The notes beneath the pieces are model-generated. The model did no database searches, was not told where the DNA came from, and was given only the letters and a program-made list of their open reading frames with translations. Below, piece after piece: positions 1-64,000 of a DNA stretch of 64,000 nucleotides. Positions within the stretch are counted from its first letter, which is position 1. The number at the start of each line of letters is the position of its first letter. Source of the stretch: Hymenobacter roseosalivarius DSM 11622 (GTDB lineage: Bacteria > Bacteroidota > Bacteroidia > Cytophagales > Hymenobacteraceae); contig NZ_FWWW01000058.1 in the NCBI RefSeq assembly GCF_900176135.1, forward strand, positions 1 to 64,000, in the 5' to 3' direction. The position numbers and the translations under genes are program-made.

Positions 1-12
1 CACCTACCCTAG

Positions 13-444
13 TTCTTTGCCGATGGCGTCTGCGACGCGGAGGAGCGGGCTGAGCTTAAGATCGTGATGGAAGCCCTTTGTACTTCACCGCTGCCCGTAG
101 ACCCTGCGGTTGAGCTGGAGCCAGCGACGACCACGGCGGAGCTGCCCCTGTGCAACCCGCAGCCTCACCCGCTCGTGTTTACCGACCGACAGTTCGTGGT
201 GACGGGCAAGTTTGCCTACGGCACCCGGGTGGCGGTATTCAGTGCTATTCAAGCCCTGGGGGGCATTCCTGCAGATGCTGCTCCCTCGCGTACGACCAAC
301 TACGTCGTTATTGGTGCCTTCGGCAGCCAGGACTGGGCGAGCACGAGTCAAGGGCGAAAAATTGAGAAGGCCTTGCAGCTACGCGCTCAGGGTGCTGACC
401 TGTGAATTACTTCGGAACAGCACTGGAAAGACTATCTCCGCTGA
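13..444 (+). pseudogene. BRCT-domain protein remnant with in-frame stops
   Basis: The frame from base 13 to the TGA at 442-444 encodes a BRCT-like domain: a core beginning at F-V-V-T-G-K-F, then a stretch ending in K-I-E-K-A-L. A TAG at 10-12 interrupts the frame upstream, and what follows (A-D-G-V-C-D-A-E-E-R) looks like the middle of a protein, not a start. A TGA at 403-405 cuts the usual C-terminal end, because the same frame continues as I-T-S-E-Q-H-W-K-D-Y-L-R, which resembles the conserved end of BRCT proteins. A GTG at 64 could start a 113-residue fragment. BRCT domains act in DNA repair and ligase-type proteins. I read this as a decayed 3' piece of a larger gene. Confidence 0.6.
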
Positions 445-652
445 TTTGCTAGCTATCGGTTGCCTTTAGTCCAGCCTGCATAACGCTGGTGGTTAGCGAC
501 TGTCCCCGCTGTAGTCTTACGCTTACGCTTGACGAGCAACTGGTTACTGGAGCCTGTCCACCTTATCTAACTTCGACAGCTTTCATACTACCAACAGCCG
601 ACTTACATTTGGTAGCGTGTGTATCTCAGTTCTACGCTGAATAGCTTTCCCG

Positions 653-2272
653 ATGTCCCAACTAGACTTCTTTGCCAGCGCCCCCAAGCCGGCAATGCCC
701 CCGATTACCACTTCTATGCCCAAACTTGACCTGCAAACCCTCGAATCCTGGCTCTGGGACTCGGCCAATATATTGCGCGGCAGCATCGATAGCTCCGACT
801 TCAAGAACTACATCTTCGGGCTGCTATTTCTGAAGCGTGCCAACGATGTGTTCGAGGAAGAAGTAGACTTGATCATAGCCCGCGATGGGGTGAGCCGCGA
901 GGAGGCCGAGGACGAAACCTACTTCAAAATGCCCCCCGAAGCCCGCTGGGCCGAGGTGAAGAAAGCCACCGAAAACATTGGTGTGGCCCTGGATAAAGCC
1001 TTTGCCGCCATTGAGCGCGAGAACACCCAACTGGAGGGCGTGATGACGGCCACCAAGTTCGGCGACAAGGAAAAGCTCTCCGATGATACCCTGCAACGCC
1101 TGCTGCGCCACTTCAACCAGTATTCCCTGCGCAATGCTGACTTGTACACGCCCGACCTGCTCGGCGACGCCTACGAGTACCTCATCAAGCAGTTTGCCGA
1201 CGACGCGGGCAAGAAGGGCGGCGAGTTCTACACGCCCCGCGGCGTGGTGAAGCTCATCGTGGGCCTGATCCGGCCCGAGCCGCGCAATAAGGTGTACGAC
1301 CCCACCTGCGGTTCGGGCGGTATGCTGATTGAGAGTGCGCGCTACGTGGCCGGGCAGCTGGGGGGCAAAGTGGGCAACAACATCAACGTGTCGCTGTACG
1401 GGCAGGAGAAAAACCTGGGCACCTGGGCCATTGCCAAGCTCAACATGCTGCTACACAATTTCGACAGCGCCGACCTGCGCAAGGGCGACACGCTGGTGAA
1501 CCCTCAGCACAAGAACTCGGACAACGAGCTTATGCTCTTCGACCGGGTGATTGCCAACCCACCCTTCTCCCAGGACCGCTGGTGGACGCCGGCCGAAGTA
1601 AACCAGGAAAAGAAGCTGGGCAAAGACGGCAAGGAAAAGGAAATAGCCCCCAACTACGCCAGCGCCGTAGTCGATAAGTTCGGCCGCCTGCACTATGGTA
1701 TTCCGCCCCGTGGCTACGCCGACCTGGCTTTTTTGCAGCACATGCTGGCCGTGCTCAAGCAGGATGGCCGCATGGGTGTGGTGCTGCCCCACGGTACTCT
1801 ATTTCGGGGTGGGGCCGAAGGCAGCATCCGCCAAAAGCTGCTCGAAGCCGACCTGGTGGAAGGCATCGTGGGTTTGCCCTCCGCCCTGTTCTACAACACG
1901 GGCATTCCGGCGGCTATCTGGGTGCTGGCCAAAAGCAAGCCCGCAACCCTGAAGCAGCGCGTGCTGCTGCTCGATGCCAGTCAGGAGTTCCGGGAAGGCA
2001 AAAACCAGAATGAGCTGCTGGATACCCACGTAGAGCGCATTCTGGCGGCCTACGCGGCGGGCCAGGATGTGGACAAGTACATGCGCGTAGTGGAGCTGGC
2101 CGAGATAAAAGCCAACGACTACAACCTGAACATCTCCCGCTACATCGACCGCAGCACGGCCGCCGCCGCCATCGATTTGCCCACCGTGCACGCCGCTCTG
2201 CGCGAGCTGGAAGCCAAAGAAGCCGAGATTGACGAGAAACTGGAACGCTTGCTGGAGGAGATTGGAATATGA
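653..2272 (+). CDS. hsdM: Type I restriction-modification DNA methyltransferase subunit
   Basis: This 539-residue protein transfers a methyl group from SAM to adenine N6 as part of the HsdM2S complex. The N-terminal helical domain (about residues 25-170, beginning L-E-S-W-L-W-D-S-A) is the usual HsdM_N region. The SAM-binding motif D-P-T-C-G-S-G-G is at about residues 216-223 and the catalytic N-P-P-F at 302-305, so it looks active. The ATG at 653 gives the normal family length. The last four bases overlap the hsdS start (ATGA), indicating translational coupling. It is the intact counterpart of the broken hsdM copy at 27 kb. Confidence 0.95.
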   Translation: MSQLDFFASAPKPAMPPITTSMPKLDLQTLESWLWDSANILRGSIDSSDFKNYIFGLLFLKRANDVFEEEVDLIIARDGVSREEAEDETYFKMPPEARWAEVKKATENIGVALDKAFAAIERENTQLEGVMTATKFGDKEKLSDDTLQRLLRHFNQYSLRNADLYTPDLLGDAYEYLIKQFADDAGKKGGEFYTPRGVVKLIVGLIRPEPRNKVYDPTCGSGGMLIESARYVAGQLGGKVGNNINVSLYGQEKNLGTWAIAKLNMLLHNFDSADLRKGDTLVNPQHKNSDNELMLFDRVIANPPFSQDRWWTPAEVNQEKKLGKDGKEKEIAPNYASAVVDKFGRLHYGIPPRGYADLAFLQHMLAVLKQDGRMGVVLPHGTLFRGGAEGSIRQKLLEADLVEGIVGLPSALFYNTGIPAAIWVLAKSKPATLKQRVLLLDASQEFREGKNQNELLDTHVERILAAYAAGQDVDKYMRVVELAEIKANDYNLNISRYIDRSTAAAAIDLPTVHAALRELEAKEAEIDEKLERLLEEIGI

Positions 2273-3486
2273 AGAGTGGGTATAAGCAAACGAAAATTGG
2301 TGAGATTCCGGAGGAGTGGGAGGCGGTGGAGCTTATTGAGGCGTTGGAATTGCAACGAGGCTATGACCTTCCTGTACAAAGCAGGACAAAAGGTGAGCAT
2401 CCTCTTATTGGCTCCAATGGCATGATTGATATGCACAATGAGTGGAAGGTAGCTGGTCCCACGATAGTTACAGGTCGTTCGGGAACCATAGGGAGACTAT
2501 ACTATGAGGAAGCTAATTGCTGGCCGCTGAATACTACGCTTTATGTAAAGAACACCAAGGGTAATGACCCTAAATATCTTTTCTATCTACTGATAAGCAT
2601 AGACTTAAAACGCTACGGAACAGGTACCGGCGTACCGACCTTGAATAGAAATGTTGTTCACAAACATAAGATTGCGCTTCCCCCGCTTCCCGAGCAGCAG
2701 AAAATAGCCGAAATCCTGTCCACGGTGGATGAGAAGATGGCCGTGATTGACGAACAGCTAGCGCAAACCCAGGAGCTGAAAAAGGGCCTGATGCAGCGCC
2801 TGCTCACGCGCGGCATTGGCCATACCACGTTCAAGGATTCGCCGTTGGGGGGCATTCCTGAGAGTTGGAGTATTATAAAGCTCGACGATTTAGTGCAAGT
2901 CAATCGGAGTATTACATACGGCATCGTACAACCTGGCCCCTTTGATGCAGATGGAACATTCCTCGTGCGGGGTAAGGATTATTCAAGAGGTTGGGTGAGC
3001 CCGGATGATTTTTTCAAAGTGTCTAAACGCGTTGAAGAACCTTATAAAAGAGCCCGACTGAAGAAGGGTGATATTCTTATAACAATAGTTGGAGCAGGGC
3101 TGGGTAACCTGGCAATCGTGCCTGATTGGCTTGAAGGCGCCAATATTACTCAGACTACTGCAAGAATTGCAATTGATTCTGAGAGAGCTGACTCCATGTT
3201 TTATTACTACGTCTTGCAGTCTCCCATTGGAAGGGAAAATGTCCGTAATTATGAGAAAGGTAATGCTCAACCAGGACTCAATTTAGCTGACGTAAAGAAA
3301 TTCTTGGTGCCTGCTTTACCACTTTCCGAACAACGCCAAATAGCTCAAATCCTCACCACTGTCGACGCCAAGCTTCAAGTCCTGACTGACAAGAAAGCCC
3401 AGTACCAAGAGCTTAAGCGCGGGCTGATGCAGCAGTTGCTCACGGGCCAGCGCCGGGTGCGGGGGGCGGCGGAAATGGCTGGGTAA
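2269..3486 (+). CDS. hsdS: Type I restriction-modification specificity subunit
   Basis: This 405-residue protein should choose the DNA target for both methylation and cleavage. Two target-recognition domains are visible (about residues 10-140 and 195-345), each followed by a conserved helix region with L-P-P-L-P-E-Q-Q-K-I-A and L-P-L-S-E-Q-R-Q-I-A. The recognition-domain DNA is visibly more AT-rich than the flanking helical parts, as expected for mosaic hsdS genes. The first recognition domain (Q-R-G-Y-D-L-P-V-Q then G-R-S-G-T-I-G and W-P-L-N-T-T) closely resembles the second recognition domain of the other HsdS at 28.7-29.8 kb. It overlaps hsdM by four bases. Confidence 0.95.
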   Translation: MKSGYKQTKIGEIPEEWEAVELIEALELQRGYDLPVQSRTKGEHPLIGSNGMIDMHNEWKVAGPTIVTGRSGTIGRLYYEEANCWPLNTTLYVKNTKGNDPKYLFYLLISIDLKRYGTGTGVPTLNRNVVHKHKIALPPLPEQQKIAEILSTVDEKMAVIDEQLAQTQELKKGLMQRLLTRGIGHTTFKDSPLGGIPESWSIIKLDDLVQVNRSITYGIVQPGPFDADGTFLVRGKDYSRGWVSPDDFFKVSKRVEEPYKRARLKKGDILITIVGAGLGNLAIVPDWLEGANITQTTARIAIDSERADSMFYYYVLQSPIGRENVRNYEKGNAQPGLNLADVKKFLVPALPLSEQRQIAQILTTVDAKLQVLTDKKAQYQELKRGLMQQLLTGQRRVRGAAEMAG

Positions 3487-3503
3487 AGGCGTATTATACC
3501 GTC

Positions 3504-3546
3504 AGCCCGTCCTGCTTTGGCAAGCGCCGCAGGACGGGCTGGTTTT
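3504..3546 (+). terminator. Terminator-like hairpin between hsdS and hsdR
   Basis: A perfect 12-bp GC-rich stem (3504-3515 with 3529-3540) and a 13-base loop are followed by GG and five T residues. This is the form of a rho-independent terminator. It lies 18 bases after the hsdS stop and before the hsdR ATG, so it may terminate or attenuate transcription between the modification and nuclease genes. Function is inferred from structure only. Confidence 0.7.
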
Positions 3547-3588
3547 TCAGACATCCATCTATATCCTCTCGAATACTACGTAGTTTAT

Positions 3589-6500
3589 ATGAGCAGCGGG
3601 CCAGAGTTTGTTACCTCCGAGGAGCCCGCGCTGGCGCTGCTCCAGCAGTTGGGCTACTACCACCTGCCTGGTGCGGCCCTCGCCGCCGAGCGGCCCGACA
3701 TCACGCAGGTAGTACTGCCCCAACGGTTGCGGGCCGCTATTGCCCGCCTCAACCCCCTGCTCGACGCCACCAACCAGCAAAAGGCCTTCGACCAGTTGAC
3801 ATCGGTAGCCGCTGCCTCGCTGATGGAAACCAACCAGCGCGTGTGGGAGCTGCTGCGGGGCGATACGCTGACGCTGAAGCAGACGCTGGCCAGTGGGGAA
3901 GTAGCCTTCGTGCCGGTCCGCTTCCTCGACTACGCCACGCCGGCTACTAATGAGTTTCTGGCCATCAGTCAGCTGAAGTTTCACGGCAAGCATGGCAACT
4001 CCATCCCCGATGTAGTGGTGTATGTCAACGGCCTGCCCCTGGGCGTGCTGGAGTGCAAGGCCAGCGGCGCCAACAACGCTTGGGGCAGCGCCTATTCCGA
4101 CCTGGAGTTTTACCAGCGCAACTCCGAGCGGCTGTTTCACTACAACCAGCTTTGCGCGGGTATCTGGGGGATAGGTGCGCGCTACGGAGCCATCGGCACG
4201 CCCCAGCCGTTCTATTCCCACTACCGCGCCCCCGACGATGAGCCCGAGCTACTGGCCTTGCTGGGGGGCAAAATTCCGACGGCCCAGGACAAACTGCTGT
4301 ACTACCTGTTTCAGCCGGAGCGCTTGCTTGACCTCGTGCGCCACTTCGTGCTGTTTGAGCTGGACGAGGGCCGCATCATCAAGAAGCTGCCCCGCTACCA
4401 GCAGGTACGGGCCGTAAACAAGACCATCGCCAAGCTGCAAGCCCACCAACAGGGTGGCGTGGTGTGGCACACCCAGGGCAGCGGCAAGTCGCTGACCATG
4501 GCCTATCTGGCTCGTAAGCTGCAAGCGCCCGAGTATGGGTTTGACAACCCGACGGTGCTCGTGCTGACCGACCGCAAAGATCTGGATCAGCAAATCACGA
4601 CCACCTTCCAGAACGTAGGCTTCAAAAGTGTACAGCAAGCCAGCTCCGTGCGCCACCTCGAACGGCTGCTGCGCAATGACTACGGCGGTATTATTACCAC
4701 CACGCTCCAGAAGTTTCAGCAAGCCGACAAGGACGCCACGGACGAAACCGATACCACCAACGGCGCCGGTAACCCCACAGACCCCGACGACACCTTTGAT
4801 GACTCCATAGCGCCCATCCTGCCGCGACCAGTACTGACCTCCCAGTTAATTGAAGGCAATAATCTGGTGACGATTGAGAAAGAGCTAGTTGCCGGCAAGT
4901 GGGTAGAAGTAAGCCGAACAGAAATAGAGCTGGTGCCCCTGAGCAAGAAGCAGAACATATACGTGCTCGTCGATGAGGCCCACCGCAGCCACTACGGCTT
5001 CCTGGCCGCTTTCATGCGCACCGTGCTGCCCCACGCCAAGTTCGTGGCTTTCACCGGCACGCCTATTTCTAAGGAAGATAAGTCTACGCTAGCCGAGTTC
5101 TACGGCGACCAGTATCTCGACGTGTATACCATTGTGGAGTCAGTGGTCGACGGCGCCACGGTGCCGCTGCTTTACGACGCCGGCATTGCTCGGCTCGACG
5201 TAAAAAAAGCGGAGCTGGACGCCGAGTTCGAGGTGAAGTTTGGCCACGAGTCGGAGGAGAAAAAGGGCAAGCTCAAGGACGCGGCCCTGCTAAAATATCA
5301 GCTCTCAACGGAGCGCGTGACGGAAATTGCCAAGCACCTGCTTACCCACTTTCGCGATAAGATATATAAGGACGAATACAAGGCGCTGCTCGTATGCTCC
5401 GGCCGGCGCGCGGCCTTACAGTACCAGCAGGTGATAGAGCAGCTGCGCCAGGCAGGGTTTCATGACTTCACTACCAAAGTGGTGGTAAGCATGGGTTCGC
5501 CCAAGTCGGACCCGCTCGCCGAAGAGCAAATGGAGCGCCTGAACTGGAACAAGGACAACCCACACGACCCAAAGCCACTGCTAGCTACCCCAGCGGAAGA
5601 AATCAAAGCTGTAACGGAGGACTTTAAGCTGCCCTTTGGCAACGAGGCCGAGCTGGACCAGTCGGGTACCCGCAAGAAGTACGACAACACGGCCATCCTC
5701 ATCGTGTCGGATATGCTGCTGACCGGCTACGACGCGCCCATTGCTGGCTGCCTCTACCTCGATAAGCCCCTGAAAGCGCACAATCTGCTCCAGGCCATTG
5801 CCCGCGTTAATCGCACCTACAAGAGCAAAGCCGCCGGCTACATCGTCGACTACAGCGGCATCACCCAGCACCTGATTCAGGCCCTGGAAATCTTCTCCGG
5901 CGACGTGCGCCCGGATGACATTCTCAAAAACCTAAACGAGGAGATTCCCCAGCTGGAGCTCAACCACGCCAAGCTGCTGGCCTTCTGCAAGCCGCTCAAA
6001 GCCAACAAGGGCTACCAGCGGGAGGGCTTCATCGACGAGTGCATTCAGTTCATCGAGCCTTTACACCGGCGCGATGAATTCAAAGCGCTGCTAAAGTCAT
6101 TTAACAAGTCAGTCAATATTGTACTGCCCAACCAGGCGGCTATGAAGTATCAGGGCGACTTCAAGCTCTTCAACGAAATCAAGGTTCGCGCCCGCAACAC
6201 CTACCCCGACGACGAGGAGCTAAAAATCAGCAAGGACGAAAGCAAAATGCTCCAGCAGCTCATCAACGAGCACCTACTGGCAGCGGGCGTACAAAACCTA
6301 CTGGAAGAGCCCGTGAGCATTATTGACCGCGAGAAGTTCAAGCAAGAGATTCTGAACGCCTCGCCCGGCACCAAGATGCTGAAGATGCGCAACCAGCTTA
6401 AGCACGTCATTAAGCTGGGCATGGATCGCAACCCCGACTTTTACAAACCGCTGGCCCAGCGCCTGGAAGAGCTGCTCAAAGAATACGAAGCTCAGCGCCT

Positions 6501-6831
6501 CGACCAAGCTCAGTTGCTGCTGGCCTTCAGCGAGCTGGCCGACACGGTCAGCAACGAAAACCAGGAAGGCAACGCCGAAGGGTTTCACACCGAAAGCCAA
6601 ATAGCGGTGTTCAACTCCATGAAGACCATCTTCGACGGCCAGGCCACCGCCGCCACCCACGAGCTATTCGAGCTGGTCAGTGGGGAGCTGGAAATTGTGG
6701 GCTGGCGTGATAAGGGCGAGGTGCGCAACACCATCGAAAGCAAGATTCGCAAGCTGCTCTCCGCCACCATGGAGCGCCCCGCTGCCAAGGAGAAAGCCAA
6801 GGAGCTGGTGGAAATACTACGAAAGAACTAA
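3589..6831 (+). CDS. hsdR: Type I restriction enzyme motor/nuclease subunit
   Basis: This is the ATP-dependent translocase and endonuclease of the type I complex, about 1080 residues from the ATG at 3589. A TTG at 3517 is in frame but lies inside the upstream hairpin, so 3589 is preferred. The nuclease domain shows D141 and the E-C-K triad at 155-157. The helicase part has Walker A G-S-G-K-S at 297-301, D-E-A-H at 462-465, then F-T-G-T-P, L-L-T-G-Y-D-A-P and Q-A-I-A-R-V-N-R. All catalytic positions look intact. A terminator-like hairpin separates it from hsdS. The metallopeptidase gene starts three bases after its stop. Confidence 0.95.
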   Translation: MSSGPEFVTSEEPALALLQQLGYYHLPGAALAAERPDITQVVLPQRLRAAIARLNPLLDATNQQKAFDQLTSVAAASLMETNQRVWELLRGDTLTLKQTLASGEVAFVPVRFLDYATPATNEFLAISQLKFHGKHGNSIPDVVVYVNGLPLGVLECKASGANNAWGSAYSDLEFYQRNSERLFHYNQLCAGIWGIGARYGAIGTPQPFYSHYRAPDDEPELLALLGGKIPTAQDKLLYYLFQPERLLDLVRHFVLFELDEGRIIKKLPRYQQVRAVNKTIAKLQAHQQGGVVWHTQGSGKSLTMAYLARKLQAPEYGFDNPTVLVLTDRKDLDQQITTTFQNVGFKSVQQASSVRHLERLLRNDYGGIITTTLQKFQQADKDATDETDTTNGAGNPTDPDDTFDDSIAPILPRPVLTSQLIEGNNLVTIEKELVAGKWVEVSRTEIELVPLSKKQNIYVLVDEAHRSHYGFLAAFMRTVLPHAKFVAFTGTPISKEDKSTLAEFYGDQYLDVYTIVESVVDGATVPLLYDAGIARLDVKKAELDAEFEVKFGHESEEKKGKLKDAALLKYQLSTERVTEIAKHLLTHFRDKIYKDEYKALLVCSGRRAALQYQQVIEQLRQAGFHDFTTKVVVSMGSPKSDPLAEEQMERLNWNKDNPHDPKPLLATPAEEIKAVTEDFKLPFGNEAELDQSGTRKKYDNTAILIVSDMLLTGYDAPIAGCLYLDKPLKAHNLLQAIARVNRTYKSKAAGYIVDYSGITQHLIQALEIFSGDVRPDDILKNLNEEIPQLELNHAKLLAFCKPLKANKGYQREGFIDECIQFIEPLHRRDEFKALLKSFNKSVNIVLPNQAAMKYQGDFKLFNEIKVRARNTYPDDEELKISKDESKMLQQLINEHLLAAGVQNLLEEPVSIIDREKFKQEILNASPGTKMLKMRNQLKHVIKLGMDRNPDFYKPLAQRLEELLKEYEAQRLDQAQLLLAFSELADTVSNENQEGNAEGFHTESQIAVFNSMKTIFDGQATAATHELFELVSGELEIVGWRDKGEVRNTIESKIRKLLSATMERPAAKEKAKELVEILRKN

Positions 6832-6833
6832 GA

Positions 6834-7529
6834 ATGCCCAGCGTACAGTACGGCGATACAACCATTCATTACACCATTCAGGACAGTCCCCACCTGAAGG
6901 CGCACTACCTGAGCGTGGACAAGGAGCAGGGCGTCGTTCTGAAAGGGCGAGCGCTGCCCAGTGCCCAAGCCGATAAGCTCGTGCTGAAGAAAGCCCGCTG
7001 GGTCTTGCAAAAGCTGGAGTTGGTGCGCGAGGTAGCCGCCGAAGCTATCGTCACGGGCTCCCGCATCACTTACTTAGGCCGCAGCTATTACGCCGAAGTG
7101 ATTCAGACCGAAAGCATAGTCTCCGCTCAGGTGGACTTCAACCACTCCCGGTTTCTCATTCAGGTCAATCCGGGAGGGGATAACCAAGCCACCATTAAGC
7201 AGGCTCTGGACGCTTTCTTCCGCCAGAAAGCCCAGGAGAAACTGGCACCCCGGGTGAGGAAGCTAGCTGCGGAAAAGGGCCTCCCATACCAGGACCTGAA
7301 GTTTCGCCAAATGGCTAAGCGGTGGGGGAGTTGCACCGCCACCAATACCATTATCCTGAACAAGGACGTCATCAAGCTGCCCTTCACGCTGATCGACTAC
7401 GTGATTGTGCACGAGCTCTGCCACACCAAGGTGAAGGACCACTCCAAGGAGTTCTGGGCGGAGCTGGCCCAGCAACTGCCCAACTGGAAAAGCCTGGACG
7501 CCCGCCTGATGGTGTACGGCAACCCCTGA
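6834..7529 (+). CDS. YgjP/DUF45-type zinc metallopeptidase
   Basis: This 231-residue protein carries H-E-L-C-H at about residues 193-197, preceded by W-G-S-C and followed by H-S-K-E-F-W. That arrangement is typical of the YgjP-like (DUF45, SprT-related) M48-type metal-dependent hydrolases, in which the two His and a downstream residue bind zinc. No signal peptide or membrane segment is visible, so it should be cytoplasmic. It begins three bases after hsdR and is very likely co-transcribed. Proteins of this family are often found next to type I restriction genes, but their role there is not established to my knowledge. Confidence 0.85.
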   Translation: MPSVQYGDTTIHYTIQDSPHLKAHYLSVDKEQGVVLKGRALPSAQADKLVLKKARWVLQKLELVREVAAEAIVTGSRITYLGRSYYAEVIQTESIVSAQVDFNHSRFLIQVNPGGDNQATIKQALDAFFRQKAQEKLAPRVRKLAAEKGLPYQDLKFRQMAKRWGSCTATNTIILNKDVIKLPFTLIDYVIVHELCHTKVKDHSKEFWAELAQQLPNWKSLDARLMVYGNP

Positions 7530-7898
7530 TCGTCGGGAGGCGCCTTCCCTTTCCTACGGCCGTAAGGCAACGCCCATGCGAATCGAGTGGCAGGAATACA
7601 ATTCTGCCGACGGGCCGCCTGTCGGAGGTCTTTTGTGTAATAACTCTTTGATTTTCAACATCAGCCGGATTTTCGGCTGATGCCTTCGAGCGTACCGGTG
7701 AGTCGTTGCTGTCGGGTGACGAGTCTTTTTGGACACTACTGACGCAGCTGCTTTCTCTCGCTTCAGGCTGCCAATGCCGCAACGGTGGGTTGCCCGACTC
7801 TAGGACGTGCCCTATTTATTCTCTCTACCATTCTTTTTTTAATTCCTGCTCGCCGCAAGGGCGGCAAGTGTATTCTTCCACCTCTAACCTTTTTACGC
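7530..7898. other. Intergenic region with two small hairpins
   Basis: No convincing gene is visible. A short stem (7607-7611 with 7621-7625) is followed by a T-rich stretch and may end the restriction operon. A perfect 9-bp stem with a six-base loop lies at 7659-7682, just before the ATPase gene. The open frame that runs into the ATPase from 7785 is not needed to make a normal-length protein. Confidence 0.4.
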
Positions 7899-8813
7899 AT
7901 GATGAAACTACACCTAGCGGATCGGCGGCAATGTACGATGCGTCTGCTGCTGCAAGGCCCCAGTGGGGCGGGCAAAACCATGGGCGCTCTTTTAATCGCT
8001 CATGGCCTGGCCGGAGGCGACTGGACGAAGGTCGCCGTCATTGACACGGAGAACGGCTCGGCCGATCTCTACGCCGACCTAGGCGAGTACCGCGTGTTGC
8101 GCCTGACGGCTCCTTTCACCCCGGAGCGCTACGCCGAGGCCCTGGGCGTGTGCGAGCAGGCAGGTATGCAGGTTATCATTCTCGACTCCATCACTCCGGA
8201 GTGGGAGCACCTGCTCGACTACCACGCCTCGCTGCCCGGCAACTCCTTCAGCGCCTGGGCTAAGGTCACGCCCCGCCATACGGCCTTTATCCAGCGCCTG
8301 CTCCTGTCCCCGGCTCACATCATCGCCACCGTGCGGGCCAAAACCGAGTACCTGCTGGCGGAGAAAAACGGTAAGCAAGTCCCGGAGAAAGTAGGCCTGA
8401 AGAGCATCCAGCGCGAGGGCCTCGACTACGAGTTCACCCTCGTCTTTGAGGTGGATTTGCGCCACCAGGCCACCGCCACCAAGGACCGGACCCGGCTCTA
8501 TAGCGACCAGGTGCCCGTGCGCCTGTGCGCAGAGGTAGGGGAGACCCTGCGCCAGTGGTGCCAGACGGGCACCCAGCCCAAGCCGGAGGAGGGGGTGCTG
8601 CGCGCCATCGGGCAGTGCCGGACCCTGGCTGAGCTCACCCAGCTGTACCACAGCCTGCCGGTTGAGCAGCAAACGGAGCTCAAAGCGCAGTTCCAGGCCC
8701 ACAAGTACCACCTGCAAGTGGCTGCGAATACCAGTAACTCACCTATTCCCCTTTCTTCTTTCCTTCACCCTCAACCCCAACCCACTTATGGAAACCTTGC
8801 TACTCGGGCCTAA
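7899..8813 (+). CDS. Phage-type RecA-like AAA ATPase (Sak4-like)
   Basis: From the ATG at 7899 (a second ATG follows at 7902) this is a 304-residue ATPase. It has Walker A G-P-S-G-A-G-K-T at about residues 20-27 and a Walker B-like V-I-I-L-D-S at about 91-97. The domain order, with A-V-I-D-T-E-N-G-S-A after the P-loop and a later segment around A-T-V-R-A-K-T-E-Y, resembles the single-domain RecA-like annealing and recombination ATPases of phages and mobile elements. Its last 26 bases overlap the DUF3871 gene. It probably belongs to a prophage or mobile-element remnant. Exact family assignment is inference. Confidence 0.75.
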   Translation: MMKLHLADRRQCTMRLLLQGPSGAGKTMGALLIAHGLAGGDWTKVAVIDTENGSADLYADLGEYRVLRLTAPFTPERYAEALGVCEQAGMQVIILDSITPEWEHLLDYHASLPGNSFSAWAKVTPRHTAFIQRLLLSPAHIIATVRAKTEYLLAEKNGKQVPEKVGLKSIQREGLDYEFTLVFEVDLRHQATATKDRTRLYSDQVPVRLCAEVGETLRQWCQTGTQPKPEEGVLRAIGQCRTLAELTQLYHSLPVEQQTELKAQFQAHKYHLQVAANTSNSPIPLSSFLHPQPQPTYGNLATRA

Positions 8814-9786
8814 CGCCCGGCCCCTATCCCCACCTGCCTTCGATCGAGAGCCAGACCCGCAAGCGTCTGGCTCTCGTGCTTTTATCGAGGCCAATACCCT
8901 GGCTGTGGACCTGCAGGAGCTGCGCCACCAGCACACCATTCCCGTCTTTGTCAAAGACAACGAGCCGCTCATCAGCCAGGCTGACTTTATTGACGTCACG
9001 CAGGAAGCCATGCAGGAGGTGTTCCGCGGCGAGCAGATCCTGCTGCCCCAAGTGCGGGTGTCCCACCCCATCAAGGGCCGCATTCCCGAGGCTAAGCATA
9101 AGCCCGCCACCCAGCTCGAAGACTGGGAGCGCACGCTCTACTACGAGCGCATGATGTTCTGCGTGGAGGTCCCCACCCTGTTTGACACCATTGAGGGCAA
9201 CCGCCTTACCCTGCAGGTCGGCGGGGTGAAAGCTTACAACCTGGATAACCTCTACCACCGCAAGGGCGCGGCCGAGCACTTCAAGCTGTTTGTGGGCTTT
9301 CAGAACACGGTCTGCACCAACCTGTGCGTGCGCACCGACGGCTATCGTAGCGACGTGCGTGTAAGTAGCCTAGAGCAGTTGCGGGTAGCTGTCTACAACC
9401 TGCTGCAGACTTACGATCAGCACCGACACCTGACCCAGTTGCAACAGTTGGGTAATTATGCGCTGACAGAGGCGCAGTTCGCCTTGCTCATTGGCCGCTG
9501 TCGCCTGTATCAGTTTCTTCCCGCAGCCGAGAAGAAGAATATTCCACCTTTACTCTATGGCGATCAACAGTTAGCCGCAGTCTGCCGGGACTACTACCGC
9601 GACCAAAGCTTCTGCCGCGATAAAGAGAGGCAAATCAACCTCTGGCGCCTTTATAATCTGTTCACTGGGGCCAACAAGAGCACCTACATTGATCAATTCC
9701 TGGACCGGACTCTCAACGCGCTGGAATTCGCAGGACATGTACAAGAATCAGTAGGTGGCGGGCCAACTAGCTGGTATTTAACTTAA
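8788..9786 (+). CDS. DUF3871-family protein
   Basis: This 332-residue protein starts at the ATG at 8788, inside the end of the ATPase gene. Its features are a Q-V-G-G-V-K-A-Y-N-L-D-N-L segment, L-F-V-G-F-Q-N-T-V-C-T-N-L-C-V and a terminal T-S-W-Y-L-T. These match DUF3871, which I know as a Bacteroidota family linked to mobile elements and without an assigned activity. No transmembrane or signal segment is visible. The overlap with the ATPase gene suggests they are expressed together, perhaps in replication or recombination of a former mobile element. Confidence 0.75.
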   Translation: METLLLGPNARPLSPPAFDREPDPQASGSRAFIEANTLAVDLQELRHQHTIPVFVKDNEPLISQADFIDVTQEAMQEVFRGEQILLPQVRVSHPIKGRIPEAKHKPATQLEDWERTLYYERMMFCVEVPTLFDTIEGNRLTLQVGGVKAYNLDNLYHRKGAAEHFKLFVGFQNTVCTNLCVRTDGYRSDVRVSSLEQLRVAVYNLLQTYDQHRHLTQLQQLGNYALTEAQFALLIGRCRLYQFLPAAEKKNIPPLLYGDQQLAAVCRDYYRDQSFCRDKERQINLWRLYNLFTGANKSTYIDQFLDRTLNALEFAGHVQESVGGGPTSWYLT

Positions 9787-9826
9787 TAATTGAGATTGAT
9801 ATACTTGTGTAACCCAGAAGGTAAAT

Positions 9827-9856
9827 AAAAATGCGGACTTACAAGTCCGCATTTTT
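9827..9856. terminator. Bidirectional terminator between converging genes
   Basis: A perfect 14-bp stem (9827-9840 with 9843-9856) has A-rich and T-rich outer ends, so it can work on either strand. It separates the plus-strand DUF3871 gene from the minus-strand small-gene cluster. The minus-strand stop codon at 9839-9841 lies inside the hairpin. Confidence 0.8.
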
Positions 9857-10081
9857 ATAAATTTTATCCAGTTGCCTTTGGTATTTCCCAAATTCTACTG
9901 GCATATCTATTTTCAAACTTAGGCAAATCAAGTACATGTTCTGCTTAAAGATTTTTGCCTCATTGGGGATTGGAGCTGTCTGTTGATTCTCCTTATTTTG
10001 ATAAAGAAAGTACAATCGGTTATCTTCTATTTCTTCGCAGCCACAGTAAACCAACCAAGCAAGAAATCTATCTAAATCCAT
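9839..10081 (-). CDS. Small protein, HicA-like partner (tentative)
   Basis: An 80-residue acidic and aromatic protein beginning M-D-L-D-R-F-L-A-W-L. I do not recognise it with certainty. Its size, a G-C turn near residue 14, a central P-I-P-N-E and the pairing with an upstream HicB-like gene would fit a diverged HicA-type toxin, but the usual G-S-H-x-x-x active segment is not clear. Only three bases separate it from the upstream gene, so the two form an operon. The stop codon is buried in the terminator hairpin. Confidence 0.4.
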   Translation of the reverse strand: MDLDRFLAWLVYCGCEEIEDNRLYFLYQNKENQQTAPIPNEAKIFKQNMYLICLSLKIDMPVEFGKYQRQLDKIYKNADL

Positions 10082-10084
10082 TTA

Positions 10085-10348
10085 CTAAGCAGTTTCCAAG
10101 TAGAATTTAACTTTGGCATTCGGTTCCATTGTTACGTGCTTGTTATTCTGTTTCTCTAACAAGGCTAACGCTTGATCTCGCTTGTACTCCAACATGCTTG
10201 CTGTTGTAGCAACCAGATTAACGTACGCTTCTTGACTCGTCTTACCTTGTGAGACGATGCCTATGATTTCCTTGATCCTACCCATATAGGTATTAGGAAG
10301 ATCGCCGGGCTCGATTATGCCCGTCAGTTTCAATACATCGCTTTCCAT
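10085..10348 (-). CDS. Small HicB-like protein (tentative antitoxin)
   Basis: This 87-residue protein contains S-Q-G-K-T-S-Q-E-A-Y-V-N-L, which resembles the G-x-T-x-E-E-A-x-x-N core of HicB-type antitoxins. A charged helix rich in K, E and Q follows. It precedes the 80-residue gene by three bases in an AT-rich minus-strand cluster. Antitoxin function is inferred from this weak motif and the gene pair. It could also be an unrelated small protein. Confidence 0.45.
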   Translation of the reverse strand: MESDVLKLTGIIEPGDLPNTYMGRIKEIIGIVSQGKTSQEAYVNLVATTASMLEYKRDQALALLEKQNNKHVTMEPNAKVKFYLETA

Positions 10349-10441
10349 AGTGGGAGTTGGTGAATGTTGAATTATATCTTGATTTTATGCGACTTATTCA
10401 ATTATACGTGCCGCATTGACTTTCGTGCAAATTTATTCGCA

Positions 10442-10615
10442 CTATTTAATCGGCTGACGTGGGTGAGATGGACTCTGGTTCTTCTTTTTTGGCTTCGCTA
10501 ATATCTTTTGCAATGTTTGCTTGAAGGTTGGTTGCCCTGGTTCCGTTTTGATGTCCTGAGGGGGGATATTAATGTCACTATTCCCTCTTGAATTTTTAAC
10601 TTGTTTTTCTTTCAT
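10442..10615 (-). CDS. 57-aa basic small protein after the PIN-like gene
   Basis: This short reading frame (ATG at 10615, TAG at 10442-10444) begins one base after the stop of the PIN-like gene, so it is probably translated from the same message. The protein is Lys-, Pro- and Gln-rich (for example L-A-K-P-K-K-K-N-Q) with no hydrophobic core, suggesting a disordered nucleic-acid-binding or accessory peptide. I do not recognise the family. It may be a third component of the toxin-antitoxin-like operon or a chance frame. The tight spacing favours a real gene. Confidence 0.45.
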   Translation of the reverse strand: MKEKQVKNSRGNSDINIPPQDIKTEPGQPTFKQTLQKILAKPKKKNQSPSHPRQPIK

Positions 10616-10616
10616 G

Positions 10617-11033
10617 TTACAAGCTCAATTTGGTGAATCCCTTTCTTGCCGTATGTCTATAACAAAATGGTCTTTCTTCTCGAAGCGCTATTTCCAGTAT
10701 GGACTCCCATCTTTGCACGCACAGTTCAACCATTTGCCAATAAGTCAACCCTTTACCAGAAGGTTGATTTAAGAAAAATAGTCCTAGTTTATATTTCTTG
10801 CATAGTTCACTCTGATGTTTAATACGCTGTATTTTCGAGTCCTGTGTTATTATGCAAGCTCCTTGATCGCCCGCAATAGGAATCCATTCTTCGTCTTTCG
10901 CTCCTTGTCCAAAAACCCTTTTTATAGACTTTACTTCTATTTCCGTATGATATTTCTTATTTAATTGTTTTTGAAGTATGTTTAATCCTTCCGCTAGTTC
11001 TTCCGGCATATTTTCGTCTATGTAAATAATCAT
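10617..11033 (-). CDS. PIN-like (DUF5615/VapC-type) toxin
   Basis: This 138-residue protein starts M-I-I-Y-I-D-E-N-M-P-E-E-L-A-E-G-L, which is the acidic first strand typical of PIN-like nucleases of the DUF5615 and VapC45 kind. A second acidic position lies in C-I-I-T-Q-D-S-K-I. Such proteins are usually RNases acting as toxins. The start overlaps the stop of the upstream DUF433 gene by four bases, the normal antitoxin-then-toxin order for this class. It is low in GC compared with the restriction genes, consistent with transfer. Confidence 0.75.
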   Translation of the reverse strand: MIIYIDENMPEELAEGLNILQKQLNKKYHTEIEVKSIKRVFGQGAKDEEWIPIAGDQGACIITQDSKIQRIKHQSELCKKYKLGLFFLNQPSGKGLTYWQMVELCVQRWESILEIALREERPFCYRHTARKGFTKLSL

Positions 11034-11725
11034 GCCGCCATACAGTATTCAATTGCATTTTCAACTTGTTCTTTACTTATGCCATATAGGGAAGCAATAA
11101 ATTCAGTAGGCTCACCAGCAATATGTAAGCTATAAATAGTATCAGGATAAATATTGGTATTCTCTATCACAGCATGGCCAAATTGGCGGTCAGGATCACA
11201 GACAATACTTTTTGCTTTACCTAATGGCCAAAATCTACTTGCAAGTGCATCATCATCAAAATCTATAAATTTAAAAAACGATCTTATAAAATCTAGATTT
11301 AATTGGTTTGAATTATCTAGAGTGACAATAGACTGATCATTTTGCTCAAAATAAATCTTTCTGCCATCAGCGTTAAGGGACTTTAAAACATTTTCATTTG
11401 CAAATGGGAATTGCGTGCCAAAGCGTTCAGATAAATCTTTGTGAGCCTTTAGAACTTCTCTAGGTTTAATTCCAATAATATTTAGTTGATGAAAAATATA
11501 CAGTTCGATTAACGTATGGAAATTGACTGCTTTAGATTGATCAACATACCAAGAATATTGATTATCAAATTCTTTCCCTAATTTTTCGTCCCAGTATGTT
11601 TTTATCCAGCGACTTGCCTTATTAATAGACAAGCGCAATATCTGTGCAATATCAGGGACGGTATAAATACCCCCTCCTAACACAGGCTTATTTTCAAAGG
11701 ATTGCATATCTACAGGGGGTGCCAT
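11030..11725 (-). CDS. DUF433 (VapB45-type) antitoxin with HTH N-terminus
   Basis: This 231-residue protein has a MerR-like helix-turn-helix at the N-terminus (Y-T-V-P-D-I-A-Q-I-L-R then A-S-R-W-I-K-T). It ends in a DUF433 domain (about residues 170-231: a segment ending G-H-A-V-I-E-N-T, then G-I-S-K-E-Q-V-E-N-A-I-E-Y). DUF433 proteins are antitoxins of PIN-like toxins, and the toxin gene follows directly with a four-base overlap. The HTH suggests autoregulation. The first ATG (11725) overlaps the stop of the broken transposase. An ATG at 11707 (M-Q-S-F-E-N) is an equally likely start. Confidence 0.75.
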   Translation of the reverse strand: MAPPVDMQSFENKPVLGGGIYTVPDIAQILRLSINKASRWIKTYWDEKLGKEFDNQYSWYVDQSKAVNFHTLIELYIFHQLNIIGIKPREVLKAHKDLSERFGTQFPFANENVLKSLNADGRKIYFEQNDQSIVTLDNSNQLNLDFIRSFFKFIDFDDDALASRFWPLGKAKSIVCDPDRQFGHAVIENTNIYPDTIYSLHIAGEPTEFIASLYGISKEQVENAIEYCMAA

Positions 11726-12590
11726 TATTTCGATTCTTTAATTAGTTCTTTATATGTAAGATGTTTGTTATTGGTATTTGCTAATAGAACATCAAAGCGT
11801 GAGCCCTCACTTAATTTACGATTATTAAAGCGAAAAGTAAACTCGTTGACATATAAATGCAGGTGCTTACCGCTGGTGTGGTGATAGACACCAATAATAC
11901 CGCACTTGAATAATGCCCAAAAGCTTTCTATGCTGTTGGTGTGAACCTTACCGTCTACGTACTGAGCGGCGCTATGCTGAACGACACCATGCACAGACAT
12001 GCCGTTCAGTGCCTTATAGGGGTGGTGTTCGTCCGTATAAACGGTTGAGCCAGCTTCTACCTTTCCGCAATGAACGGCAAGATAGTGTTAGCAGCGGTAT
12101 TCACAACAGGCACCGCGTACACCTTACCGTCGCGCTGTAGAATACCGAGTACGGGCGTCTTTGTTTTGGTGCTACGTCCTTCTGTGCGCTTGTTGGCATG
12201 TTTATTCTTCTCTTTGCCGCCTACAAAGGTTTCGTCAATTTCAACTTCGTTGGTAAGCTGTCCCTCTTCGGGCGCAAATGCTTGCCGCATACGCTGCAAC
12301 ACAAACCACGCTGTTTTCTGTGTCAGCTTTAAATCACGCCCTAATTGATGCGAAGAAACCCCTTTTTTGTGCGCTGTAACTAGGTAATTAGCGAAGAACC
12401 ATTTACGCAGCCGTATTTTGCTGTCCTCGAAAATAGTCCCGACACGCACACTAAATTGCTGACGGCAAGAAGCGCATTTCCAGCGGCGCGTTTTGCCTTT
12501 TAATTCATAGGCGCGGGTGTGCTCGCAGTACGGGCATTGTGCTTGCCCGTTCCACCGCAATTGAGCTAAATACTCAATGCACTCCGGGTC
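11725..12590 (-). pseudogene. IS1595-family (ISXO2-like) transposase, frameshifted
   Basis: Two frames make up one transposase. The upstream part (to 12057) has a zinc ribbon (C-P-Y-C and C-A-S-C), then V-E-I-D-E-T-F-V-G-G with a catalytic Asp. The downstream part (from about 12060 to 11725) continues V-Y-T-D-E-H-H-P-Y, then N-S-I-E-S-F-W-A-L-F-K and N-E-F-T-F-R-F-N-N-R. The join is at about 12060, where one A appears missing from an A-run, so the frame reads F-I-A-E-R-stop. The N-terminus is also incomplete: a TAG precedes D-P-E-C-I-E-Y-L-A-Q-L-R-W. Inverted-repeat ends were not identified. Confidence 0.8.
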
Positions 12591-12969
12591 CTATAGATTA
12601 AGTTTAGCTGGCTTCGGATGCGCTCTAGAGGGACTTTCGCTTGATTGCTTGCTTAGTCAGTTACCTCTAGACTTGGCTGCTGCAATTACACTTTCGACAG
12701 CACAAACTACTCCAGATAGAGCTAACTTCACTAGTCATGAAAATCGACTTGACCCAAAAACCTGGCGCTTTGTTACGATGATTAAAGTAGCTAAAAGGAT
12801 ACCTAAAACAGGACGTATTGTTGAACCTTCTCATGCAGTCCGCGAATGGAGAAATAGTATTCATCCGTCTGTCGCTTTACAAAATTATATGTCAGAAACT
12901 GATCTAGAGCCTGAGGTTACAACTGCTTCTGGACTGTTTGCAATTATTAAGCGCGATATTACATCATAG
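12577..12969 (+). pseudogene. 3' fragment of an unrecognised gene cut by the IS1595 element
   Basis: The open frame ends in a plausible C-terminal domain with V-R-E-W-R-N-S-I-H-P, a motif seen near the end of several proteins of unknown function (R-x-x-R-N-x-I-H-P type), then an Ala/Ile-rich helix. Its first residues run into the 5' boundary of the transposase, and no natural start is evident. I read it as the tail of a gene interrupted by the insertion. The family could not be named. Confidence 0.4.
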
Positions 12970-13072
12970 ATTAATAGATCATTTGTACATTTAAAATAAG
13001 TGTGTCAATAAGCTCTTGAAATATAGAGTATAATGAGATTTGTTCTGTTATTTATTTTATATAAACCTGCCA

Positions 13073-14698
13073 TCAATTGAATGACAATAGATCGCAGGTT
13101 TGTATAAAATAATCGATATCATAACGGCTCAACATTACTTGGTCATTTTCTTCAAATTCATCTTTCGTACTAAAATTTATAAGCAGATTTTTTAAAAGTT
13201 GATACCTATCGCTCATAAATGGTAAAGTAAAGTTTAGTAATTGTGCACGCAGACGATAACGAATCCTCTTTGCAAGCAACCCTTCTCCTTCTAACCATTT
13301 TTCAGCGGAAGATTGTGTTGATTCACCTTCATACGTAACCACTTCTTCCACTAATATCTCTTCGATTACCTCAATCTCTCCCGAGTCCAGGCTAAAGGCT
13401 AATAAAGGAAAAAGGTCACGCAAAGCTGCTTGGTCAGCAGCGAGTCGTAAATCAAGCTGCTGATAAAGTCCATTGCATAAATCTGCAGCAAGCGCAGATA
13501 ATTCAGTATGGGCAGGGTAAAGTCGCCTATTAGGTTGAACAAGGCGTGCTAGTTTTAGCACATTTGCTATGCGCTCTGCGATGCTAACATCATCTTCAAG
13601 GTCAAGGTGAGTGCCAAGCGCTTCATAAAAGGTAGTGATTGAGCTTGGAGCGCTGCGACTGAGCCACCGAGATAGTCTGAGGTGTTTTTCTAAACGGTCA
13701 GATGCCTTCTCGTAGGAGTGCCAAGTATGATCAAGTGCCTCAAAGAAGACATTAGCCAATGCTGGCTTTTCTGCCACTATCTTTTGGAGACAATGCAACC
13801 ATGTCTTTTGCTGATCAGGGGATAGAGCTTCGCAAGGGCTAACATAAAGGGCTGCCACTCCCAGTATTACCCGGGTTTCGGGGCTGTGGTGGACTGCAGG
13901 TAAAGCTACATGAACAAAATAACGAGCATAGAATTCTGGGGAAAACGCAGCATTACCTTTAGGCCATAAGCTAGCTTGCTTCGCCTCGCTTACTAATTCC
14001 TGCGCCTCAAGAGGAGATAGGGCTGCAACTTGGGTATGATTATAGGTTGCATAGGCAGCTTCGTGACTGGAACGGGTTGTAGCTTGTAAATAACTGCGAT
14101 CAGCTAGTAGACCAGTTCTTTCCCACCATTGCGCTTGCTCCGGGGAAGGAGTTGGGCCCAATACTTCATTAGAAAGCGGATAATTAAGGGGTCCAAAGGC
14201 GCGAAGGCGCAGTAAGGCCAACTTAACCTCTTCCGTGGTGAGCAACTCACGAGTAACGGCGTGAGCTAAGTCCTTGGCTATTTTAACAGCGCGCTCAAAA
14301 TGAAAACGTTGCTGCTGCGCAACGGGGGAATAGTAATTCGGGCCTTCAATGAAGGCCGAAAACAAGGTTGCGTTCGGCAGAAGGTGCAATCTGCCTACCC
14401 GCCTCTCTAGGCGTTCAGCTAGCATCAGGCCATCAAATTCATAGGATACCAGGCCACCAGGAAGCGAGGTGGCGCGCCGCTGGGGACGCGATAGTTCTAG
14501 CCCTAAAGCATCACGGAGATGGGGATAAGCAGCAGCATAGCGATCAAGCAATTCCTGTAGCCGGTGAAAATAGGTTCGACGACGGCCATCGAAGGCTTCC
14601 GGCGTGTAATCTGCTCTTCGCCGATAAACAGGGGAGGCTTCGTAGTAAGCCAGCAAATCATCACGCTCAATCTCGAATGTAGTGGGCTTAGGATGCAT
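13073..14698 (-). CDS. Unrecognised protein, last gene of the DrmAB-like operon
   Basis: A 541-residue, Leu/Ala-rich, probably all-helical soluble protein. No nuclease, ATPase, methyltransferase or phospholipase-D (HxKxxxxD) motif could be found, so it is not a DrmC equivalent. It starts 21 bases after the stop of the DUF1998 gene and is almost certainly in the same transcript. The N-terminal half has many R-R and L-L-D-R segments and the C-terminal half is acidic (I-E-V-I-E-E-I-L-V-E-E-V). By position it is a candidate accessory or effector subunit of the defence operon. This is inference only. Confidence 0.75.
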   Translation of the reverse strand: MHPKPTTFEIERDDLLAYYEASPVYRRRADYTPEAFDGRRRTYFHRLQELLDRYAAAYPHLRDALGLELSRPQRRATSLPGGLVSYEFDGLMLAERLERRVGRLHLLPNATLFSAFIEGPNYYSPVAQQQRFHFERAVKIAKDLAHAVTRELLTTEEVKLALLRLRAFGPLNYPLSNEVLGPTPSPEQAQWWERTGLLADRSYLQATTRSSHEAAYATYNHTQVAALSPLEAQELVSEAKQASLWPKGNAAFSPEFYARYFVHVALPAVHHSPETRVILGVAALYVSPCEALSPDQQKTWLHCLQKIVAEKPALANVFFEALDHTWHSYEKASDRLEKHLRLSRWLSRSAPSSITTFYEALGTHLDLEDDVSIAERIANVLKLARLVQPNRRLYPAHTELSALAADLCNGLYQQLDLRLAADQAALRDLFPLLAFSLDSGEIEVIEEILVEEVVTYEGESTQSSAEKWLEGEGLLAKRIRYRLRAQLLNFTLPFMSDRYQLLKNLLINFSTKDEFEENDQVMLSRYDIDYFIQTCDLLSFN

Positions 14699-14719
14699 AC
14701 AAGGAATAACGCTAAGGCC

Positions 14720-16918
14720 CTATCTATTGACAGCTGAGAAAGTCGCGCTGAAAAATCCAAATTCCGGGTCAATTAATAAGCGCCGGTCGAGCAGCGTATT
14801 TTGCAGCTCACAGCTTGTTTCACTGGTCATGGCGCAAGCAAAGCAGGCAGCACGCACCAAGGGAGTACCTGCTTGGGCATCCGCATGCCAGCAAATCGGG
14901 TCGGCAGGACAGTCAGTAGCTCGTAACAGGGCCTCCCGCAAGAGCTGACGCATAAATGCCGGGCGGGCTTGGTGTGTTAGGCCACCCATGCTGCCTTGAC
15001 TCCCTTCCGTTGCATACAGGAGTATGCCAGCATGACCCGGGTGGTCGGGGGTTGCTGGACGCACATAAATGCGCTCTTGTACGGAAGCGGCTGGATAACC
15101 ACATTTCCATTCCAATTCTCGAATGAGTAAATGCGACAGCGTATGAACCAGCAACTGCCGGGGCGTTGCCTGACTAGCTTTTTGGCGCTGCATTTCATTG
15201 AGTGGGTTAGCCACATCCTGCATAAGAGATGAGCACGTCTTCGCAATCTCCCCCCCGTGTTCCCAATTCCCTTTTTCCCAACGCGCTACTGCATCCAGGT
15301 CAAGCTCTAAGAAAATGCCTTCTCCGCTGCTTGCCAGGGCCGGTAGTGCCTGTACTGTAGTTCTTTCCGTTTGATGTACTCGCTGGGGTAAGATGCTGAG
15401 GCGGTGGGCTTCGTCCAACGCATCAGGGTCAAGCGGTTGGACTCGCGTAAAGGCTAACTGAACACGCGTAATGCGAAGCTCGTCTACACGGCGCACCTGC
15501 TTGATTCGACCACTTAAGCAAGGCGCTGTAGGGTCGTTAATTGAGTCATCCTCCTCGCCCAAGTCCGCAAGTGGTACGTTGCGAAAGGCAAAATCAGGAA
15601 CACCGTCCACCTGCTCATGACCTGTGAAAACTTCATATTCCTGCCTTTTAAGTCGTTCTGTAGGCGACTCGTCAAGAGGGGGAGCAGGCGTTTCTTGAAC
15701 AAAATCACGGCGTAACTGACCGAGTTCGATTGAACTTAATCCAGCGCGTAGGTTAGCACCATTAGTTGGCGCTACGCGGAGGGTCCAATATTCATGACGA
15801 GTTCGGTCAGGGTTTTCTTCTAAAGTACCCGCGTATTTTCCCTCCAGCGTTTCTAAAATTGCCGCTGGTGCAGGCGCCTCAAGGAGCAACTTTTCCGGTA
15901 AGTACAACCCCGTGTACGCCAAAGGAAAGTAAAGATTATTGCCTGTAGTCAAGCCCCGCTGCATGGCCTGGGTGCAGTGCTGATAATCATCAGCCGCAAT
16001 CCATGGGCGGCCGCCGTTACAAGTTGGGCGAAGTCGCCCTACCTGGGCCAGGTTGGTGCTACCGTTGCAGGAACTGCAGCGAAGTACGACGCCGGCATAA
16101 GAATCACTACTTAGGCCGCCCCCCTGCCATAAAAGCTGTGGTGTCGCACAGCAGTCGGCTTCATCAAATAAGTGATGAAAGATTCCAGTGCGCCCTGGAA
16201 TAGGGGGGCGAGTCTGTCCCTGCCGTTGGCGCATCTGCGCTCCTAGAAATTTCGCCCAGGGCACGTCGGCAATATGACCGTGAGGACAAATGAGTACCAG
16301 TGGTACAGGTTCAAGCAACGGTCGCGAAGCAGCCTGTTCCTCCAAATTTTGCGGACCACCGGGTACATACCGGGCCGAGCGAGGAGGCACAAAGCGGAAT
16401 TTACTCGCGTTTGTGGGGACATTAAAGGAGTCTTGAAATTTCTTTAAGGCATCTTTATAAATACGTAAGTGCCGCTCCTTGGCTGTACGTGACGGATCAT
16501 ATAAATATTTAGGGAAGTGAACTGCGCTAGGAGGTAAAAAGTCACGCAGACCAGCTGGCCGAATCGTGTTAAAGCGTGACAACTCAACCTGAGGTACAGC
16601 AACCAGATATTCTAAAGCAGTGTAGCCACGGCTTTCTTGCAAAAAGCGCACGAAACGAGGGTCTTCTACTAAATGAATTCGAGAAGCTTCAAGTGCTCCG
16701 CGAAGAACCTGCTTTCGCTCGAGCATATCGACTTCATTTCGATTTGCTAATGCCTCACGCACTGTTTTTAACAAGGGCCAGCGATCAATGCTGTGCGTCA
16801 TCACCACGCCCCACGTCGTCAGCTTCAGAGCCCCTACACCGTGAGAGGCTAAGAGTTCAGACCGTTTAAGAGGCTCATTATACTGGGTTTTATTTTTAAG
16901 ACTCTGGGAGCTGCTCAT
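14720..16918 (-). CDS. DrmB-like DUF1998 protein
   Basis: This 732-residue protein starts with a K-R-S-E-L-L-A-S-H-G-V-G-A-L segment typical of DrmB/DUF1998 proteins. Potential zinc-binding Cys follow: C-P-H-G-H near residue 210, a C-C pair, and C-S-S-C. The C-terminal DUF1998 domain (about residues 585-720) shows H-T-L-S-H-L-L-I-R-E-L, L-L-Y-A-T-E-G-S-Q-G-S-M-G-G-L and A-C-F-A-C followed by S-E-T-S-C-E. In DISARM the DrmA-DrmB pair binds and unwinds invading DNA. The gene overlaps the upstream helicase gene by four bases (ATGA), so the two are translationally coupled. Confidence 0.85.
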   Translation of the reverse strand: MSSSQSLKNKTQYNEPLKRSELLASHGVGALKLTTWGVVMTHSIDRWPLLKTVREALANRNEVDMLERKQVLRGALEASRIHLVEDPRFVRFLQESRGYTALEYLVAVPQVELSRFNTIRPAGLRDFLPPSAVHFPKYLYDPSRTAKERHLRIYKDALKKFQDSFNVPTNASKFRFVPPRSARYVPGGPQNLEEQAASRPLLEPVPLVLICPHGHIADVPWAKFLGAQMRQRQGQTRPPIPGRTGIFHHLFDEADCCATPQLLWQGGGLSSDSYAGVVLRCSSCNGSTNLAQVGRLRPTCNGGRPWIAADDYQHCTQAMQRGLTTGNNLYFPLAYTGLYLPEKLLLEAPAPAAILETLEGKYAGTLEENPDRTRHEYWTLRVAPTNGANLRAGLSSIELGQLRRDFVQETPAPPLDESPTERLKRQEYEVFTGHEQVDGVPDFAFRNVPLADLGEEDDSINDPTAPCLSGRIKQVRRVDELRITRVQLAFTRVQPLDPDALDEAHRLSILPQRVHQTERTTVQALPALASSGEGIFLELDLDAVARWEKGNWEHGGEIAKTCSSLMQDVANPLNEMQRQKASQATPRQLLVHTLSHLLIRELEWKCGYPAASVQERIYVRPATPDHPGHAGILLYATEGSQGSMGGLTHQARPAFMRQLLREALLRATDCPADPICWHADAQAGTPLVRAACFACAMTSETSCELQNTLLDRRLLIDPEFGFFSATFSAVNR

Positions 16919-19900
16919 TCTTGCTCAATTTTAAGGGCAGTTTGGGGTTCGATTTCACGCAGTGACCAATTCACCCGCCACTGATCAGCAGCTGGCTGGG
17001 CTTGATTAAGGTCAGCATATAGCCGTTGGTTGCCTGCCGTAGACGCACCGAAAGCGAGCTTTTCATTTAAGGTCGGCACTAGCGCATCGCGCCTGCTTTC
17101 CCACTGGGTAAACAGGCGGTCTACTTGGCTTTTAAGAACGACAAGTTCCTCTTCTCCCAGTAAGTGGCGCACATTGTCGCCAACTACAGCTGCATCGAGT
17201 TTAATAAGGTTTTCGTGCCGGCTCTGAAAATAGTCATAAACCACTGCTTTGATGATTGCCGTTTGCGCGTCGGTTAGATCGCCGGCGGATGTGTTAGGAC
17301 CAAACGAAGGCTGTTGCTGCCTTATCATAGCCGCCAGTACCGTCGGCAGATAACGGGCAAGCGCTTTGTTGGTAAAAGGCGTAATGCTCAAGGGTTCAAC
17401 GAAAGCATACAGTCGGTCGTGGAAGTCGGTGAAATGCTCAAAGTGAGAGAGGTCCCGGGGGCGGAGCGGATGGTGCAGGGTTATGACTAACCCTGCGTGC
17501 TCGCGCGCGACGCGGCTACTGGCTTGGATGTATTCAGCCATGCTTTTAGGCATGCCGTTTACGAGCATGATGTTCAGGCGCCCAATGTCGATGCCAACGG
17601 AAATCATACTGGTAGCCAGTAGCAAATCGGGGGTAGTTCGAACATTTTGGCTACGAGCTCCTAAGTCGTAAGGAGTTTCAGCTCGCACTAATGCTGCCTT
17701 TACCTGATTGTCGTTCATGCGTCCTGTCAGTTCTATAGTTCGCAGGTAGCGGTAGCTATAGTGGAGTGGCTGAGTGAGGAGTAGGTCATCGAGCAGGCGC
17801 AGGTAGTCACTTTGCAAGAAAGTATCCACTTGCGAAGCCGTTTTACCTACCTCTCGTAGGCTGCCGAAGTAAGCGACAACACTGTAGTAAGCATCTATGA
17901 GTGCGTTTGTGTCCTTATCTCTCTCTCCATCAGTACTAGGGGCATATACTGCTGCAGAGTTCTCTGTTAATAAGCGATGGGCCAACAGCAAGCCGAGTAA
18001 ATGGCGTTGCGTTATCATTAATGTTTTGCCGGTGGGGCATACGCCTAGGTAGCGCCGTTTCGAAAGCTCCTTTTTATCTAGGTCACGGCGGTATACAGCA
18101 TAGAATGAGTTGTCCGCTCGTACCCCTGGCTTTGGAAAAACATTTACGTGGCGGTCATACAGCGCCCATACCTGCAACACGGTATTGCGAGTCGTTGCTG
18201 TAGAAGAAATGATCTTCGCTCGTGTCCATTTTCCTTTACCATCTGGAACTCGGCACAACTGGTCGAGCACTGATTCAAAAAGAGCAACGGACGAACCGAG
18301 TGGCCCTTGCAAGAGGTGAAGCTCATCCTGGATGATTAAGTTAGGCGGGCGTTGCGAGGTCCCCGACCGACGATTACCGAAGAGGCGTCGCGTGTCATTT
18401 GTTGCCGCATCATCAGTTTTATGGGCAAGCGCTGCAAACTTGTCAACCGTCCCAAATAAAAGCGTAGGGGGACGATGGTACAACAACTCATCACAGAGCA
18501 GAATAGGTAGTGCAGGGCCGTCAATTCCGTCCTCATCGGGCCCAAATAAACAACCCAGCCCCAAACAGTTGAAAGTGGACTGATTATTAGATTGTAACCC
18601 TCCAACTGGGCCACCATAGACGCCGGCCTTCAAGTCGAATAAGTCGGTGCCGCAACAAGGGCAAGCGACTACTGGAATTTTACCGCACTCTGCCCGTGCC
18701 CGTGTTTCAAGTTCACGGCGCATATCATCCGTAGTGGCCAACTTGTAGTCGTTTCCCCACTCTGCGATTTTAGTGCTAATCGTATTGGAAATATCTAGAA
18801 GCCCCGTGCCAGGGGTTTGGGCGTTTCCGACATTAGGTATGCTTAGCTTATTGGGCAGGAACTTGCTACCAACCCAAAGACCGATACTAAAGGGCTCTTT
18901 TCCCAAGGTGTCTAGTAATCGCGGCCAAGACCTAACAATTTCAAGAGCTAAAACCAGACGGGTAGCCCTTTGAAACTGCTGAAGGGTGAGCAACCGCAAG
19001 GTATAGCGCATTAGCACCGCCGTGCCCCCACCAGTAGTTGGGTATGCTAATCGACGATGTAAGGCACAAAAAGCAATTAAGCCAAGGTATGCCTCGGTTT
19101 TACCGCCCCCAGTAGGAAACCATACCAAGTCAACCAGGGCATTACGTTCATGCCACTCGGTTGGGGGAGTGGACAACTCAAATAAAGCTTGGCTAGAAGT
19201 GGGCTCAGGCCGTACAAACCCATCAATATTTAGCAGAATAAATGCTAGCTGGAAGGGTCTCCACGCCGCGGGCTGGTTGCCTCGCAGCTTATCATTGGCC
19301 TGCGCATAAAAATTGGCGCTATAACCCTGGCCTCGGGTTTCTTTAAGAACAGTATTGGTTGGGTCTCCGGGCCGCCATGTATTCTTGCCCACTTTACTAC
19401 CATGCCAGAGCTGGACAAACATGGCCGCATTTGCCAGACGAAAGGCCTGCAAAGCAGGTGTGTCAGTGGCCAACAACTCAATGTTGCGCCGCATGCGGTC
19501 AAGGTCCCGTTGGCAGCACTGCATCTGCTCTCTCACAAGGGCATGCTTCTCGGGGCTTTCAGCCTTTAATGCCTTGCTCGTTTGTTTGTTAATCCAGTGT
19601 TGATAGTAAGCAATAAATCGACGTAGACCGTCCAATATATCTGAGTCTTCAGCTTGTCCGGTTACTCCAAAATCACCTAACCACTGAAATCGCAATACAT
19701 CATCCTCCGTCAGGAGTCGGGCTTCTGGTTCATCGCTAAGGGAATGGGGTGCTGCCGGGGAGATGTCCGGTACGTCCTTATAGGGTAAATAGTTGGTTTC
19801 AGCCCGAGTGACTCTTTTATAGTCATCGGGTAATGGCCAGGAAGCTGCTACCCCGTGGCCAATGGCATAGGGAGGCGCATGACGATATAGAAACTTAATT

Positions 19901-21366
19901 GTCGCATCTTCAGCCAGCAAACTGCCGGTATCAGTGCTAGCCCCTGCTTTTTGATAAGGCAGTAAACCCCCAGGCACGTTTAAAGCTAAGTTCACCCCAA
20001 ACAAGCAATGAGAGGCAGTGCTAGTATCGTAGGAAGGGTATGGTCCCCCTTCGTCGACCACAACAGGTTGGCTAAAATTTTCAGCCTGTACTTTCACGAA
20101 TAACGCTTCGGCACGATGCCGATCATCTCGGCGAAGCAGGATGCGCACGCGGAGGCGATGGCCATCCGCTGAGTGCGGAACTGGGTCGCATGGTTGAGCC
20201 AGTTGGCCTCCGTTATCTGCTTCAAAAGTAAAACAGCTTTCGTGACGGCCATGCCGAAGACGCTGCTGCCATTCGCCTAGGGCTAGCGGCAATTCGATAC
20301 GCTCATCCTTGGCTTGCCAGTACGTGTTGTAAGCATCGGTAGAGCGCAACGGGAAGGCTAACTTTTGAAAGGCCTGGTACGTGAAGTACAGCTGTTGTAA
20401 ATTCTCTATTTGTTGGGTGAGTCGCTGGAATCGTGTTGACCCACGCACAGCCGGGTCCTCACTAAACCTCAAGCGATCCCACTGGCGAAGAAGGGCGTCT
20501 GAATCAGAAGTTGAAGCGGCTAGAGCATCTTCCGTTTCGTCCGAATCAGGGATATCTGGCGTATCATTTATTCCTTCAGCAGATCGACGTTTTTTGCTAA
20601 ATAGGGCGTCAGTCTCTCTGCGAATCCGTTGTAACGCGCGCGAAAGCTCTGCGTAGGCCTCTTTATCTCGAGTGTCAGGCACTTCCCGTACGCTTAGCAA
20701 GGGGCCAGCTGCATGGTTAAGGCGCACTTCGAAATAACGGCTTAGTAAAGGGCCATATTCTGCGTCTACGAGAAGGCGGCTGTAGTGAGGATTTTGTGGA
20801 TAATCAGTTAATAGTAGGGCAATATGCTTTTTATCGGAAGCTGACACAGCTTCATATCTTCGGTAGCTTAAGTATAGCGTCGCATTTGGATCTGCTGCCG
20901 GTACGCAACAACTCAATCCCATGTAACGCGGGTATAGTTGGCTGAAATTGCGTAGTGGGTCGGCAGCTGGCACTAAATCATCATCGGGGCCGGCCAGGGG
21001 CTCATCATTTGCGCCATTCGGTTCTACTCCAACTGGGGCTTCGGTATCCTCATATTTATCCAGCGAAACAGTAGACTCGGTATCCTCGGCGCTATCCAGT
21101 ACATCATCAGTCTCATCCTCGTCTGGTGCTTCATCCCTATCGAGTGGTGCCAAGGCTAAACGCACTGGAGGAAAAAGAATACCAGTATGGTAAATACCAG
21201 TAGGAGCGCCGAGTAGAATCTCTGGTTGATTGGCTGAAGCGTTTCGTAGGTCAAATAGACGCTGTCTTCCCAATAAGTCAGCTGAGCCACCAGGACCTAA
21301 AAGTCGACGACGCACAAAATCCGCTAGTTGGTCACGAGTTTCTTTAAAAGGATCAAGGCTTGGCAT
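16915..21366 (-). CDS. DrmA-like SF2 helicase
   Basis: A 1483-residue helicase. After an N-terminal region with a long acidic low-complexity stretch (about residues 78-135), the helicase core shows P-T-G-G-G-K-T-E-A-Y-L-G near residue 755 and I-I-Q-D-E-L-H-L-L-Q-G-P-L-G near 1013, where D-E-L-H replaces D-E-A-H. Motif V/VI is represented by A-T-S-M-I-S-V-G-I-D-I-G and Q-A-S-S-R-V-A-R near 1250-1285. The G-G-G-K-T loop and the D-E-L-H-L-x-x-G-P-L-G box are hallmarks of DrmA. Between them lies a Cys cluster (C-P-C-C-G near 900, more Cys near 930), probably a zinc site. It overlaps the DrmB-like gene. Confidence 0.88.
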   Translation of the reverse strand: MPSLDPFKETRDQLADFVRRRLLGPGGSADLLGRQRLFDLRNASANQPEILLGAPTGIYHTGILFPPVRLALAPLDRDEAPDEDETDDVLDSAEDTESTVSLDKYEDTEAPVGVEPNGANDEPLAGPDDDLVPAADPLRNFSQLYPRYMGLSCCVPAADPNATLYLSYRRYEAVSASDKKHIALLLTDYPQNPHYSRLLVDAEYGPLLSRYFEVRLNHAAGPLLSVREVPDTRDKEAYAELSRALQRIRRETDALFSKKRRSAEGINDTPDIPDSDETEDALAASTSDSDALLRQWDRLRFSEDPAVRGSTRFQRLTQQIENLQQLYFTYQAFQKLAFPLRSTDAYNTYWQAKDERIELPLALGEWQQRLRHGRHESCFTFEADNGGQLAQPCDPVPHSADGHRLRVRILLRRDDRHRAEALFVKVQAENFSQPVVVDEGGPYPSYDTSTASHCLFGVNLALNVPGGLLPYQKAGASTDTGSLLAEDATIKFLYRHAPPYAIGHGVAASWPLPDDYKRVTRAETNYLPYKDVPDISPAAPHSLSDEPEARLLTEDDVLRFQWLGDFGVTGQAEDSDILDGLRRFIAYYQHWINKQTSKALKAESPEKHALVREQMQCCQRDLDRMRRNIELLATDTPALQAFRLANAAMFVQLWHGSKVGKNTWRPGDPTNTVLKETRGQGYSANFYAQANDKLRGNQPAAWRPFQLAFILLNIDGFVRPEPTSSQALFELSTPPTEWHERNALVDLVWFPTGGGKTEAYLGLIAFCALHRRLAYPTTGGGTAVLMRYTLRLLTLQQFQRATRLVLALEIVRSWPRLLDTLGKEPFSIGLWVGSKFLPNKLSIPNVGNAQTPGTGLLDISNTISTKIAEWGNDYKLATTDDMRRELETRARAECGKIPVVACPCCGTDLFDLKAGVYGGPVGGLQSNNQSTFNCLGLGCLFGPDEDGIDGPALPILLCDELLYHRPPTLLFGTVDKFAALAHKTDDAATNDTRRLFGNRRSGTSQRPPNLIIQDELHLLQGPLGSSVALFESVLDQLCRVPDGKGKWTRAKIISSTATTRNTVLQVWALYDRHVNVFPKPGVRADNSFYAVYRRDLDKKELSKRRYLGVCPTGKTLMITQRHLLGLLLAHRLLTENSAAVYAPSTDGERDKDTNALIDAYYSVVAYFGSLREVGKTASQVDTFLQSDYLRLLDDLLLTQPLHYSYRYLRTIELTGRMNDNQVKAALVRAETPYDLGARSQNVRTTPDLLLATSMISVGIDIGRLNIMLVNGMPKSMAEYIQASSRVAREHAGLVITLHHPLRPRDLSHFEHFTDFHDRLYAFVEPLSITPFTNKALARYLPTVLAAMIRQQQPSFGPNTSAGDLTDAQTAIIKAVVYDYFQSRHENLIKLDAAVVGDNVRHLLGEEELVVLKSQVDRLFTQWESRRDALVPTLNEKLAFGASTAGNQRLYADLNQAQPAADQWRVNWSLREIEPQTALKIEQE

Positions 21367-21423
21367 ATGTAAACGTTGGTAGCAGACTATTGATGATGTA
21401 AGATAAATTGGGGTGTAAGAAGG

Positions 21424-23472
21424 TTATTTTTTGAGCAATGCAGCAGTTAAAATTGAAATAAAATACTCATAAATATCTTCAGTGAATTCTGGTAATTTTC
21501 GGTGGTCCGTATCATAGAAAACCTTGAATTTATCAGGATGCAGGCTCACATGATGGACTAAACTTTGCTTGATAGTATCCTGTGATATTTGTCCACTATT
21601 GTGAATTGTACACTGCTGCCACCAGGCTAGTAGCTCACGCCGAACCTTTTGGTACTCTTGGCGCAAGGAGGCTTCTTCCTGGTTGGATAATGTTCTCCGC
21701 CACCGTTCCTCTCGATGCAGGAGCTGCATCTCATCTATCTGCCCGCTTTGACTGCCTATTACTTGGTAAATAGCATTTCTATTTTGCCAGCTACCGGGCA
21801 CTCTCGTTGTAGACTCAACGGGCTGGCAGTAGTTATCCCATGCTAAATAGGTTCGGAGGAATGTTGCTTCAGCTACATGCAGCTTGATGTCGCCAAAACG
21901 CCCCTCAACCATGTGCCGATATAACCGCTCAGGGTTGTATCGATAATGCTTATATGCAAACTCTCGAAGTGCTTGTTTCCAAAAGGGTAACTCGCGAGAT
22001 CGGGTAGCGGAGGCTGTCTTGGTGGCTGCTCTTCTTAAGGACTCTCGCAATTGCTTTTCATCGAGAAAATGCTCGCCGCTACGTACATCGGCAAGCAAGC
22101 ATTTTTCTAGCATCCACTCTTCATTGCTGTGTCTATGCACCCACACTGGGCGTTCTTCGGGGGCTATAACCCGCCGAGCGCGCGCATTAAGCTGCCTTAT
22201 ACTAGAATTAATTTCTTCTGTAAATAGGCCAGTGGCAAATGGGGCGCTTTCAGCATCATCTCCCACAAATGCAGTGACCAACTCTTCGACATCCTCTGCT
22301 TCTTGAAGACGAATTGCTTGGTCTACGTCATCGGGTGTACGTTGCGCTGGAGATATATGAAGCACAGCATCGTCAAGCTCGGCTAGCGCAGCTTCGGAGG
22401 GAATGCGGCCTACTTCGCGCGCGGCCGCTTGGTCCTCATCCGTTAGGGCTGTCCACTCATCATTCTGTTGAATTAGTAATTTAGGTCGTGGCTTGCTGGC
22501 AGGCTTTTTAGGCAATGGTGGCGAAATATTGAATGCAGGGTCAGTACTAAGCTCGATATTAGTACCAATACGATTGAACAATGAAGGCGCGCGGTAAGCA
22601 GGTAATGCTGGTGAGGCAGCATTTAAGTCAGCAGCTAGCTCTGTAGCGGCGAGGGTAGGGTCAGTAGGGTTTGCATAAATTGTTAATGGCCATAGTTGAC
22701 GATGCAGTGCATCCCGTTCCAGCTCGAATTGACGAAGTGCTCCATGACAGAACACATCATGGAAAAGCTCTTTATGAAGTAACCAATGCAAATTATTAGA
22801 TGCTGGCAGCTGTCGTAAAGCCCACCAGTAACGTGGTTGAACCCCCGTCACATACACCGGCCAAGAGGGGTTATTGTCGATAACATTTAATTCACTGGGA
22901 GCAATAAAGGTTAGATGAGTAAATTCTGCTAGCCGTTGGGTACGCAAGTCTTGCGTCAGGCCCAGAAAGCCAGGTAAGTATCGAGGCTGGCTCACATGGA
23001 TAGGTACTATAACATAGGCCCGTTCTTTTGGCAGCTGATTCAACTGCCGCCAAAGCGGCTGCATGACAGCTAATAAGTCTGTAATCTGCTTTGCTAACCC
23101 CTCCAGCTTACGTCTACGCTCACCGCCAAGGTGAATTTGACTGTATTGCCGGTATATATAGTCAGCTACAGTACGGGCAGTGGTAGCATCGCGTATCCAA
23201 TGCAGAAGGTTCCACGGTAAGGGACTTACGTAGTCTGTATTGTCTTCTGTCGCCCGGGCCGCATTTTCTGCGTCTTGTTCTTGAACGTATGCCGCCAGAA
23301 GCTTTCGTAATTGGACTTCCTTGCCAGAGTCTGTTGTTAGGTAAAAATGATTGCTCTGATAATTAATTTCACGGGCTGATGGTTGACCGAACCACAAAGC
23401 TTGCGTCGGCACAGCTTGAACTACAACCACCTGCTTAGGTACTTCCCCCCATGTCAAGGCTCGTGGGCGCAT
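21424..23472 (-). CDS. Unrecognised large protein in the DrmAB-like operon
   Basis: About 682 residues from the ATG at 23472 (M-R-P-R-A-L-T-W-G-E). An upstream in-frame start at 23538 would overlap the previous gene by 85 bases, so the downstream ATG is preferred. I recognise no catalytic motif. The sequence is Trp-, Arg- and Glu-rich, with a proline/lysine linker near the middle (P-P-L-P-K-K-P-A-S-K-P-R-P-K-L) that may divide two domains. It lies 57 bases upstream of the helicase gene. DrmE and DrmD do not obviously match. It is a candidate new component of a DISARM-related system. Confidence 0.75.
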   Translation of the reverse strand: MRPRALTWGEVPKQVVVVQAVPTQALWFGQPSAREINYQSNHFYLTTDSGKEVQLRKLLAAYVQEQDAENAARATEDNTDYVSPLPWNLLHWIRDATTARTVADYIYRQYSQIHLGGERRRKLEGLAKQITDLLAVMQPLWRQLNQLPKERAYVIVPIHVSQPRYLPGFLGLTQDLRTQRLAEFTHLTFIAPSELNVIDNNPSWPVYVTGVQPRYWWALRQLPASNNLHWLLHKELFHDVFCHGALRQFELERDALHRQLWPLTIYANPTDPTLAATELAADLNAASPALPAYRAPSLFNRIGTNIELSTDPAFNISPPLPKKPASKPRPKLLIQQNDEWTALTDEDQAAAREVGRIPSEAALAELDDAVLHISPAQRTPDDVDQAIRLQEAEDVEELVTAFVGDDAESAPFATGLFTEEINSSIRQLNARARRVIAPEERPVWVHRHSNEEWMLEKCLLADVRSGEHFLDEKQLRESLRRAATKTASATRSRELPFWKQALREFAYKHYRYNPERLYRHMVEGRFGDIKLHVAEATFLRTYLAWDNYCQPVESTTRVPGSWQNRNAIYQVIGSQSGQIDEMQLLHREERWRRTLSNQEEASLRQEYQKVRRELLAWWQQCTIHNSGQISQDTIKQSLVHHVSLHPDKFKVFYDTDHRKLPEFTEDIYEYFISILTAALLKK

Positions 23473-24401
23473 TGTAGTTGATACGACGATTTTGGCTTTT
23501 GGACAGGTGCTTTTATTATATGTTCCACTAGCCGGCACCCGCCCAAAAAAAACAGGATGCTACTACGTTTCAGTACTGCAGCACGCGCTAGTGCAGTTGA
23601 TTCTTTAGGCTGACCTAGGGTCCACATAAGTGGGGCTGTGCCAGGTGAGGTTGCTGCCCTCACGGACTCAGTGTTATGAAGTGACTCGCCCACCCAGCGT
23701 GGCAAATCCTTTGCAAGATTTTTAGCGCACCAAATAGCCACAGGTTGGGGTAGTCCAGCGATGCATCCACCTGTAAGAGACATGGATGAGTCATCAGCCG
23801 AAGGACTATAATAGGCTAGCATACGAGCAGCAACGGCCGGTGGCAGGGCTCTTTCTCCCTTCGATAATTCGTATATGGCGGGCTGCTCGGTCGAAAGTGA
23901 TAGTATGCTAGAAGGCGCCTGAAATGTCAGAATCGTTTCTTCAGATTCTTGCAATGCATGCTTTTCGACCCCATGTAAGGTAAAGTATGGGTTATGCGTC
24001 CCTTTACGCCAACTTAATGGATTGAATAATTGAATACGTTTAAATGATGGCTCCTCACAGGCTAAATCTTGCGCTAACCAGTCAGTAATAGTAGGCCATT
24101 GGGCCACGCTCTCTTGTGCAGCCTCTACGGCCAACATAAGACTTAGTGCGGAAAATAAACGCTGCCGCAGCGCTGCATCGCCGAAACCAAAGTGCAGGTG
24201 AACTTCAACTAGACCTGATGTCTCTTGCTCATTCCGGATTCGAACTTGACGCACTTGCTCGCGCAACCAACGCAGCAAATGCTCATCTGCTGTGTCTTGA
24301 CCATCTAGGTTGGCAGCCTTAACCAGCCAACCTAATTCTGCTGGCCAGGTCGGTAAATAAGTTAACCATTTTTCAATTACCTGGGTAAAGGTAAGGTTCA
24401 T
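23454..24401 (-). CDS. Unrecognised protein, first gene of the DrmAB-like operon
   Basis: A 315-residue protein beginning M-N-L-T-F-T-Q-V-I-E-K-W. It has a helical N-terminal half and a C-terminal half with short hydrophobic stretches (R-S-S-I-L-F-F-L-G-G-C) but no clear signal peptide. I could not assign a family or active site. As the first gene after an approximately 540-bp gene-free stretch it probably defines the operon promoter side. It overlaps the next gene by about 19 bases, indicating co-translation. Sensor or adaptor roles are possible but not shown by the sequence. Confidence 0.75.
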   Translation of the reverse strand: MNLTFTQVIEKWLTYLPTWPAELGWLVKAANLDGQDTADEHLLRWLREQVRQVRIRNEQETSGLVEVHLHFGFGDAALRQRLFSALSLMLAVEAAQESVAQWPTITDWLAQDLACEEPSFKRIQLFNPLSWRKGTHNPYFTLHGVEKHALQESEETILTFQAPSSILSLSTEQPAIYELSKGERALPPAVAARMLAYYSPSADDSSMSLTGGCIAGLPQPVAIWCAKNLAKDLPRWVGESLHNTESVRAATSPGTAPLMWTLGQPKESTALARAAVLKRSSILFFLGGCRLVEHIIKAPVQKPKSSYQLQCAHEP

Positions 24402-24939
24402 ATAAAGCCTATTCTAATAAAGATAAAAGTATCAATAGCTTAAATTCTTTCAGTACTCAAAATGGTGTAGTCCAGTAAAAGTACACAGCGGACTAAAGTA
24501 AGTTAAATTTAGATTATATTCTAATGGGTGTAACTAATGGTAGCTGAGACCAGATTATTACTGGTTAAGTAAGAACAGAGGGCTACTTTCAAATAACCTT
24601 CTAACGCTTCGTTAAATGTAAGCCTGCGAGTTTCTTCGATAAGGGGCCACTAGAGTTGAGTTTCGCATCCTCCTCTAAGGATCTGTGTAAGCGTGGAACA
24701 GACGTGGTATACATATGAAAAGGTTTTACCTATAAATGCATGGGGTACCTCACTCAAAAGCTTTGATTGAAAAAAATAATTTTTTTGTAGGAGCGGTAGG
24801 CGAACGCATACCCCAGTACACCCCCCTTGCCAAAGCCAGAAAACTGAATCCAATAGACCGCTTTGTCCAGGGAAGCGACGGCTATCGGCGCCTCGCGCCA
24901 CCTGTTGCTTCTGACTTTCGAAGGGCGAAGAATAAAAAC
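24402..24939. other. Gene-free region upstream of the DrmAB-like operon
   Basis: An AT-rich stretch of about 540 bases. The only frames are short and lack any family resemblance; one on the minus strand (24650-24970) has erratic composition and is not accepted. The promoter of the five-gene operon should lie close to 24402-24500 on the minus strand, but no clear Bacteroidota -33/-7 pair was found. Confidence 0.4.
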
Positions 24940-25045
24940 TGAATTTATTCCGCCAACGGAATAAATTCATGCTGTACCTAACTGGTTCATCTACAGACTT
25001 TTGTTAGATGAAACGATTAAAGTCCGTTGGCGGAATTTAATCGTT
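24940..25045. repeat. Three consecutive hairpins with a shared inverted core
   Basis: Hairpin one is a perfect 13-bp stem (24940-24952 with 24957-24969) closed by CCAA. Hairpin two is an 8-bp stem (24986-24993 with 25005-25012). Hairpin three has a 10-bp outer stem (25012-25021 with 25036-25045) and an inner TCCG/CGGA stem closed by TTGG, followed by a T-rich run. The inner 12 bases of the first and third hairpins are reverse complements of each other (TCCGCCAACGGA and TCCGTTGGCGGA). Terminators or a structured mobile-element end are both possible. Confidence 0.6.
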
Positions 25046-25308
25046 CTATTTTTCCCAAAAACGCGCAGCGCCTGTCCCTCGGATGATGGCGTCGCGCTTC
25101 CTACGGAAAGTGGGCTTGTGAAAGAGGCGCACAAAATCTGCCGCTCGGTGGCCCGGAGCGTACTGGGTTAGTTACCTCGCTCCGCATCCTCCCGTCGCGC
25201 CCGACGGATATGGCCCTACGCTGCGCGCTGGGAAGACGGGAGACGAACTCCCGGTCGTGTCTATCCTTAGCGCCTGCTGGTGAATAGGTCAACCAGCCTC
25301 TTTCTACT

Positions 25309-25833
25309 ATGGCCCAGCCACTAACCACCGCCCAAGTACAGGCCGCCCTGGCCAACGCCCCCCTAACGCCCATGGATCGCAAGAACGCGGTGCTGGAAAG
25401 CCTGACCTACCGCTCCGAAGTACCCAGCGACACCTACCGCTCCGCCCTCGACAGCCACGGGCTGGTCAAGCGCTTTGGCTACGACACCGACCCCTCGGGG
25501 GCGCTGGTGCGCAAACCCCTGCTTGCCCGGAAGGATTTTGCCGATGGCTCCTACCGCCAGGGCGAACGGCTAGTAGACCGTGCTGGGCAACCGGCGTTCG
25601 AAAGCACAGGGCAGTTTGTGGTCGCCTCCTCCGGGGCCGAGATCAGGCTCTATGATTCGGTCATCAACCGTCTGGGTACCTCCGCCGACCCCCAGGACGG
25701 GGCCCTGTGGAAGGCCCTCACCGGCGACAACACCCACGATGTCATCTTTACCGGCGCCATCCGGCTGGCCATCAGGCAGGAAGTGGTCGACGCGACGCGC
25801 GGCTACAAGCAGCCCCACTTGGTAGAGGCGTAG
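25309..25833 (+). CDS. Hypothetical 174-aa protein
   Basis: A high-GC frame with an ATG start (M-A-Q-P-L-T-T-A-Q-V-Q-A-A-L) and a TAG stop. The protein is hydrophilic, with no signal peptide, membrane helix or recognisable motif. The composition matches real genes of this genome better than the noise frames nearby. It stands alone between the hairpin cluster and the tRNA gene, with about 250 gene-free bases upstream and 800 downstream. Function unknown. Confidence 0.6.
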   Translation: MAQPLTTAQVQAALANAPLTPMDRKNAVLESLTYRSEVPSDTYRSALDSHGLVKRFGYDTDPSGALVRKPLLARKDFADGSYRQGERLVDRAGQPAFESTGQFVVASSGAEIRLYDSVINRLGTSADPQDGALWKALTGDNTHDVIFTGAIRLAIRQEVVDATRGYKQPHLVEA

Positions 25834-26657
25834 CAACGAGTACCCCGCATTGGCTCTATGCTAGTGCGGGCGTACTGGCTACGATTAGGATTAGTACGCT
25901 AACGGAATCTCGCTCCCCACAATTGGGGAGGACGACGGATACACCCCTACACCACGCCCCCCTAAGGCGCGATGCCCGCAGTCGCTCCGCCTGGTGCTAC
26001 CTAGAAGTGCGCAGCCCTTCTCAAGCCTCCCAGCGAAGCGAACCCGTTTGCAAGCCTCGCACGCATAGTTACTAGCATAGCTAGGGTAGAAGCGGATGGG
26101 TGTGCGCTGTAAGCGAGACCTGGCTTATAAAGCCTACTTCTCCCTGGGCAAGGCTCTCAAGCTGGCGCCGCACTCTCTACTACGTAGTGATTGTTAGTAT
26201 AGCATCTGCGCTTCGAGCATCCATTTCCCGCGCTTTGCTCATTCGAAAACCGTGTCTTGGGCTTCTGCGCTTAGAGCCCGGTCTTCCCGCGGTGCCTTTA
26301 TTGTTAGTATAGCATCTGCGCTTAGGCATGGAAAATAGGGAACAGCGCATGAACTACTGATCCGCTGTAATTTTTATACGGCCGCAATTCCTATATCAGC
26401 GCTAAACAGAACCTCATCTACTTAGCAGGCTTTGTTAGCTTTGGCAAGACAATGTTGATTAGTGTGTGACGTCCTACCTTTTGTCTGACCTTTCCTGGAA
26501 AAATATGGCTAGCTTTGTTGGGCTAAGGCATTGTCGGCTGGCAAGAACAAGTCTGCTTAGGCGCAACAAGGCAAACCTTATTAAGCATACTTGCGCAAAC
26601 TAGCACAAAGTCGTAGTTTGCACCGCCGAAACCAACCTATACGGTTGCGAACGCACC
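25834..26657. other. Gene-free region upstream of tRNA-Met
   Basis: About 820 bases without a supported gene. It contains a 24-base direct repeat (described separately). Short frames such as the plus-strand one at 26100-26312 have no support. The region may be decayed mobile DNA. Confidence 0.4.
26190..26323. repeat. Pair of identical 24-base direct repeats
   Basis: The same 24 bases (beginning ATTGTTAGTATAGCATCTGC) occur at 26190-26213 and 26300-26323, 110 bases apart. Neither copy lies in a gene. Origin is unknown. A tandem segment duplication or the scars of an excised element would both fit. Confidence 0.8.
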
Positions 26658-26731
26658 GGGCCCATAGCTCAATCGGTTAGAGCAACTGACTCATAATCAG
26701 TAGGTCCTTGGTTCGATTCCAAGTGGGCCCA
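26658..26731 (+). tRNA. tRNA-Met (anticodon CAT)
   Basis: A 74-base cloverleaf is complete. The acceptor stem is GGGCCCA with TGGGCCC plus a discriminator A. The D arm is GCTC/GAGC, the anticodon stem ACTGA/TCAGT with loop CTCATAA, and the T arm CTTGG/CCAAG with loop TTCGATT. The CAT anticodon could also be an isoleucine tRNA with lysidine, but the body resembles elongator tRNA-Met of Bacteroidota. No CCA is encoded. A strong terminator follows within five bases. Confidence 0.9.
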
Positions 26732-26735
26732 CGTT

Positions 26736-26785
26736 ATACCCCTGTAATATGCTAACAATCAGCATATTACAGGGGTATTTATTTT
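26736..26785 (+). terminator. Terminator after tRNA-Met
   Basis: A perfect 18-bp stem (26736-26753 with 26761-26778) and seven-base loop are followed by a T-rich tail. It directly follows the tRNA gene and should end its transcript. Confidence 0.9.
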
Positions 26786-27025
26786 GTATTGGGACAGCTT
26801 ACGGGACAAGACTTGGAACTAGCTCAACTTAGTTATCCACTATGCTTGTGGTAAACTTTCTTTCTTCTACTTTCAAAGACTTAAAGCTAAAGTTGGCTTC
26901 AGCCTATAAAGCTGGGTGACTCTTGTCTTTTTAAAGCAAGCTAACCTAGCCCTAAGTTGATCCATTTGATAAAATATAAAGCCTGAACTGGCTCCACTAT
27001 CTTATAAGTCGCCCAACTTATTTTC

Positions 27026-28651
<1,626 letters not shown>

Positions 28652-28656
28652 GAAGT

Positions 28657-29808
28657 ATGAGCGCGCAGACGGAAATACAGTGGGGGGAAGTGGAAACATT
28701 AGAGGAAGCGTCGCTTGACTGGACGGAATATAAATTCCACCAAGTTGTGGACGTAATTGACTCAATGCACAAAACACCTAAGTACAGCACCACAGGTTAT
28801 CCTATGGTGCGTGTAACAGATGTGAAGAAAGGAGGGCTTGATTTGAAAAACACTTTGAAAGTGGACAAAGATGTTTTTGAAGAATTTTCCAGAAATCACA
28901 GACCAGCAATAGGAGACATTGTTTTTACTCGCGTTGGTTCTTATGGCAATTCAAGCATTGTTAAAACTAATGAGCCTTTTTGTCTAGGCCAGAACACAGT
29001 TTTTATAGTGCCAAAACAGGATGCAGCTTTCCTTTACTATTACCTAAATTCACCAGAAGGACAGTCACAGATTGAGGGTAGTGTTGCGGGTTCTACGCAA
29101 CCAACAATAAGTCTAAAAAGCATCAAGGATTTTGATATTACCCTTCCCGGCCTTGCAGAACAACGCGCTATTGCCGCCGTCCTCAGCAGCTTGGATGACA
29201 AAATAGACCTGCTACACCGCCAGAACGCCACCCTAGAAGTCTTGGCGGAAACGCTGTTCCGGCAGTGGTTTGTGGAGGAGGCGAAGGAGGATTGGGAGGA
29301 AGGCTATTTGGGTGACTTATTTACCCTGCAAAGAGGATTTGATTTGCCGATTCAAAATCGTGCGCCCGGTAAATTTCCAATTCTAACGTCGAGTGGATAT
29401 AGTGCTGGGCATAATGAATTTAAAATAAAAGGGCCGGGAGTTACAACTGGCCGAAGTGGAGTTATTGGGAAGGTCTTTTTTGTAATGGAGGACTTCTGGC
29501 CTCTGAATACTTCACTCTTTATCAAAGAGTATAAGCTGGGTACTCCTTTGTTTTCCTACTTCACCTTGAAGTTTGCAGACTTAGAAGGATTTAATGCAGG
29601 CTCAGCAGTGCCAATATTGAATAGGAACCATGTGCATGCACACGTTACACCAATTCCTCCAAAAGATTTGATAAATAGATTTGAGGAAGTGGCATATCCA
29701 CACTTTAGGAAAACCTATCAGAACACTAACCAAATCCAGACCCTTTACACCCTGCGCGACACGCTGCTGCCGAAGCTGATGAGCGGCGAAGTGCGCGTAG
29801 CCTATTAA
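28657..29808 (+). CDS. hsdS: Intact type I specificity subunit of the broken second system
   Basis: A 383-residue HsdS with two target-recognition domains and conserved helices (L-P-G-L-A-E-Q-R-A-I-A-A-V-L-S-S-L-D-D-K near residue 165-185, L-Y-T-L-R-D-T-L-L-P-K-L at the end). It starts six bases after the broken hsdM. Unlike its neighbours it has no lesion. The second recognition domain (Q-R-G-F-D-L-P-I-Q, G-R-S-G-V-I-G, W-P-L-N-T-S) is clearly related to the first recognition domain of the intact HsdS at 2.3 kb. It might therefore still work with the HsdM at 0.65 kb. That is inference. Confidence 0.9.
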   Translation: MSAQTEIQWGEVETLEEASLDWTEYKFHQVVDVIDSMHKTPKYSTTGYPMVRVTDVKKGGLDLKNTLKVDKDVFEEFSRNHRPAIGDIVFTRVGSYGNSSIVKTNEPFCLGQNTVFIVPKQDAAFLYYYLNSPEGQSQIEGSVAGSTQPTISLKSIKDFDITLPGLAEQRAIAAVLSSLDDKIDLLHRQNATLEVLAETLFRQWFVEEAKEDWEEGYLGDLFTLQRGFDLPIQNRAPGKFPILTSSGYSAGHNEFKIKGPGVTTGRSGVIGKVFFVMEDFWPLNTSLFIKEYKLGTPLFSYFTLKFADLEGFNAGSAVPILNRNHVHAHVTPIPPKDLINRFEEVAYPHFRKTYQNTNQIQTLYTLRDTLLPKLMSGEVRVAY

Positions 29809-29830
29809 TCACGATTCCGCTGTCTGCCCC

Positions 29831-32366
29831 ATGGCCAAGCTGACTGAAAACGCAATTGAGGAGCTGGCCATCGAGCTGCTGCAAACGTTGGGCTACCAGT
29901 ACCACTACGCTCCCGACTTTGCCCCCGATGGGCCGCACCCCGAGCGGGCCAGCTTCGCCGATGTGCTGCTGCTGGAGCGCCTGCGCGGTGCTATTGCCCG
30001 GCTAAACCCCACCATGCCGGCCGAGGCCCGCGAAGATGCCCTGCGGCAGGTGCAGCGCATTGCCTCGCCCGAGCTGCTGGCCAACAACGAGGCCTTCCAC
30101 CGCCTGCTCACCGAGGGCGTGAAGGTGGGCAAGCAGCAGGACGGGCAGGAGCGCGGCGAGGTGGTGTGGCTGGTCGATTTCCAGCAGCCCGCCCGCAACG
30201 AGTTTGTAGTGGCCAATCAGTTTACGGTCATCGAAAACGGCCACCAGAAGCGGCCTGATGTGGTGCTGTTCGTTAACGGCCTGCCGCTGGTGGTGCTGGA
30301 GCTGAAAAACGCCGCCGCCGAAAACGCCACCCTCAAGTCGGCCTACCAGCAGCTCGACACCTACAAGGCCCTCATTCCGGGCCTGTTCACCTACAACGGC
30401 CTGCTCGTCATCTCCGACGGGCTGGAGGCGCGGGCCGGCTCGCTGTCGGCGGGCCTGAGCCGCTTCATGGCCTGGAAGTCGGCCGACGGCTGGCCGAAGC
30501 CTCGCACCTGGTGAGCCAGCTCGAAACCCTCATCCGGGGCATGCTGGCCCCGTCCACGCTGCTCGATTTGCTTCGGCACTTCGCGGTGTTCGAGAAGTCA
30601 AAGAAGGAAGACCCAAGACGGGGGTTATTGCCATTACGACGGTGAAGAAGGTGGCCGCCTACCACCAGTACTACGCCGTGAATGCCGCCGTGCAATCGAC
30701 GCTACGGGCCGCCGGTCACACCCCGGCCGAAGTGGCTGCCGCCACGCCGCCCACTGGCCGCGGCTACGGGCGCGGCACCCCGCCACCCGCGCTGGCGCAC
30801 GAAGCTCCCGAAACCTATGGCGTACCGGGTGTATCGGCCCAGCCCTTCGGCGACCGCAAAGGCGGGGTAGTGTGGCACACCCAGGGCAGCCCCAAGAGCC
30901 TGAGCATGGTGTTCTACACCGGCAAAATCGTGCAGGCCCTCGACAACCCCACGGTGGTCGTCATCACCGACCGCAACGACCTCGACGACCAGCTGTTCGA
31001 CACCTTCGCCGCCTGCACCCAGCTGCTGCGCCAGGAGCCCAAGCAGGTAGAAAGCCGTGAGCAGCTGAAAGAATTGCTGCGCGTGGCCTCGGGCGGGGTG
31101 GTGTTCAGCACCATCCAGAAGTTTCAGCCCGAAGAAGGCAACGTGTACGAGGAGCTGTCGGCTCGGCGCAACATCATCGTGATTGCCGATGAGGCCCACC
31201 GTACGCAGTACGGCTTCAAGGCCAAGGAAGTGGACGTGAAGGAGGAGGGACAGGTGATAGGAAAGCGCACCGTGTACGGCTTCGCCAAATACCTACGCGA
31301 CGCCCTGCCCCAGGCCACTTACCTGGGCTTCACAGGCACACCCATCGAGCAGACGGACGTGAACACCCCGGCCGTGTTCGGCAACTACATCGACATCTAC
31401 GATATTGCCCAGGCCGTGGAAGACGGGGCCACGGTGCGCATCTACTACGAAAGCCGCCTGGCCAAAGTGAGTCTGAGCGAGGAAGGCAAGAAGCTGGTAG
31501 CCGATCTGGACGAGGAGCTGGACGCGGACGACCTCACCAACACCCAAAAAGCCAAAGCCAAGTGGACGCAGCTCGAAGCCCTCATCGGTAGCGAACGGCG
31601 CATCGCCACCATCGCCGCCGACGTGGTGGCCCACTTCGAGCAGCGCCAGGAAGTATTCGAGGGCAAGGGCATGATAGTCGCCATGTCGCGCCGCATTGCC
31701 GCCGAGTTGTACGCGGCCATTATCGCCCTACGCCCCGCCTGGCACTCGTCCGACCTCACCCAAGGCAAGCTGAAAGTGGTGATGACTTCGGCGTCCACCG
31801 ACGGACCATCCATTGCTAAGCACCACACCACCAAGGAGCAGCGCCGCGCCCTGGCCGAGCGCATGAAAGACCCTGCCGACGAGTTGCAGCTCGTCATTGT
31901 GCGCGACATGTGGCTCACCGGCTTCGACGCGCCGAGTATGCACACACTCTACATCGACAAGCCCATGCAGGGCCACAACCTGATGCAGGCCATTGCCCGC
32001 GTCAACCGCGTGTATAAGGACAAGCCCGGCGGACTAGTGGTCGATTACCTCGGCATTGCCTCCGACCTCAAGAAAGCCCTCTCGTTCTACTCCGACGCGG
32101 GAGGAAAAGGCGACCCCGCCGTAGCTCAGAAGCAAGCCGTTGCACTGATGGCCGAAAAGCTGGAAGTGGTGCAGGCCCTATACCACGGCTTCGGGTACGA
32201 TAGCTCCTACGACGCGGCCACTTCCACAAAGCTCTCGATGATACTGGCGGCCGAGGAACACATTCTCGGCCTGCCCGATGGCAAAAAGCGCTACATCAAT
32301 GAAGTGACGGCCCTTTCGCAGGCCTTTGCGGGGTTCTTCTTGCAAACGGGCGGATTTACACGGTAA
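29831..32366 (+). pseudogene. Second hsdR, frameshifted, Walker A altered and 3' truncated
   Basis: The N-terminal nuclease part (R-P-D-V-V-L-F-V-N-G and L-E-L-K) is in one frame to about 30490. A middle piece of about 40 codons ([13 protein letters not shown]) is in a second frame, and the helicase part (from about 30620) in a third. Each join fits loss of one base, the second in an A-run (CCAAGACG for expected CCAAAGACG). The helicase has D-E-A-H, F-T-G-T-P and L-T-G-F-D-A-P, but its P-loop reads G-S-P-K-S, where G-S-G-K-S is expected. The last codons and stop come from a MITE at 32330, so the C-terminal domain is lost. Confidence 0.85.
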
Positions 32367-32566
32367 GGCGTCAAAACCTCATTTCTATTTCGGCAGCAGT
32401 GATTTGATGGTATGCCCATCACAAAGGATTTCCTTCTTGATAGGTTTGGTCTACCCTCTAAATTGCTTGGAATCGCTCTTTTTACAGGCGTTTCGACGCT
32501 ACCCTTTTTGATAGGATGCGTTGAAGGGCTTAGCGTGTAAATCCGCCCTTTTGGAAGAAGAACCCC
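32330..32566. mobile_element. MITE, copy 1 (237 bp)
   Basis: A 237-bp element without genes is bounded by near-perfect terminal inverted repeats of about 33 bases (32330-32362 and 32534-32566), starting GGGGTTCTTCTT. A second copy at 50884-51086 shares both ends and internal blocks such as TTGCTTGGAATCGC and GGCGTTT. No target duplication is evident. It joins the truncated hsdR on its left to an IS3 transposase remnant on its right. The parent transposon is not in the window. The IR start would suit an ISL3-like family, which is a guess. Confidence 0.8.
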
Positions 32567-32850
32567 ATTATGGGCCGCTGGCAGGGTAAACAGGGTATCT
32601 TGCCCCATCTTGATGCCCTGTTGGCGCAAGTCTTCTTGCAAGAGGCTATAGAGTTTGCGGCCGCCCATGCGTGGATGCTCCTAGCGCACGTGCGCAACTC
32701 GTTCCAGGACATACTGCTCGCGCTCCTCACTGCTCCACTGCCGCGTTTCGTGCTGATAATAGGCCTGTCGGCTAAACCCAAGTACTCCGCTGATCCACCG
32801 CAGGCAAAAGTGCGGACAGCTGACTCGTAAGAGCTGGACTACTGGGTAGT
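32567..32850 (-). pseudogene. IS3-family orfB remnant
   Basis: Minus-strand pieces in two frames show M-G-G-R-K-L-Y-S-L-L-Q-E-D-L-R-Q-Q-G-I-K-M-G and the preceding S-R-Q-A-Y-Y-like region of an IS3-type integrase-domain transposase. The catalytic DDE part is missing because the MITE sits where it should continue. It lies directly downstream of the intact orfA-like frame. Confidence 0.7.
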
Positions 32851-33180
32851 GGACTTTTTTTCGATGCTCAGGCCCAACTCTTGCTCGGCCACCCGAATGA
32901 CGTTCTTGTAGTAGAGCACCTGCAGTTCGGCTTGCTCGAGCTGTTTCTGCAGCTGCTTCACCTGGCCCGTTAGCGCATCAGCGTGCTGCACCACTTGCTC
33001 GACGAGCGTAGTGGGCGGCTTTTTCTGCGTGTTTTCCATGGCTTGGGTACGCACGTGCTCTTCCTCTCGGACACGCGCCAGCCACTTGGTGACGGTCGAG
33101 CGGGTGCGTACTTGGTACTTGCCCATGGCCGACTCAATGGTGTGCCGGCCGCAGTTGATTTCTTCGACCATCTGGCGCAT
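32839..33180 (-). CDS. IS3-family orfA-like DNA-binding protein
   Basis: A 113-residue protein with an N-terminal helix-turn-helix (C-G-R-H-T-I-E-S-A-M-G-K-Y, then V-T-K-W-L-A-R) and a C-terminal leucine-zipper-like coiled coil (V-K-Q-L-Q-K-Q-L-E-Q-A-E-L-Q-V-L). This is the layout of orfA in IS3-type elements, which directs the element's transposase to its ends and joins orfB by frameshifting. With orfB destroyed it should be inactive in transposition. The start could be slightly upstream. Confidence 0.7.
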   Translation of the reverse strand: MRQMVEEINCGRHTIESAMGKYQVRTRSTVTKWLARVREEEHVRTQAMENTQKKPPTTLVEQVVQHADALTGQVKQLQKQLEQAELQVLYYKNVIRVAEQELGLSIEKKSTTQ

Positions 33181-33299
33181 TTTCAGTTCATGCGTCTGCT
33201 TACAAAGAGAAATAAGTGTTCCATCTGCTGGGGAGTGATGGTCAACTCATTTTAGGACAAGACAACCTGTAAAGCGATAGCCGGACGAGACACCGTGGA

Positions 33300-33714
33300 A
33301 AAATAGCAGACCTGGAGGCTACCCTGGCCACGCATCAAGCCGACCAAGCCCTGACTAAAAAATACGATAAGTTGAAGCCCTTGGGTAGGTTAATTTGTGA
33401 TTTTCAAACCTATGTGGAGCAAAACAGCTCCTCCATTGTGGACTATGCCGAGCGCCACCGCTACGGTGAGCGCGTCTCGACGGGCTTTGTCGAGTCGGCG
33501 TTTACCCAGGTGCTGGCCAAGCGCTTGGTGAAGCGGCAACAGATGCAGTGGACCAAGAAAGGGGCGCATCTGCTTGTGCAAGCCCGCACGAAGGTGCTCA
33601 ACGAGGAGTGATAGGCTTGTTTTCTGCAACAATACCCCGGCTTCCGGCCACTGCCGGCGGAAACCTTAACAATGGCTGCCTAACCCACCTGCCCCACACT
33701 TTTTGATGCTCTCC
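33300..33714 (+). pseudogene. ISKra4-family transposase 3' remnant and right end
   Basis: The frame ending at 33611 carries the C-terminal signature of ISKra4-like transposases: Y-G-E-R-V-S-T-G-F-V-E-S-A, K-R-x-V-K-R-Q-Q-M-Q-W, then G-A-H-L-L-V-Q-A-R-T. Everything upstream of about 33300 is lost. The element's probable right end at 33690-33714 (TGCCCCACACTTTTTGATGC onward) is the reverse complement of one end of the 114-bp MITE at 48485. The insertion lies 11 bases from the stop of the cupin pseudogene. Confidence 0.7.
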
Positions 33715-33725
33715 ACTACTTGCAG

Positions 33726-34226
33726 CTAGCGACCAAAGTCATCCTGCACCCGGACGATGTCGCCTTCATCCGAAGGCCAGTCGGCATCGGTGTGCTACCA
33801 GATTTCGGCCAGGATGCCCCAGCCCTGTTGGCCCACTAGTCGGTGCCGCTCGCCTTGCCGGATGACGATACGCTCGCCGGCCTGGTAGCTTTTCACGACC
33901 CCTTGCTCGTCGTCCTCGCTGGTGGCCACGCCCACGGGGCCCTGCACCACGCGCCATATTTCGGCACGTCGGTGGTGGTACTGCCACGAGAGGCGCTGCT
34001 CGGGAGCAACCACCAGGATTTTGGGGCTGAGCTTGCCGGCAATGCGCAGCGAATCAACCGATAGCCCCTCGAAGTAGGTACCGACAAACGCTTGGACCTG
34101 GGCTTCGTCGATGACGAAAAAACCGCCCCAGGGCCGAGCATCGTCCTGCGCGGCGATGGTGAAACCCTATTCGTTCAGGTGGGCCGCAGTCTGTTGAAAT
34201 AGCTCTTGCTTTGTTGGGTTGTCCAT
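33726..34226 (-). pseudogene. Cupin sugar-phosphate isomerase with two in-frame TAG codons
   Basis: From ATG at 34226 to TAG at 33726-33728 a single 166-codon frame encodes a small phosphomannose-isomerase-like cupin: R-P-W-G-G-F-F-V-I-D, then P-E-Q-R-L-S-W-Q-Y-H-H-R-R-A-E-I-W and G-E-R-H-R-L, the usual metal-binding cupin motifs. Internal TAG codons stand at 34167-34169 and 33795-33797. The second replaces the Gln of a conserved E-I-W-Q-H-T-D. No frameshift occurs. It lies 95 bases downstream of the ROK kinase gene and so was probably the last gene of the glycan operon, supplying hexose-phosphate isomerisation. Confidence 0.8.
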
Positions 34227-34321
34227 GTGGCAACGGGATTGAGAATAAAGACGAGAAGAAATGCGGGTACTGGGTTCAGCCGCGCCGCGAAAACGGCACG
34301 CGCGTTGAGCTGCAGCTGCGC

Positions 34322-35251
34322 CTACGCGACGAGGTAAGCCGCGCCAAACACGCCGGCGCTGTCGCCCAATTGGGGCTTCACTACTGGCGTTTCAAACACA
34401 TGGTCGAACACGTAAGGCGCCACTTTGCTCACGCCCTCGGTGTAGAGGCGGTCGATATTGCCCACGCCCCCGCCAATGACGATGACGTCGGGGTCGATGA
34501 TATTGACCACGGTGCCCAGTGCCCGGCCGAAGTAGTTGACCAGGCGGAGCATCGTGGCTTCAGCGGCAGGGTCGAGGCCGGCAGCGGCCCGCTCGGTAAT
34601 TTCCTTCAGAGACCGGGACTGGCCGGTGAGGCTGGCGTAGTAGCGTTGCAGGGCCGGGCCGGCCAGGACACTTTCGTTGCAGCCGTTTTTGCCACAGTAG
34701 CAGAGCGGGCCTTCCGCTTCGTTCAGGAAATTGTGGCCCCACTCGCCGGCCAAGCCGTGGAAGCCTTCCAGCGCCTGCCCGTTCACCACTAGTCCGCCCC
34801 CGACGCCCGTGCCCAGAATGATGCCGAACACCACCTTCGCATTGGGAAATTGCTGCTTCACCACGCCCAGGCGGGTTTCGGCCAGGGCGAAGCAATTGGC
34901 ATCATTGGCCATTTCGATGCGGATGCCCAGCAGCTTTTCCAGGTCGGCCTTCATCGGTTTGCCGTTGAGGCAGATGGCGTTGCTGTTTTTGAGCAGCCCT
35001 GTGCGTGGCACCAGCGTGCCCGGCGTGGCCATCCCCAGGCTGGGGGCCTTGCAGCCCACCGATTGCTCCATATGGCCCACCAGCTGCTTAATCTGACCCA
35101 GGACGTAGTCATAGCCCTTATCAGCGCCGGTGGGTACCCGGTCGCGGAAGAGGACCTCCGGCTCCTGCGCCGATTTAAGAATAACACCCTCAATTTTAGT
35201 GCCTCCCAGGTCTAGGCCCCAGAGTTTTTCCTCGCGTTGAAAACTGTTCAT
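34322..35251 (-). CDS. ROK-family sugar kinase
   Basis: A 309-residue ROK kinase that phosphorylates a hexose with ATP in the cytoplasm. The phosphate-binding D-L-G-G-T-K-I-E is at residues 14-21, the catalytic segment N-D-A-N-C-F-A-L-A-E at about 135, and the zinc site C-Y-C-G-K-N-G-C at about 182-189. Glucose, fructose or mannose are all possible substrates; the family motif alone does not decide. It lies in the sugar-use operon after the sugar symporter, where it would trap the imported monosaccharide. Transcription should come from the PUL promoters upstream. Confidence 0.9.
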   Translation of the reverse strand: MNSFQREEKLWGLDLGGTKIEGVILKSAQEPEVLFRDRVPTGADKGYDYVLGQIKQLVGHMEQSVGCKAPSLGMATPGTLVPRTGLLKNSNAICLNGKPMKADLEKLLGIRIEMANDANCFALAETRLGVVKQQFPNAKVVFGIILGTGVGGGLVVNGQALEGFHGLAGEWGHNFLNEAEGPLCYCGKNGCNESVLAGPALQRYYASLTGQSRSLKEITERAAAGLDPAAEATMLRLVNYFGRALGTVVNIIDPDVIVIGGGVGNIDRLYTEGVSKVAPYVFDHVFETPVVKPQLGDSAGVFGAAYLVA

Positions 35252-35355
35252 GCAGATTGCAAATAAGCCCTTGCAGCAGGCTAAAAGTCAGGTATAAGAC
35301 GTTTTGCCCATTGCATTACCGGCTTTCCACCAGTTGGGCAGCAGGGCTTCAGGGG

Positions 35356-36639
35356 TCATTTTCCCCTGTTCGACACCTTGAAGAGCCGTGCTCCGAACAG
35401 GGCGATGAAGGCATAGCAGATGATGGGCAGGTAGTAGGCCGCCGCAATGTCGTGGTTGGCAATTTTACCCATGAGGTAGGGGAACACGGCCCCGCCGGCC
35501 ACGGCCATCACCAGGATGGACGAGGCCTGCGGCGTGAGCGGGCCTAAGTCTTTGATGCCCAGGCTGAAAATGGTGGGGAACATGATGCTGAAGAAGAAGT
35601 TAATCAGCAGCAGGGCGATGAACGACGGCCAGCCCCAGCTTTGCGCCACGATGATGCACATCAGCACGTTGGCCAGCGCGAAGGCGGTCAGCAGCTTGTT
35701 CGGCGCGATGTAGCGCATCAGGAATGTGCCCACAAAGCGTCCGCTCATCATCATCACCATAAAGAGCGAGAAGTAGCCGGCCGCGGTCTGGTCGCTGAAG
35801 TTCATTTTCTCTACCCCGTAGTTGATGAAAAACGCCCAGGTGCCACCCTGCGCGGCCACGTTAAGAAACTGCGCCACCCAGGCCCACACGAAGTGACGGT
35901 GCTGCAGCAGCTTCTTGGGCTGCGGGGCCGCCACGGCCGTGCCGGTATAGAAGCCAGCCTCGGTTTCGGCGGGCGCCGCGGCGGCGTGAGTATTCTGCAG
36001 GGGCGGCACCTTCACAAAGGCAAAGGCCACGGCAATGGCCAGGATGACGCTGCCAATGGCTACGTACAGAGTTTTTACCGACGATAAGTCGCCGTTGACG
36101 TGCGTTCCGTTCAAGATGAAGTAGCTGCCCAGCAGCGGGCCCACCACGGCCCCCAGCCCGTTGAACGACTGCGCGAAGTTCAGGCGCTGGTCGCTGGTGC
36201 GCTCGTCGCCGAGCGCGGCCATGAAGGGGTGCGCCACCGCCTCCAGCGTGGCCAGCCCACAGGCCAGCACAAACAGCGCCCCCCGGAAAAAGCCGAACGA
36301 GCCGGCATTGGCCGCGGGCACAAACAGGAAGGCGCCCAGCGCATACAGCCCCAGGCCCAGCAGCACGCCGTTCTTGTAGCCGAAGCGTTTCATGAACAAG
36401 CCCGCCGGAATGCCCATCACGGCGTAGGCGCCAAAAATGGAAAACTGCACCAGTCCGGACTCCGCCTTGCTCACATTCAGCACGTTTTGGAAGTGCTTGT
36501 TCAGCACGTCGCCCATCGTAATGGCAATAGCCCAGAGCATGAACAAAGACGAGATAAACGCGAGGGTTACGAAGTAGCGCCGCTCCGTGAAGGGAACGGC
36601 GGCGGGGGCGCTGACGGCAGTAGTAGTGGCGGGTTGCAT
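35356..36639 (-). CDS. FucP-type sugar:H+ symporter (MFS)
   Basis: A 427-residue inner-membrane protein with about 12 hydrophobic helices. The motifs F-M-L-W-A-I-A-I-T-M-G-D-V-L-N-K-H-F-Q and A-H-P-F-M-A-A-L-G belong to the FHS (fucose-galactose-glucose) branch of the major facilitator superfamily. It should import the monosaccharide freed by the glycoside hydrolases, with the kinase gene following in the same direction. The exact sugar cannot be read from the sequence. Confidence 0.88.
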   Translation of the reverse strand: MQPATTTAVSAPAAVPFTERRYFVTLAFISSLFMLWAIAITMGDVLNKHFQNVLNVSKAESGLVQFSIFGAYAVMGIPAGLFMKRFGYKNGVLLGLGLYALGAFLFVPAANAGSFGFFRGALFVLACGLATLEAVAHPFMAALGDERTSDQRLNFAQSFNGLGAVVGPLLGSYFILNGTHVNGDLSSVKTLYVAIGSVILAIAVAFAFVKVPPLQNTHAAAAPAETEAGFYTGTAVAAPQPKKLLQHRHFVWAWVAQFLNVAAQGGTWAFFINYGVEKMNFSDQTAAGYFSLFMVMMMSGRFVGTFLMRYIAPNKLLTAFALANVLMCIIVAQSWGWPSFIALLLINFFFSIMFPTIFSLGIKDLGPLTPQASSILVMAVAGGAVFPYLMGKIANHDIAAAYYLPIICYAFIALFGARLFKVSNRGK

Positions 36640-36718
36640 GAGCGGGGGAATTTGAGAAATTTGAGGAAGTAAACCAGCCGGTTTCGGCTGGTCGCTGGGG
36701 TCGATGGGCAGCTGCCGG

Positions 36719-38839
36719 CTAGGGCAGCGGCTTGAAGCTGACGGCCGCCCCGCCGCCCGGGGCCAACCGCAGCGTGAGGGCCGAGCGGTTGGTGACCACC
36801 TGCCGGGTTATGCGGTAGGCCATGGGGTTTTTCGCCCAGTCGGCGTCCTTGCCATCGGCGTAGATGGTGGCCGTGTAGCGGCGGCCGGGAGTCAGAAAGT
36901 CGAGCTTCACGGGCTGCTGGCGGGCGTTTTCGTCGGTGATGCTGCCCAGGTACCATTCGTCTTTGCCCTTGGCCTGGCGCACGGTAGTGAGGTAGTCGCC
37001 CGGCTCGGCCGCCAGGATGCGGGTATCGTCCCAGTCCACGGCCACGTCGCGGATAAACTGGAAAGCATCGTCAAATTTGGCGTAGTTCTCGGGCAGGTCG
37101 GCGGCCATTTGCAGGGGCGAATACATGGTCACGTACAAAGCCAGCTGCTTGGCCAGGGTGGTGTGCACCTGCTTGCCCTTGTTCTGCGGGGCGTATTGGT
37201 CGAGCTTAATCTGGAAAATACCCGGCGTGTAGTCCATCGGGCCGCCCATGAGGCGGGTGAAGGGCAGGATGGTTTCGTGCTCGGGCGAGTTGCCCGCGCT
37301 CCAGGCATTGAATTCGTTGCCGCGGGCGGCTTCGTTGGCCAGCCAATTGGGGTAGGTGCGATGCAGGCCGGTGGGGCGCACGGGCTCGTGCATATCCACC
37401 ATCAAGTGGTTTTCGGCCGTTTTTTGGGCTACTCGCACGTAATGGTTCACCATCCACTGGCCGTCGTGGTGCTCGCCGCGCGGGATGATGCGGCCCACGT
37501 AGCCGGTTTTCACGGCGTCGTAGCCGTGCTCGCGCATGAAGCGGTAGGCCGGCTCCATGCGCCGCTCGTAGTTGGTGACGGAGCCGCTGTTTTCGTGGTG
37601 CATGATGAGCTTCACGTTTTTGCTGGCGGCGTAGCGCTGCAGCTCGGTCACGTCAAAATCCGGGTACGGCGTCACGAAGTCGAACACCTCCTCCTTCCAG
37701 TTGCCAAACCAGTCTTCCCAGCCCACGTTCCAGCCTTCCACCAGCACGCCCTGCAGGCCGTTTTTGCCCGCGAAGTCGATGTAGCGCTTCACGTTGGCCG
37801 TGTTGGCCGCGTGGCGGCCGTGGGGCTTTAGCTTGCTGAAGTCGGTGTCGGCCAGCTTGATGTTGTTGGCGTCGGAGTACGACCAAGTTCCTTTGTTGAT
37901 TTGCATCTCCCACCACACGCCCACGTATTTCTGGGGCTTAATCCAGCCCGTGTCGGTGAGTTTGCTGGGCTCGTTCAGGTTCAGAATTAGTTTGGAGGCC
38001 AGGATGGCAGGGGCGTTGTCGGCTACCACTATCGTGCGCCAGGGTGTGTGGGCCGGCGCCTGCAAATAGGCTTTGGCGCCCGTGGCGTCGGGGCAGAGCT
38101 GGCTGGTGAGGCCGTGGGTGGCCCCGTTTACCAGCAGCGCCATGGCCGGGTAGTTGACCAGCGCGGCCTCGTGAATGTTAACGTACAGCCCGTCGGCGCT
38201 CTTGAGCATGAGCGGCGTTTGCACGGCGTTCGGCCCAATGGGGGTTTGGGTGGCAATTTCGGGCGTGGGCTTGGCCGCGGCGGCGCTCACCTCGCTGAGC
38301 TTAGTGGTGGAGTAGAGGTATTCGTTGGTGTCGTAGTCGCCCCGCATCCAGAACGCCCGGTGGTCAGCGGGCAGGTTGAACTCGGTTTTCTCGTCCGACA
38401 CCGTGAAGTACTTGAGGTTAGCCTGCTCGGGAAACTCGTAGCGGAAGCCCACCCCGTCATCGAACAGCCGGAAGCGCAGCACCAGCTGCCGGTTTTGCGC
38501 GGCGGCCTGCTGCACAGTCACGGCCAGCTCCTGGTAGTGGTTGCGAATCTGCTTCACCTCGCCCCAGACTGGCGCCCAGGTGTCGTCGTGCCGACTCGAA
38601 TCGACGTTGGCAATGGTGAACCCTTTGTCGAAGCCCGGCTGGTCCTGCAGCAGTACCGCCAGCCGGCTGGGGCGCACCACCGTCCGCGCCCCGTACTTCA
38701 GCTCATACGTCGGCTCGCCGGCCGGGCTGAGCTGGAACGTCAGCGCGAGCTTGCGGCTGGGCGAGTGAATAGTTTGGGCAGGGGCCACGAAGCGTAATAG
38801 CGTGGCGGCGACTAGCAGAATGGAGAAACGGTACTTCAT
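36719..38839 (-). CDS. Glycoside hydrolase family 97 (SusB-like)
   Basis: A 706-residue secreted or periplasmic enzyme with a signal peptide (A-T-L-L-R-F-V-A-P-A-Q-T). The GH97 layout is complete: an N-terminal beta-sandwich, a TIM barrel with V-E-G-W-N-V-G-W-E-D-W, H-H-E-N-S-G-S-V-T-N-Y-E and K-T-G-Y-V-G-R-I-I-P-R-G-E-H-H, and a C-terminal sandwich. Glu residues in H-H-E and G-E-H-H, with no Asp nucleophile in the K-T-G-Y-V-G strand, favour the inverting alpha-glucosidase (SusB) subgroup over the retaining alpha-galactosidases. That last point is inference from remembered family differences. It is part of the PUL. Confidence 0.92.
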   Translation of the reverse strand: MKYRFSILLVAATLLRFVAPAQTIHSPSRKLALTFQLSPAGEPTYELKYGARTVVRPSRLAVLLQDQPGFDKGFTIANVDSSRHDDTWAPVWGEVKQIRNHYQELAVTVQQAAAQNRQLVLRFRLFDDGVGFRYEFPEQANLKYFTVSDEKTEFNLPADHRAFWMRGDYDTNEYLYSTTKLSEVSAAAAKPTPEIATQTPIGPNAVQTPLMLKSADGLYVNIHEAALVNYPAMALLVNGATHGLTSQLCPDATGAKAYLQAPAHTPWRTIVVADNAPAILASKLILNLNEPSKLTDTGWIKPQKYVGVWWEMQINKGTWSYSDANNIKLADTDFSKLKPHGRHAANTANVKRYIDFAGKNGLQGVLVEGWNVGWEDWFGNWKEEVFDFVTPYPDFDVTELQRYAASKNVKLIMHHENSGSVTNYERRMEPAYRFMREHGYDAVKTGYVGRIIPRGEHHDGQWMVNHYVRVAQKTAENHLMVDMHEPVRPTGLHRTYPNWLANEAARGNEFNAWSAGNSPEHETILPFTRLMGGPMDYTPGIFQIKLDQYAPQNKGKQVHTTLAKQLALYVTMYSPLQMAADLPENYAKFDDAFQFIRDVAVDWDDTRILAAEPGDYLTTVRQAKGKDEWYLGSITDENARQQPVKLDFLTPGRRYTATIYADGKDADWAKNPMAYRITRQVVTNRSALTLRLAPGGGAAVSFKPLP

Positions 38840-38924
38840 GCCGGCGTGGGCGTTGCTCTTGTTTTGGTGAAATGCCCCCTTCCAATGAGGGCAATTGTGG
38901 CGTAGACCAATTACATCAATGAGA

Positions 38925-39052
38925 ACGTCATGCTGAGCTTGTCGAACCAGCTCTACCGCTTCGTCAGGCTTCCCTCTCCTTGGGAGAGGGGCTTGGGGTG
39001 AGGTTTGCGTGAGCGAGATGCTTCGACTGCGCTCAGCACAACCGTTCTTTTG
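38925..39052. repeat. Interspersed inverted repeat (REP-like)
   Basis: The left arm (from 38930, containing CATGCTGAGCTTGTCGAA) and the right arm (39021-39052, containing CTTCGACTGCGCTCAGCAC) are imperfect inverted copies around a segment with CCCTCTCCTTGGGAGAGGGG, itself a hairpin. This style of hairpin repeat is often scattered between genes in Hymenobacter. It sits between the GH130 and GH97 genes. Copy number cannot be judged here. Confidence 0.6.
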
Positions 39053-39078
39053 AGTTACTTACTTTCTGTCCGCCGGTG

Positions 39079-40293
39079 CTAGTTCACGGGGCGGGTAGCC
39101 ACGGCAATTTTAGAGTCGGCCGTGCCGTAGTAGATAAACCACTGGTTTTTAAACCGGGCCAGCCCTTCTAGAAACACCACCTGGTTGATTTGGCCGGTGG
39201 TTTCGTAGGGCAGCTCCGGGCGCATAAAGTAGTTATCCATGCGCTTGAGCAGCTTGGTCGGGTCGTTTTTATCGAACAGAGCCTGGGCGGCGGTGTAGGT
39301 GCCCACGGGCAGGTTTTTGTCGCCGAAAGACGGCTCGTTGCGACTGTTGTAAATCAGGAGGATGCCCTGGTCGGTAATCATGGCCGGTGGGCCCGATTCC
39401 ACTAGGTCGCTGTCGAACTTGCCTTCGCGGGTCGGCAGCACAATCTTCAGGTTGGGCATGGTCAGGGCGTGGGCGCGCAAGGGCACCGGCGGCTTTTCGC
39501 CGGCCGCCATTTCGACGGGTGTCCAGTTAATGAGGTCGTCCGACGTGGCCAGCCAGATTTGGGCATCGCCCCAGTACATCCAGTACTTGCCATTGATTTT
39601 GGTGGCCACGATGCGGCCATCGTTCTCGTAGCGCGACACGATGGAGCCCGATTTGCTCCACTTGTCCACGTATTTGCCGCCGGCCGCCTTCGTGAATACG
39701 TTGCCGTACTTGGTCCAGTTCAGCAGGTCGGGCGAGGAGGCAACGTGCATGCGGGCCTTGTCGCCGTCGTAGGCGGTGTAGGTCATGTAGTAGGTGCCGT
39801 CTTCGCTTTCCACCACGCGCGGGTCTTCCGTGCCGCCAAACCATTCGTACTTCTTATGTACGTCGTTGTCGGGGTGCAGCACGGGTGCTTTGCGCCGGGT
39901 AAAGTGTAGGCCGTCGGTGCTGGTAGCTAAGCCGATGCGCGAAGTCTTCTTGAACTTCCCCACCATGTTTTCGGCGCGGTACAGCATGTACACCATGCCG
40001 TCCTTCACCACCACCGCCGGGTTAAACACGTCCTTTTCTTCCCACAGCACTTCCTTCTTCAGAATGGGGTCCTGAAAGCGGCCCACCGTGCTCGGGCCCA
40101 TGATGGGGTTCACGCTGTCCACCTTGGTGAAGTTCAGCAGGGCCCAGCTGTCGCGCGTGGGAGCGGGCGGAGGCTTCACGGCCGTAGTCGTGGCCTTGTC
40201 GGCCTCATTGCTGCCGCAGCCCATCAGCATAGCCAGCGCCAGGGTGGCGAGGCTCCCGGCCAAGCGGTGCGCAGTTGTATTGAAATTACTCAT
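39079..40293 (-). CDS. GH130-like glycosidase/phosphorylase lipoprotein
   Basis: A 404-residue protein with a lipoprotein signal (L-A-M-L-M-G-C-G-S, Cys about residue 26), so it should be anchored in a membrane facing the periplasm or the surface. The five-bladed beta-propeller pattern is visible in repeated D-G-x-Y-Y/M-x-Y segments and in W-E-E-K-D-V-F-N-P-A, G-T-E-D-P-R-V and L-Y-R-A-E-N. These resemble GH130 enzymes acting on beta-mannosides. Phosphorylase versus hydrolase cannot be decided here. It is surrounded by PUL genes. Confidence 0.8.
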   Translation of the reverse strand: MSNFNTTAHRLAGSLATLALAMLMGCGSNEADKATTTAVKPPPAPTRDSWALLNFTKVDSVNPIMGPSTVGRFQDPILKKEVLWEEKDVFNPAVVVKDGMVYMLYRAENMVGKFKKTSRIGLATSTDGLHFTRRKAPVLHPDNDVHKKYEWFGGTEDPRVVESEDGTYYMTYTAYDGDKARMHVASSPDLLNWTKYGNVFTKAAGGKYVDKWSKSGSIVSRYENDGRIVATKINGKYWMYWGDAQIWLATSDDLINWTPVEMAAGEKPPVPLRAHALTMPNLKIVLPTREGKFDSDLVESGPPAMITDQGILLIYNSRNEPSFGDKNLPVGTYTAAQALFDKNDPTKLLKRMDNYFMRPELPYETTGQINQVVFLEGLARFKNQWFIYYGTADSKIAVATRPVN

Positions 40294-40328
40294 TCAATTT
40301 CTCCGGTAAAACGTGAAGGTATAAACAA

Positions 40329-40367
40329 TTATCTCCCACCATTCCAGGTCAGAACAGTGGGAGATAA
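40329..40367 (-). promoter_or_regulatory. Intergenic stem-loop in the PUL
   Basis: A perfect 11-bp stem (40329-40339 with 40357-40367) and a 17-base loop lie between the LamG and GH130 genes. It could end part of the transcript or protect the upstream susCD message, as hairpins in PULs often do. The tail on the minus strand has only a few T residues, so a full terminator is uncertain. Confidence 0.55.
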
Positions 40368-40397
40368 GCAGGCATGGTCCGTTAAAAGTGGCCTGAC

Positions 40398-41486
40398 TTA
40401 CAGGGTGCTCTCGATGGTGTAGATGGACTGCACCTCCGCGTCGGTCAGGGCGCGGTTGTAGATGCGGATATCGTCCATCTGGCCTTTGAAGAAGGCAGGG
40501 CTATAGTACTGGAAGTAATCGGGAGCCTGGCCACCTTTAGGGGCACGGTTGTACACGTCTTTGGGCAGCTGTTGGCCAATGGTCAGGTTTACGGGCTCAG
40601 GAATGGCCTTAATGGCCCCGGTTACGTTGGTCCAAGTTTTCACCAGGGCGCCATTAATGTAGAATTTCATGGTGCCGTCGACGTACGAGGAGGCAACGTG
40701 GGTCCACACGTTCACGGGCACGATGCCCGAATCAGCGTCGCGGTCGGCCGTGGTCGAGGTGGTGGTCACGGTGAGGAAAGGCTTGTTGTCGCCCTGCAGC
40801 TGGAATTTGTAGCCGGTCCAACGGTTCAGCGACACCAGGTAGTTATCGGGGTTGGTGTCGTTACGCTTGCACCACACGCTCAGGGTCAGCGCCTGGGGGT
40901 TCAGGGCTGCTTTGTACGGCACCTCGATGTAGCCGCCGCCGGCGAACTCATACGCCTGGCTGGCCCGGCCAAACCGGTCGGCCGTCAGCATGGGCAGCGT
41001 GGTGCCATCGGCGGGGGGGGTTGGGAACTTGGGGGCGGCCCCGGCCGGGCCCGTTTTCAGCACGCCGTTGTTGCCGTTGGCGGTGGCGTCGTTGGCATTG
41101 CCGGCAAATTTCCAATGGGCTACCAGGTTAGCTGCCGATACCTCCTGAATGAGGCTGGTGGCAAACGTGGCGGCGGCGCGGCGCAGGTTGGCTACCGAGG
41201 TATTCACGGCTGCTTGGGTGGCCGCAGCGTCGTTTTTCACACCAGTACCCAGGTCGATGGCCGTTTTGAAAGTCGCTTTCGAGCCGGTGGAGTAGGTGCC
41301 GGGCTTGGTGCCTTCCACGGCCGCGTTGTGAATCGCGGTTACGGAGTCAATCACCGCCGTCAGCTTGGTTTTGTCGGCGTTTACCTGGGGCTTGGTGTCC
41401 TCCGTTTTGGAACAGGAAGAGACTACGGCCATGGTGCCGAACAGCAGCCAGGCAAAAAGGAACAAGTAAAATTTTTGGTTTTTCAT
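40398..41486 (-). CDS. LamG-domain surface lipoprotein
   Basis: A 362-residue lipoprotein (V-V-S-S-C-S-K, Cys about residue 25). A helical FIVAR-like region (about 35-120) is followed by a LamG/concanavalin-A jellyroll (about 120-355: L-V-A-H-W-K-F-A-G, L-S-V-W-C-K-R, D-D-I-R-I-Y-N-R-A-L). Such domains bind carbohydrate. Its position right after susD suits the SusE/F-like glycan-binding role on the cell surface. The ligand is unknown. Confidence 0.85.
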   Translation of the reverse strand: MKNQKFYLFLFAWLLFGTMAVVSSCSKTEDTKPQVNADKTKLTAVIDSVTAIHNAAVEGTKPGTYSTGSKATFKTAIDLGTGVKNDAAATQAAVNTSVANLRRAAATFATSLIQEVSAANLVAHWKFAGNANDATANGNNGVLKTGPAGAAPKFPTPPADGTTLPMLTADRFGRASQAYEFAGGGYIEVPYKAALNPQALTLSVWCKRNDTNPDNYLVSLNRWTGYKFQLQGDNKPFLTVTTTSTTADRDADSGIVPVNVWTHVASSYVDGTMKFYINGALVKTWTNVTGAIKAIPEPVNLTIGQQLPKDVYNRAPKGGQAPDYFQYYSPAFFKGQMDDIRIYNRALTDAEVQSIYTIESTL

Positions 41487-41542
41487 GTTGAGGTTGGGAA
41501 TGAGAAAAAAGTGGGAATTGAAAAGAAAAAGGGCGAAGCTGC

Positions 41543-43039
41543 TTACAGCTTTTTGTTGGTGTCCCGCTCGCTCTGCGGAATGGGATAAAACCGGTGGCGG
41601 GCGTAGTTGAAGTTGGGCTGGGTGCTCAGCGCCTGGCGCGCATAGGCTTCGCCGTAGCGGATGACGTCGAAAAACCGGTGGAATTCCAGCGCCAGCTCGG
41701 AGCGCCGCTCCCGCCGGATGAGGTCGCGCAGCAGGTTCTGGTCGGTGGTCGTGATGTTGGGCAGCAGCCCGGCCGGCACCGTGCCCGCGCCGGGCAGCGT
41801 GAGGTCGAACAGGTAGCTTTCGCGGGCCCGCTTGCGCACCTGGTTCAGGGCCAGCAGGGCGGCGGCGCTGTTGCCGGCTTCGTTGGCGGCCTCGGCCTCA
41901 ATCAGCAGCACCTCGCCGTAGCGGATGGCCTGGTAGTTCAGCCCGCCGTCGCCCTTGGTGGTGCTGGGCACCTCCGTGAGGGGCTGTAGGTGCTTTTTTG
42001 ACACGAAGCCGGTAGTCGTCCAGGTCGTATCGAACGGCACGCCGAAAAAGGACTGGCCCGCCCGGCCCACCGAGTAGTCCAGGCGGGGGTCGACCACGCC
42101 GGCACTCGTCCGCTCGAAGTTGTCGACCAGGCTTTTGGTGGGGAGGAAAAACCCGTAGCCGTTCTGGGGACGCGGGGCAAACCACTGGTTCAGGTTGTTG
42201 CCTTGCGCGGGGCTGAGGTTGCTGGCGTGCTGCACCGAGAAAATCGTCTCCTTGTTGTTTTTGGTGGCCGCCCGGAAGTTGTCGGCAAACACCGGCTGCA
42301 GCACGTAGCCCAGCGCGCCCACGGCCTGCGCGGTGCTGGCGGCCAGGGCCCATTTCTTCTCATACAGGTACGTTTTGGCCAGCAGGGCCAGGGCCGCGCC
42401 CTTGGTAGCCCGGCCGGCGTCGGCGGCGGGCCAGGTGGTGGGCAGGGCGGCGGCGGCGGCCTGGCAGTCGGCCTCAATCTGGGCGTAGATGGCGGCCTGG
42501 GGCAGGGCCGGGCTCTGCAGCTCCTCGGGGGTTTCCACCTTCACGCGCAGCGGAATGCTGCCGTACAGCGTCGTGAGCTGAAAGTAGTAGTAGGCGCGCA
42601 GAAACTGCGCCTGGCCCACGGCCTGCTTGCGCACGTCGGGGCTCACGCGGGTGTTGGACTCGGGCAGGCCGTCGATGACGACGTTGGCCTTGAACACGCC
42701 ATCGTAGTAGCGCTTCCACTGGGCCTCCACGGCCGCGTTGGTGGGCGTGATGGTGAAGTTGTCGATGCTCTCAAAATCGGCCTGGTCGCCGGGGTTGCTG
42801 CCCTTCACGGCATCGTCAGACGCCACGTCGCCCAGCACCCACAGGGCGTTGGAGGCTGCATCGCGGAACGAGAGCGGCACGTAGGCGCTGTTGACGGCCA
42901 GCTGGGCGTTGGTGTCCGAGGTGAAGAAATCGCCGGCCTCGTACTGGCCCAGCACGGGCTGCTCCAGAAAGTCTTTGCACCCGGCCGTGGCCAGCGCCAA
43001 AGCCCCCAACAAGCCAATAGCAAAAGGTTGAAATTTCAT
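41543..43039 (-). CDS. susD: SusD/RagB-family glycan-binding lipoprotein
   Basis: A 498-residue outer-surface lipoprotein (L-A-T-A-G-C-K-D-F-L-E-Q-P, lipobox Cys about residue 21). It has the helical TPR scaffold and the C-terminal R-R-E-R-R-S-E-L-A-L-E-F-H-R-F-F-D-V-I-R-Y-G motif universal in SusD proteins. It caps the SusC porin and delivers oligosaccharides. The start is 20 bases after the susC stop, as usual for these pairs. The gene symbol denotes the family, not proven starch use. Confidence 0.93.
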   Translation of the reverse strand: MKFQPFAIGLLGALALATAGCKDFLEQPVLGQYEAGDFFTSDTNAQLAVNSAYVPLSFRDAASNALWVLGDVASDDAVKGSNPGDQADFESIDNFTITPTNAAVEAQWKRYYDGVFKANVVIDGLPESNTRVSPDVRKQAVGQAQFLRAYYYFQLTTLYGSIPLRVKVETPEELQSPALPQAAIYAQIEADCQAAAAALPTTWPAADAGRATKGAALALLAKTYLYEKKWALAASTAQAVGALGYVLQPVFADNFRAATKNNKETIFSVQHASNLSPAQGNNLNQWFAPRPQNGYGFFLPTKSLVDNFERTSAGVVDPRLDYSVGRAGQSFFGVPFDTTWTTTGFVSKKHLQPLTEVPSTTKGDGGLNYQAIRYGEVLLIEAEAANEAGNSAAALLALNQVRKRARESYLFDLTLPGAGTVPAGLLPNITTTDQNLLRDLIRRERRSELALEFHRFFDVIRYGEAYARQALSTQPNFNYARHRFYPIPQSERDTNKKL

Positions 43040-43059
43040 AAGAAGTGGTTGCGAAGCGG

Positions 43060-46000
43060 TTAGAAGCCGGCGTTGATGCCCACCGTGAAGGTGCGGGCCG
43101 ACGGATAAGTCCCAAAGTCGATGCCCGTGGCCCGAACGCCGTCGCCGAGGGAGTTGCTGTTGGTGCCCTGCTCGGGGTCGAGCCCGGTGTAGTTGGTGAA
43201 CGTGAGCAGGTTCTGGATGCTGGCGTAGAGGCGCACCGAGGAGATTTTCGCGGGTGCCAGCAGCTTCTCGCCGAAGGTGTATCCCAGCTGCAGGTTCTTC
43301 AGGCGCAGGTAGGAGCCGTCCTCCAGGAAACGGTCAGACGGCTGCTTGTTGTTCGAAGCGCCGGTCCAGGACAGGCGCGGAAACTCGTTGGTGCTGCCCT
43401 CGGCCGTCCAGTAGTTGGTGGCCACCCGTTCCGTGATGTTGAAGGCCCGGTAGAAGCCTTCGATGTCAGTGTTCACCTGGTTGTAGAGCTTGTTGCCCTG
43501 CACGCCCTGGAAAAACGCACTTAGGTCGAGGCTCTTATAGCGCACGTTGCCCGTGAAGCCGTAGGTGAATTTTGGTATGGGGCTGCCCACAAACGTGCGG
43601 TCCAGCCCGTCGATGATGCCGTCCGGCACCCCGTCAGGGCCGCTGATGTCCTTATACTTCACGTCGCCGGGCTTGATGCCCGGTCCCTGGAACGCGTGGG
43701 TGAATACTTCCTGCGCATTCTGAAAAATGCCCTCTTTCTGCAGCAGGTAGAACGAGCCAATGGGCTGGCCCACGTTGGTGAGGGTAGCGAAGTAGTTGTT
43801 GTCGATGCGCCCGCCCACGATGGGAGCGGCGTTGCCCAGCGACACCACTTCATTATTGAGGGAGGCGAAATTGCCGCTCAGGCCGTAGCTCCAGTCCTTG
43901 CCTACGGTGTTGCGGTAAGCCAGCTCCAGCTCCATGCCGTTGTTGCGGATTTTGCCGGCGTTCACGGCCGGGTTGCCACCGCCCCCGGCGCTGCTGGGCT
44001 GTGGCAAAAACAGCAGCACATCCGACGTATTCTTGATAAAGTAATCCAGCGTGAGCTGCAGGGCACCATTCAGCAGTCCCACGTCGACGCCCACGTTGCT
44101 TTGGGTGCTTGTTTCCCAGCGCACGTTGGGATTGCCCTTGGTCACGATGCTCAGGCCCTGGGTCGAAGTTCCGCCGAAGGGGTAGTAGAAGTTGCCGCCG
44201 ATGAGCGAGGCATAGGGGTAGTTGCCGATGGCCGAGTTGCCGAGCTGCCCCACGCTGGCGCGTAGCTTGAGCAGCGTGATGGCCGAGAGGTTGCGCATGA
44301 ACTCTTCCTGCGCAATGTTCCAGCCGACCGAGCCCGAATAGAAGTTCTGGGCCCGCAGGCCGGGCGAGAGCTGCGACGAGCCGTCGCGCCGGAAGTTGAA
44401 GCTGGCCAGGTACTTGCCCTCGTAGTCGTAACCCAAGCGGCCAAAGGCCGACAGCAGCGAGGAGTGCGCCTCGCCGCCACCGTTCTGTTGAATGCCGGTA
44501 CCACTGTCGAGGTACTGAAACGTGGCCGACTGGTCGACGTAGCCCCGGCGCGAGGCAGAAATGCCCCGCACGTTGTTTTTAATGGCCTCCGTGCCAATCA
44601 GAATATTGAACGTACTGGCGCCCAGCAGCAGGTCATACGTAGCGGTGTTGGTCCAGTTGTAGTTGAACTCGTTGGTGTTCGACTGCCCCAGCTGCGGCGG
44701 CGAGTTAAACGAGCGGTCGATACCGAACGTCTTGAAAAACTGCTTGTAGTCGGTGATGAGAAAGGTCACGCCGTAATCGGAGCGAATGCGCAGGCGCTCA
44801 ATCGGGTAGAACTCCACGTAGGCGTTACCCAGCAGCGAGTAGCGGTTGAAGTTGCGGTCGGCCGCGTCGGCCAGCGCCACGGGGTTGATGCCATCGCCAA
44901 AAAAGGCCGAGGCAATTTTGCCGTCCGCCTTCGGCAGGTCCACGAACTGGCCCTGCTCATTATACACCGGGGTGGCCGGGGTTCGGAACAGCGCGTAGCG
45001 CACGATGCTGGCCCCCGGGTTGCCGTCGCCAAAGCCGTCGCCCGACGTGCCCACTTCCCTGGTTTTGGAGTAAGAGAGATTGGCGTTGGTGCCCACCTTG
45101 AAGTACTTCGACAACGTGCTGTTCACCGCCGTGCGCAGGTTGTACCGGTCGTACGACGAGTTCTGAATCAGGCCGTCCTGCTTCAGGTAGCTCCCCGACA
45201 CGATGTACTGCGAATTCTCGCCGCCGCCGCTCACGTCGGCCTGCACGTTGTATTGCATCGCGGGCTTGAGTACTTCCTTTAGCCAGTTCACGTCGGGCAG
45301 CGTGCTGGCCAGCGCGGCCGGAATCTGGTCCCGACCGTCGTTCTGCGCCGCCACGTTGTAGGCCGTCACGTACTGGCTGGTGTTGGCCATCTTAATCAGG
45401 TTGGCCGGCGTTTGCACCCCGGTGTAGGAGCTCACGCTCAGCCGGGGCTTGCCCGACTTGCCGCGCTTGGTGGTCACCACCACCACGCCGTTGGAGGCCC
45501 GGGCACCGTAGATGGCGGCCGAGGACGCATCCTTAAGAATGTTGATGCTCTCGATGTCGTTGGGCGAAATCTGGTTGATGCCGTCCTTGGTCGGCACCCC
45601 GTCGATGATGTAGAGCGGGTTGTTGTCGTTAATGGTGCCCACGCCGCGGATGCGGACGGCAATATTCTCGCCTGGCGCCCCGGTAGCCTGTGTAATGGCC
45701 ACGCCGGCCGCTTTGCCCTGCATAATCTGGGCCACGCCGCCCACGGGAATGCTCGCAATGTCGCTCTGGTTAATCTGGGCCACCGCGCCGGTCAGGTCCG
45801 ATTTTTTCTGGGTGGTGTAGCCCAGCACCACCACCTCGTCGAGGGCCTTCACATTAGTTGCCAGCACTACGCTCACCTGCGTACGCCCTTGCAGGCTGAT
45901 TTCCTGCCCCACAAAGCCAATGGCCGAGATAACTAGCGTCGCGTTGGCATCGGGCAGGCTCAGGGTGAACTTGCCGTTAATGTCGGTGGTGGTGCCCGTG

Positions 46001-46509
46001 GTGGTGCCCTTCACCACCACTGTCACGCCGGGAATGGGCGCATTGTCGGGGCCGGTCACTTGGCCCTGCACCGTCACGGGGTCGGGGATGGCGGCCACGG
46101 CGGTTTCCCGGCCGGCTATCGTGGTCACCGCACCAGCCCCAATCGATTGCAGGGAGGTGCCCGGCTTTAGGGGGCTGGAGATGACGTAGACGTTGCGGTC
46201 GGTTTTTTCCACCCGCAGGCCGCTCACCGTCACGGCGTAGGTCAGTTCTTCCTCCCAGGTCCGAAAGGTCAGCCCGTCGATGTTGACGAACTTATCAGCG
46301 ATTAACTCGCTGCGGCACAGAAAAAAGGCGTGGTGCGTGGTTTGCAGCTCCTGCAGGATGCTCGCCAGCGAAACCCCGCGGGCGGGGGCTTCGGGCTGCT
46401 GCGCGGGGCGGAGCATCGCCAACGCCGAGCTTTGCGCGTGGGTGGGGGTGTGCAGGCTGGCCGCCAGCACTAAAGGCAGGAGCCGCAACGGTTGGGTATA
46501 GAAGGCCAT
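43060..46509 (-). CDS. susC: SusC/RagA TonB-dependent receptor with STN domain
   Basis: A 1149-residue outer-membrane transporter. The order is a signal peptide (ending T-H-A-Q), an STN signalling domain (about 40-115), a carboxypeptidase-D-like repeat (about 145-235), a plug with A-L-D-E-V-V-V-L-G-Y-T-T and P-L-Y-I-I-D-G-V-P, and a 22-strand barrel ending in G-I-N-A-G-F. The STN domain touches the FecR anti-sigma factor encoded next door, so substrate uptake can signal to the ECF sigma factor. It pairs with the downstream SusD. Confidence 0.95.
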   Translation of the reverse strand: MAFYTQPLRLLPLVLAASLHTPTHAQSSALAMLRPAQQPEAPARGVSLASILQELQTTHHAFFLCRSELIADKFVNIDGLTFRTWEEELTYAVTVSGLRVEKTDRNVYVISSPLKPGTSLQSIGAGAVTTIAGRETAVAAIPDPVTVQGQVTGPDNAPIPGVTVVVKGTTTGTTTDINGKFTLSLPDANATLVISAIGFVGQEISLQGRTQVSVVLATNVKALDEVVVLGYTTQKKSDLTGAVAQINQSDIASIPVGGVAQIMQGKAAGVAITQATGAPGENIAVRIRGVGTINDNNPLYIIDGVPTKDGINQISPNDIESINILKDASSAAIYGARASNGVVVVTTKRGKSGKPRLSVSSYTGVQTPANLIKMANTSQYVTAYNVAAQNDGRDQIPAALASTLPDVNWLKEVLKPAMQYNVQADVSGGGENSQYIVSGSYLKQDGLIQNSSYDRYNLRTAVNSTLSKYFKVGTNANLSYSKTREVGTSGDGFGDGNPGASIVRYALFRTPATPVYNEQGQFVDLPKADGKIASAFFGDGINPVALADAADRNFNRYSLLGNAYVEFYPIERLRIRSDYGVTFLITDYKQFFKTFGIDRSFNSPPQLGQSNTNEFNYNWTNTATYDLLLGASTFNILIGTEAIKNNVRGISASRRGYVDQSATFQYLDSGTGIQQNGGGEAHSSLLSAFGRLGYDYEGKYLASFNFRRDGSSQLSPGLRAQNFYSGSVGWNIAQEEFMRNLSAITLLKLRASVGQLGNSAIGNYPYASLIGGNFYYPFGGTSTQGLSIVTKGNPNVRWETSTQSNVGVDVGLLNGALQLTLDYFIKNTSDVLLFLPQPSSAGGGGNPAVNAGKIRNNGMELELAYRNTVGKDWSYGLSGNFASLNNEVVSLGNAAPIVGGRIDNNYFATLTNVGQPIGSFYLLQKEGIFQNAQEVFTHAFQGPGIKPGDVKYKDISGPDGVPDGIIDGLDRTFVGSPIPKFTYGFTGNVRYKSLDLSAFFQGVQGNKLYNQVNTDIEGFYRAFNITERVATNYWTAEGSTNEFPRLSWTGASNNKQPSDRFLEDGSYLRLKNLQLGYTFGEKLLAPAKISSVRLYASIQNLLTFTNYTGLDPEQGTNSNSLGDGVRATGIDFGTYPSARTFTVGINAGF

Positions 46510-46569
46510 AAGGGGGAATTCTAGAGCGGGGAGAGAAGCACGAAAACGAGCAGGTGGTGCGGGCAGCTT

Positions 46570-47634
46570 TTATTCGAGCCAGACCCGGTTGCCTTGGCGG
46601 CGCACCTTCACGTCGAGGGACTTGCCCACGGCGTTCAGCAGCACGTCCACGTCATGGTTGGGCACGGTGCCCGTCAGCTTTTGCCGGGCCAGCGCCGGGT
46701 TGCCCAGCGCAACGTCGAGGCCGTAGGAGTCCTTGAGCAGGGCCACAATGTCGGCCACCGGCGTCTGGTCAAACTGTAGCTGCCCGCTGGTCCAGGCCGA
46801 GTAGAAATCGGCGCGCACCATGCGCTTCACCAGCGCGGCTTGCGGGGCCGTTTCGTTGTATTCCACCAGCTCGCCCGGCTCCAGCAGCACCTGATCGAGG
46901 CGCCCGGCCTGGCGGTGGCGAAGCTGAATCTGACCCGTGTTCAGCACCACGCGGGTTTTGCCCACCCGGCGCAGCACGTTGAACTGGGTGCCGAGCACCG
47001 CCACGTCCAGCGGCCCGGCGTGCACCACGAACTTGACGCCAGCCGGCGCGGTGGCCACGGCTTTCAGGTGCGCCGGGGCCGTGTGGCGCACGGCAAAAAA
47101 GGCTTCACCCGCCAGCCACACTTCGCGGACGTGGCCGGGCTGCCAGGTGGTGGCCAGTTTCAGCACCGAGTTGGCGTTCATCGTCACGCGCGAGCCATCG
47201 GGCAGGGTCACTTCGCGGTGCTCGCCGGTGTGGGTGGTGTAGCTGGTCCAGGTCGGGGCGGTAGGCGTGGCGTGCTGCCACAGCCTCACTCCCGCGAAAC
47301 CCAGCGCCAGGGCCGCCACAACTGCGCTGGCCCAGCGCCGGGCGTGCCGGCCTACGCGTAGCACCGGCTGGGCGCGGGGCGCTACCGGCGGATGCATGGC
47401 GTGCCGCAGCTTGGCGGCTTCTTCTTGCTTCAAGGCCTCAGGCAGGGGCTGCGGCTGACGGGTAGCCAGCAGCTGCAACAGCGCCACTGCTTCGTCGAAT
47501 TCGGGCTGCCGGGCCGGGTTCTGCACAATCCAAGCGCGCCAGAACTGGCCGGCCGTGGCGTCGTGCCCAATCACAAATGATTGGAACGACTCATCGGCCA
47601 AAAAATCCTCAGTCGAGTAAGCAGCGTAGTTCAT
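46570..47634 (-). CDS. FecR-family anti-sigma factor
   Basis: About 354 residues from the ATG at 47634 (M-N-Y-A-A-Y-S-T-E-D-F-L); the upstream in-frame start at 47721 adds an unlikely extension. The N-terminal cytoplasmic segment, a single membrane helix (A-S-A-V-V-A-A-L-A-L-G-F-A-G), a periplasmic FecR domain (E-V-T-L-P-D-G-S-R-V-T-M-N-A-N-S) and a DUF4974-like end give the standard layout. It transmits the signal from the STN domain of SusC to the sigma factor encoded just upstream. Confidence 0.9.
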   Translation of the reverse strand: MNYAAYSTEDFLADESFQSFVIGHDATAGQFWRAWIVQNPARQPEFDEAVALLQLLATRQPQPLPEALKQEEAAKLRHAMHPPVAPRAQPVLRVGRHARRWASAVVAALALGFAGVRLWQHATPTAPTWTSYTTHTGEHREVTLPDGSRVTMNANSVLKLATTWQPGHVREVWLAGEAFFAVRHTAPAHLKAVATAPAGVKFVVHAGPLDVAVLGTQFNVLRRVGKTRVVLNTGQIQLRHRQAGRLDQVLLEPGELVEYNETAPQAALVKRMVRADFYSAWTSGQLQFDQTPVADIVALLKDSYGLDVALGNPALARQKLTGTVPNHDVDVLLNAVGKSLDVKVRRQGNRVWLE

Positions 47635-47805
47635 AATCAGATGGTGGAATAGGCCGGCGACGCACTGCCACATTATGCGGCCGGGCGGATAGTCGCTAGC
47701 AGCCCCATTCATCTCCATCACGGGCGATGTGGCCCTTCATACTCATCCCGAACAAAACTTTTTTTCAAAGCCTGCCATTGTGCGACTTCCAAGAAGCCGC
47801 GCGGG

Positions 47806-48384
47806 CTACTTTGCCAGCATCAAAACCAGCACTAAGGCCAGCACCATTACCTTGCGCAGCGTCTGCAAGGCATTGAAAACCAGGTTGCGAACTGATTGTG
47901 TGTTTAGCGACATTACCTCGGCGATGCGCTCATAGGAAAACCCGTCGAAAAATTTCAGATACAGCGCCTCGCGCTGGCGCTTCGAGAGCCGGTTGAGGGC
48001 CGCCATCAGATGGGCACTCTGCTCAGCATCGACCTGCTGAGCAATCAGAAACTCCTCGTGCGAGTATATCACCTCAAATGAGTCGATGTAGGTGGGCAGT
48101 AGGTGGCGGTGCTTTCGCAGCAGTTTGGTTTCGTCGCCTAGGTGTCGGCGTAGCGCTTTAAACAGATAGGCCTTCACCACCTGCACGGCACGCAGCCCCT
48201 CGCGCCGCCGCCACAGCTTTTGAAACAGGTTCTGGATGCAGTCCTTTACCAATTCCTCGTCACCAGTCAGCTTAAGTCCATAGTGGTACAACGCGTCATA
48301 GTAAATTTCGAACAGCGCGGAAAGAGCATGAGCATCACCATCTCGAAAAGCCTCCCAAAGCTGGGCACTGCGCTCATCAGTCAT
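47806..48384 (-). CDS. ECF RNA polymerase sigma factor
   Basis: A 192-residue sigma-70 family protein. Region 2 is seen in Y-D-A-L-Y-H-Y-G-L-K-L and I-Q-N-L-F-Q-K-L-W. Region 4 is L-S-K-R-Q-R-E-A-L-Y-L-K-F followed by S-Y-E-R-I-A-E-V-M. Bacteroidota place such genes upstream of fecR and susC for substrate-induced expression. It is the first gene of the regulatory and uptake block, 170 bases before fecR. Confidence 0.92.
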   Translation of the reverse strand: MTDERSAQLWEAFRDGDAHALSALFEIYYDALYHYGLKLTGDEELVKDCIQNLFQKLWRRREGLRAVQVVKAYLFKALRRHLGDETKLLRKHRHLLPTYIDSFEVIYSHEEFLIAQQVDAEQSAHLMAALNRLSKRQREALYLKFFDGFSYERIAEVMSLNTQSVRNLVFNALQTLRKVMVLALVLVLMLAK

Positions 48385-48484
48385 AAGTACTTTTTGGTGA
48401 AGTAGGGGATGGTGGATTTAAACGCCTCAATGTTACCGCCGTTACCGTAAAGGAGCAGCAACGGTTTACCAGTCCCGTATACTT

Positions 48485-48598
48485 GGAGAGCATCAAAAAG
48501 TGTGGGGCAATAGCGTTCAGGGTTAAAAAGCTATTCGTTCCACTTCTATCCTAGGCTAACTGGAAAATAGAATTGCCCCACACTTTTTGCTATTCTCC
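48485..48598. mobile_element. 114-bp MITE with ISKra4-type ends
   Basis: A gene-free element is bounded by 27-base inverted repeats (48485-48511 and 48572-48598) that both contain AAAAAGTGTGGGGCAAT or its reverse. The left repeat equals, in reverse complement, the probable right end of the ISKra4 remnant at 33690-33714. It is therefore likely a non-autonomous relative of that family. Confidence 0.75.
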
Positions 48599-48840
48599 CT
48601 CGTAGGTGAGCGTAGAATGCCATCTGTTGCGGATTATAACGTAAACTGCTGACAGCAGGCAAGTAAAGAGCCGTGCGCAGGCGCACATTCCCCCGCCGCG
48701 AGATGCGCGTGGCTTGGGTGGAGAGGCCGCTTTGGCGCTGCACCACTTCCAAGCCGGCATACGAAGCGAGTTGCCGCTCATTTTCCACCAGCACAAAGCC
48801 ACTGGTTTGGGTGTTATTAAACAAATAGGGCAAAACCTCC
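48599..48840 (-). pseudogene. IS110-family transposase C-terminal fragment
   Basis: The frame encodes only the end of an IS110 transposase: A-S-Y-A-G-L-E-V-V-Q-R-Q-S-G, then R-G-N-V-R-L-R-T-A-L-Y-L-P. It lacks the N-terminal DEDD domain. Its sequence differs from the complete IS110 at 49.6 kb, so it belongs to another element. The MITE abuts its 3' end. Confidence 0.75.
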
Positions 48841-48984
48841 GACTCGGCCGCACAGCTGCTTGCTTTTCCTGATTAGTGCCCTGACTGACAATACTTTACC
48901 AAGCGCACGGATAAAACTATAGTCTAAACGCTCGTTTTCGCCAACGCATTTTGATTGTCTTAAAGGAACAACCACAAGGGGCAA

Positions 48985-49563
48985 TTGTGCCAGCAGCAGC
49001 TCTTTACCTGGGAGCGCCGGCTGAAGCAGGACACAACCAAAGGGCTAGGGTCCCCCGGCGGGTGCGAGGTAGACGAGGAGGACTATGAGCCGCACAAAAC
49101 GTGGGCGAAGACCAGTGAGGTCACCTACACGTACGACGAGCACGGCCGGCGCACGCTCTATGAAGCCAAGGAGCTTTATCCCGGCACCCAAAATCGCTTC
49201 ACCTGGTCCTACGACGACCAGGGCCGCGTCGTGGCCTACTCTTCCTACGATGGGCCCCGCTTAATTTGGGTAGAATACTTCACCTACTTCCCCGATAGCT
49301 ATTGCCGAACCCGCACGTGGTACCAGGCCGATGGAACCCATAGCCACTAGAAAGGAAACAGCGGGGAATACTGGCCGCAGTACACGACTCGGTTTTACTG
49401 GGACAAGCATAAACGGGTGGTCGAGGCGGTGACGGAGACGGAAAAAGGGGTTGCGGTCAGTCGCACCACCACGCGGTACACGCGCCAGGGCCGGCGGGCG
49501 AAGGTAGTTTATGAGGAGGCCAATGGCCGGCCCCGCCGTACGCACCGGTACGAGTACTACTAA
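48985..49563 (+). pseudogene. YD-repeat (RHS-like) protein remnant with an internal TAG
   Basis: The frame shows repeated YD-type units (Y-T-Y-D-E-H-G-R-R, W-S-Y-D-D-Q-G-R-V). It stops at TAG 49348-49350 but continues in frame for 70 codons (F-Y-W-D-K-H-K-R-V, Y-T-R-Q-G-R-R, R-Y-E-Y-Y) to TAA at 49561-49563. The start is only a TTG with no leader, so the 5' part is lost too. Full-length proteins of this kind are secreted or carry toxin tips. Here only a decayed tail is left. An IS110 lies just downstream. Confidence 0.6.
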
Positions 49564-49639
49564 GTCTCGACTACCAGCCGTTACCTCAGCAGCCCTAATT
49601 ACGAGGCACAAGCGAACATAGGAAGAACTGTGTTAAAAG

Positions 49640-50629
49640 TCAAAGGGTGGGAACAAGTTTTGAGCTAAAATCGGCTTGATACGGTACGCCTGATTTGACG
49701 ATGGCGAAGGCCTGCTTGAGCAGCTTGTTGCACACGGCAATTAGCGCCAGCTTCTTGTTCTTGCCCTTGGCCACCAGTCGGTCGAAAAGCGCCTGGCAGG
49801 CCGCATTCGTTTTCTTAGCGGAGAAGCTGCACATGAACAACCTACCGCGAATTAGCCCACCGCCCATTTTAGTAATGCGCACCTTGCCGCAGATGCTGGT
49901 GCCCGACGTGTGTTCACGGGGCGACAAGCCGGCCATGGCAATCAACTGGCGGTAGTTGTCGAGGTGGGTGAAGCCCCCGGCAAAGAGCAGCAGCATGCCC
50001 GCTGTCTTGCGCCCGATACCGGGAATGGAGCATAGCAGCGTCATCTCGGCGGCAAAGCGCTGTTCTAACAGGACCAGCAGTTCGGCCCCCACGGCCTCCA
50101 CTTGTTTCGTTAAGGTCTTGCGCATTTGCTGTAGGCGTTTTAACGCGCGTTTGCTGATGATCGGTTGGCGCTGGAGCGCTTCGAGAGCATTGCTAACCAT
50201 GGTTTTTTGCTTCAGCAGCTGCTCGCTCACCTGTTCGAGTTGCCGGCACTCGACCAGTACCGTTTCATCGGGTTGCCAGACGTTAACCGGTTGTTGCTGG
50301 CCATAGCGTAGCAGCCACTGGGCATCTTTGCGGTCACTTTTGCCTTTGCTCAGATACATCTGAATGAAGCGCTTAATGACCAATGGATTGAGCACGGCTA
50401 CCTGCCCGCCCTGCTCGTGCAGATAGTAGGCCAGGGCCAAATTATAGGTGCCGGTGGCTTCCAGCACAAACCGGCAGTGCGCCCCGCAGGTCTTCACCAG
50501 CTGCTGAAAGCCGGCTTTGCTGTTGCTTACCTCCAGGTGCTTTAGTTGGTCATCCAAGTGGTAACAGACGGCCAGCGTGGCTTTGCTCACGTCAATGCCA
50601 ACAACAGGAAAAGGCGATGGGGAGTCCAT
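49640..50629 (-). CDS. IS110-family transposase
   Basis: A complete 329-residue recombinase. The DEDD (RuvC-like) domain has V-G-I-D-V-S-K near residue 10-16, F-V-L-E-A-T-G-T near 54-61 and S-D-R-K-D-A-Q near 97-103. The Transposase_20 domain has I-P-G-I-G-R-K-T-A and H-T-S-G-T-S with the candidate catalytic Ser. The reading frame is unbroken, so the element may be mobile. Enzymes of this family use a bridge RNA to choose donor and target. Confidence 0.93.
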   Translation of the reverse strand: MDSPSPFPVVGIDVSKATLAVCYHLDDQLKHLEVSNSKAGFQQLVKTCGAHCRFVLEATGTYNLALAYYLHEQGGQVAVLNPLVIKRFIQMYLSKGKSDRKDAQWLLRYGQQQPVNVWQPDETVLVECRQLEQVSEQLLKQKTMVSNALEALQRQPIISKRALKRLQQMRKTLTKQVEAVGAELLVLLEQRFAAEMTLLCSIPGIGRKTAGMLLLFAGGFTHLDNYRQLIAMAGLSPREHTSGTSICGKVRITKMGGGLIRGRLFMCSFSAKKTNAACQALFDRLVAKGKNKKLALIAVCNKLLKQAFAIVKSGVPYQADFSSKLVPTL

Positions 50630-50850
50630 AGTGGGGCAGGTTGAAGTGGAGGAAACGAGTGAAAAGGACTTCCAGGGAATCTTCTATTATCCTGATACAG
50701 GCTCTGCGGCCTCACGGAACTGTCCAAAGTAGCCCTAGAAAAGAGAGGGGATTGTCCTGTTAAACGAGCTCGTAATGGCCCCATAATCGATGAATCTTAC
50801 TCCTCCCTTTTCCTTCTCAACAGCACCCCTTACGGGGCACAGGCAAACAT
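50630..50850 (-). ncRNA. Probable IS110 bridge RNA region
   Basis: This gene-free stretch between the transposase start and the element's end is where IS110-group elements encode the RNA that pairs with donor and target DNA. The position and length suit the family. I did not resolve the target- and donor-binding loops, so the call rests on location. Confidence 0.45.
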
Positions 50851-50883
50851 AGAATTACGGTAAACATATAGAACGCTGATTAA

Positions 50884-51086
50884 GGGGTTCTTCTTCCAAA
50901 CGGGTGGATTTACACGCTAAGCAATTAATCACTTGATTTATTGCTTATTGGCAACGATATACGCCTAGCACACCCTCTGGATTGCTTGGAATCGCCCTTT
51001 TTACAGGCGTTTTAGACCCGCCCTTTCTGCTAAAGTACTGCTGGAGGGCTTAGCGTGTAAATCCGCCCGTTTGGAAGAAGAACCCC
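50884..51086. mobile_element. MITE, copy 2 (203 bp)
   Basis: Terminal inverted repeats of about 34 bases (50884-50917 and 51053-51086) begin GGGGTTCTTCTTCC and match those of the copy at 32330-32566. The inner sequence shares blocks but is about 34 bases shorter. No coding potential. It lies 32 bases beyond the IS110. Confidence 0.8.
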
Positions 51087-51667
51087 GTCCAGTAAGGCCT
51101 GTTGGGGATGTCGGCTTAAATTGCTGGCTCCTTCAATGGGGCAATTAATGTGATAAACTCAGCCATTGTCCCCTAGATGGTTGTGTAATCCTTACCTGTC
51201 AGGGGGCGTGTTGGGCAGATAGTTTGGAAGCGTCATACCCAAAAATGAGAAGTGGCCTTGCTCAAAGTGTAACATACTGCCCAGCGCTCAAGAAGGTCTA
51301 AAACTTATTCCTATGTGGTCTGAGAAGCGGTCCTATAATACCTTCTATGTTCACTTGGGTAGGCAACGCTTTACGTCGGCTCAAAGGTTGGCTCCGGCAC
51401 ATGCTATTCACCATTGGTGCCCCAGTGCCAAGGGGAGCGCCTCAGCTAAGTGGTTCACTCCGTCGGGCGGAGATCGCTCAGCATAGCGAAAGTTTCAAGT
51501 TAAGGAGGAACCCTCTTAAGAGCTTACGCCCGGTTCCGGTAGGTAGCGACGAGCGGCAACTGCTCCGTCTCGGATTAGGCGACCAGGTATGGCCGCGAGC
51601 GGCGGCGGCTGACCTGCCGGCTTAGGCACTGGCCTGCGCTTCCCCGCGCCCCCAACCTGGTTCCCAT
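51087..51667. other. Gene-free region
   Basis: About 580 bases without a supported gene. A plus-strand frame at 51347-51625 has an ATG but no family resemblance and an unusual composition, so it is not called. No repeat or RNA gene was recognised. Confidence 0.35.
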
Positions 51668-52709
51668 TTACCCGTTCGGCGCGCGCAGGGCCGCGCTCAC
51701 GGCTTCCAGCCGGCGGACCAGCTCCTCGTTGCTGGGGAAGAACGCCCTGAGTTCGGTGGGCAGCGTATCGGTCAGCGTGTAGGTAGCCACCCCGATGGGT
51801 TTGTTGACGTCGCGCAGGGCAAACTCCACGACCGTGCGCTGCTTGCTGCTGCCGACAATAATGCCGATGCTGGGCTGCTCATGGGGTTTGCGGACCTGCT
51901 CGTTGAGTAAGGAGAGATAGAAATTCATCTTGCCGGCGTACTCGGGCCGGAAGTCGGTGATCTTCAGCTCCACGGCTACCAGGCACTGCAGGCTGCGGTG
52001 GTAGAGCAGCAGGTCAAGGAAGTATTCGGTGTCCGCCAGCTCCAGCCGGTACTGGTTGCCGATGAAGCTGAAGTCCCCGCCCATCTCCTGTAAGAAGCGC
52101 CGCACGTTGCCCAGCAGCGCCTGCTCGAGTTCGTACTCGGAATGTTCGGCCGTTAATGCCAGAAAGCCAAAGGTGTATTCGTCTTTCAGGGCTAAGGCCG
52201 CCTGCTCTACGCGCGGTGCGGGGAGCGTGGTGGGGAAGTTGTGCTGGGCCAGCACCGTCTGCTGGTAGGTCTGCGCTTTCAGTTGCTGGGCCAGCACGGT
52301 TTTGGTCCAGGCCTGGCGCTGCGTTTGGATGGTATAAAAGTAGCGCTCCTGCGGGTCCTTGCAGCGGGCCATGATCAGCAGGTGCTTGGCCCAGCTGATT
52401 ATCTCCAACCAGCGGTTGGAGTAGTTCGCTGGCACTGTATTCCAAATAGAACTGGCGCATATACCACAGGTTCTGCACGGAAAAGCCACTCACGCCCACA
52501 AACTCGGTCTGTAGGTCGCGGGCTAGCGTCTCGACCACGGCTTTGCCCCAGCCCTGCTGCTGTTGGCGCTCGGCAATGAGCTGGCCCAGGTCCCAGTAGA
52601 GCTGCATCTGTTCGCGGTTGACCTGTTGCAAGGCCCGGTACTGGGCCGCGCGCACCCGATGTTTGAGGGCGGTGAGCAATTGGGCATAGTCGGAAGGGAG
52701 CGAAGTCAT
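51668..52709 (-). pseudogene. YhcG/DUF1016 PDDEXK nuclease-family gene, frameshifted
   Basis: From ATG 52709 the DUF1016 N-terminal domain is clear (V-N-R-E-Q-M-Q-L-Y-W-D-L-G-Q-L-I-A-E, G-F-S-V-Q-N-L-W-Y-M-R-Q-F-Y). Near 52405 the frame is lost and the rest is read in another frame to 51668: E-I-I-S-W-A-K-H, then F-L-D-L-L-L-Y-H and V-A-V-E-L-K-I-T-D-F, the PD-(D/E)xK core. One missing base explains the join. Such proteins occur in defence and mobile islands. A sequencing error is possible because both halves are well kept. Confidence 0.75.
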
Positions 52710-52944
52710 ACACACAAGCAGGAGGCACGAGGGAAGGCATGGGGGCGAAAGCCCGACAACAAAGAAAACGGAATCCAAACAAAGGCCCACCGGCTACACG
52801 CCCGGTGGGGCGTCGAAGAAGAGAGGCGCTGCTCAACGGAGGAGGGAGCGCTTGTGCGAGAGAAAGCGATACTCGGGTGGCACTTACGTATTGCCCAATC
52901 TTCCTGCAGTCGAACAGCCTGTACACACTGGTGTCACATTTGTT

Positions 52945-54580
52945 AAACGGTGGTGGCTGTTGCAGAACTCGCCGCCTGTTCAAGCTAGCTATTGCTTCTG
53001 CGGTGCTTTCGTGCATTTACGCCAGATGCGCAGCCAGTAGCGTGACCTGACGGGTGGTGCTGGTGGCGGCATCGGTAGTACCACGGCCATACCCAACTGC
53101 TGCTTGGGCTGGTAACGTAGGAGCTTTTTCAGGTTGTAGGCGACGGCGGCTAACAACATGGATTTGTGCGCTCCAGCTTGGCCCCGTACGTTAATGCGGC
53201 GCAGGCCGTAGTGATGCAGTAAGTTGCCAAACACGGGTTCGATGGTGCATTGACGGACCCGGCGCATGTGCTGGCCTTGCCGGCTGCGCTGCCGGTGCCA
53301 AGCGCGGCTGTAGGCCGCATCAAAGGCCGAGCGTACCAATTGCTTGTGATCCATATAGGGTACACAAGTCGCTTTGAAGGCACAGTGCTGACAATCCTGG
53401 TAGAACGCTCGGTAGTGTTTGGTCCAGTTGCCATCTGCCGTCGGTCGGTACTTGCGAAACGGGAGCGGTTTGTCTGCTTGACAGCGGTATTCATCGGCTA
53501 GCGCGTGGTAGGTGAAGCCTGCTGCTTCGGGCTTATAGCGGCCAAACACGGGAATCCAGGGTGTTATACCGCTGTTTTCGAGCAAGGCATAGTTGAAGCC
53601 ATTGGAATAACCTGTGTCAGCTATCAGGTCTCGTAGCCGTAGCTCATTCGCCGCTAAGCGTTGTTGTAGTTGCTGCACGAGGCCCGGCAAGTGCAGGCTG
53701 TCGCGCGAGTCGGCAAAGTCGGCTTGTACATGGCTGATGACGCCCTGGGCCGTATCCACCGCCATACTGCAGCGATAGTTCAGGGCACGCGCTTTGCCCG
53801 GTTTGATGGAGATACGCGCCTCGGGATCGGTCGGACTATAGTGGGTTTTGTTGCTCAACAAGGGCGCTTTTGCGTGGTTGGCTCCTACCGAACCAGGCTG
53901 CTGGTGACGCTTGGCTTGGCGCGCCGCCTCGTAGCGGAGTTGATGGGCCGGCGCCGAGAAACGAGCAGCCGCCGGCGGGGCGAGCGCGGGTTCGTGGTCG
54001 ACCACCGTCAAGCTCGGCACCAGGGCGTGCACCGACTGCTTTTCGCACACGCTATCCAGCGACGCATTGGCTTTCACGGGCGCCGAGTCCAGGGCTTGCG
54101 TATCACCGGCCACCAAGCCCTGCTGCACGCAGAGGCGGAAGACCCGATCGAAAAGGTGCTCGAACAGCGCCGCGGGATACAGCTGCCGCGTGCGGCTCAG
54201 CGTGGAGTGCCACGGTAAGGCTTCGTCTATTTCGTAGCCCAGAAAGTAGAGCAGGTCTAAACGCAGGGCACAGTGCTCCAGCAGGCGGCGGTCGCTGGTG
54301 ATATTTTCCAGATAGCCCACCAACACTAGCTTAAAGAATACCACTGGATCGAGGGAAGGCTGGCCCGTATGGCTGTAGAGATCCTGCGTGGCTTCATATC
54401 ATATAAGAAGTGCAGGTCCTGTAGCTCGTCAAGTCGGCGGTAGAGGTTATGCGCGGGCACCCGCTCCGAGAGCCGGAAGTGGGTGACGACCTGATCGGTA
54501 AATTGCTTCTTGCCTTGCATCTTCTCTCTACGAGAGCAGCCAATTGCAGGCTACCACTTCTGCAACAGCCACGTCCGTTT
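52945..54580 (-). mobile_element. IS1182-family insertion sequence
   Basis: Terminal inverted repeats share a perfect 15-base core (52953-52967 and 54558-54572, GTGGCTGTTGCAGAA) and extend to about 23 bases with two mismatches (ends near 52945 and 54580). They enclose one frameshifted transposase gene. No target duplication was identified. Confidence 0.8.
52989..54520 (-). pseudogene. IS1182 transposase broken by a 5-bp duplication
   Basis: The start (M-Q-G-K-K-Q-F-T-D-Q-V-V-T-H-F) lies in one frame to about 54395. The rest (S-H-T-G-Q-P-S-L-D-P-V-V-F-F-K, later D-T-G-Y-S-N-G and the C-terminal E-P-V-F-G-N-L) is in another. At the join the minus strand reads TATGATATGA, a tandem copy of TATGA. 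Removing one copy restores L-Y-E-A-T-Q-D-L-Y. The DDE catalytic domain is otherwise complete, so the damage is recent. Confidence 0.85.
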
Positions 54581-54641
54581 GGAAAATGATACAGCAGAAT
54601 TTGAGTAGGTTTGAGCACTACTCTTGACTGCCCGCTCACCC

Positions 54642-55295
54642 ATGCCCAACTACGTTGCCTACTACCGTGTCAGTACTGCCCGCCAAGGCCTCAGTGGCCT
54701 GGGCCTGGAAGCCCAGCAGGCGGCCGTGCGTACCTTCTTAGCGCCGAGTGAGCAGATCCTCGCGGAATACATTGAAGTGGAGAGCGGACGGAAGAATAGT
54801 CGGCCTCAACTACAAGCCGCCATGCAGGCGGCCAAAGAGGCGGGGGCGGTGCTGCTGGTGGCCAAGCTCGACCGGCTGGCCCGCAACCTGGCCTTTCTCT
54901 CGGCCCTGATGGAAAGCCGGGTGCGCTTCAAGGCGGTGGACATGCCCGCGGCCGATGAGCTTACCATCCACGTCTTGGGGGCTGTGGCCGAGAAGGAAGC
55001 GAAGGCCATCTCCACCCGGACCAAAGATGCGCTGGCGGCCAAGAAAGCGCGCGGGCATCAGCTGGGCACGCCCGCCAACCTGACGGCCGAAGCTCGTCTC
55101 AAAGGCCAGCAGCAGCGGCAAGTGAATGCCCAGACGAGTCTAGCGAACCGGTAGGCGGCCGACCTCGCGCGCCTGTACCGCAGTCTGCACTGGGACTACT
55201 GGCGCATTGCCACCCAGCTCACGGCCTCCGGGTATCGCACCCGTCGGGGGTGTCACTTCACCGCCGCCGGCGTCCGGCGCCTTGTCCTGCGCTAA
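54642..55295 (+). pseudogene. Serine recombinase (resolvase/invertase) with one in-frame TAG
   Basis: The catalytic domain is complete: Y-Y-R-V-S-T-A-R-Q with the nucleophilic Ser near residue 10, L-D-R-L-A-R-N near 78, and E-K-E-A-K-A-I-S-T-R-T. TAG at 55152-55154 follows S-L-A-N-R, but the same frame continues 46 codons (A-A-D-L-A-R-L-Y-R, G-Y-R-T-R-R-G) to TAA 55293-55295, giving the usual C-terminal HTH. Homologues have Gln at the TAG site. The truncated protein would lack DNA binding. Called a pseudogene, though readthrough cannot be excluded. Confidence 0.75.
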
Positions 55296-55992
55296 CCAGG
55301 CGGGCATAGGTGCCTGGTCAGCTGGCTTTCTTCCTGATAGGAAGGATGCCTTAGGACTAGGAGAGGAGCGCGGATAAAGATACGTAGGCCTATAGTGAGC
55401 GCAAATCAGCAGAGAATGGGGTAGCACAAGAGTTGGAACAGAAACTATCGGTAGGTCCCTTGGGCACCTGAAAAGGGGTTCTTCTGACTCAATAAGTCAG
55501 CATTCAAGCGCGAAAGGAGGCGTTGATGCACGAGACGAACAAAAGTGACGTACCGGACAGCCAAAAGCTAGTCATTCCAAACTCCACGCTGAGCGCCTTA
55601 AAACGCCGTTTTTCGAGACAGCCCGAACCCGCCAAAATCCGGCGCGATGTCCCTCCCGGGAATTTCTGTTCTTACTCTTGCGCTATCCCGTATACTACCG
55701 CTACGAATCGCGAAGCCCACTAGGACGTGAGTTCTGCAACAACCACTATGACTTGTTGACCCTAGGATAAGCGAGGCCTTCCGACTATCTAGGCAGCCAC
55801 TTCCTTTCGTTTTGTATGCTGTTGTCATTGGTCATCCCGGCCCGGCACCCAACGCTGACCGTGCTGCGTGCTCAGGTACGGCCGCTGGCAGTGCTGATCC
55901 ATGCCGCCCCAAGCGGCTCCTGCCAAAATTGCTTTTTCTGTTGCTAGCCTAGGCGGAGTTCCTATCGACCCTACCGCCGACCAGGTAAGGGC
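55296..55992. other. Mostly gene-free region downstream of glpD
   Basis: About 700 bases hold no recognised family apart from a possible small gene at 55526. No IS end or RNA gene was seen. glpD on the minus strand ends at its right edge. Confidence 0.35.
55526..55723 (+). CDS. Possible small Arg/Ser-rich protein with a strong Shine-Dalgarno site
   Basis: An ATG at 55526 is preceded by AAAGGAGG at 55514-55521, an unusually good ribosome-binding site for a genome that otherwise shows none. The 65-residue product (M-H-E-T-N-K-S-D-V-P) is polar and has no known motif. It may be a gene acquired from another phylum or a chance match. Evidence is limited to the start signal. Confidence 0.3.
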   Translation: MHETNKSDVPDSQKLVIPNSTLSALKRRFSRQPEPAKIRRDVPPGNFCSYSCAIPYTTATNREAH

Positions 55993-57669
55993 CTATGGTA
56001 CCGCCGCCGGGAGCAGAAGCGGTGCGAGGAGCAGGTAGCCGCGAGCCAGGTGCGTAAAGGCTGCGACCTGCTGCTGCTGCCAGCGCTCATCGTGCCCTAG
56101 TTCCGCTGCCAGCAGCGCCGCTACTGTGGGGGCCATCCGGATAGCGGCCTTTGCGTCGAGGAACAGCACCCGCACCCGGCGGGCTAGCACGTCTTCTACG
56201 GTGCGGGCCATCTCGTAGCGCGCCGCCCAGACCACCTCGGCCTGGAGGAATTCGAGCTTCTCGTCCAGCTTTCCGCCCAAGGTAGGCTGGAGCTGAATTA
56301 ACTCGAGTAGGGCGGGCTGGTCGCTGCCGTACACCGAGAGGTGATGGCGGCGGTCAGACGTGGCCAAGGCGCCGTGAATGGGCAAGGTCGCCGTTTGGCT
56401 AGCAGCCGGCACGAGCTTGCCCAAGCTGATGGCTGTATCCACCGTGTCCTGGCCCATGCGGCGGTACGTCGTCCACTTGCCCCCCGTAATGGTGATTAGG
56501 CTCGTTTCCGAAACCAGAATCTTGTGAGAGCGCGAGATTTCCTTGGTTTTCTGCGAGCTGCCTTGCGGCGCCGCCAGCGGCCGCAGCCCGGCAAATACGC
56601 TCCGCACGTCGCTGCGCTGCGGGGCACGAGTGAGGTAACGGGCGGCCGTGCGCAGTAGGAAGGCAATTTCAGCCTCCTGGGCGCGCGGCTCGGCGCTGGT
56701 CTCGTTCACCGGCGTATCCGTCGTTCCCAGCAGCACGCGCCCCTGCCAGGGCATGGCAAAGAGCACGCGCCCGTCGTCCGTGCGGGGAATCAGCAGCGCG
56801 GCCTCGCCGGGCATAAAGGACTGATCCAGCACCAAATGCACCCCCTGGCTGGGGCGCACCAGCTTCGGGACTCCGGGCTGGTCCAGCTGCCGTATTTCGT
56901 CGACAAAGATGCCGGTAGCATTGACCACGACGGTACCCCGCACCTCATAGCGACGGCCTGTTTCCTCGTCAGTGGCCCGCACGCCGCACACGCTGCCCTG
57001 CTCATCTTTGAGCAGGCCGCGCACGGCGCAGTGGTTGAGCAGCGTACCGCCGAGCTCCACGGCTGTTTGCGCCAGATTGATGGCTAGGCGGGCATCGTCA
57101 AACTGCCCGTCGTGGTAGAGCACCCCGCCTTGTAAGCCGTCGGCCTGGAGGTTGCCTACCCGCTGTAGCGTTTCCTGTTTGCTCAGCTGCCGGGCGGCTC
57201 CCAGGCTGTGCTTGCCGGCCAGCAGGTCATACAGGGTCAGGCCGAGCGTGTAGAATGCGTGGCTCCACCACGAGTAGGTCGGAATAATAAAGGCCTGGTT
57301 CAACACCAGGTGCGGGGCGTTGCGCAGCAGCAGGCCGCGCTCAACCAGCGCCTCGCGCACCAACCCCACCTCGCCCTGGGCCAGGTAGCGCACGCCGCCG
57401 TGCACCAGCTTGGTGCTACGGCTGCTCGTGCCTTTGGCGTAGTCCTCCTGCTCGAGTAAGAGCGTCTTATAGCCCCGGCTGAGGCTGTCGAGGGCCACTC
57501 CGAGTCCGGTTGCCCCACCCCCAATGACAATCACATCCCAGGGGGGCTGGCTCGCTAGGCGGGCCAGCAGCGTCGCGCGGGTAAACGCGGCCGCGCGGAG
57601 GGCGGTCTGCCGAGCATTCGTTTGCTCGGGCTGTGATGGTTTGAAAAAGACACTCGTTTGGGGACGCAC
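55993..57669 (-). CDS. glpD: Aerobic glycerol-3-phosphate dehydrogenase
   Basis: A 558-residue FAD enzyme oxidising glycerol-3-phosphate to dihydroxyacetone phosphate and feeding electrons to quinone at the inner membrane. The FAD-binding V-I-G-G-G-A-T-G-L-G is at about residues 47-56. K-L-V-H-G-G-V-R-Y-L and T-I-T-G-G-K-W-T-T-Y-R are diagnostic for the GlpD family, and the DAO_C domain is present at the end. The ATG at 57669 gives a short N-terminal extension. It ends in TAG, showing that TAG works as a normal stop here. Confidence 0.93.
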   Translation of the reverse strand: MRPQTSVFFKPSQPEQTNARQTALRAAAFTRATLLARLASQPPWDVIVIGGGATGLGVALDSLSRGYKTLLLEQEDYAKGTSSRSTKLVHGGVRYLAQGEVGLVREALVERGLLLRNAPHLVLNQAFIIPTYSWWSHAFYTLGLTLYDLLAGKHSLGAARQLSKQETLQRVGNLQADGLQGGVLYHDGQFDDARLAINLAQTAVELGGTLLNHCAVRGLLKDEQGSVCGVRATDEETGRRYEVRGTVVVNATGIFVDEIRQLDQPGVPKLVRPSQGVHLVLDQSFMPGEAALLIPRTDDGRVLFAMPWQGRVLLGTTDTPVNETSAEPRAQEAEIAFLLRTAARYLTRAPQRSDVRSVFAGLRPLAAPQGSSQKTKEISRSHKILVSETSLITITGGKWTTYRRMGQDTVDTAISLGKLVPAASQTATLPIHGALATSDRRHHLSVYGSDQPALLELIQLQPTLGGKLDEKLEFLQAEVVWAARYEMARTVEDVLARRVRVLFLDAKAAIRMAPTVAALLAAELGHDERWQQQQVAAFTHLARGYLLLAPLLLPAAVP

Positions 57670-57681
57670 TAGGATACCGGT

Positions 57682-57975
57682 TTAAAGATGGTATGTCGGG
57701 GGGTATACACCAAGAGCCCCAGTAGGGCGAGCAACCCCGTCCGCAGCCCCAAGCCATCGCCCGCCCGAGGTTGTGGTAAACCAATAATACACATTTGCCG
57801 GGGGGAGCACCATCGACGCGAAGTCCAGCAAAAAGGCGAAGCGCCTCGACTTTAACCTCGTGGGTTTCCGTGTCCCCTCACAGGCCGGGCAGCGAAAGAC
57901 AGGCAGATGGTTGGCTGGGCTCGTTTGCCACCGGGTAAAGCGCTGGTGGCACCGGAGGCAGGTAGCGGGCGGCAT
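57682..57975 (-). CDS. Small zinc-ribbon protein, possibly frameshifted
   Basis: The 97-residue frame starts M-P-P-A-T-C-L-R-C-H and has a second C-P-A-C pair, forming a C4 zinc ribbon, then a hydrophobic segment (F-A-F-L-L-D-F-A-S-M-V-L). After about residue 70 the frame looks poor, whereas a neighbouring frame gives a good membrane helix (L-R-T-G-L-L-A-L-L-G-L-L-V-Y-T). A one-base slip near 57765 would give a normal membrane protein. It stops 12 bases upstream of glpD. Function unknown. Confidence 0.5.
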   Translation of the reverse strand: MPPATCLRCHQRFTRWQTSPANHLPVFRCPACEGTRKPTRLKSRRFAFLLDFASMVLPPANVYYWFTTTSGGRWLGAADGVARPTGALGVYPPTYHL

Positions 57976-58382
57976 AGCAACCGAGCAGGAGGGGGGCTAG
58001 TAGGTGAATGGACACGGAAAAGGTACACTGTTGGCAATTTGCCTAGCTCTAATAGTCATACAATTGCCGCATCCAAGCGACTCAGGCGAGTCGCCCCTGA
58101 CGCTTGGAGCAGGCTGCCCCCTTGCGTCAGCCGCCCAAATATGATAATAAGGTGCTAAAAGGGAGGATTAGCTAGCTGTCTCGCGGACTCGGCAGGTGGG
58201 TATACGAGAGCAGGGCTATCATTTCTTAAAGGAAGAATCCATAAAGTTTATAATCATCCAACTAATGTAATTTTTTAAATAATTATTTTAACTCATAAAT
58301 TTTTATGTTAAATGAAATGTTCGTAAATTAGTATAGCAGCTGCAACAAATATTTTTTCACTCAACACTTAACACTTACCAAA
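57976..58382. other. Upstream region of the peptide cluster
   Basis: No gene is seen. From about 58220 to 58380 the DNA is very AT-rich and should hold the promoter of the precursor gene, but no clear Bacteroidota -33/-7 pair could be fixed. Like most genes here, the precursor lacks a Shine-Dalgarno site. Confidence 0.4.
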
Positions 58383-58559
58383 ATGATCACGTTAGAAAAT
58401 CTTGTATCCGACCTGCAAATGACGCACGTCGATTTAGTAGTAGGTGGAACCTTTCCTCCATGCGGCAGCAACAGTAACAGCCGCAGCAAAAAAAACAAGC
58501 GCAGCAAAAAAAACAAGCGCAGTCATTCTAGGAGCCGGAGCAATAGCTGCGGCTGCTAG
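58383..58559 (+). CDS. Double-glycine precursor peptide with a Ser/Lys/Arg-rich core
   Basis: A 58-codon gene (ATG 58383, TAG 58557-58559). The leader M-I-T-L-E-N-L-V-S-D-L-Q then D-L-V-V-G-G is a typical double-glycine export leader. The predicted 36-residue core has T-F-P-P-C at its start, ten Ser, six Lys and five Arg, two tandem S-K-K-N-K-R units and an S-R-S-R-S-N-S stretch ending in C-G-C. The core is strongly basic, with three Cys. Downstream genes supply a kinase, a C39-peptidase exporter, an adaptor and an outer-membrane channel. This supports a ribosomally made, modified and exported peptide. It resembles no RiPP core I can name. Confidence 0.8.
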   Translation: MITLENLVSDLQMTHVDLVVGGTFPPCGSNSNSRSKKNKRSKKNKRSHSRSRSNSCGC

Positions 58560-58571
58560 TAAGCTAAGATT

Positions 58572-58612
58572 ATGCAATACAATCTAGGATAGAATATAGG
58601 AATGTATTGCAT
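58572..58612 (+). promoter_or_regulatory. Stem-loop after the precursor gene
   Basis: A perfect 10-bp stem (58572-58581 with 58603-58612) starts 12 bases after the precursor stop. It has no T tail and may stabilise the short message. Confidence 0.55.
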
Positions 58613-58620
58613 TAATTAAA

Positions 58621-58670
58621 CAAAAGCTGGAAAAGCGGTATCCATTCTGTTTTTCCAGCTTTTGGTTTCT
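58621..58670 (+). terminator. Terminator/attenuator after the precursor gene
   Basis: A 14-bp stem (58621-58634 with 58651-58664) with a 16-base loop and a short T-rich tail. It lies before the kinase gene, so it can give much precursor message and less readthrough into the enzyme and export genes. That ratio is the common need of peptide clusters. Confidence 0.75.
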
Positions 58671-58894
58671 TACATGTTGGCTATTTGAGTAGGGACTTAA
58701 TTCTGTGCCTCTGTACTATGCTAAGCCTTAAGAGTAAAATCAGATACAGGTACTGCACCTCAAACTGAGTTTGTAGTAACCGTGGCGATATGACTTGGAA
58801 TTGAGGCTCACCTCCCTACTTACCAAGATACAGCTCGATCAAGCTATTGATGCTTGCCCCGCTATTCCCACAATATTTTCAATCTTATGCTATC

Positions 58895-60061
58895 ATGACA
58901 GCCCGACGATTTTACCTTTCAAAAGGGGTAAGCGTGCATGAGCACAATGATAATTTCTACATTGAAACTATCACAGAGGAGTTTAAAATCAATCGGACAA
59001 TTGCCACCTTCCTAGGGCTATTAAATGAACCTAAAACGCCTCAGGAACTTGTACAGGGATTACAAGACCTAACACAGGGCGCAAGTACTGATGTCATTGA
59101 GCCTTTGGTTTCTAAGTTCCTTAAAGACATGTACCGGCTTGAGGTTGTGCGTAAGGAAGGGGATACAGATATAGTGGCTTTAACCCCAAATTACCAATCT
59201 GGGGCACAAATTGGCCAATACCTTATTACCGATTTATTGTCCCAGCATAATCGATATGTACAGCTCTACCGGGCCACTGACTGCGAATCTGGTGAATTGG
59301 TGGTACTGAAAATGTTTTCCTATTCACTGGAGAGCATAGGCAATGATACCCGTCTGGCGAAGGGCTTTCGGCAGTTCCAGCAAGAGTTTGATATTATGCG
59401 TGCGCTGCCTGCTCACCCGAACATTTGCGCCCTAAAAGCCTATCATACGGAGCCATATCCTTACGCCGTCCTAGAATATCTGCTAGGCAAATCGTTGTCC
59501 GAATGCGCACAGCATGACACTATCATCGAGGACAGCAAAGCCCATTTAGCCACTCAGATTCTGTCATCATTAGCCCACATCCACGCTAATGGAATTGTGC
59601 ATGGCGATATTCACTCCCACAATTTTATGGTGAATGCAGATCATGTTACCATGATTGACTTTGGTTTCTCGTACCGGGTTGGCGTCTCAGAGCAAGAGCA
59701 GCATATCAATTGTGGCGGAGTACCAACTTATCTGGCGCCAGAACGCATCAAGCAGCACAATTATGACTTCAGTAAGCAGGCAGCCGATTTCCGGGCGGAA
59801 GTCTATCAAATAGCACTCGTGCTTTTCAAGCTCTATTATAAAGAATTGCCATTTGATGGGGAAACCTGGCTAGAACGTGCTGCCTCTATCACCACCTATG
59901 ATTTTGGCCAACATCTAAGCCCCTCTGTTCCCCATGAGGCGGTGTTGGTGCGCGCACTACAGAAAGGCCCTAACGAGCGGTATGCATCCGGCCAAGAACT
60001 ACTGGCATCGTGGCAGCAAGCCATAGACATCGAAAGTTCGGTGGTAGTGGAGTCAAGATAG
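58895..60061 (+). CDS. PqqD/RRE-like domain fused to a protein kinase
   Basis: About 388 residues from the ATG at 58895; upstream starts at 58847/58850 add 15-16 residues. Residues 1-100 (F-Y-L-S-K-G-V-S-V, L-L-N-E-P-K-T-P-Q-E-L-V) look like a PqqD-type winged helix, the fold that binds RiPP leaders. A protein kinase follows: Lys 139 in V-L-K-M-F, H-G-D-I-H-S-H-N near 236-243, D-F-G at 255-257 and Y-L-A-P-E-R. H-G-D in place of H-R-D is also typical of the kinase part of class III/IV lanthipeptide synthetases. It probably phosphorylates Ser of the precursor. No lyase or cyclase domain is present. Confidence 0.8.
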   Translation: MTARRFYLSKGVSVHEHNDNFYIETITEEFKINRTIATFLGLLNEPKTPQELVQGLQDLTQGASTDVIEPLVSKFLKDMYRLEVVRKEGDTDIVALTPNYQSGAQIGQYLITDLLSQHNRYVQLYRATDCESGELVVLKMFSYSLESIGNDTRLAKGFRQFQQEFDIMRALPAHPNICALKAYHTEPYPYAVLEYLLGKSLSECAQHDTIIEDSKAHLATQILSSLAHIHANGIVHGDIHSHNFMVNADHVTMIDFGFSYRVGVSEQEQHINCGGVPTYLAPERIKQHNYDFSKQAADFRAEVYQIALVLFKLYYKELPFDGETWLERAASITTYDFGQHLSPSVPHEAVLVRALQKGPNERYASGQELLASWQQAIDIESSVVVESR

Positions 60062-60123
60062 ACTCTCAACGAAAGCACCCCTAAGCTACATGCTGCACAC
60101 CAGCCTATTCCACCCTGATTCCT

Positions 60124-62523
60124 ATGGTAGACTGTCAACTAAAGAACAATGACTGCGGCATAAGCGCAGTTAAAACCATCTTTAATATTTTCGATCAGGA
60201 CGTTAGTCGAAAGTATATACAGCAGAACATCTTTTTAGATGAGAAGGGCTCAAGCCTAACCGATCTACAGAATTTCCTGCAGCGGCATGAGTTTGCCACA
60301 AACCTGCGTGTACTCGATATAAATGCTATTCAATTCAAGCCTTCTGCCTGGCAGGAGCTGTTTCCTTTTATCATGCCTATCGTGCACGCCAATGGTCTGC
60401 ACTATGTGGTAGTGGATAAAATGAAAAGCTCTAAGCTGCGGGTGCTCGATCCGGCAAAAGCGAATGAGTATTATGTGACAGTATCTGAACTGAAGAAGAT
60501 GGCCTACTTCAGCAAGAGCTATTGGGACCTGATTCAAATGGAGCAAAAGTTAATGCTGCTCTGTACCCAAGAACTGGCCCTCTACAGCGTCAAGCTTGAA
60601 CAAGCGCTAACTACCAATGACGCTAGCACACTATTTAATAAGCTCACGTACTTCACCTATCTCAAAGAGAACTTTGGGTTGAGGGACAAAGAGGCTGAGC
60701 AAAAATTTTTACACGATCTTCTTTTTAATCAGGATGCCGGTGCACTGCCCAAGCATTTTCGGTCGCTCAAGGATGCTGAAACCCGCATGATGCTTCAGGC
60801 GCCCATCATATTAACAGTCGCGCTGAAGCCATCCAAGCCGCGGCCCGAAGAGGTACTACCCGATGCAGCTAAGCCCGAACAAAGTCCCTATCTAACTCTG
60901 CTACAAGAACTTGGTCGCAATCGCCAAATTTGGTACATCTACATTTTCGCGGCGCTATTTTCTGCAATGACAGCCCAATTGGCTGTATTCACCGGCCAAA
61001 TACTGATTGACTATATTCTGCCTTCTTACCAGCTGAATACGCTCGTTGTATTTGCTATTGGCCTAGGGGTATTCAAGCTCTTCGACCTGGCCACTAGTCT
61101 AAATGTGGCCTTTGTGGGTATCCACATGGGTAATATTCTGGACAAGTACTTTCTAACCCGCTTTGACGAGAAGCTAAATCAATACTCTCTTCCTTTTATT
61201 CAGTCCTTCAAGCGTGGAGACCTGACCGAAAGAATGAGCGATGCCTTCAAACTGAAGGGGTTTTTTTTGCGCTTTTTCACCAGAATCATTGTCGACGTAT
61301 TTGTATCGATCTACTCGCTCGCTATTCTCTTCTACATAAATGCTAAGCTTACCCTGATTGTCTGTGCCGTAATGGCGGCATTTTATGTGTGGTTTCGCTT
61401 GGTAACACCTACGCTCAAACGAAATGAGCGGTTGCGCTTTCTGCGTAAGTCTGAATTCTTCACGAAGATGATTGAAAAGCTGGATGGCATTCAAGTACTG
61501 AAGTCGTTCCGCATCGAAGAAACCTACTCGCGCAAACTACTGCAAATCGTGAATCAACTGCTTAACGTGCAGTTAACCAACAAGTACGTTGACCTAGTCA
61601 ACGTCGCAGTGATATCCGTCATCTCTCTGATAGCATCACTGCTGATCATCGTAGCATTAACCAAAACAGCTATTCAGTCTAATGCCATTTCGCTAGGACA
61701 AATCATTACCTACATAGCGCTATCCGAACGGGTATTTTCCGCATTGCGTGGTATTCTATCTGAGAACCTAACTCTGCAGGAAAATGAGGTAGTGCTCAGA
61801 CGTTATTTGGATTTTGAGGATGCTTCTGCCACTCGGCCGTCAACTGGTGGTATTGATAAGTTTACGATTACTAGTCTGGCTCTCCAAGATCTAGGATTTG
61901 GCTACAACCCTCAGAATCTAGTTCTGCATGACGTTTCATTAGAGGCTGAACTCGGCGATAAAATCCGCATAGAAGGACAGAATGGTTCAGGAAAAACCAC
62001 CCTGAGCAAAGTCCTGACGGGGCTTTATGAGCCAGCGTCTGGCCGGATGATGCTTAATGACACAGATCGACGATTCTTCGATCAGGAGAAAGTCAAGGAG
62101 AAGCTAGTGCTTGTTACCAACGAGGATATCCTATTTAATGATACCATCGAGTTTAACATCGCTTTTGGCCGCAAAGTATCGCCAACTCGCATCATGCAAA
62201 TGGCCAAAAAAATTGGTTTATATGATTTTATCGCTAGTAAAGAAGAGGGACTAGGCTTCCTCATCAATGAAAATGGCCGCAACCTGTCTACTGGTCAGCG
62301 CAAAAAGATTTTGCTATTACGCGGGCTTTTCTCCTCTGCTGACGTGCTAATTCTGGACGAAGTGCTTTCAGGAATTGACGCGGAATCGCGTGTTCAAATT
62401 GAAGGCTTACTGGATGAATTTACTAACAAAATTCTGATCGTGATTTCGCATGAGCCTATAGATTATATCCGTTTCACTAAGCACTACTACCTAGACCATG
62501 GAACATTCGTCGTACCAGCCTAA
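60124..62523 (+). CDS. Peptidase-containing ABC exporter (C39)
   Basis: A 799-residue inner-membrane exporter. The N-terminal C39 peptidase has Gln5, Cys11 (N-N-D-C-G), His93 (L-H-Y-V-V-V-D) and Asp109 (V-L-D-P), so it should cut after the double glycine. Five to six membrane helices span about residues 270-560. The nucleotide-binding domain has Walker A G-Q-N-G-S-G-K-T at 618-625, signature L-S-T-G-Q at 721-725, D-V-L-I-L-D-E at 740-746 and His776. All active positions are kept. It starts 62 bases after the kinase gene and overlaps the HlyD gene. Confidence 0.92.
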   Translation: MVDCQLKNNDCGISAVKTIFNIFDQDVSRKYIQQNIFLDEKGSSLTDLQNFLQRHEFATNLRVLDINAIQFKPSAWQELFPFIMPIVHANGLHYVVVDKMKSSKLRVLDPAKANEYYVTVSELKKMAYFSKSYWDLIQMEQKLMLLCTQELALYSVKLEQALTTNDASTLFNKLTYFTYLKENFGLRDKEAEQKFLHDLLFNQDAGALPKHFRSLKDAETRMMLQAPIILTVALKPSKPRPEEVLPDAAKPEQSPYLTLLQELGRNRQIWYIYIFAALFSAMTAQLAVFTGQILIDYILPSYQLNTLVVFAIGLGVFKLFDLATSLNVAFVGIHMGNILDKYFLTRFDEKLNQYSLPFIQSFKRGDLTERMSDAFKLKGFFLRFFTRIIVDVFVSIYSLAILFYINAKLTLIVCAVMAAFYVWFRLVTPTLKRNERLRFLRKSEFFTKMIEKLDGIQVLKSFRIEETYSRKLLQIVNQLLNVQLTNKYVDLVNVAVISVISLIASLLIIVALTKTAIQSNAISLGQIITYIALSERVFSALRGILSENLTLQENEVVLRRYLDFEDASATRPSTGGIDKFTITSLALQDLGFGYNPQNLVLHDVSLEAELGDKIRIEGQNGSGKTTLSKVLTGLYEPASGRMMLNDTDRRFFDQEKVKEKLVLVTNEDILFNDTIEFNIAFGRKVSPTRIMQMAKKIGLYDFIASKEEGLGFLINENGRNLSTGQRKKILLLRGLFSSADVLILDEVLSGIDAESRVQIEGLLDEFTNKILIVISHEPIDYIRFTKHYYLDHGTFVVPA

Positions 62524-63730
62524 TAATATAGCTATCAGGCTGATTAAGGTGTTTTGTGGCCTGCTGATCGGCTTTCTAGTCATCTTTCTTGGTTTATTAT
62601 TCTTCTTGCATATCAATGAGACCATTGATTTTAAAGAGGGAGAGATTTACTCTCGCAACCCACAATCCGTAATTCGTACGCCAACTGATGTACGTGTGCT
62701 GAAGGTGCTAGTGCAGGAAGGTGATAATGTTAGTCAGGGCGATACACTGTTCGTACTGGAAAACAAACGTGTAGAATATGACTATGCAACAACGCGGGAA
62801 GAAGTTGGGCTGACAGAAAACAAAATCGCTGTTGCCGAACGGATGTTAGCATACACACGGGAGCGACGCGCTACGTTGGAGCGTCTGCGCAATATCCAAG
62901 AACAGACCTACAACGCCGACCGCCAGCAAATTGAGCGCGAGATGCGCACGCTGGCCGCGGCAAGAGGTTATGCTGAACAGCAAAGTGCAATCAGTAAGGA
63001 TCAGTATCGAACCGACTCTCTTCTCTATGCCCAAAAGGCACTGTCCCGCCTCGAAGCTGTTGAATCGAAAAGCCGTAGCCTGCTCAAACGCAAGGAGGCG
63101 GCGGAGACACGCGCCTCCTATGAGGAGAAGCGTGCTCGTCTGACTAGTCTTTTACAGAATTACAAGCAGCAGATCACGACCCTAGACATTGATTTAAATT
63201 CGCTGCAACAAGACGAACAGGCGAAGCAGCGTGAATTGCTGGATCTGCGTTCTCAGCTTTCCAGCAAGCGTAACTCAGCAGTAGTATTAGGCGACGCGGC
63301 TAACCAACTAATTGTACGGGCACCAGTTGCGGGCAACGTTATTAATATATATAACGACCGACAAAAAACGGAACTGCTCGATCGAAATCAGCCCTTGGCA
63401 GTAATTGCCCCCCACCAAGAGCAATTCTACGCAAAGGTCATTTTGCCCGAGCGAGAACTGGCCTACGTACGACTCGGCCAGCCTGTGAATTTGAAGATTA
63501 ATGCCTATTACCACTACCAGTACGGGGCTATTCGCGGGCGGGTATCATTTATCTCACCATCGAATGTAAATGATCAGTTTTTTACCATCGTCCAACTAAC
63601 CGGCCGTCCTCGCTTTCCTCTCAAAGCTGGCTATAAGCTTAAAGGTGAGATAATTACTAATCAGTATACTCTACTCCGATACGGAGTGAAAAAGTTATTC
63701 GATAAAATCGACACCTACGATGCGGTCTAA
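62498..63730 (+). CDS. HlyD-family membrane fusion protein
   Basis: A 410-residue adaptor joining the inner-membrane exporter to the outer-membrane channel. There is one N-terminal membrane helix (I-K-V-F-C-G-L-L-I-G-F-L-V-I-F-L), a lipoyl half-motif (T-P-T-D-V-R-V-L-K-V), a long coiled coil (about residues 95-255, rich in R, E and Q), the second lipoyl half (R-A-P-V-A-G-N-V) and a beta-barrel end. It overlaps the exporter gene by 26 bases and the next gene by 11, so all are co-translated. Confidence 0.9.
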   Translation: MEHSSYQPNNIAIRLIKVFCGLLIGFLVIFLGLLFFLHINETIDFKEGEIYSRNPQSVIRTPTDVRVLKVLVQEGDNVSQGDTLFVLENKRVEYDYATTREEVGLTENKIAVAERMLAYTRERRATLERLRNIQEQTYNADRQQIEREMRTLAAARGYAEQQSAISKDQYRTDSLLYAQKALSRLEAVESKSRSLLKRKEAAETRASYEEKRARLTSLLQNYKQQITTLDIDLNSLQQDEQAKQRELLDLRSQLSSKRNSAVVLGDAANQLIVRAPVAGNVINIYNDRQKTELLDRNQPLAVIAPHQEQFYAKVILPERELAYVRLGQPVNLKINAYYHYQYGAIRGRVSFISPSNVNDQFFTIVQLTGRPRFPLKAGYKLKGEIITNQYTLLRYGVKKLFDKIDTYDAV

Positions 63731-64000
63731 TGGTTGGGCTTTTTTGGTCTTTATTGTGTTGCTCCTTATAGTCCGTCAGGGCAAAGGGCAGCAGGTGCTT
63801 CCCTATGAAGACTGCGTAAAACGGGCATTACAGCAGAACCTACTGATGAAAAGGGCGCTCCTCGACCTAGAAGCCTCTACTGTGCGTCTGAAGACTCAGA
63901 AAGCAGATATGTTGCCGAGGCTCAATGGCTCCTTGCGCAACAATAATTCCGTAGGCAGAAGTGTCGATCCACTAACGAATGAGTTTATCAACCGTAAGTT
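63720..64000 (+). CDS. TolC-family outer-membrane protein (partial)
   Basis: The ATG at 63720 opens a frame running off the window: a signal peptide (A-F-L-V-F-I-V-L-L-L-I-V), then Y-E-D-C-V-K-R-A-L-Q-Q-N and M-L-P-R-L-N-G-S, followed by G-R-S-V-D-P-L-T-N-E-F. These are the start and first periplasmic helix of TolC-like channels of type I export systems. It overlaps the HlyD gene by 11 bases and completes a three-part exporter. About 93 residues are visible. Confidence 0.85.
   Translation, partial: MRSNGWAFLVFIVLLLIVRQGKGQQVLPYEDCVKRALQQNLLMKRALLDLEASTVRLKTQKADMLPRLNGSLRNNNSVGRSVDPLTNEFINRK

What the first reader, a model, noticed from the sequence alone, without database searches (positions are those of the whole stretch)
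58383..64000. Candidate new RiPP-like system: precursor, RRE-kinase fusion and C39 type I exporter
Seen: a double-glycine precursor, a kinase with a PqqD-like N-terminus, a C39 ABC exporter with intact catalytic residues, HlyD and TolC genes, all tightly packed. Known: RRE domains bind leaders; C39 domains cut after GG. Inference: the kinase is the sole tailoring enzyme in view. A stand-alone RRE-kinase pairing, with no lyase or cyclase, is not a RiPP class I can name. Genes beyond 64 kb could add more enzymes.
Basis: partly seen in the sequence, partly recalled or inferred. Interest (0 to 1): 0.9.

Follow-up and report, generated by a model that had tools for sequence, protein, structure and literature searches.

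The report
Secreted peptide with leader-guided kinase
A compact bacterial gene cluster probably makes a small peptide, recognises it by its leader, adds phosphate to its many serines and threonines, then cuts and exports it; if right, bacteria have one more, separately built way of making heavily phosphorylated secreted peptides.

Summary
The window carries a 58-aa double-glycine precursor, a Ser/Thr kinase with an N-terminal RiPP recognition element (RRE), a C39 peptidase-ABC exporter, HlyD and TolC. I found 26 loci with such an RRE-kinase; all have a C39 exporter nearby, and 25 of 25 assessable ones have a precursor upstream. Leaders are conserved; cores are variable, low-complexity and mostly Ser/Thr-rich (SRSRS, TKTKTK, SSESSD). 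The modelled N-terminal domain matches RREs such as TbiB1 with bound leader. Kinase and C39 catalytic residues are conserved. No LanC-like or HopA1 protein was found in the genome, and 10 of 24 cores lack cysteine, so a lanthipeptide is unlikely. Best explanation: a linear, multiply phosphorylated RiPP made by a leader-guided eukaryotic-type kinase. Linear phosphorylated RiPPs are known with other enzymes (LPP: HprK-like; phospeptin: LanM-like), hence a new variant of a known kind. Phosphorylation is inferred, not shown, and the role is open. Against: nothing was assayed, Spirosoma-type cores are not Ser/Thr-enriched, no charge match between kinase and core was seen, and the exporter family also occurs without the kinase.

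The parts
58383..58559 (+). Precursor peptide, 58 aa: leader residues 1-22 (58383-58448, ends VVGG), core residues 23-58 (58449-58556), Ser/Arg/Lys-rich with 3 Cys
   Evidence: leader profile hit E 8.0e-11
58621..58664 (+). Hairpin of 18 pairs followed by T-rich tail, between precursor and kinase; likely attenuator
58895..60061 (+). RRE-kinase fusion, 388 aa
58895..59164 (+). N-terminal RRE (PqqD-like) domain, about residues 1-90
59216..60049 (+). Ser/Thr protein kinase domain, about residues 108-385, catalytic K139, E164, H236-G-D238, N243, D255
60124..62523 (+). C39 peptidase-ABC exporter, 799 aa; catalytic C11, H93, D109
62498..63730 (+). HlyD-type membrane fusion protein, 410 aa
63720..64000 (+). 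TolC-type outer membrane protein, 442 aa in all, continuing to contig position 65048 (L002:6721-8049)

Best explanation
This is a minimal RiPP cluster whose product is a linear, multiply phosphorylated, secreted peptide. The RRE of the kinase binds the conserved leader of the precursor. The fused kinase domain phosphorylates several Ser/Thr residues of the low-complexity core. No lyase or cyclase follows, so the phosphates stay. The C39 domain cuts after the Gly-Gly, and the ABC-HlyD-TolC machine carries the peptide across both membranes. A hairpin after the precursor gene probably lets more precursor than enzyme be made. Shown by sequence or model: gene set, RRE fold, intact catalytic residues, conserved leader, co-occurrence, hairpin. 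Inferred: leader binding, phosphorylation, retention of phosphate, cleavage site, export. Unknown: the role outside the cell.
For: RRE: PqqD in 9 of 25 members at E<=1; TfuB1 first of 14 PDB sequence hits; TbiB1-leader complex best structural match, E 8.1e-4, TM 0.70, and 49 of the 50 rows shown are RiPP enzymes by title or recall. Active kinase: K139, E164, H236, D238, D255 in 25 of 25, N243 in 24; model pLDDT 90.7. Exporter: C, H, D in 19 of 19. Co-occurrence: C39 exporter in 26 of 26 RRE-kinase loci, precursor in 25 of 25 assessable; leader in 5 of 120 genus genomes, the five with the kinase; exporter in 4 of 390 order genomes, the four with a main-clade kinase. Core Ser+Thr median 0.30 against 0.11 in leaders and 0.13 in 2554 control windows; 15 of 24 cores exceed the control's 95th percentile. 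Hairpin in 19 of 24, 1.6 expected. No LANC_like or HopA1 in the genome; 10 of 24 cores without Cys.
Against: No phosphorylation has been measured. Four Spirosoma-type cores have Ser+Thr of only 0.14, 0.15, 0.15 and 0.24. Ser/Thr next to K/R/H in basic cores is 110 of 181, shuffles mean 103 and maximum 118, so no motif. Kinase-domain charge does not track core charge (rho -0.04, p 0.87). The exporter family also occurs without kinase or visible precursor in 3 of 395 phylum genomes. Structural E-values for the RRE are modest, 3 hits at E<=0.001. The loci are related, so the tests are not independent.
Confidence: 0.7

Rival explanations
1. The kinase is not a tailoring enzyme but a regulator: its RRE senses free precursor and it phosphorylates the exporter or another protein, so that the peptide leaves unmodified.
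For: Ordinary bacterial Ser/Thr kinases are its closest solved relatives; no substrate motif was found in the cores; a PP2C phosphatase gene follows tolC in five loci, as in signalling pairs.
Against: RREs are known for handing precursors to modifying enzymes (PMC7470986, passages); Ser/Thr-rich cores are hard to explain.
Confidence: 0.12
2. Lanthipeptide-like or dehydroamino-acid product: the kinase phosphorylates Ser/Thr, and a lyase (and cyclase) encoded elsewhere eliminates phosphate and forms rings.
For: Kinase domains of class III/IV synthetases act so (PMC10604976, passages); the kinase resembles LanL and LanKC kinase regions; kinases with RRE-like N-terminus and LanC domain exist.
Against: No LANC_like and no HopA1 in the genome; the class III profile finds only kinase-region hits below cut-off; 10 of 24 cores have no Cys. 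Not searched: OspF-type lyases, LanB and LanM dehydratases.
Confidence: 0.08
3. Phosphate is a handle for a second step, such as glycosylation or nucleotidyl transfer by an enzyme encoded elsewhere.
For: Paeninodin-type and LPP clusters pair a kinase with an NTP transferase (PMC13381572, passages).
Against: No gene family besides the operon's own is shared by more than 5 of 21 related loci, and no transferase was noticed near the window cluster.
Confidence: 0.05
4. The kinase fold does another transfer, such as AMPylation or glutamylation.
For: Some kinase folds are known to do so (recalled).
Against: Canonical catalytic residues throughout the family.
Confidence: 0.03

Closest known systems
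LPP, linear polyphosphorylated peptides of Bacillota (PMC13381572, outline and passages)
   Same: RRE-dependent RiPP, linear product with several phosphates, dedicated kinase, exporter
   Different: HprK-like kinase with a discrete RRE, SpI-type leader peptidase, NTP transferase and MsbA-like transporter; here a eukaryotic-type kinase with fused RRE, C39 exporter, HlyD and TolC. In LPP the phosphates sit on one Ser
Phospeptin (PMC9259500, passages)
   Same: Precursor plus a sole maturase; linear poly-phosphorylated product
   Different: [quoted passage not shown] here a Pkinase-family protein with RRE
Class III lanthipeptide synthetases, e.g. ThurKC (PMC10604976, passages)
   Same: Ser/Thr kinase-like domain that phosphorylates a precursor in a leader-dependent way
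   Different: Lyase and cyclase domains present and no identifiable RRE (leader binds the kinase N-lobe as a helix); here RRE and kinase only
Kinases with RRE-like N-terminus and LanC domain (L095, L097; Paenibacillus peoriae plasmid protein in L132)
   Same: Match both the kinase and the RRE profile of this family
   Different: About 800-900 aa with a LANC_like domain in L095 and L097 (L132 by its annotation); no C39 exporter of this family found in L095 or L097 (L132 not tested)

Membership tests
RiPP (general) | Precursor gene with conserved leader and variable core next to a modifying enzyme | tested here: met
   25 of 25 assessable loci; leader identity 0.56, core 0.21 in 18 loci
RiPP (general) | RRE domain on or beside the modifying enzyme (common, not universal) | tested here: met
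RiPP (general) | Post-translational modification of the core | not testable with these tools
   Needs mass spectrometry
LPP | HprK-like kinase | tested here: not met
   Pkinase PF00069 in 25 of 25; no HprK family among the 12 listed for the window protein
LPP | Discrete RRE, SpI-type leader peptidase and NTP transferase | tested here: not met
   RRE is fused and a C39 exporter is present; none of the others was noticed among the ORFs (by eye; no SpI or transferase profile was run)
Phospeptin | LanM-type dehydration-domain maturase | tested here: not met
   No LanM-type family among Pfam or shown NCBIfam hits of the kinase (25 of 27 NCBIfam hits shown)
Class III/IV lanthipeptide | Lyase, kinase and LanC-like cyclase in one synthetase | tested here: not met
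   388-aa protein of RRE plus kinase; NF038150 and NF038151 hits restricted to the kinase region and far below cut-off; no LANC_like in the genome
Class V lanthipeptide | HopA1-like protein (role recalled) | tested here: not met
   No PF17914 match in the genome
C39 peptidase-containing type I exporter | C39 domain with catalytic C, H, D fused to ABC transporter, with HlyD and TolC partners | tested here: met
   C, H, D in 19 of 19 homologues

The most novel reading that the evidence does not exclude
A RiPP class not yet described, defined by an RRE fused to a eukaryotic-type Ser/Thr kinase, makes densely phosphorylated low-complexity secreted peptides in Bacteroidota. In composition the cores recall silaffins (KSGKSG, SRSRS) and casein or dentin phosphoprotein (SSESSD); that likeness is recalled, not tested. 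The products may bind metal ions or template minerals outside the cell. The acidic-run lipoprotein-like protein and PP2C phosphatase beside acidic-core clusters would fit such a role.
Probability: 0.2. Interest if true: 0.9.

Novelty: new variant of a known kind. Interest (0 to 1): 0.76.

Why it matters
If true, bacteria have at least three separately built ways (HprK-like, LanM-like, eukaryotic-type kinase with RRE) to make linear phosphorylated peptides. It would offer an active kinase directed to its substrate by a leader, with natural substrates from acidic Ser repeats to Lys-Thr repeats, useful for making phosphopeptides. It also raises a testable question: why do these Bacteroidota export phosphate-rich peptides?

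Tried and rejected
Charge match between kinase and core: none for the kinase domain; the RRE-core correlation (rho -0.50, p 0.014) is uncorrected and may reflect relatedness. A basic-neighbour motif at Ser/Thr was not above shuffles. Leader distance correlates with RRE distance (0.77) but slightly more with kinase-domain distance (0.82), so leader-RRE co-evolution is not singled out. A single-protein scan of genome contigs found nothing; the alignment scan gave 42 loci from 112 pattern matches: 18 (L074-L091) are RRE-kinases of this family, 24 (L092-L115) are other kinases. Plasmids: 197 records match, 2 cover at least 80% of the query; 15 were listed and only H1 was opened, a LanC family protein. 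No Rfam family at gathering score in 57600-64000. The structural search of the whole kinase showed only kinases in the 50 rows listed, so the N-terminal domain was modelled alone. Rows dropped: L090 (kinase and exporter in broken frames) was left out of alignments A2 and A3; L091's precursor equals L082's and was counted once in the 24-peptide tests; L080 has no assessable precursor (contig starts 92 bases before its kinase ORF). In one search the cores of L085 and L118 were cut too early by my pattern (corrected, the figures were not recomputed). In one search one precursor pair failed because I gave empty coordinates; the other pair gave dN 0.14, dS 0.25.

Literature: listings of eight searches showed no RRE-kinase RiPP. 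'Kinase' does not occur in the held main text of the RRE-Finder paper (PMC7470986, term search and passages); it does mention RRE fusions to glycosyltransferase and glutathione S-transferase. Only open-licence papers are held, so absence from print is not proven.

Full report
What is there. The cluster lies at 58383-65048 of an 85,464-base contig (window = C90:1-64000). Two genomes of the window's genus, G152 and G153, have contigs of exactly the lengths of records titled Hymenobacter sp. BT770 and Hymenobacter latericoloratus, so the window is most likely a Hymenobacter. Gene order: 58-aa precursor, hairpin, RRE-kinase, C39-ABC exporter, HlyD, TolC. Upstream, on the other strand, is an FAD-dependent oxidoreductase with a glycerophosphate-oxidase C-terminal domain; farther upstream a resolvase and two transposases; downstream of tolC another transposase. 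I saw no other tailoring gene from 50000 to contig position 76000; 76001-85464 was not inspected.

The kinase. All 25 full-length homologues aligned hit Pkinase. K139, E164, H236, D238 and D255 are invariant in 25 of 25, N243 in 24, and G257 is Asp in 5. The model is confident (pLDDT 90.7, pTM 0.85) and the 50 structural matches shown are Ser/Thr-type kinases, PknB among them. Five kinase pairs have dN/dS between about 0.1 and 0.3, so the gene is under purifying selection.

The RRE. The Pfam PqqD hit is below its cut-off in the window protein, but 9 of 25 members hit PqqD at E<=1. The profile of 23 N-terminal domains finds 14 PDB sequences at E<=1: the lasso RRE TfuB1 first (E 0.0044) and PqqD further down (0.65); the others do not look related. 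The model of the domain alone (pLDDT 78) has TbiB1 with bound leader as best match (E 8.1e-4, TM 0.70), then PqqD, ThcOx, the PbtF RRE, TigE, MibB, TruD, TfuB1 and MccB. Of the 50 rows shown, 49 are RiPP enzymes by title or recall; rank 49 is a methyltransferase. The E-values are modest (3 at E<=0.001), but the list is consistent.

The precursors. 26 loci carry the RRE-kinase: the window, L009, L010, L013, L014, L074-L091 and L116-L118, counting genomes fetched twice once. A C39 exporter lies near it in all 26: downstream in 22 (in L080 1.7 kb away and cut by the contig end; in L090 in broken frames) and divergent in L081, L085, L087 and L118. A precursor lies upstream in 25 of 25 assessable, found by a leader-like pattern and, in a few loci, by eye. 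Eighteen main-clade leaders give the consensus MITLEKxxxELKxxxVNEIVGG; mean pairwise identity is 0.56 for leaders and 0.21 for cores. Cores are low-complexity: SRSRS in the window, TKTKTK, SSESSD, KSGKSG elsewhere. Over 24 cores Ser+Thr is 0.14-0.73, median 0.30; leaders 0.11; 2554 control windows of 30 residues from 16 loci 0.13, 95th percentile 0.27; 15 of 24 cores exceed that percentile; Mann-Whitney p 1.3e-13, with related loci treated as independent. Spirosoma-type cores (0.14, 0.15, 0.15, 0.24) are not enriched. Ten of 24 cores have no Cys.

Co-occurrence. In 120 genomes of the genus the leader profile gives full-length hits (E<=3.3e-9) in exactly 5, the next hit being partial at E 0.018. 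The same five of the genus hold the kinase (7 of 200 family genomes in all); at least three of the 120 were not in that sample, and the profile was built partly from these five. In 390 genomes of the order the exporter profile (E<=1e-150) hits 4, the same four whose kinase match starts at profile position 24 or earlier; a fifth, G433, has a diverged kinase and exporter. In 395 phylum genomes the exporter (E<=1e-120) hits the window genome and three genomes of another genus of the same class. In these three no kinase of the family and no evident precursor was found in the 14 kb fetched. So the RRE-kinases come with an exporter, but not the reverse. Kinase and exporter distances correlate (r 0.94, 19 loci), as expected for a unit that travels together.

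Expression. A hairpin of at least 10 pairs with at most one mismatch lies between precursor and kinase in 19 of 24 loci, 1.6 expected from shuffles. Making precursor in excess of enzyme is the likely reason (inference).

Why not a lanthipeptide. No LANC_like or HopA1 protein was found in the genome; the class III profile finds three sub-threshold hits within profile positions 236-404, which I take to be its kinase region. Among 21 loci compared, gene families besides the operon's own are shared by at most 5. OspF-type lyases, LanB and LanM were not searched. A study of ThurKC says that core enzymes of class II-V lanthipeptides lack an identifiable RRE (PMC10604976, passages).

Precedents. LPP clusters make linear peptides with several phosphates, using an HprK-like kinase and a separate RRE (PMC13381572, outline and passages). 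Phospeptin is a poly-phosphorylated linear peptide from a sole lanthipeptide-dehydratase-like maturase that lost elimination; it inhibits neutrophil elastase at low micromolar level (PMC9259500, passages). The present family reaches, by inference, the same kind of product with a different kinase, a fused RRE and a C39 exporter. Hence 'new variant of a known kind'.

Further hints. In five loci with acidic cores (L082, L084, L091, L116, L117) a PP2C-like phosphatase gene follows tolC (Pfam run for L082 and L117 only). In L084, L116 and L117 there follow a protein with long acidic runs and a TPR protein (CHAT domain by Pfam in L084, the others by eye); relatives of both lie near L083, L086, L088 and L090. 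These suit a phosphopeptide that works at the cell surface but prove nothing.

Noticed in passing
L092, L094, L095, L097 (kinase ORFs) and L132:7917-10319 (Paenibacillus peoriae plasmid): Proteins of about 790-900 aa pair a kinase with a LANC_like domain (4 of 5 scanned; L132 by annotation). The RRE profile matches the N-terminus of L095, L097 and L132 (3 of 8 tested). They may be lanthipeptide-like synthetases with an RRE in place of a lyase.
   Followed up: partly
L129:1539-6461, L130:1751-6673, L131:1924-6846: The same exporter-HlyD-TolC set without kinase or evident precursor, at the same chromosomal spot in three genomes of one genus. Its cargo is unknown.
   Followed up: partly
L084:15795-20454, L116:6737-9999, L117:2-4170: After tolC: a PP2C-like phosphatase, a protein with long acidic runs (about 25 Asp in L084) and a TPR protein with CHAT domain (Pfam in L084), possibly part of an extended cluster.
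   Followed up: partly
window 49640-55154 and L002:8403-10764: Transposases and a resolvase on both sides of the cluster (IS110 and DDE types), which fits its scattered occurrence in the genus.
   Followed up: partly
L090:7172-10785: Kinase and exporter are split over several frames in this metagenome contig, by decay or sequencing error.
   Followed up: no
L080 and L089: Records titled as a Heimdallarchaeota and a Williamsia metagenome bin carry this otherwise Bacteroidota cluster; binning errors are likely.
   Followed up: no
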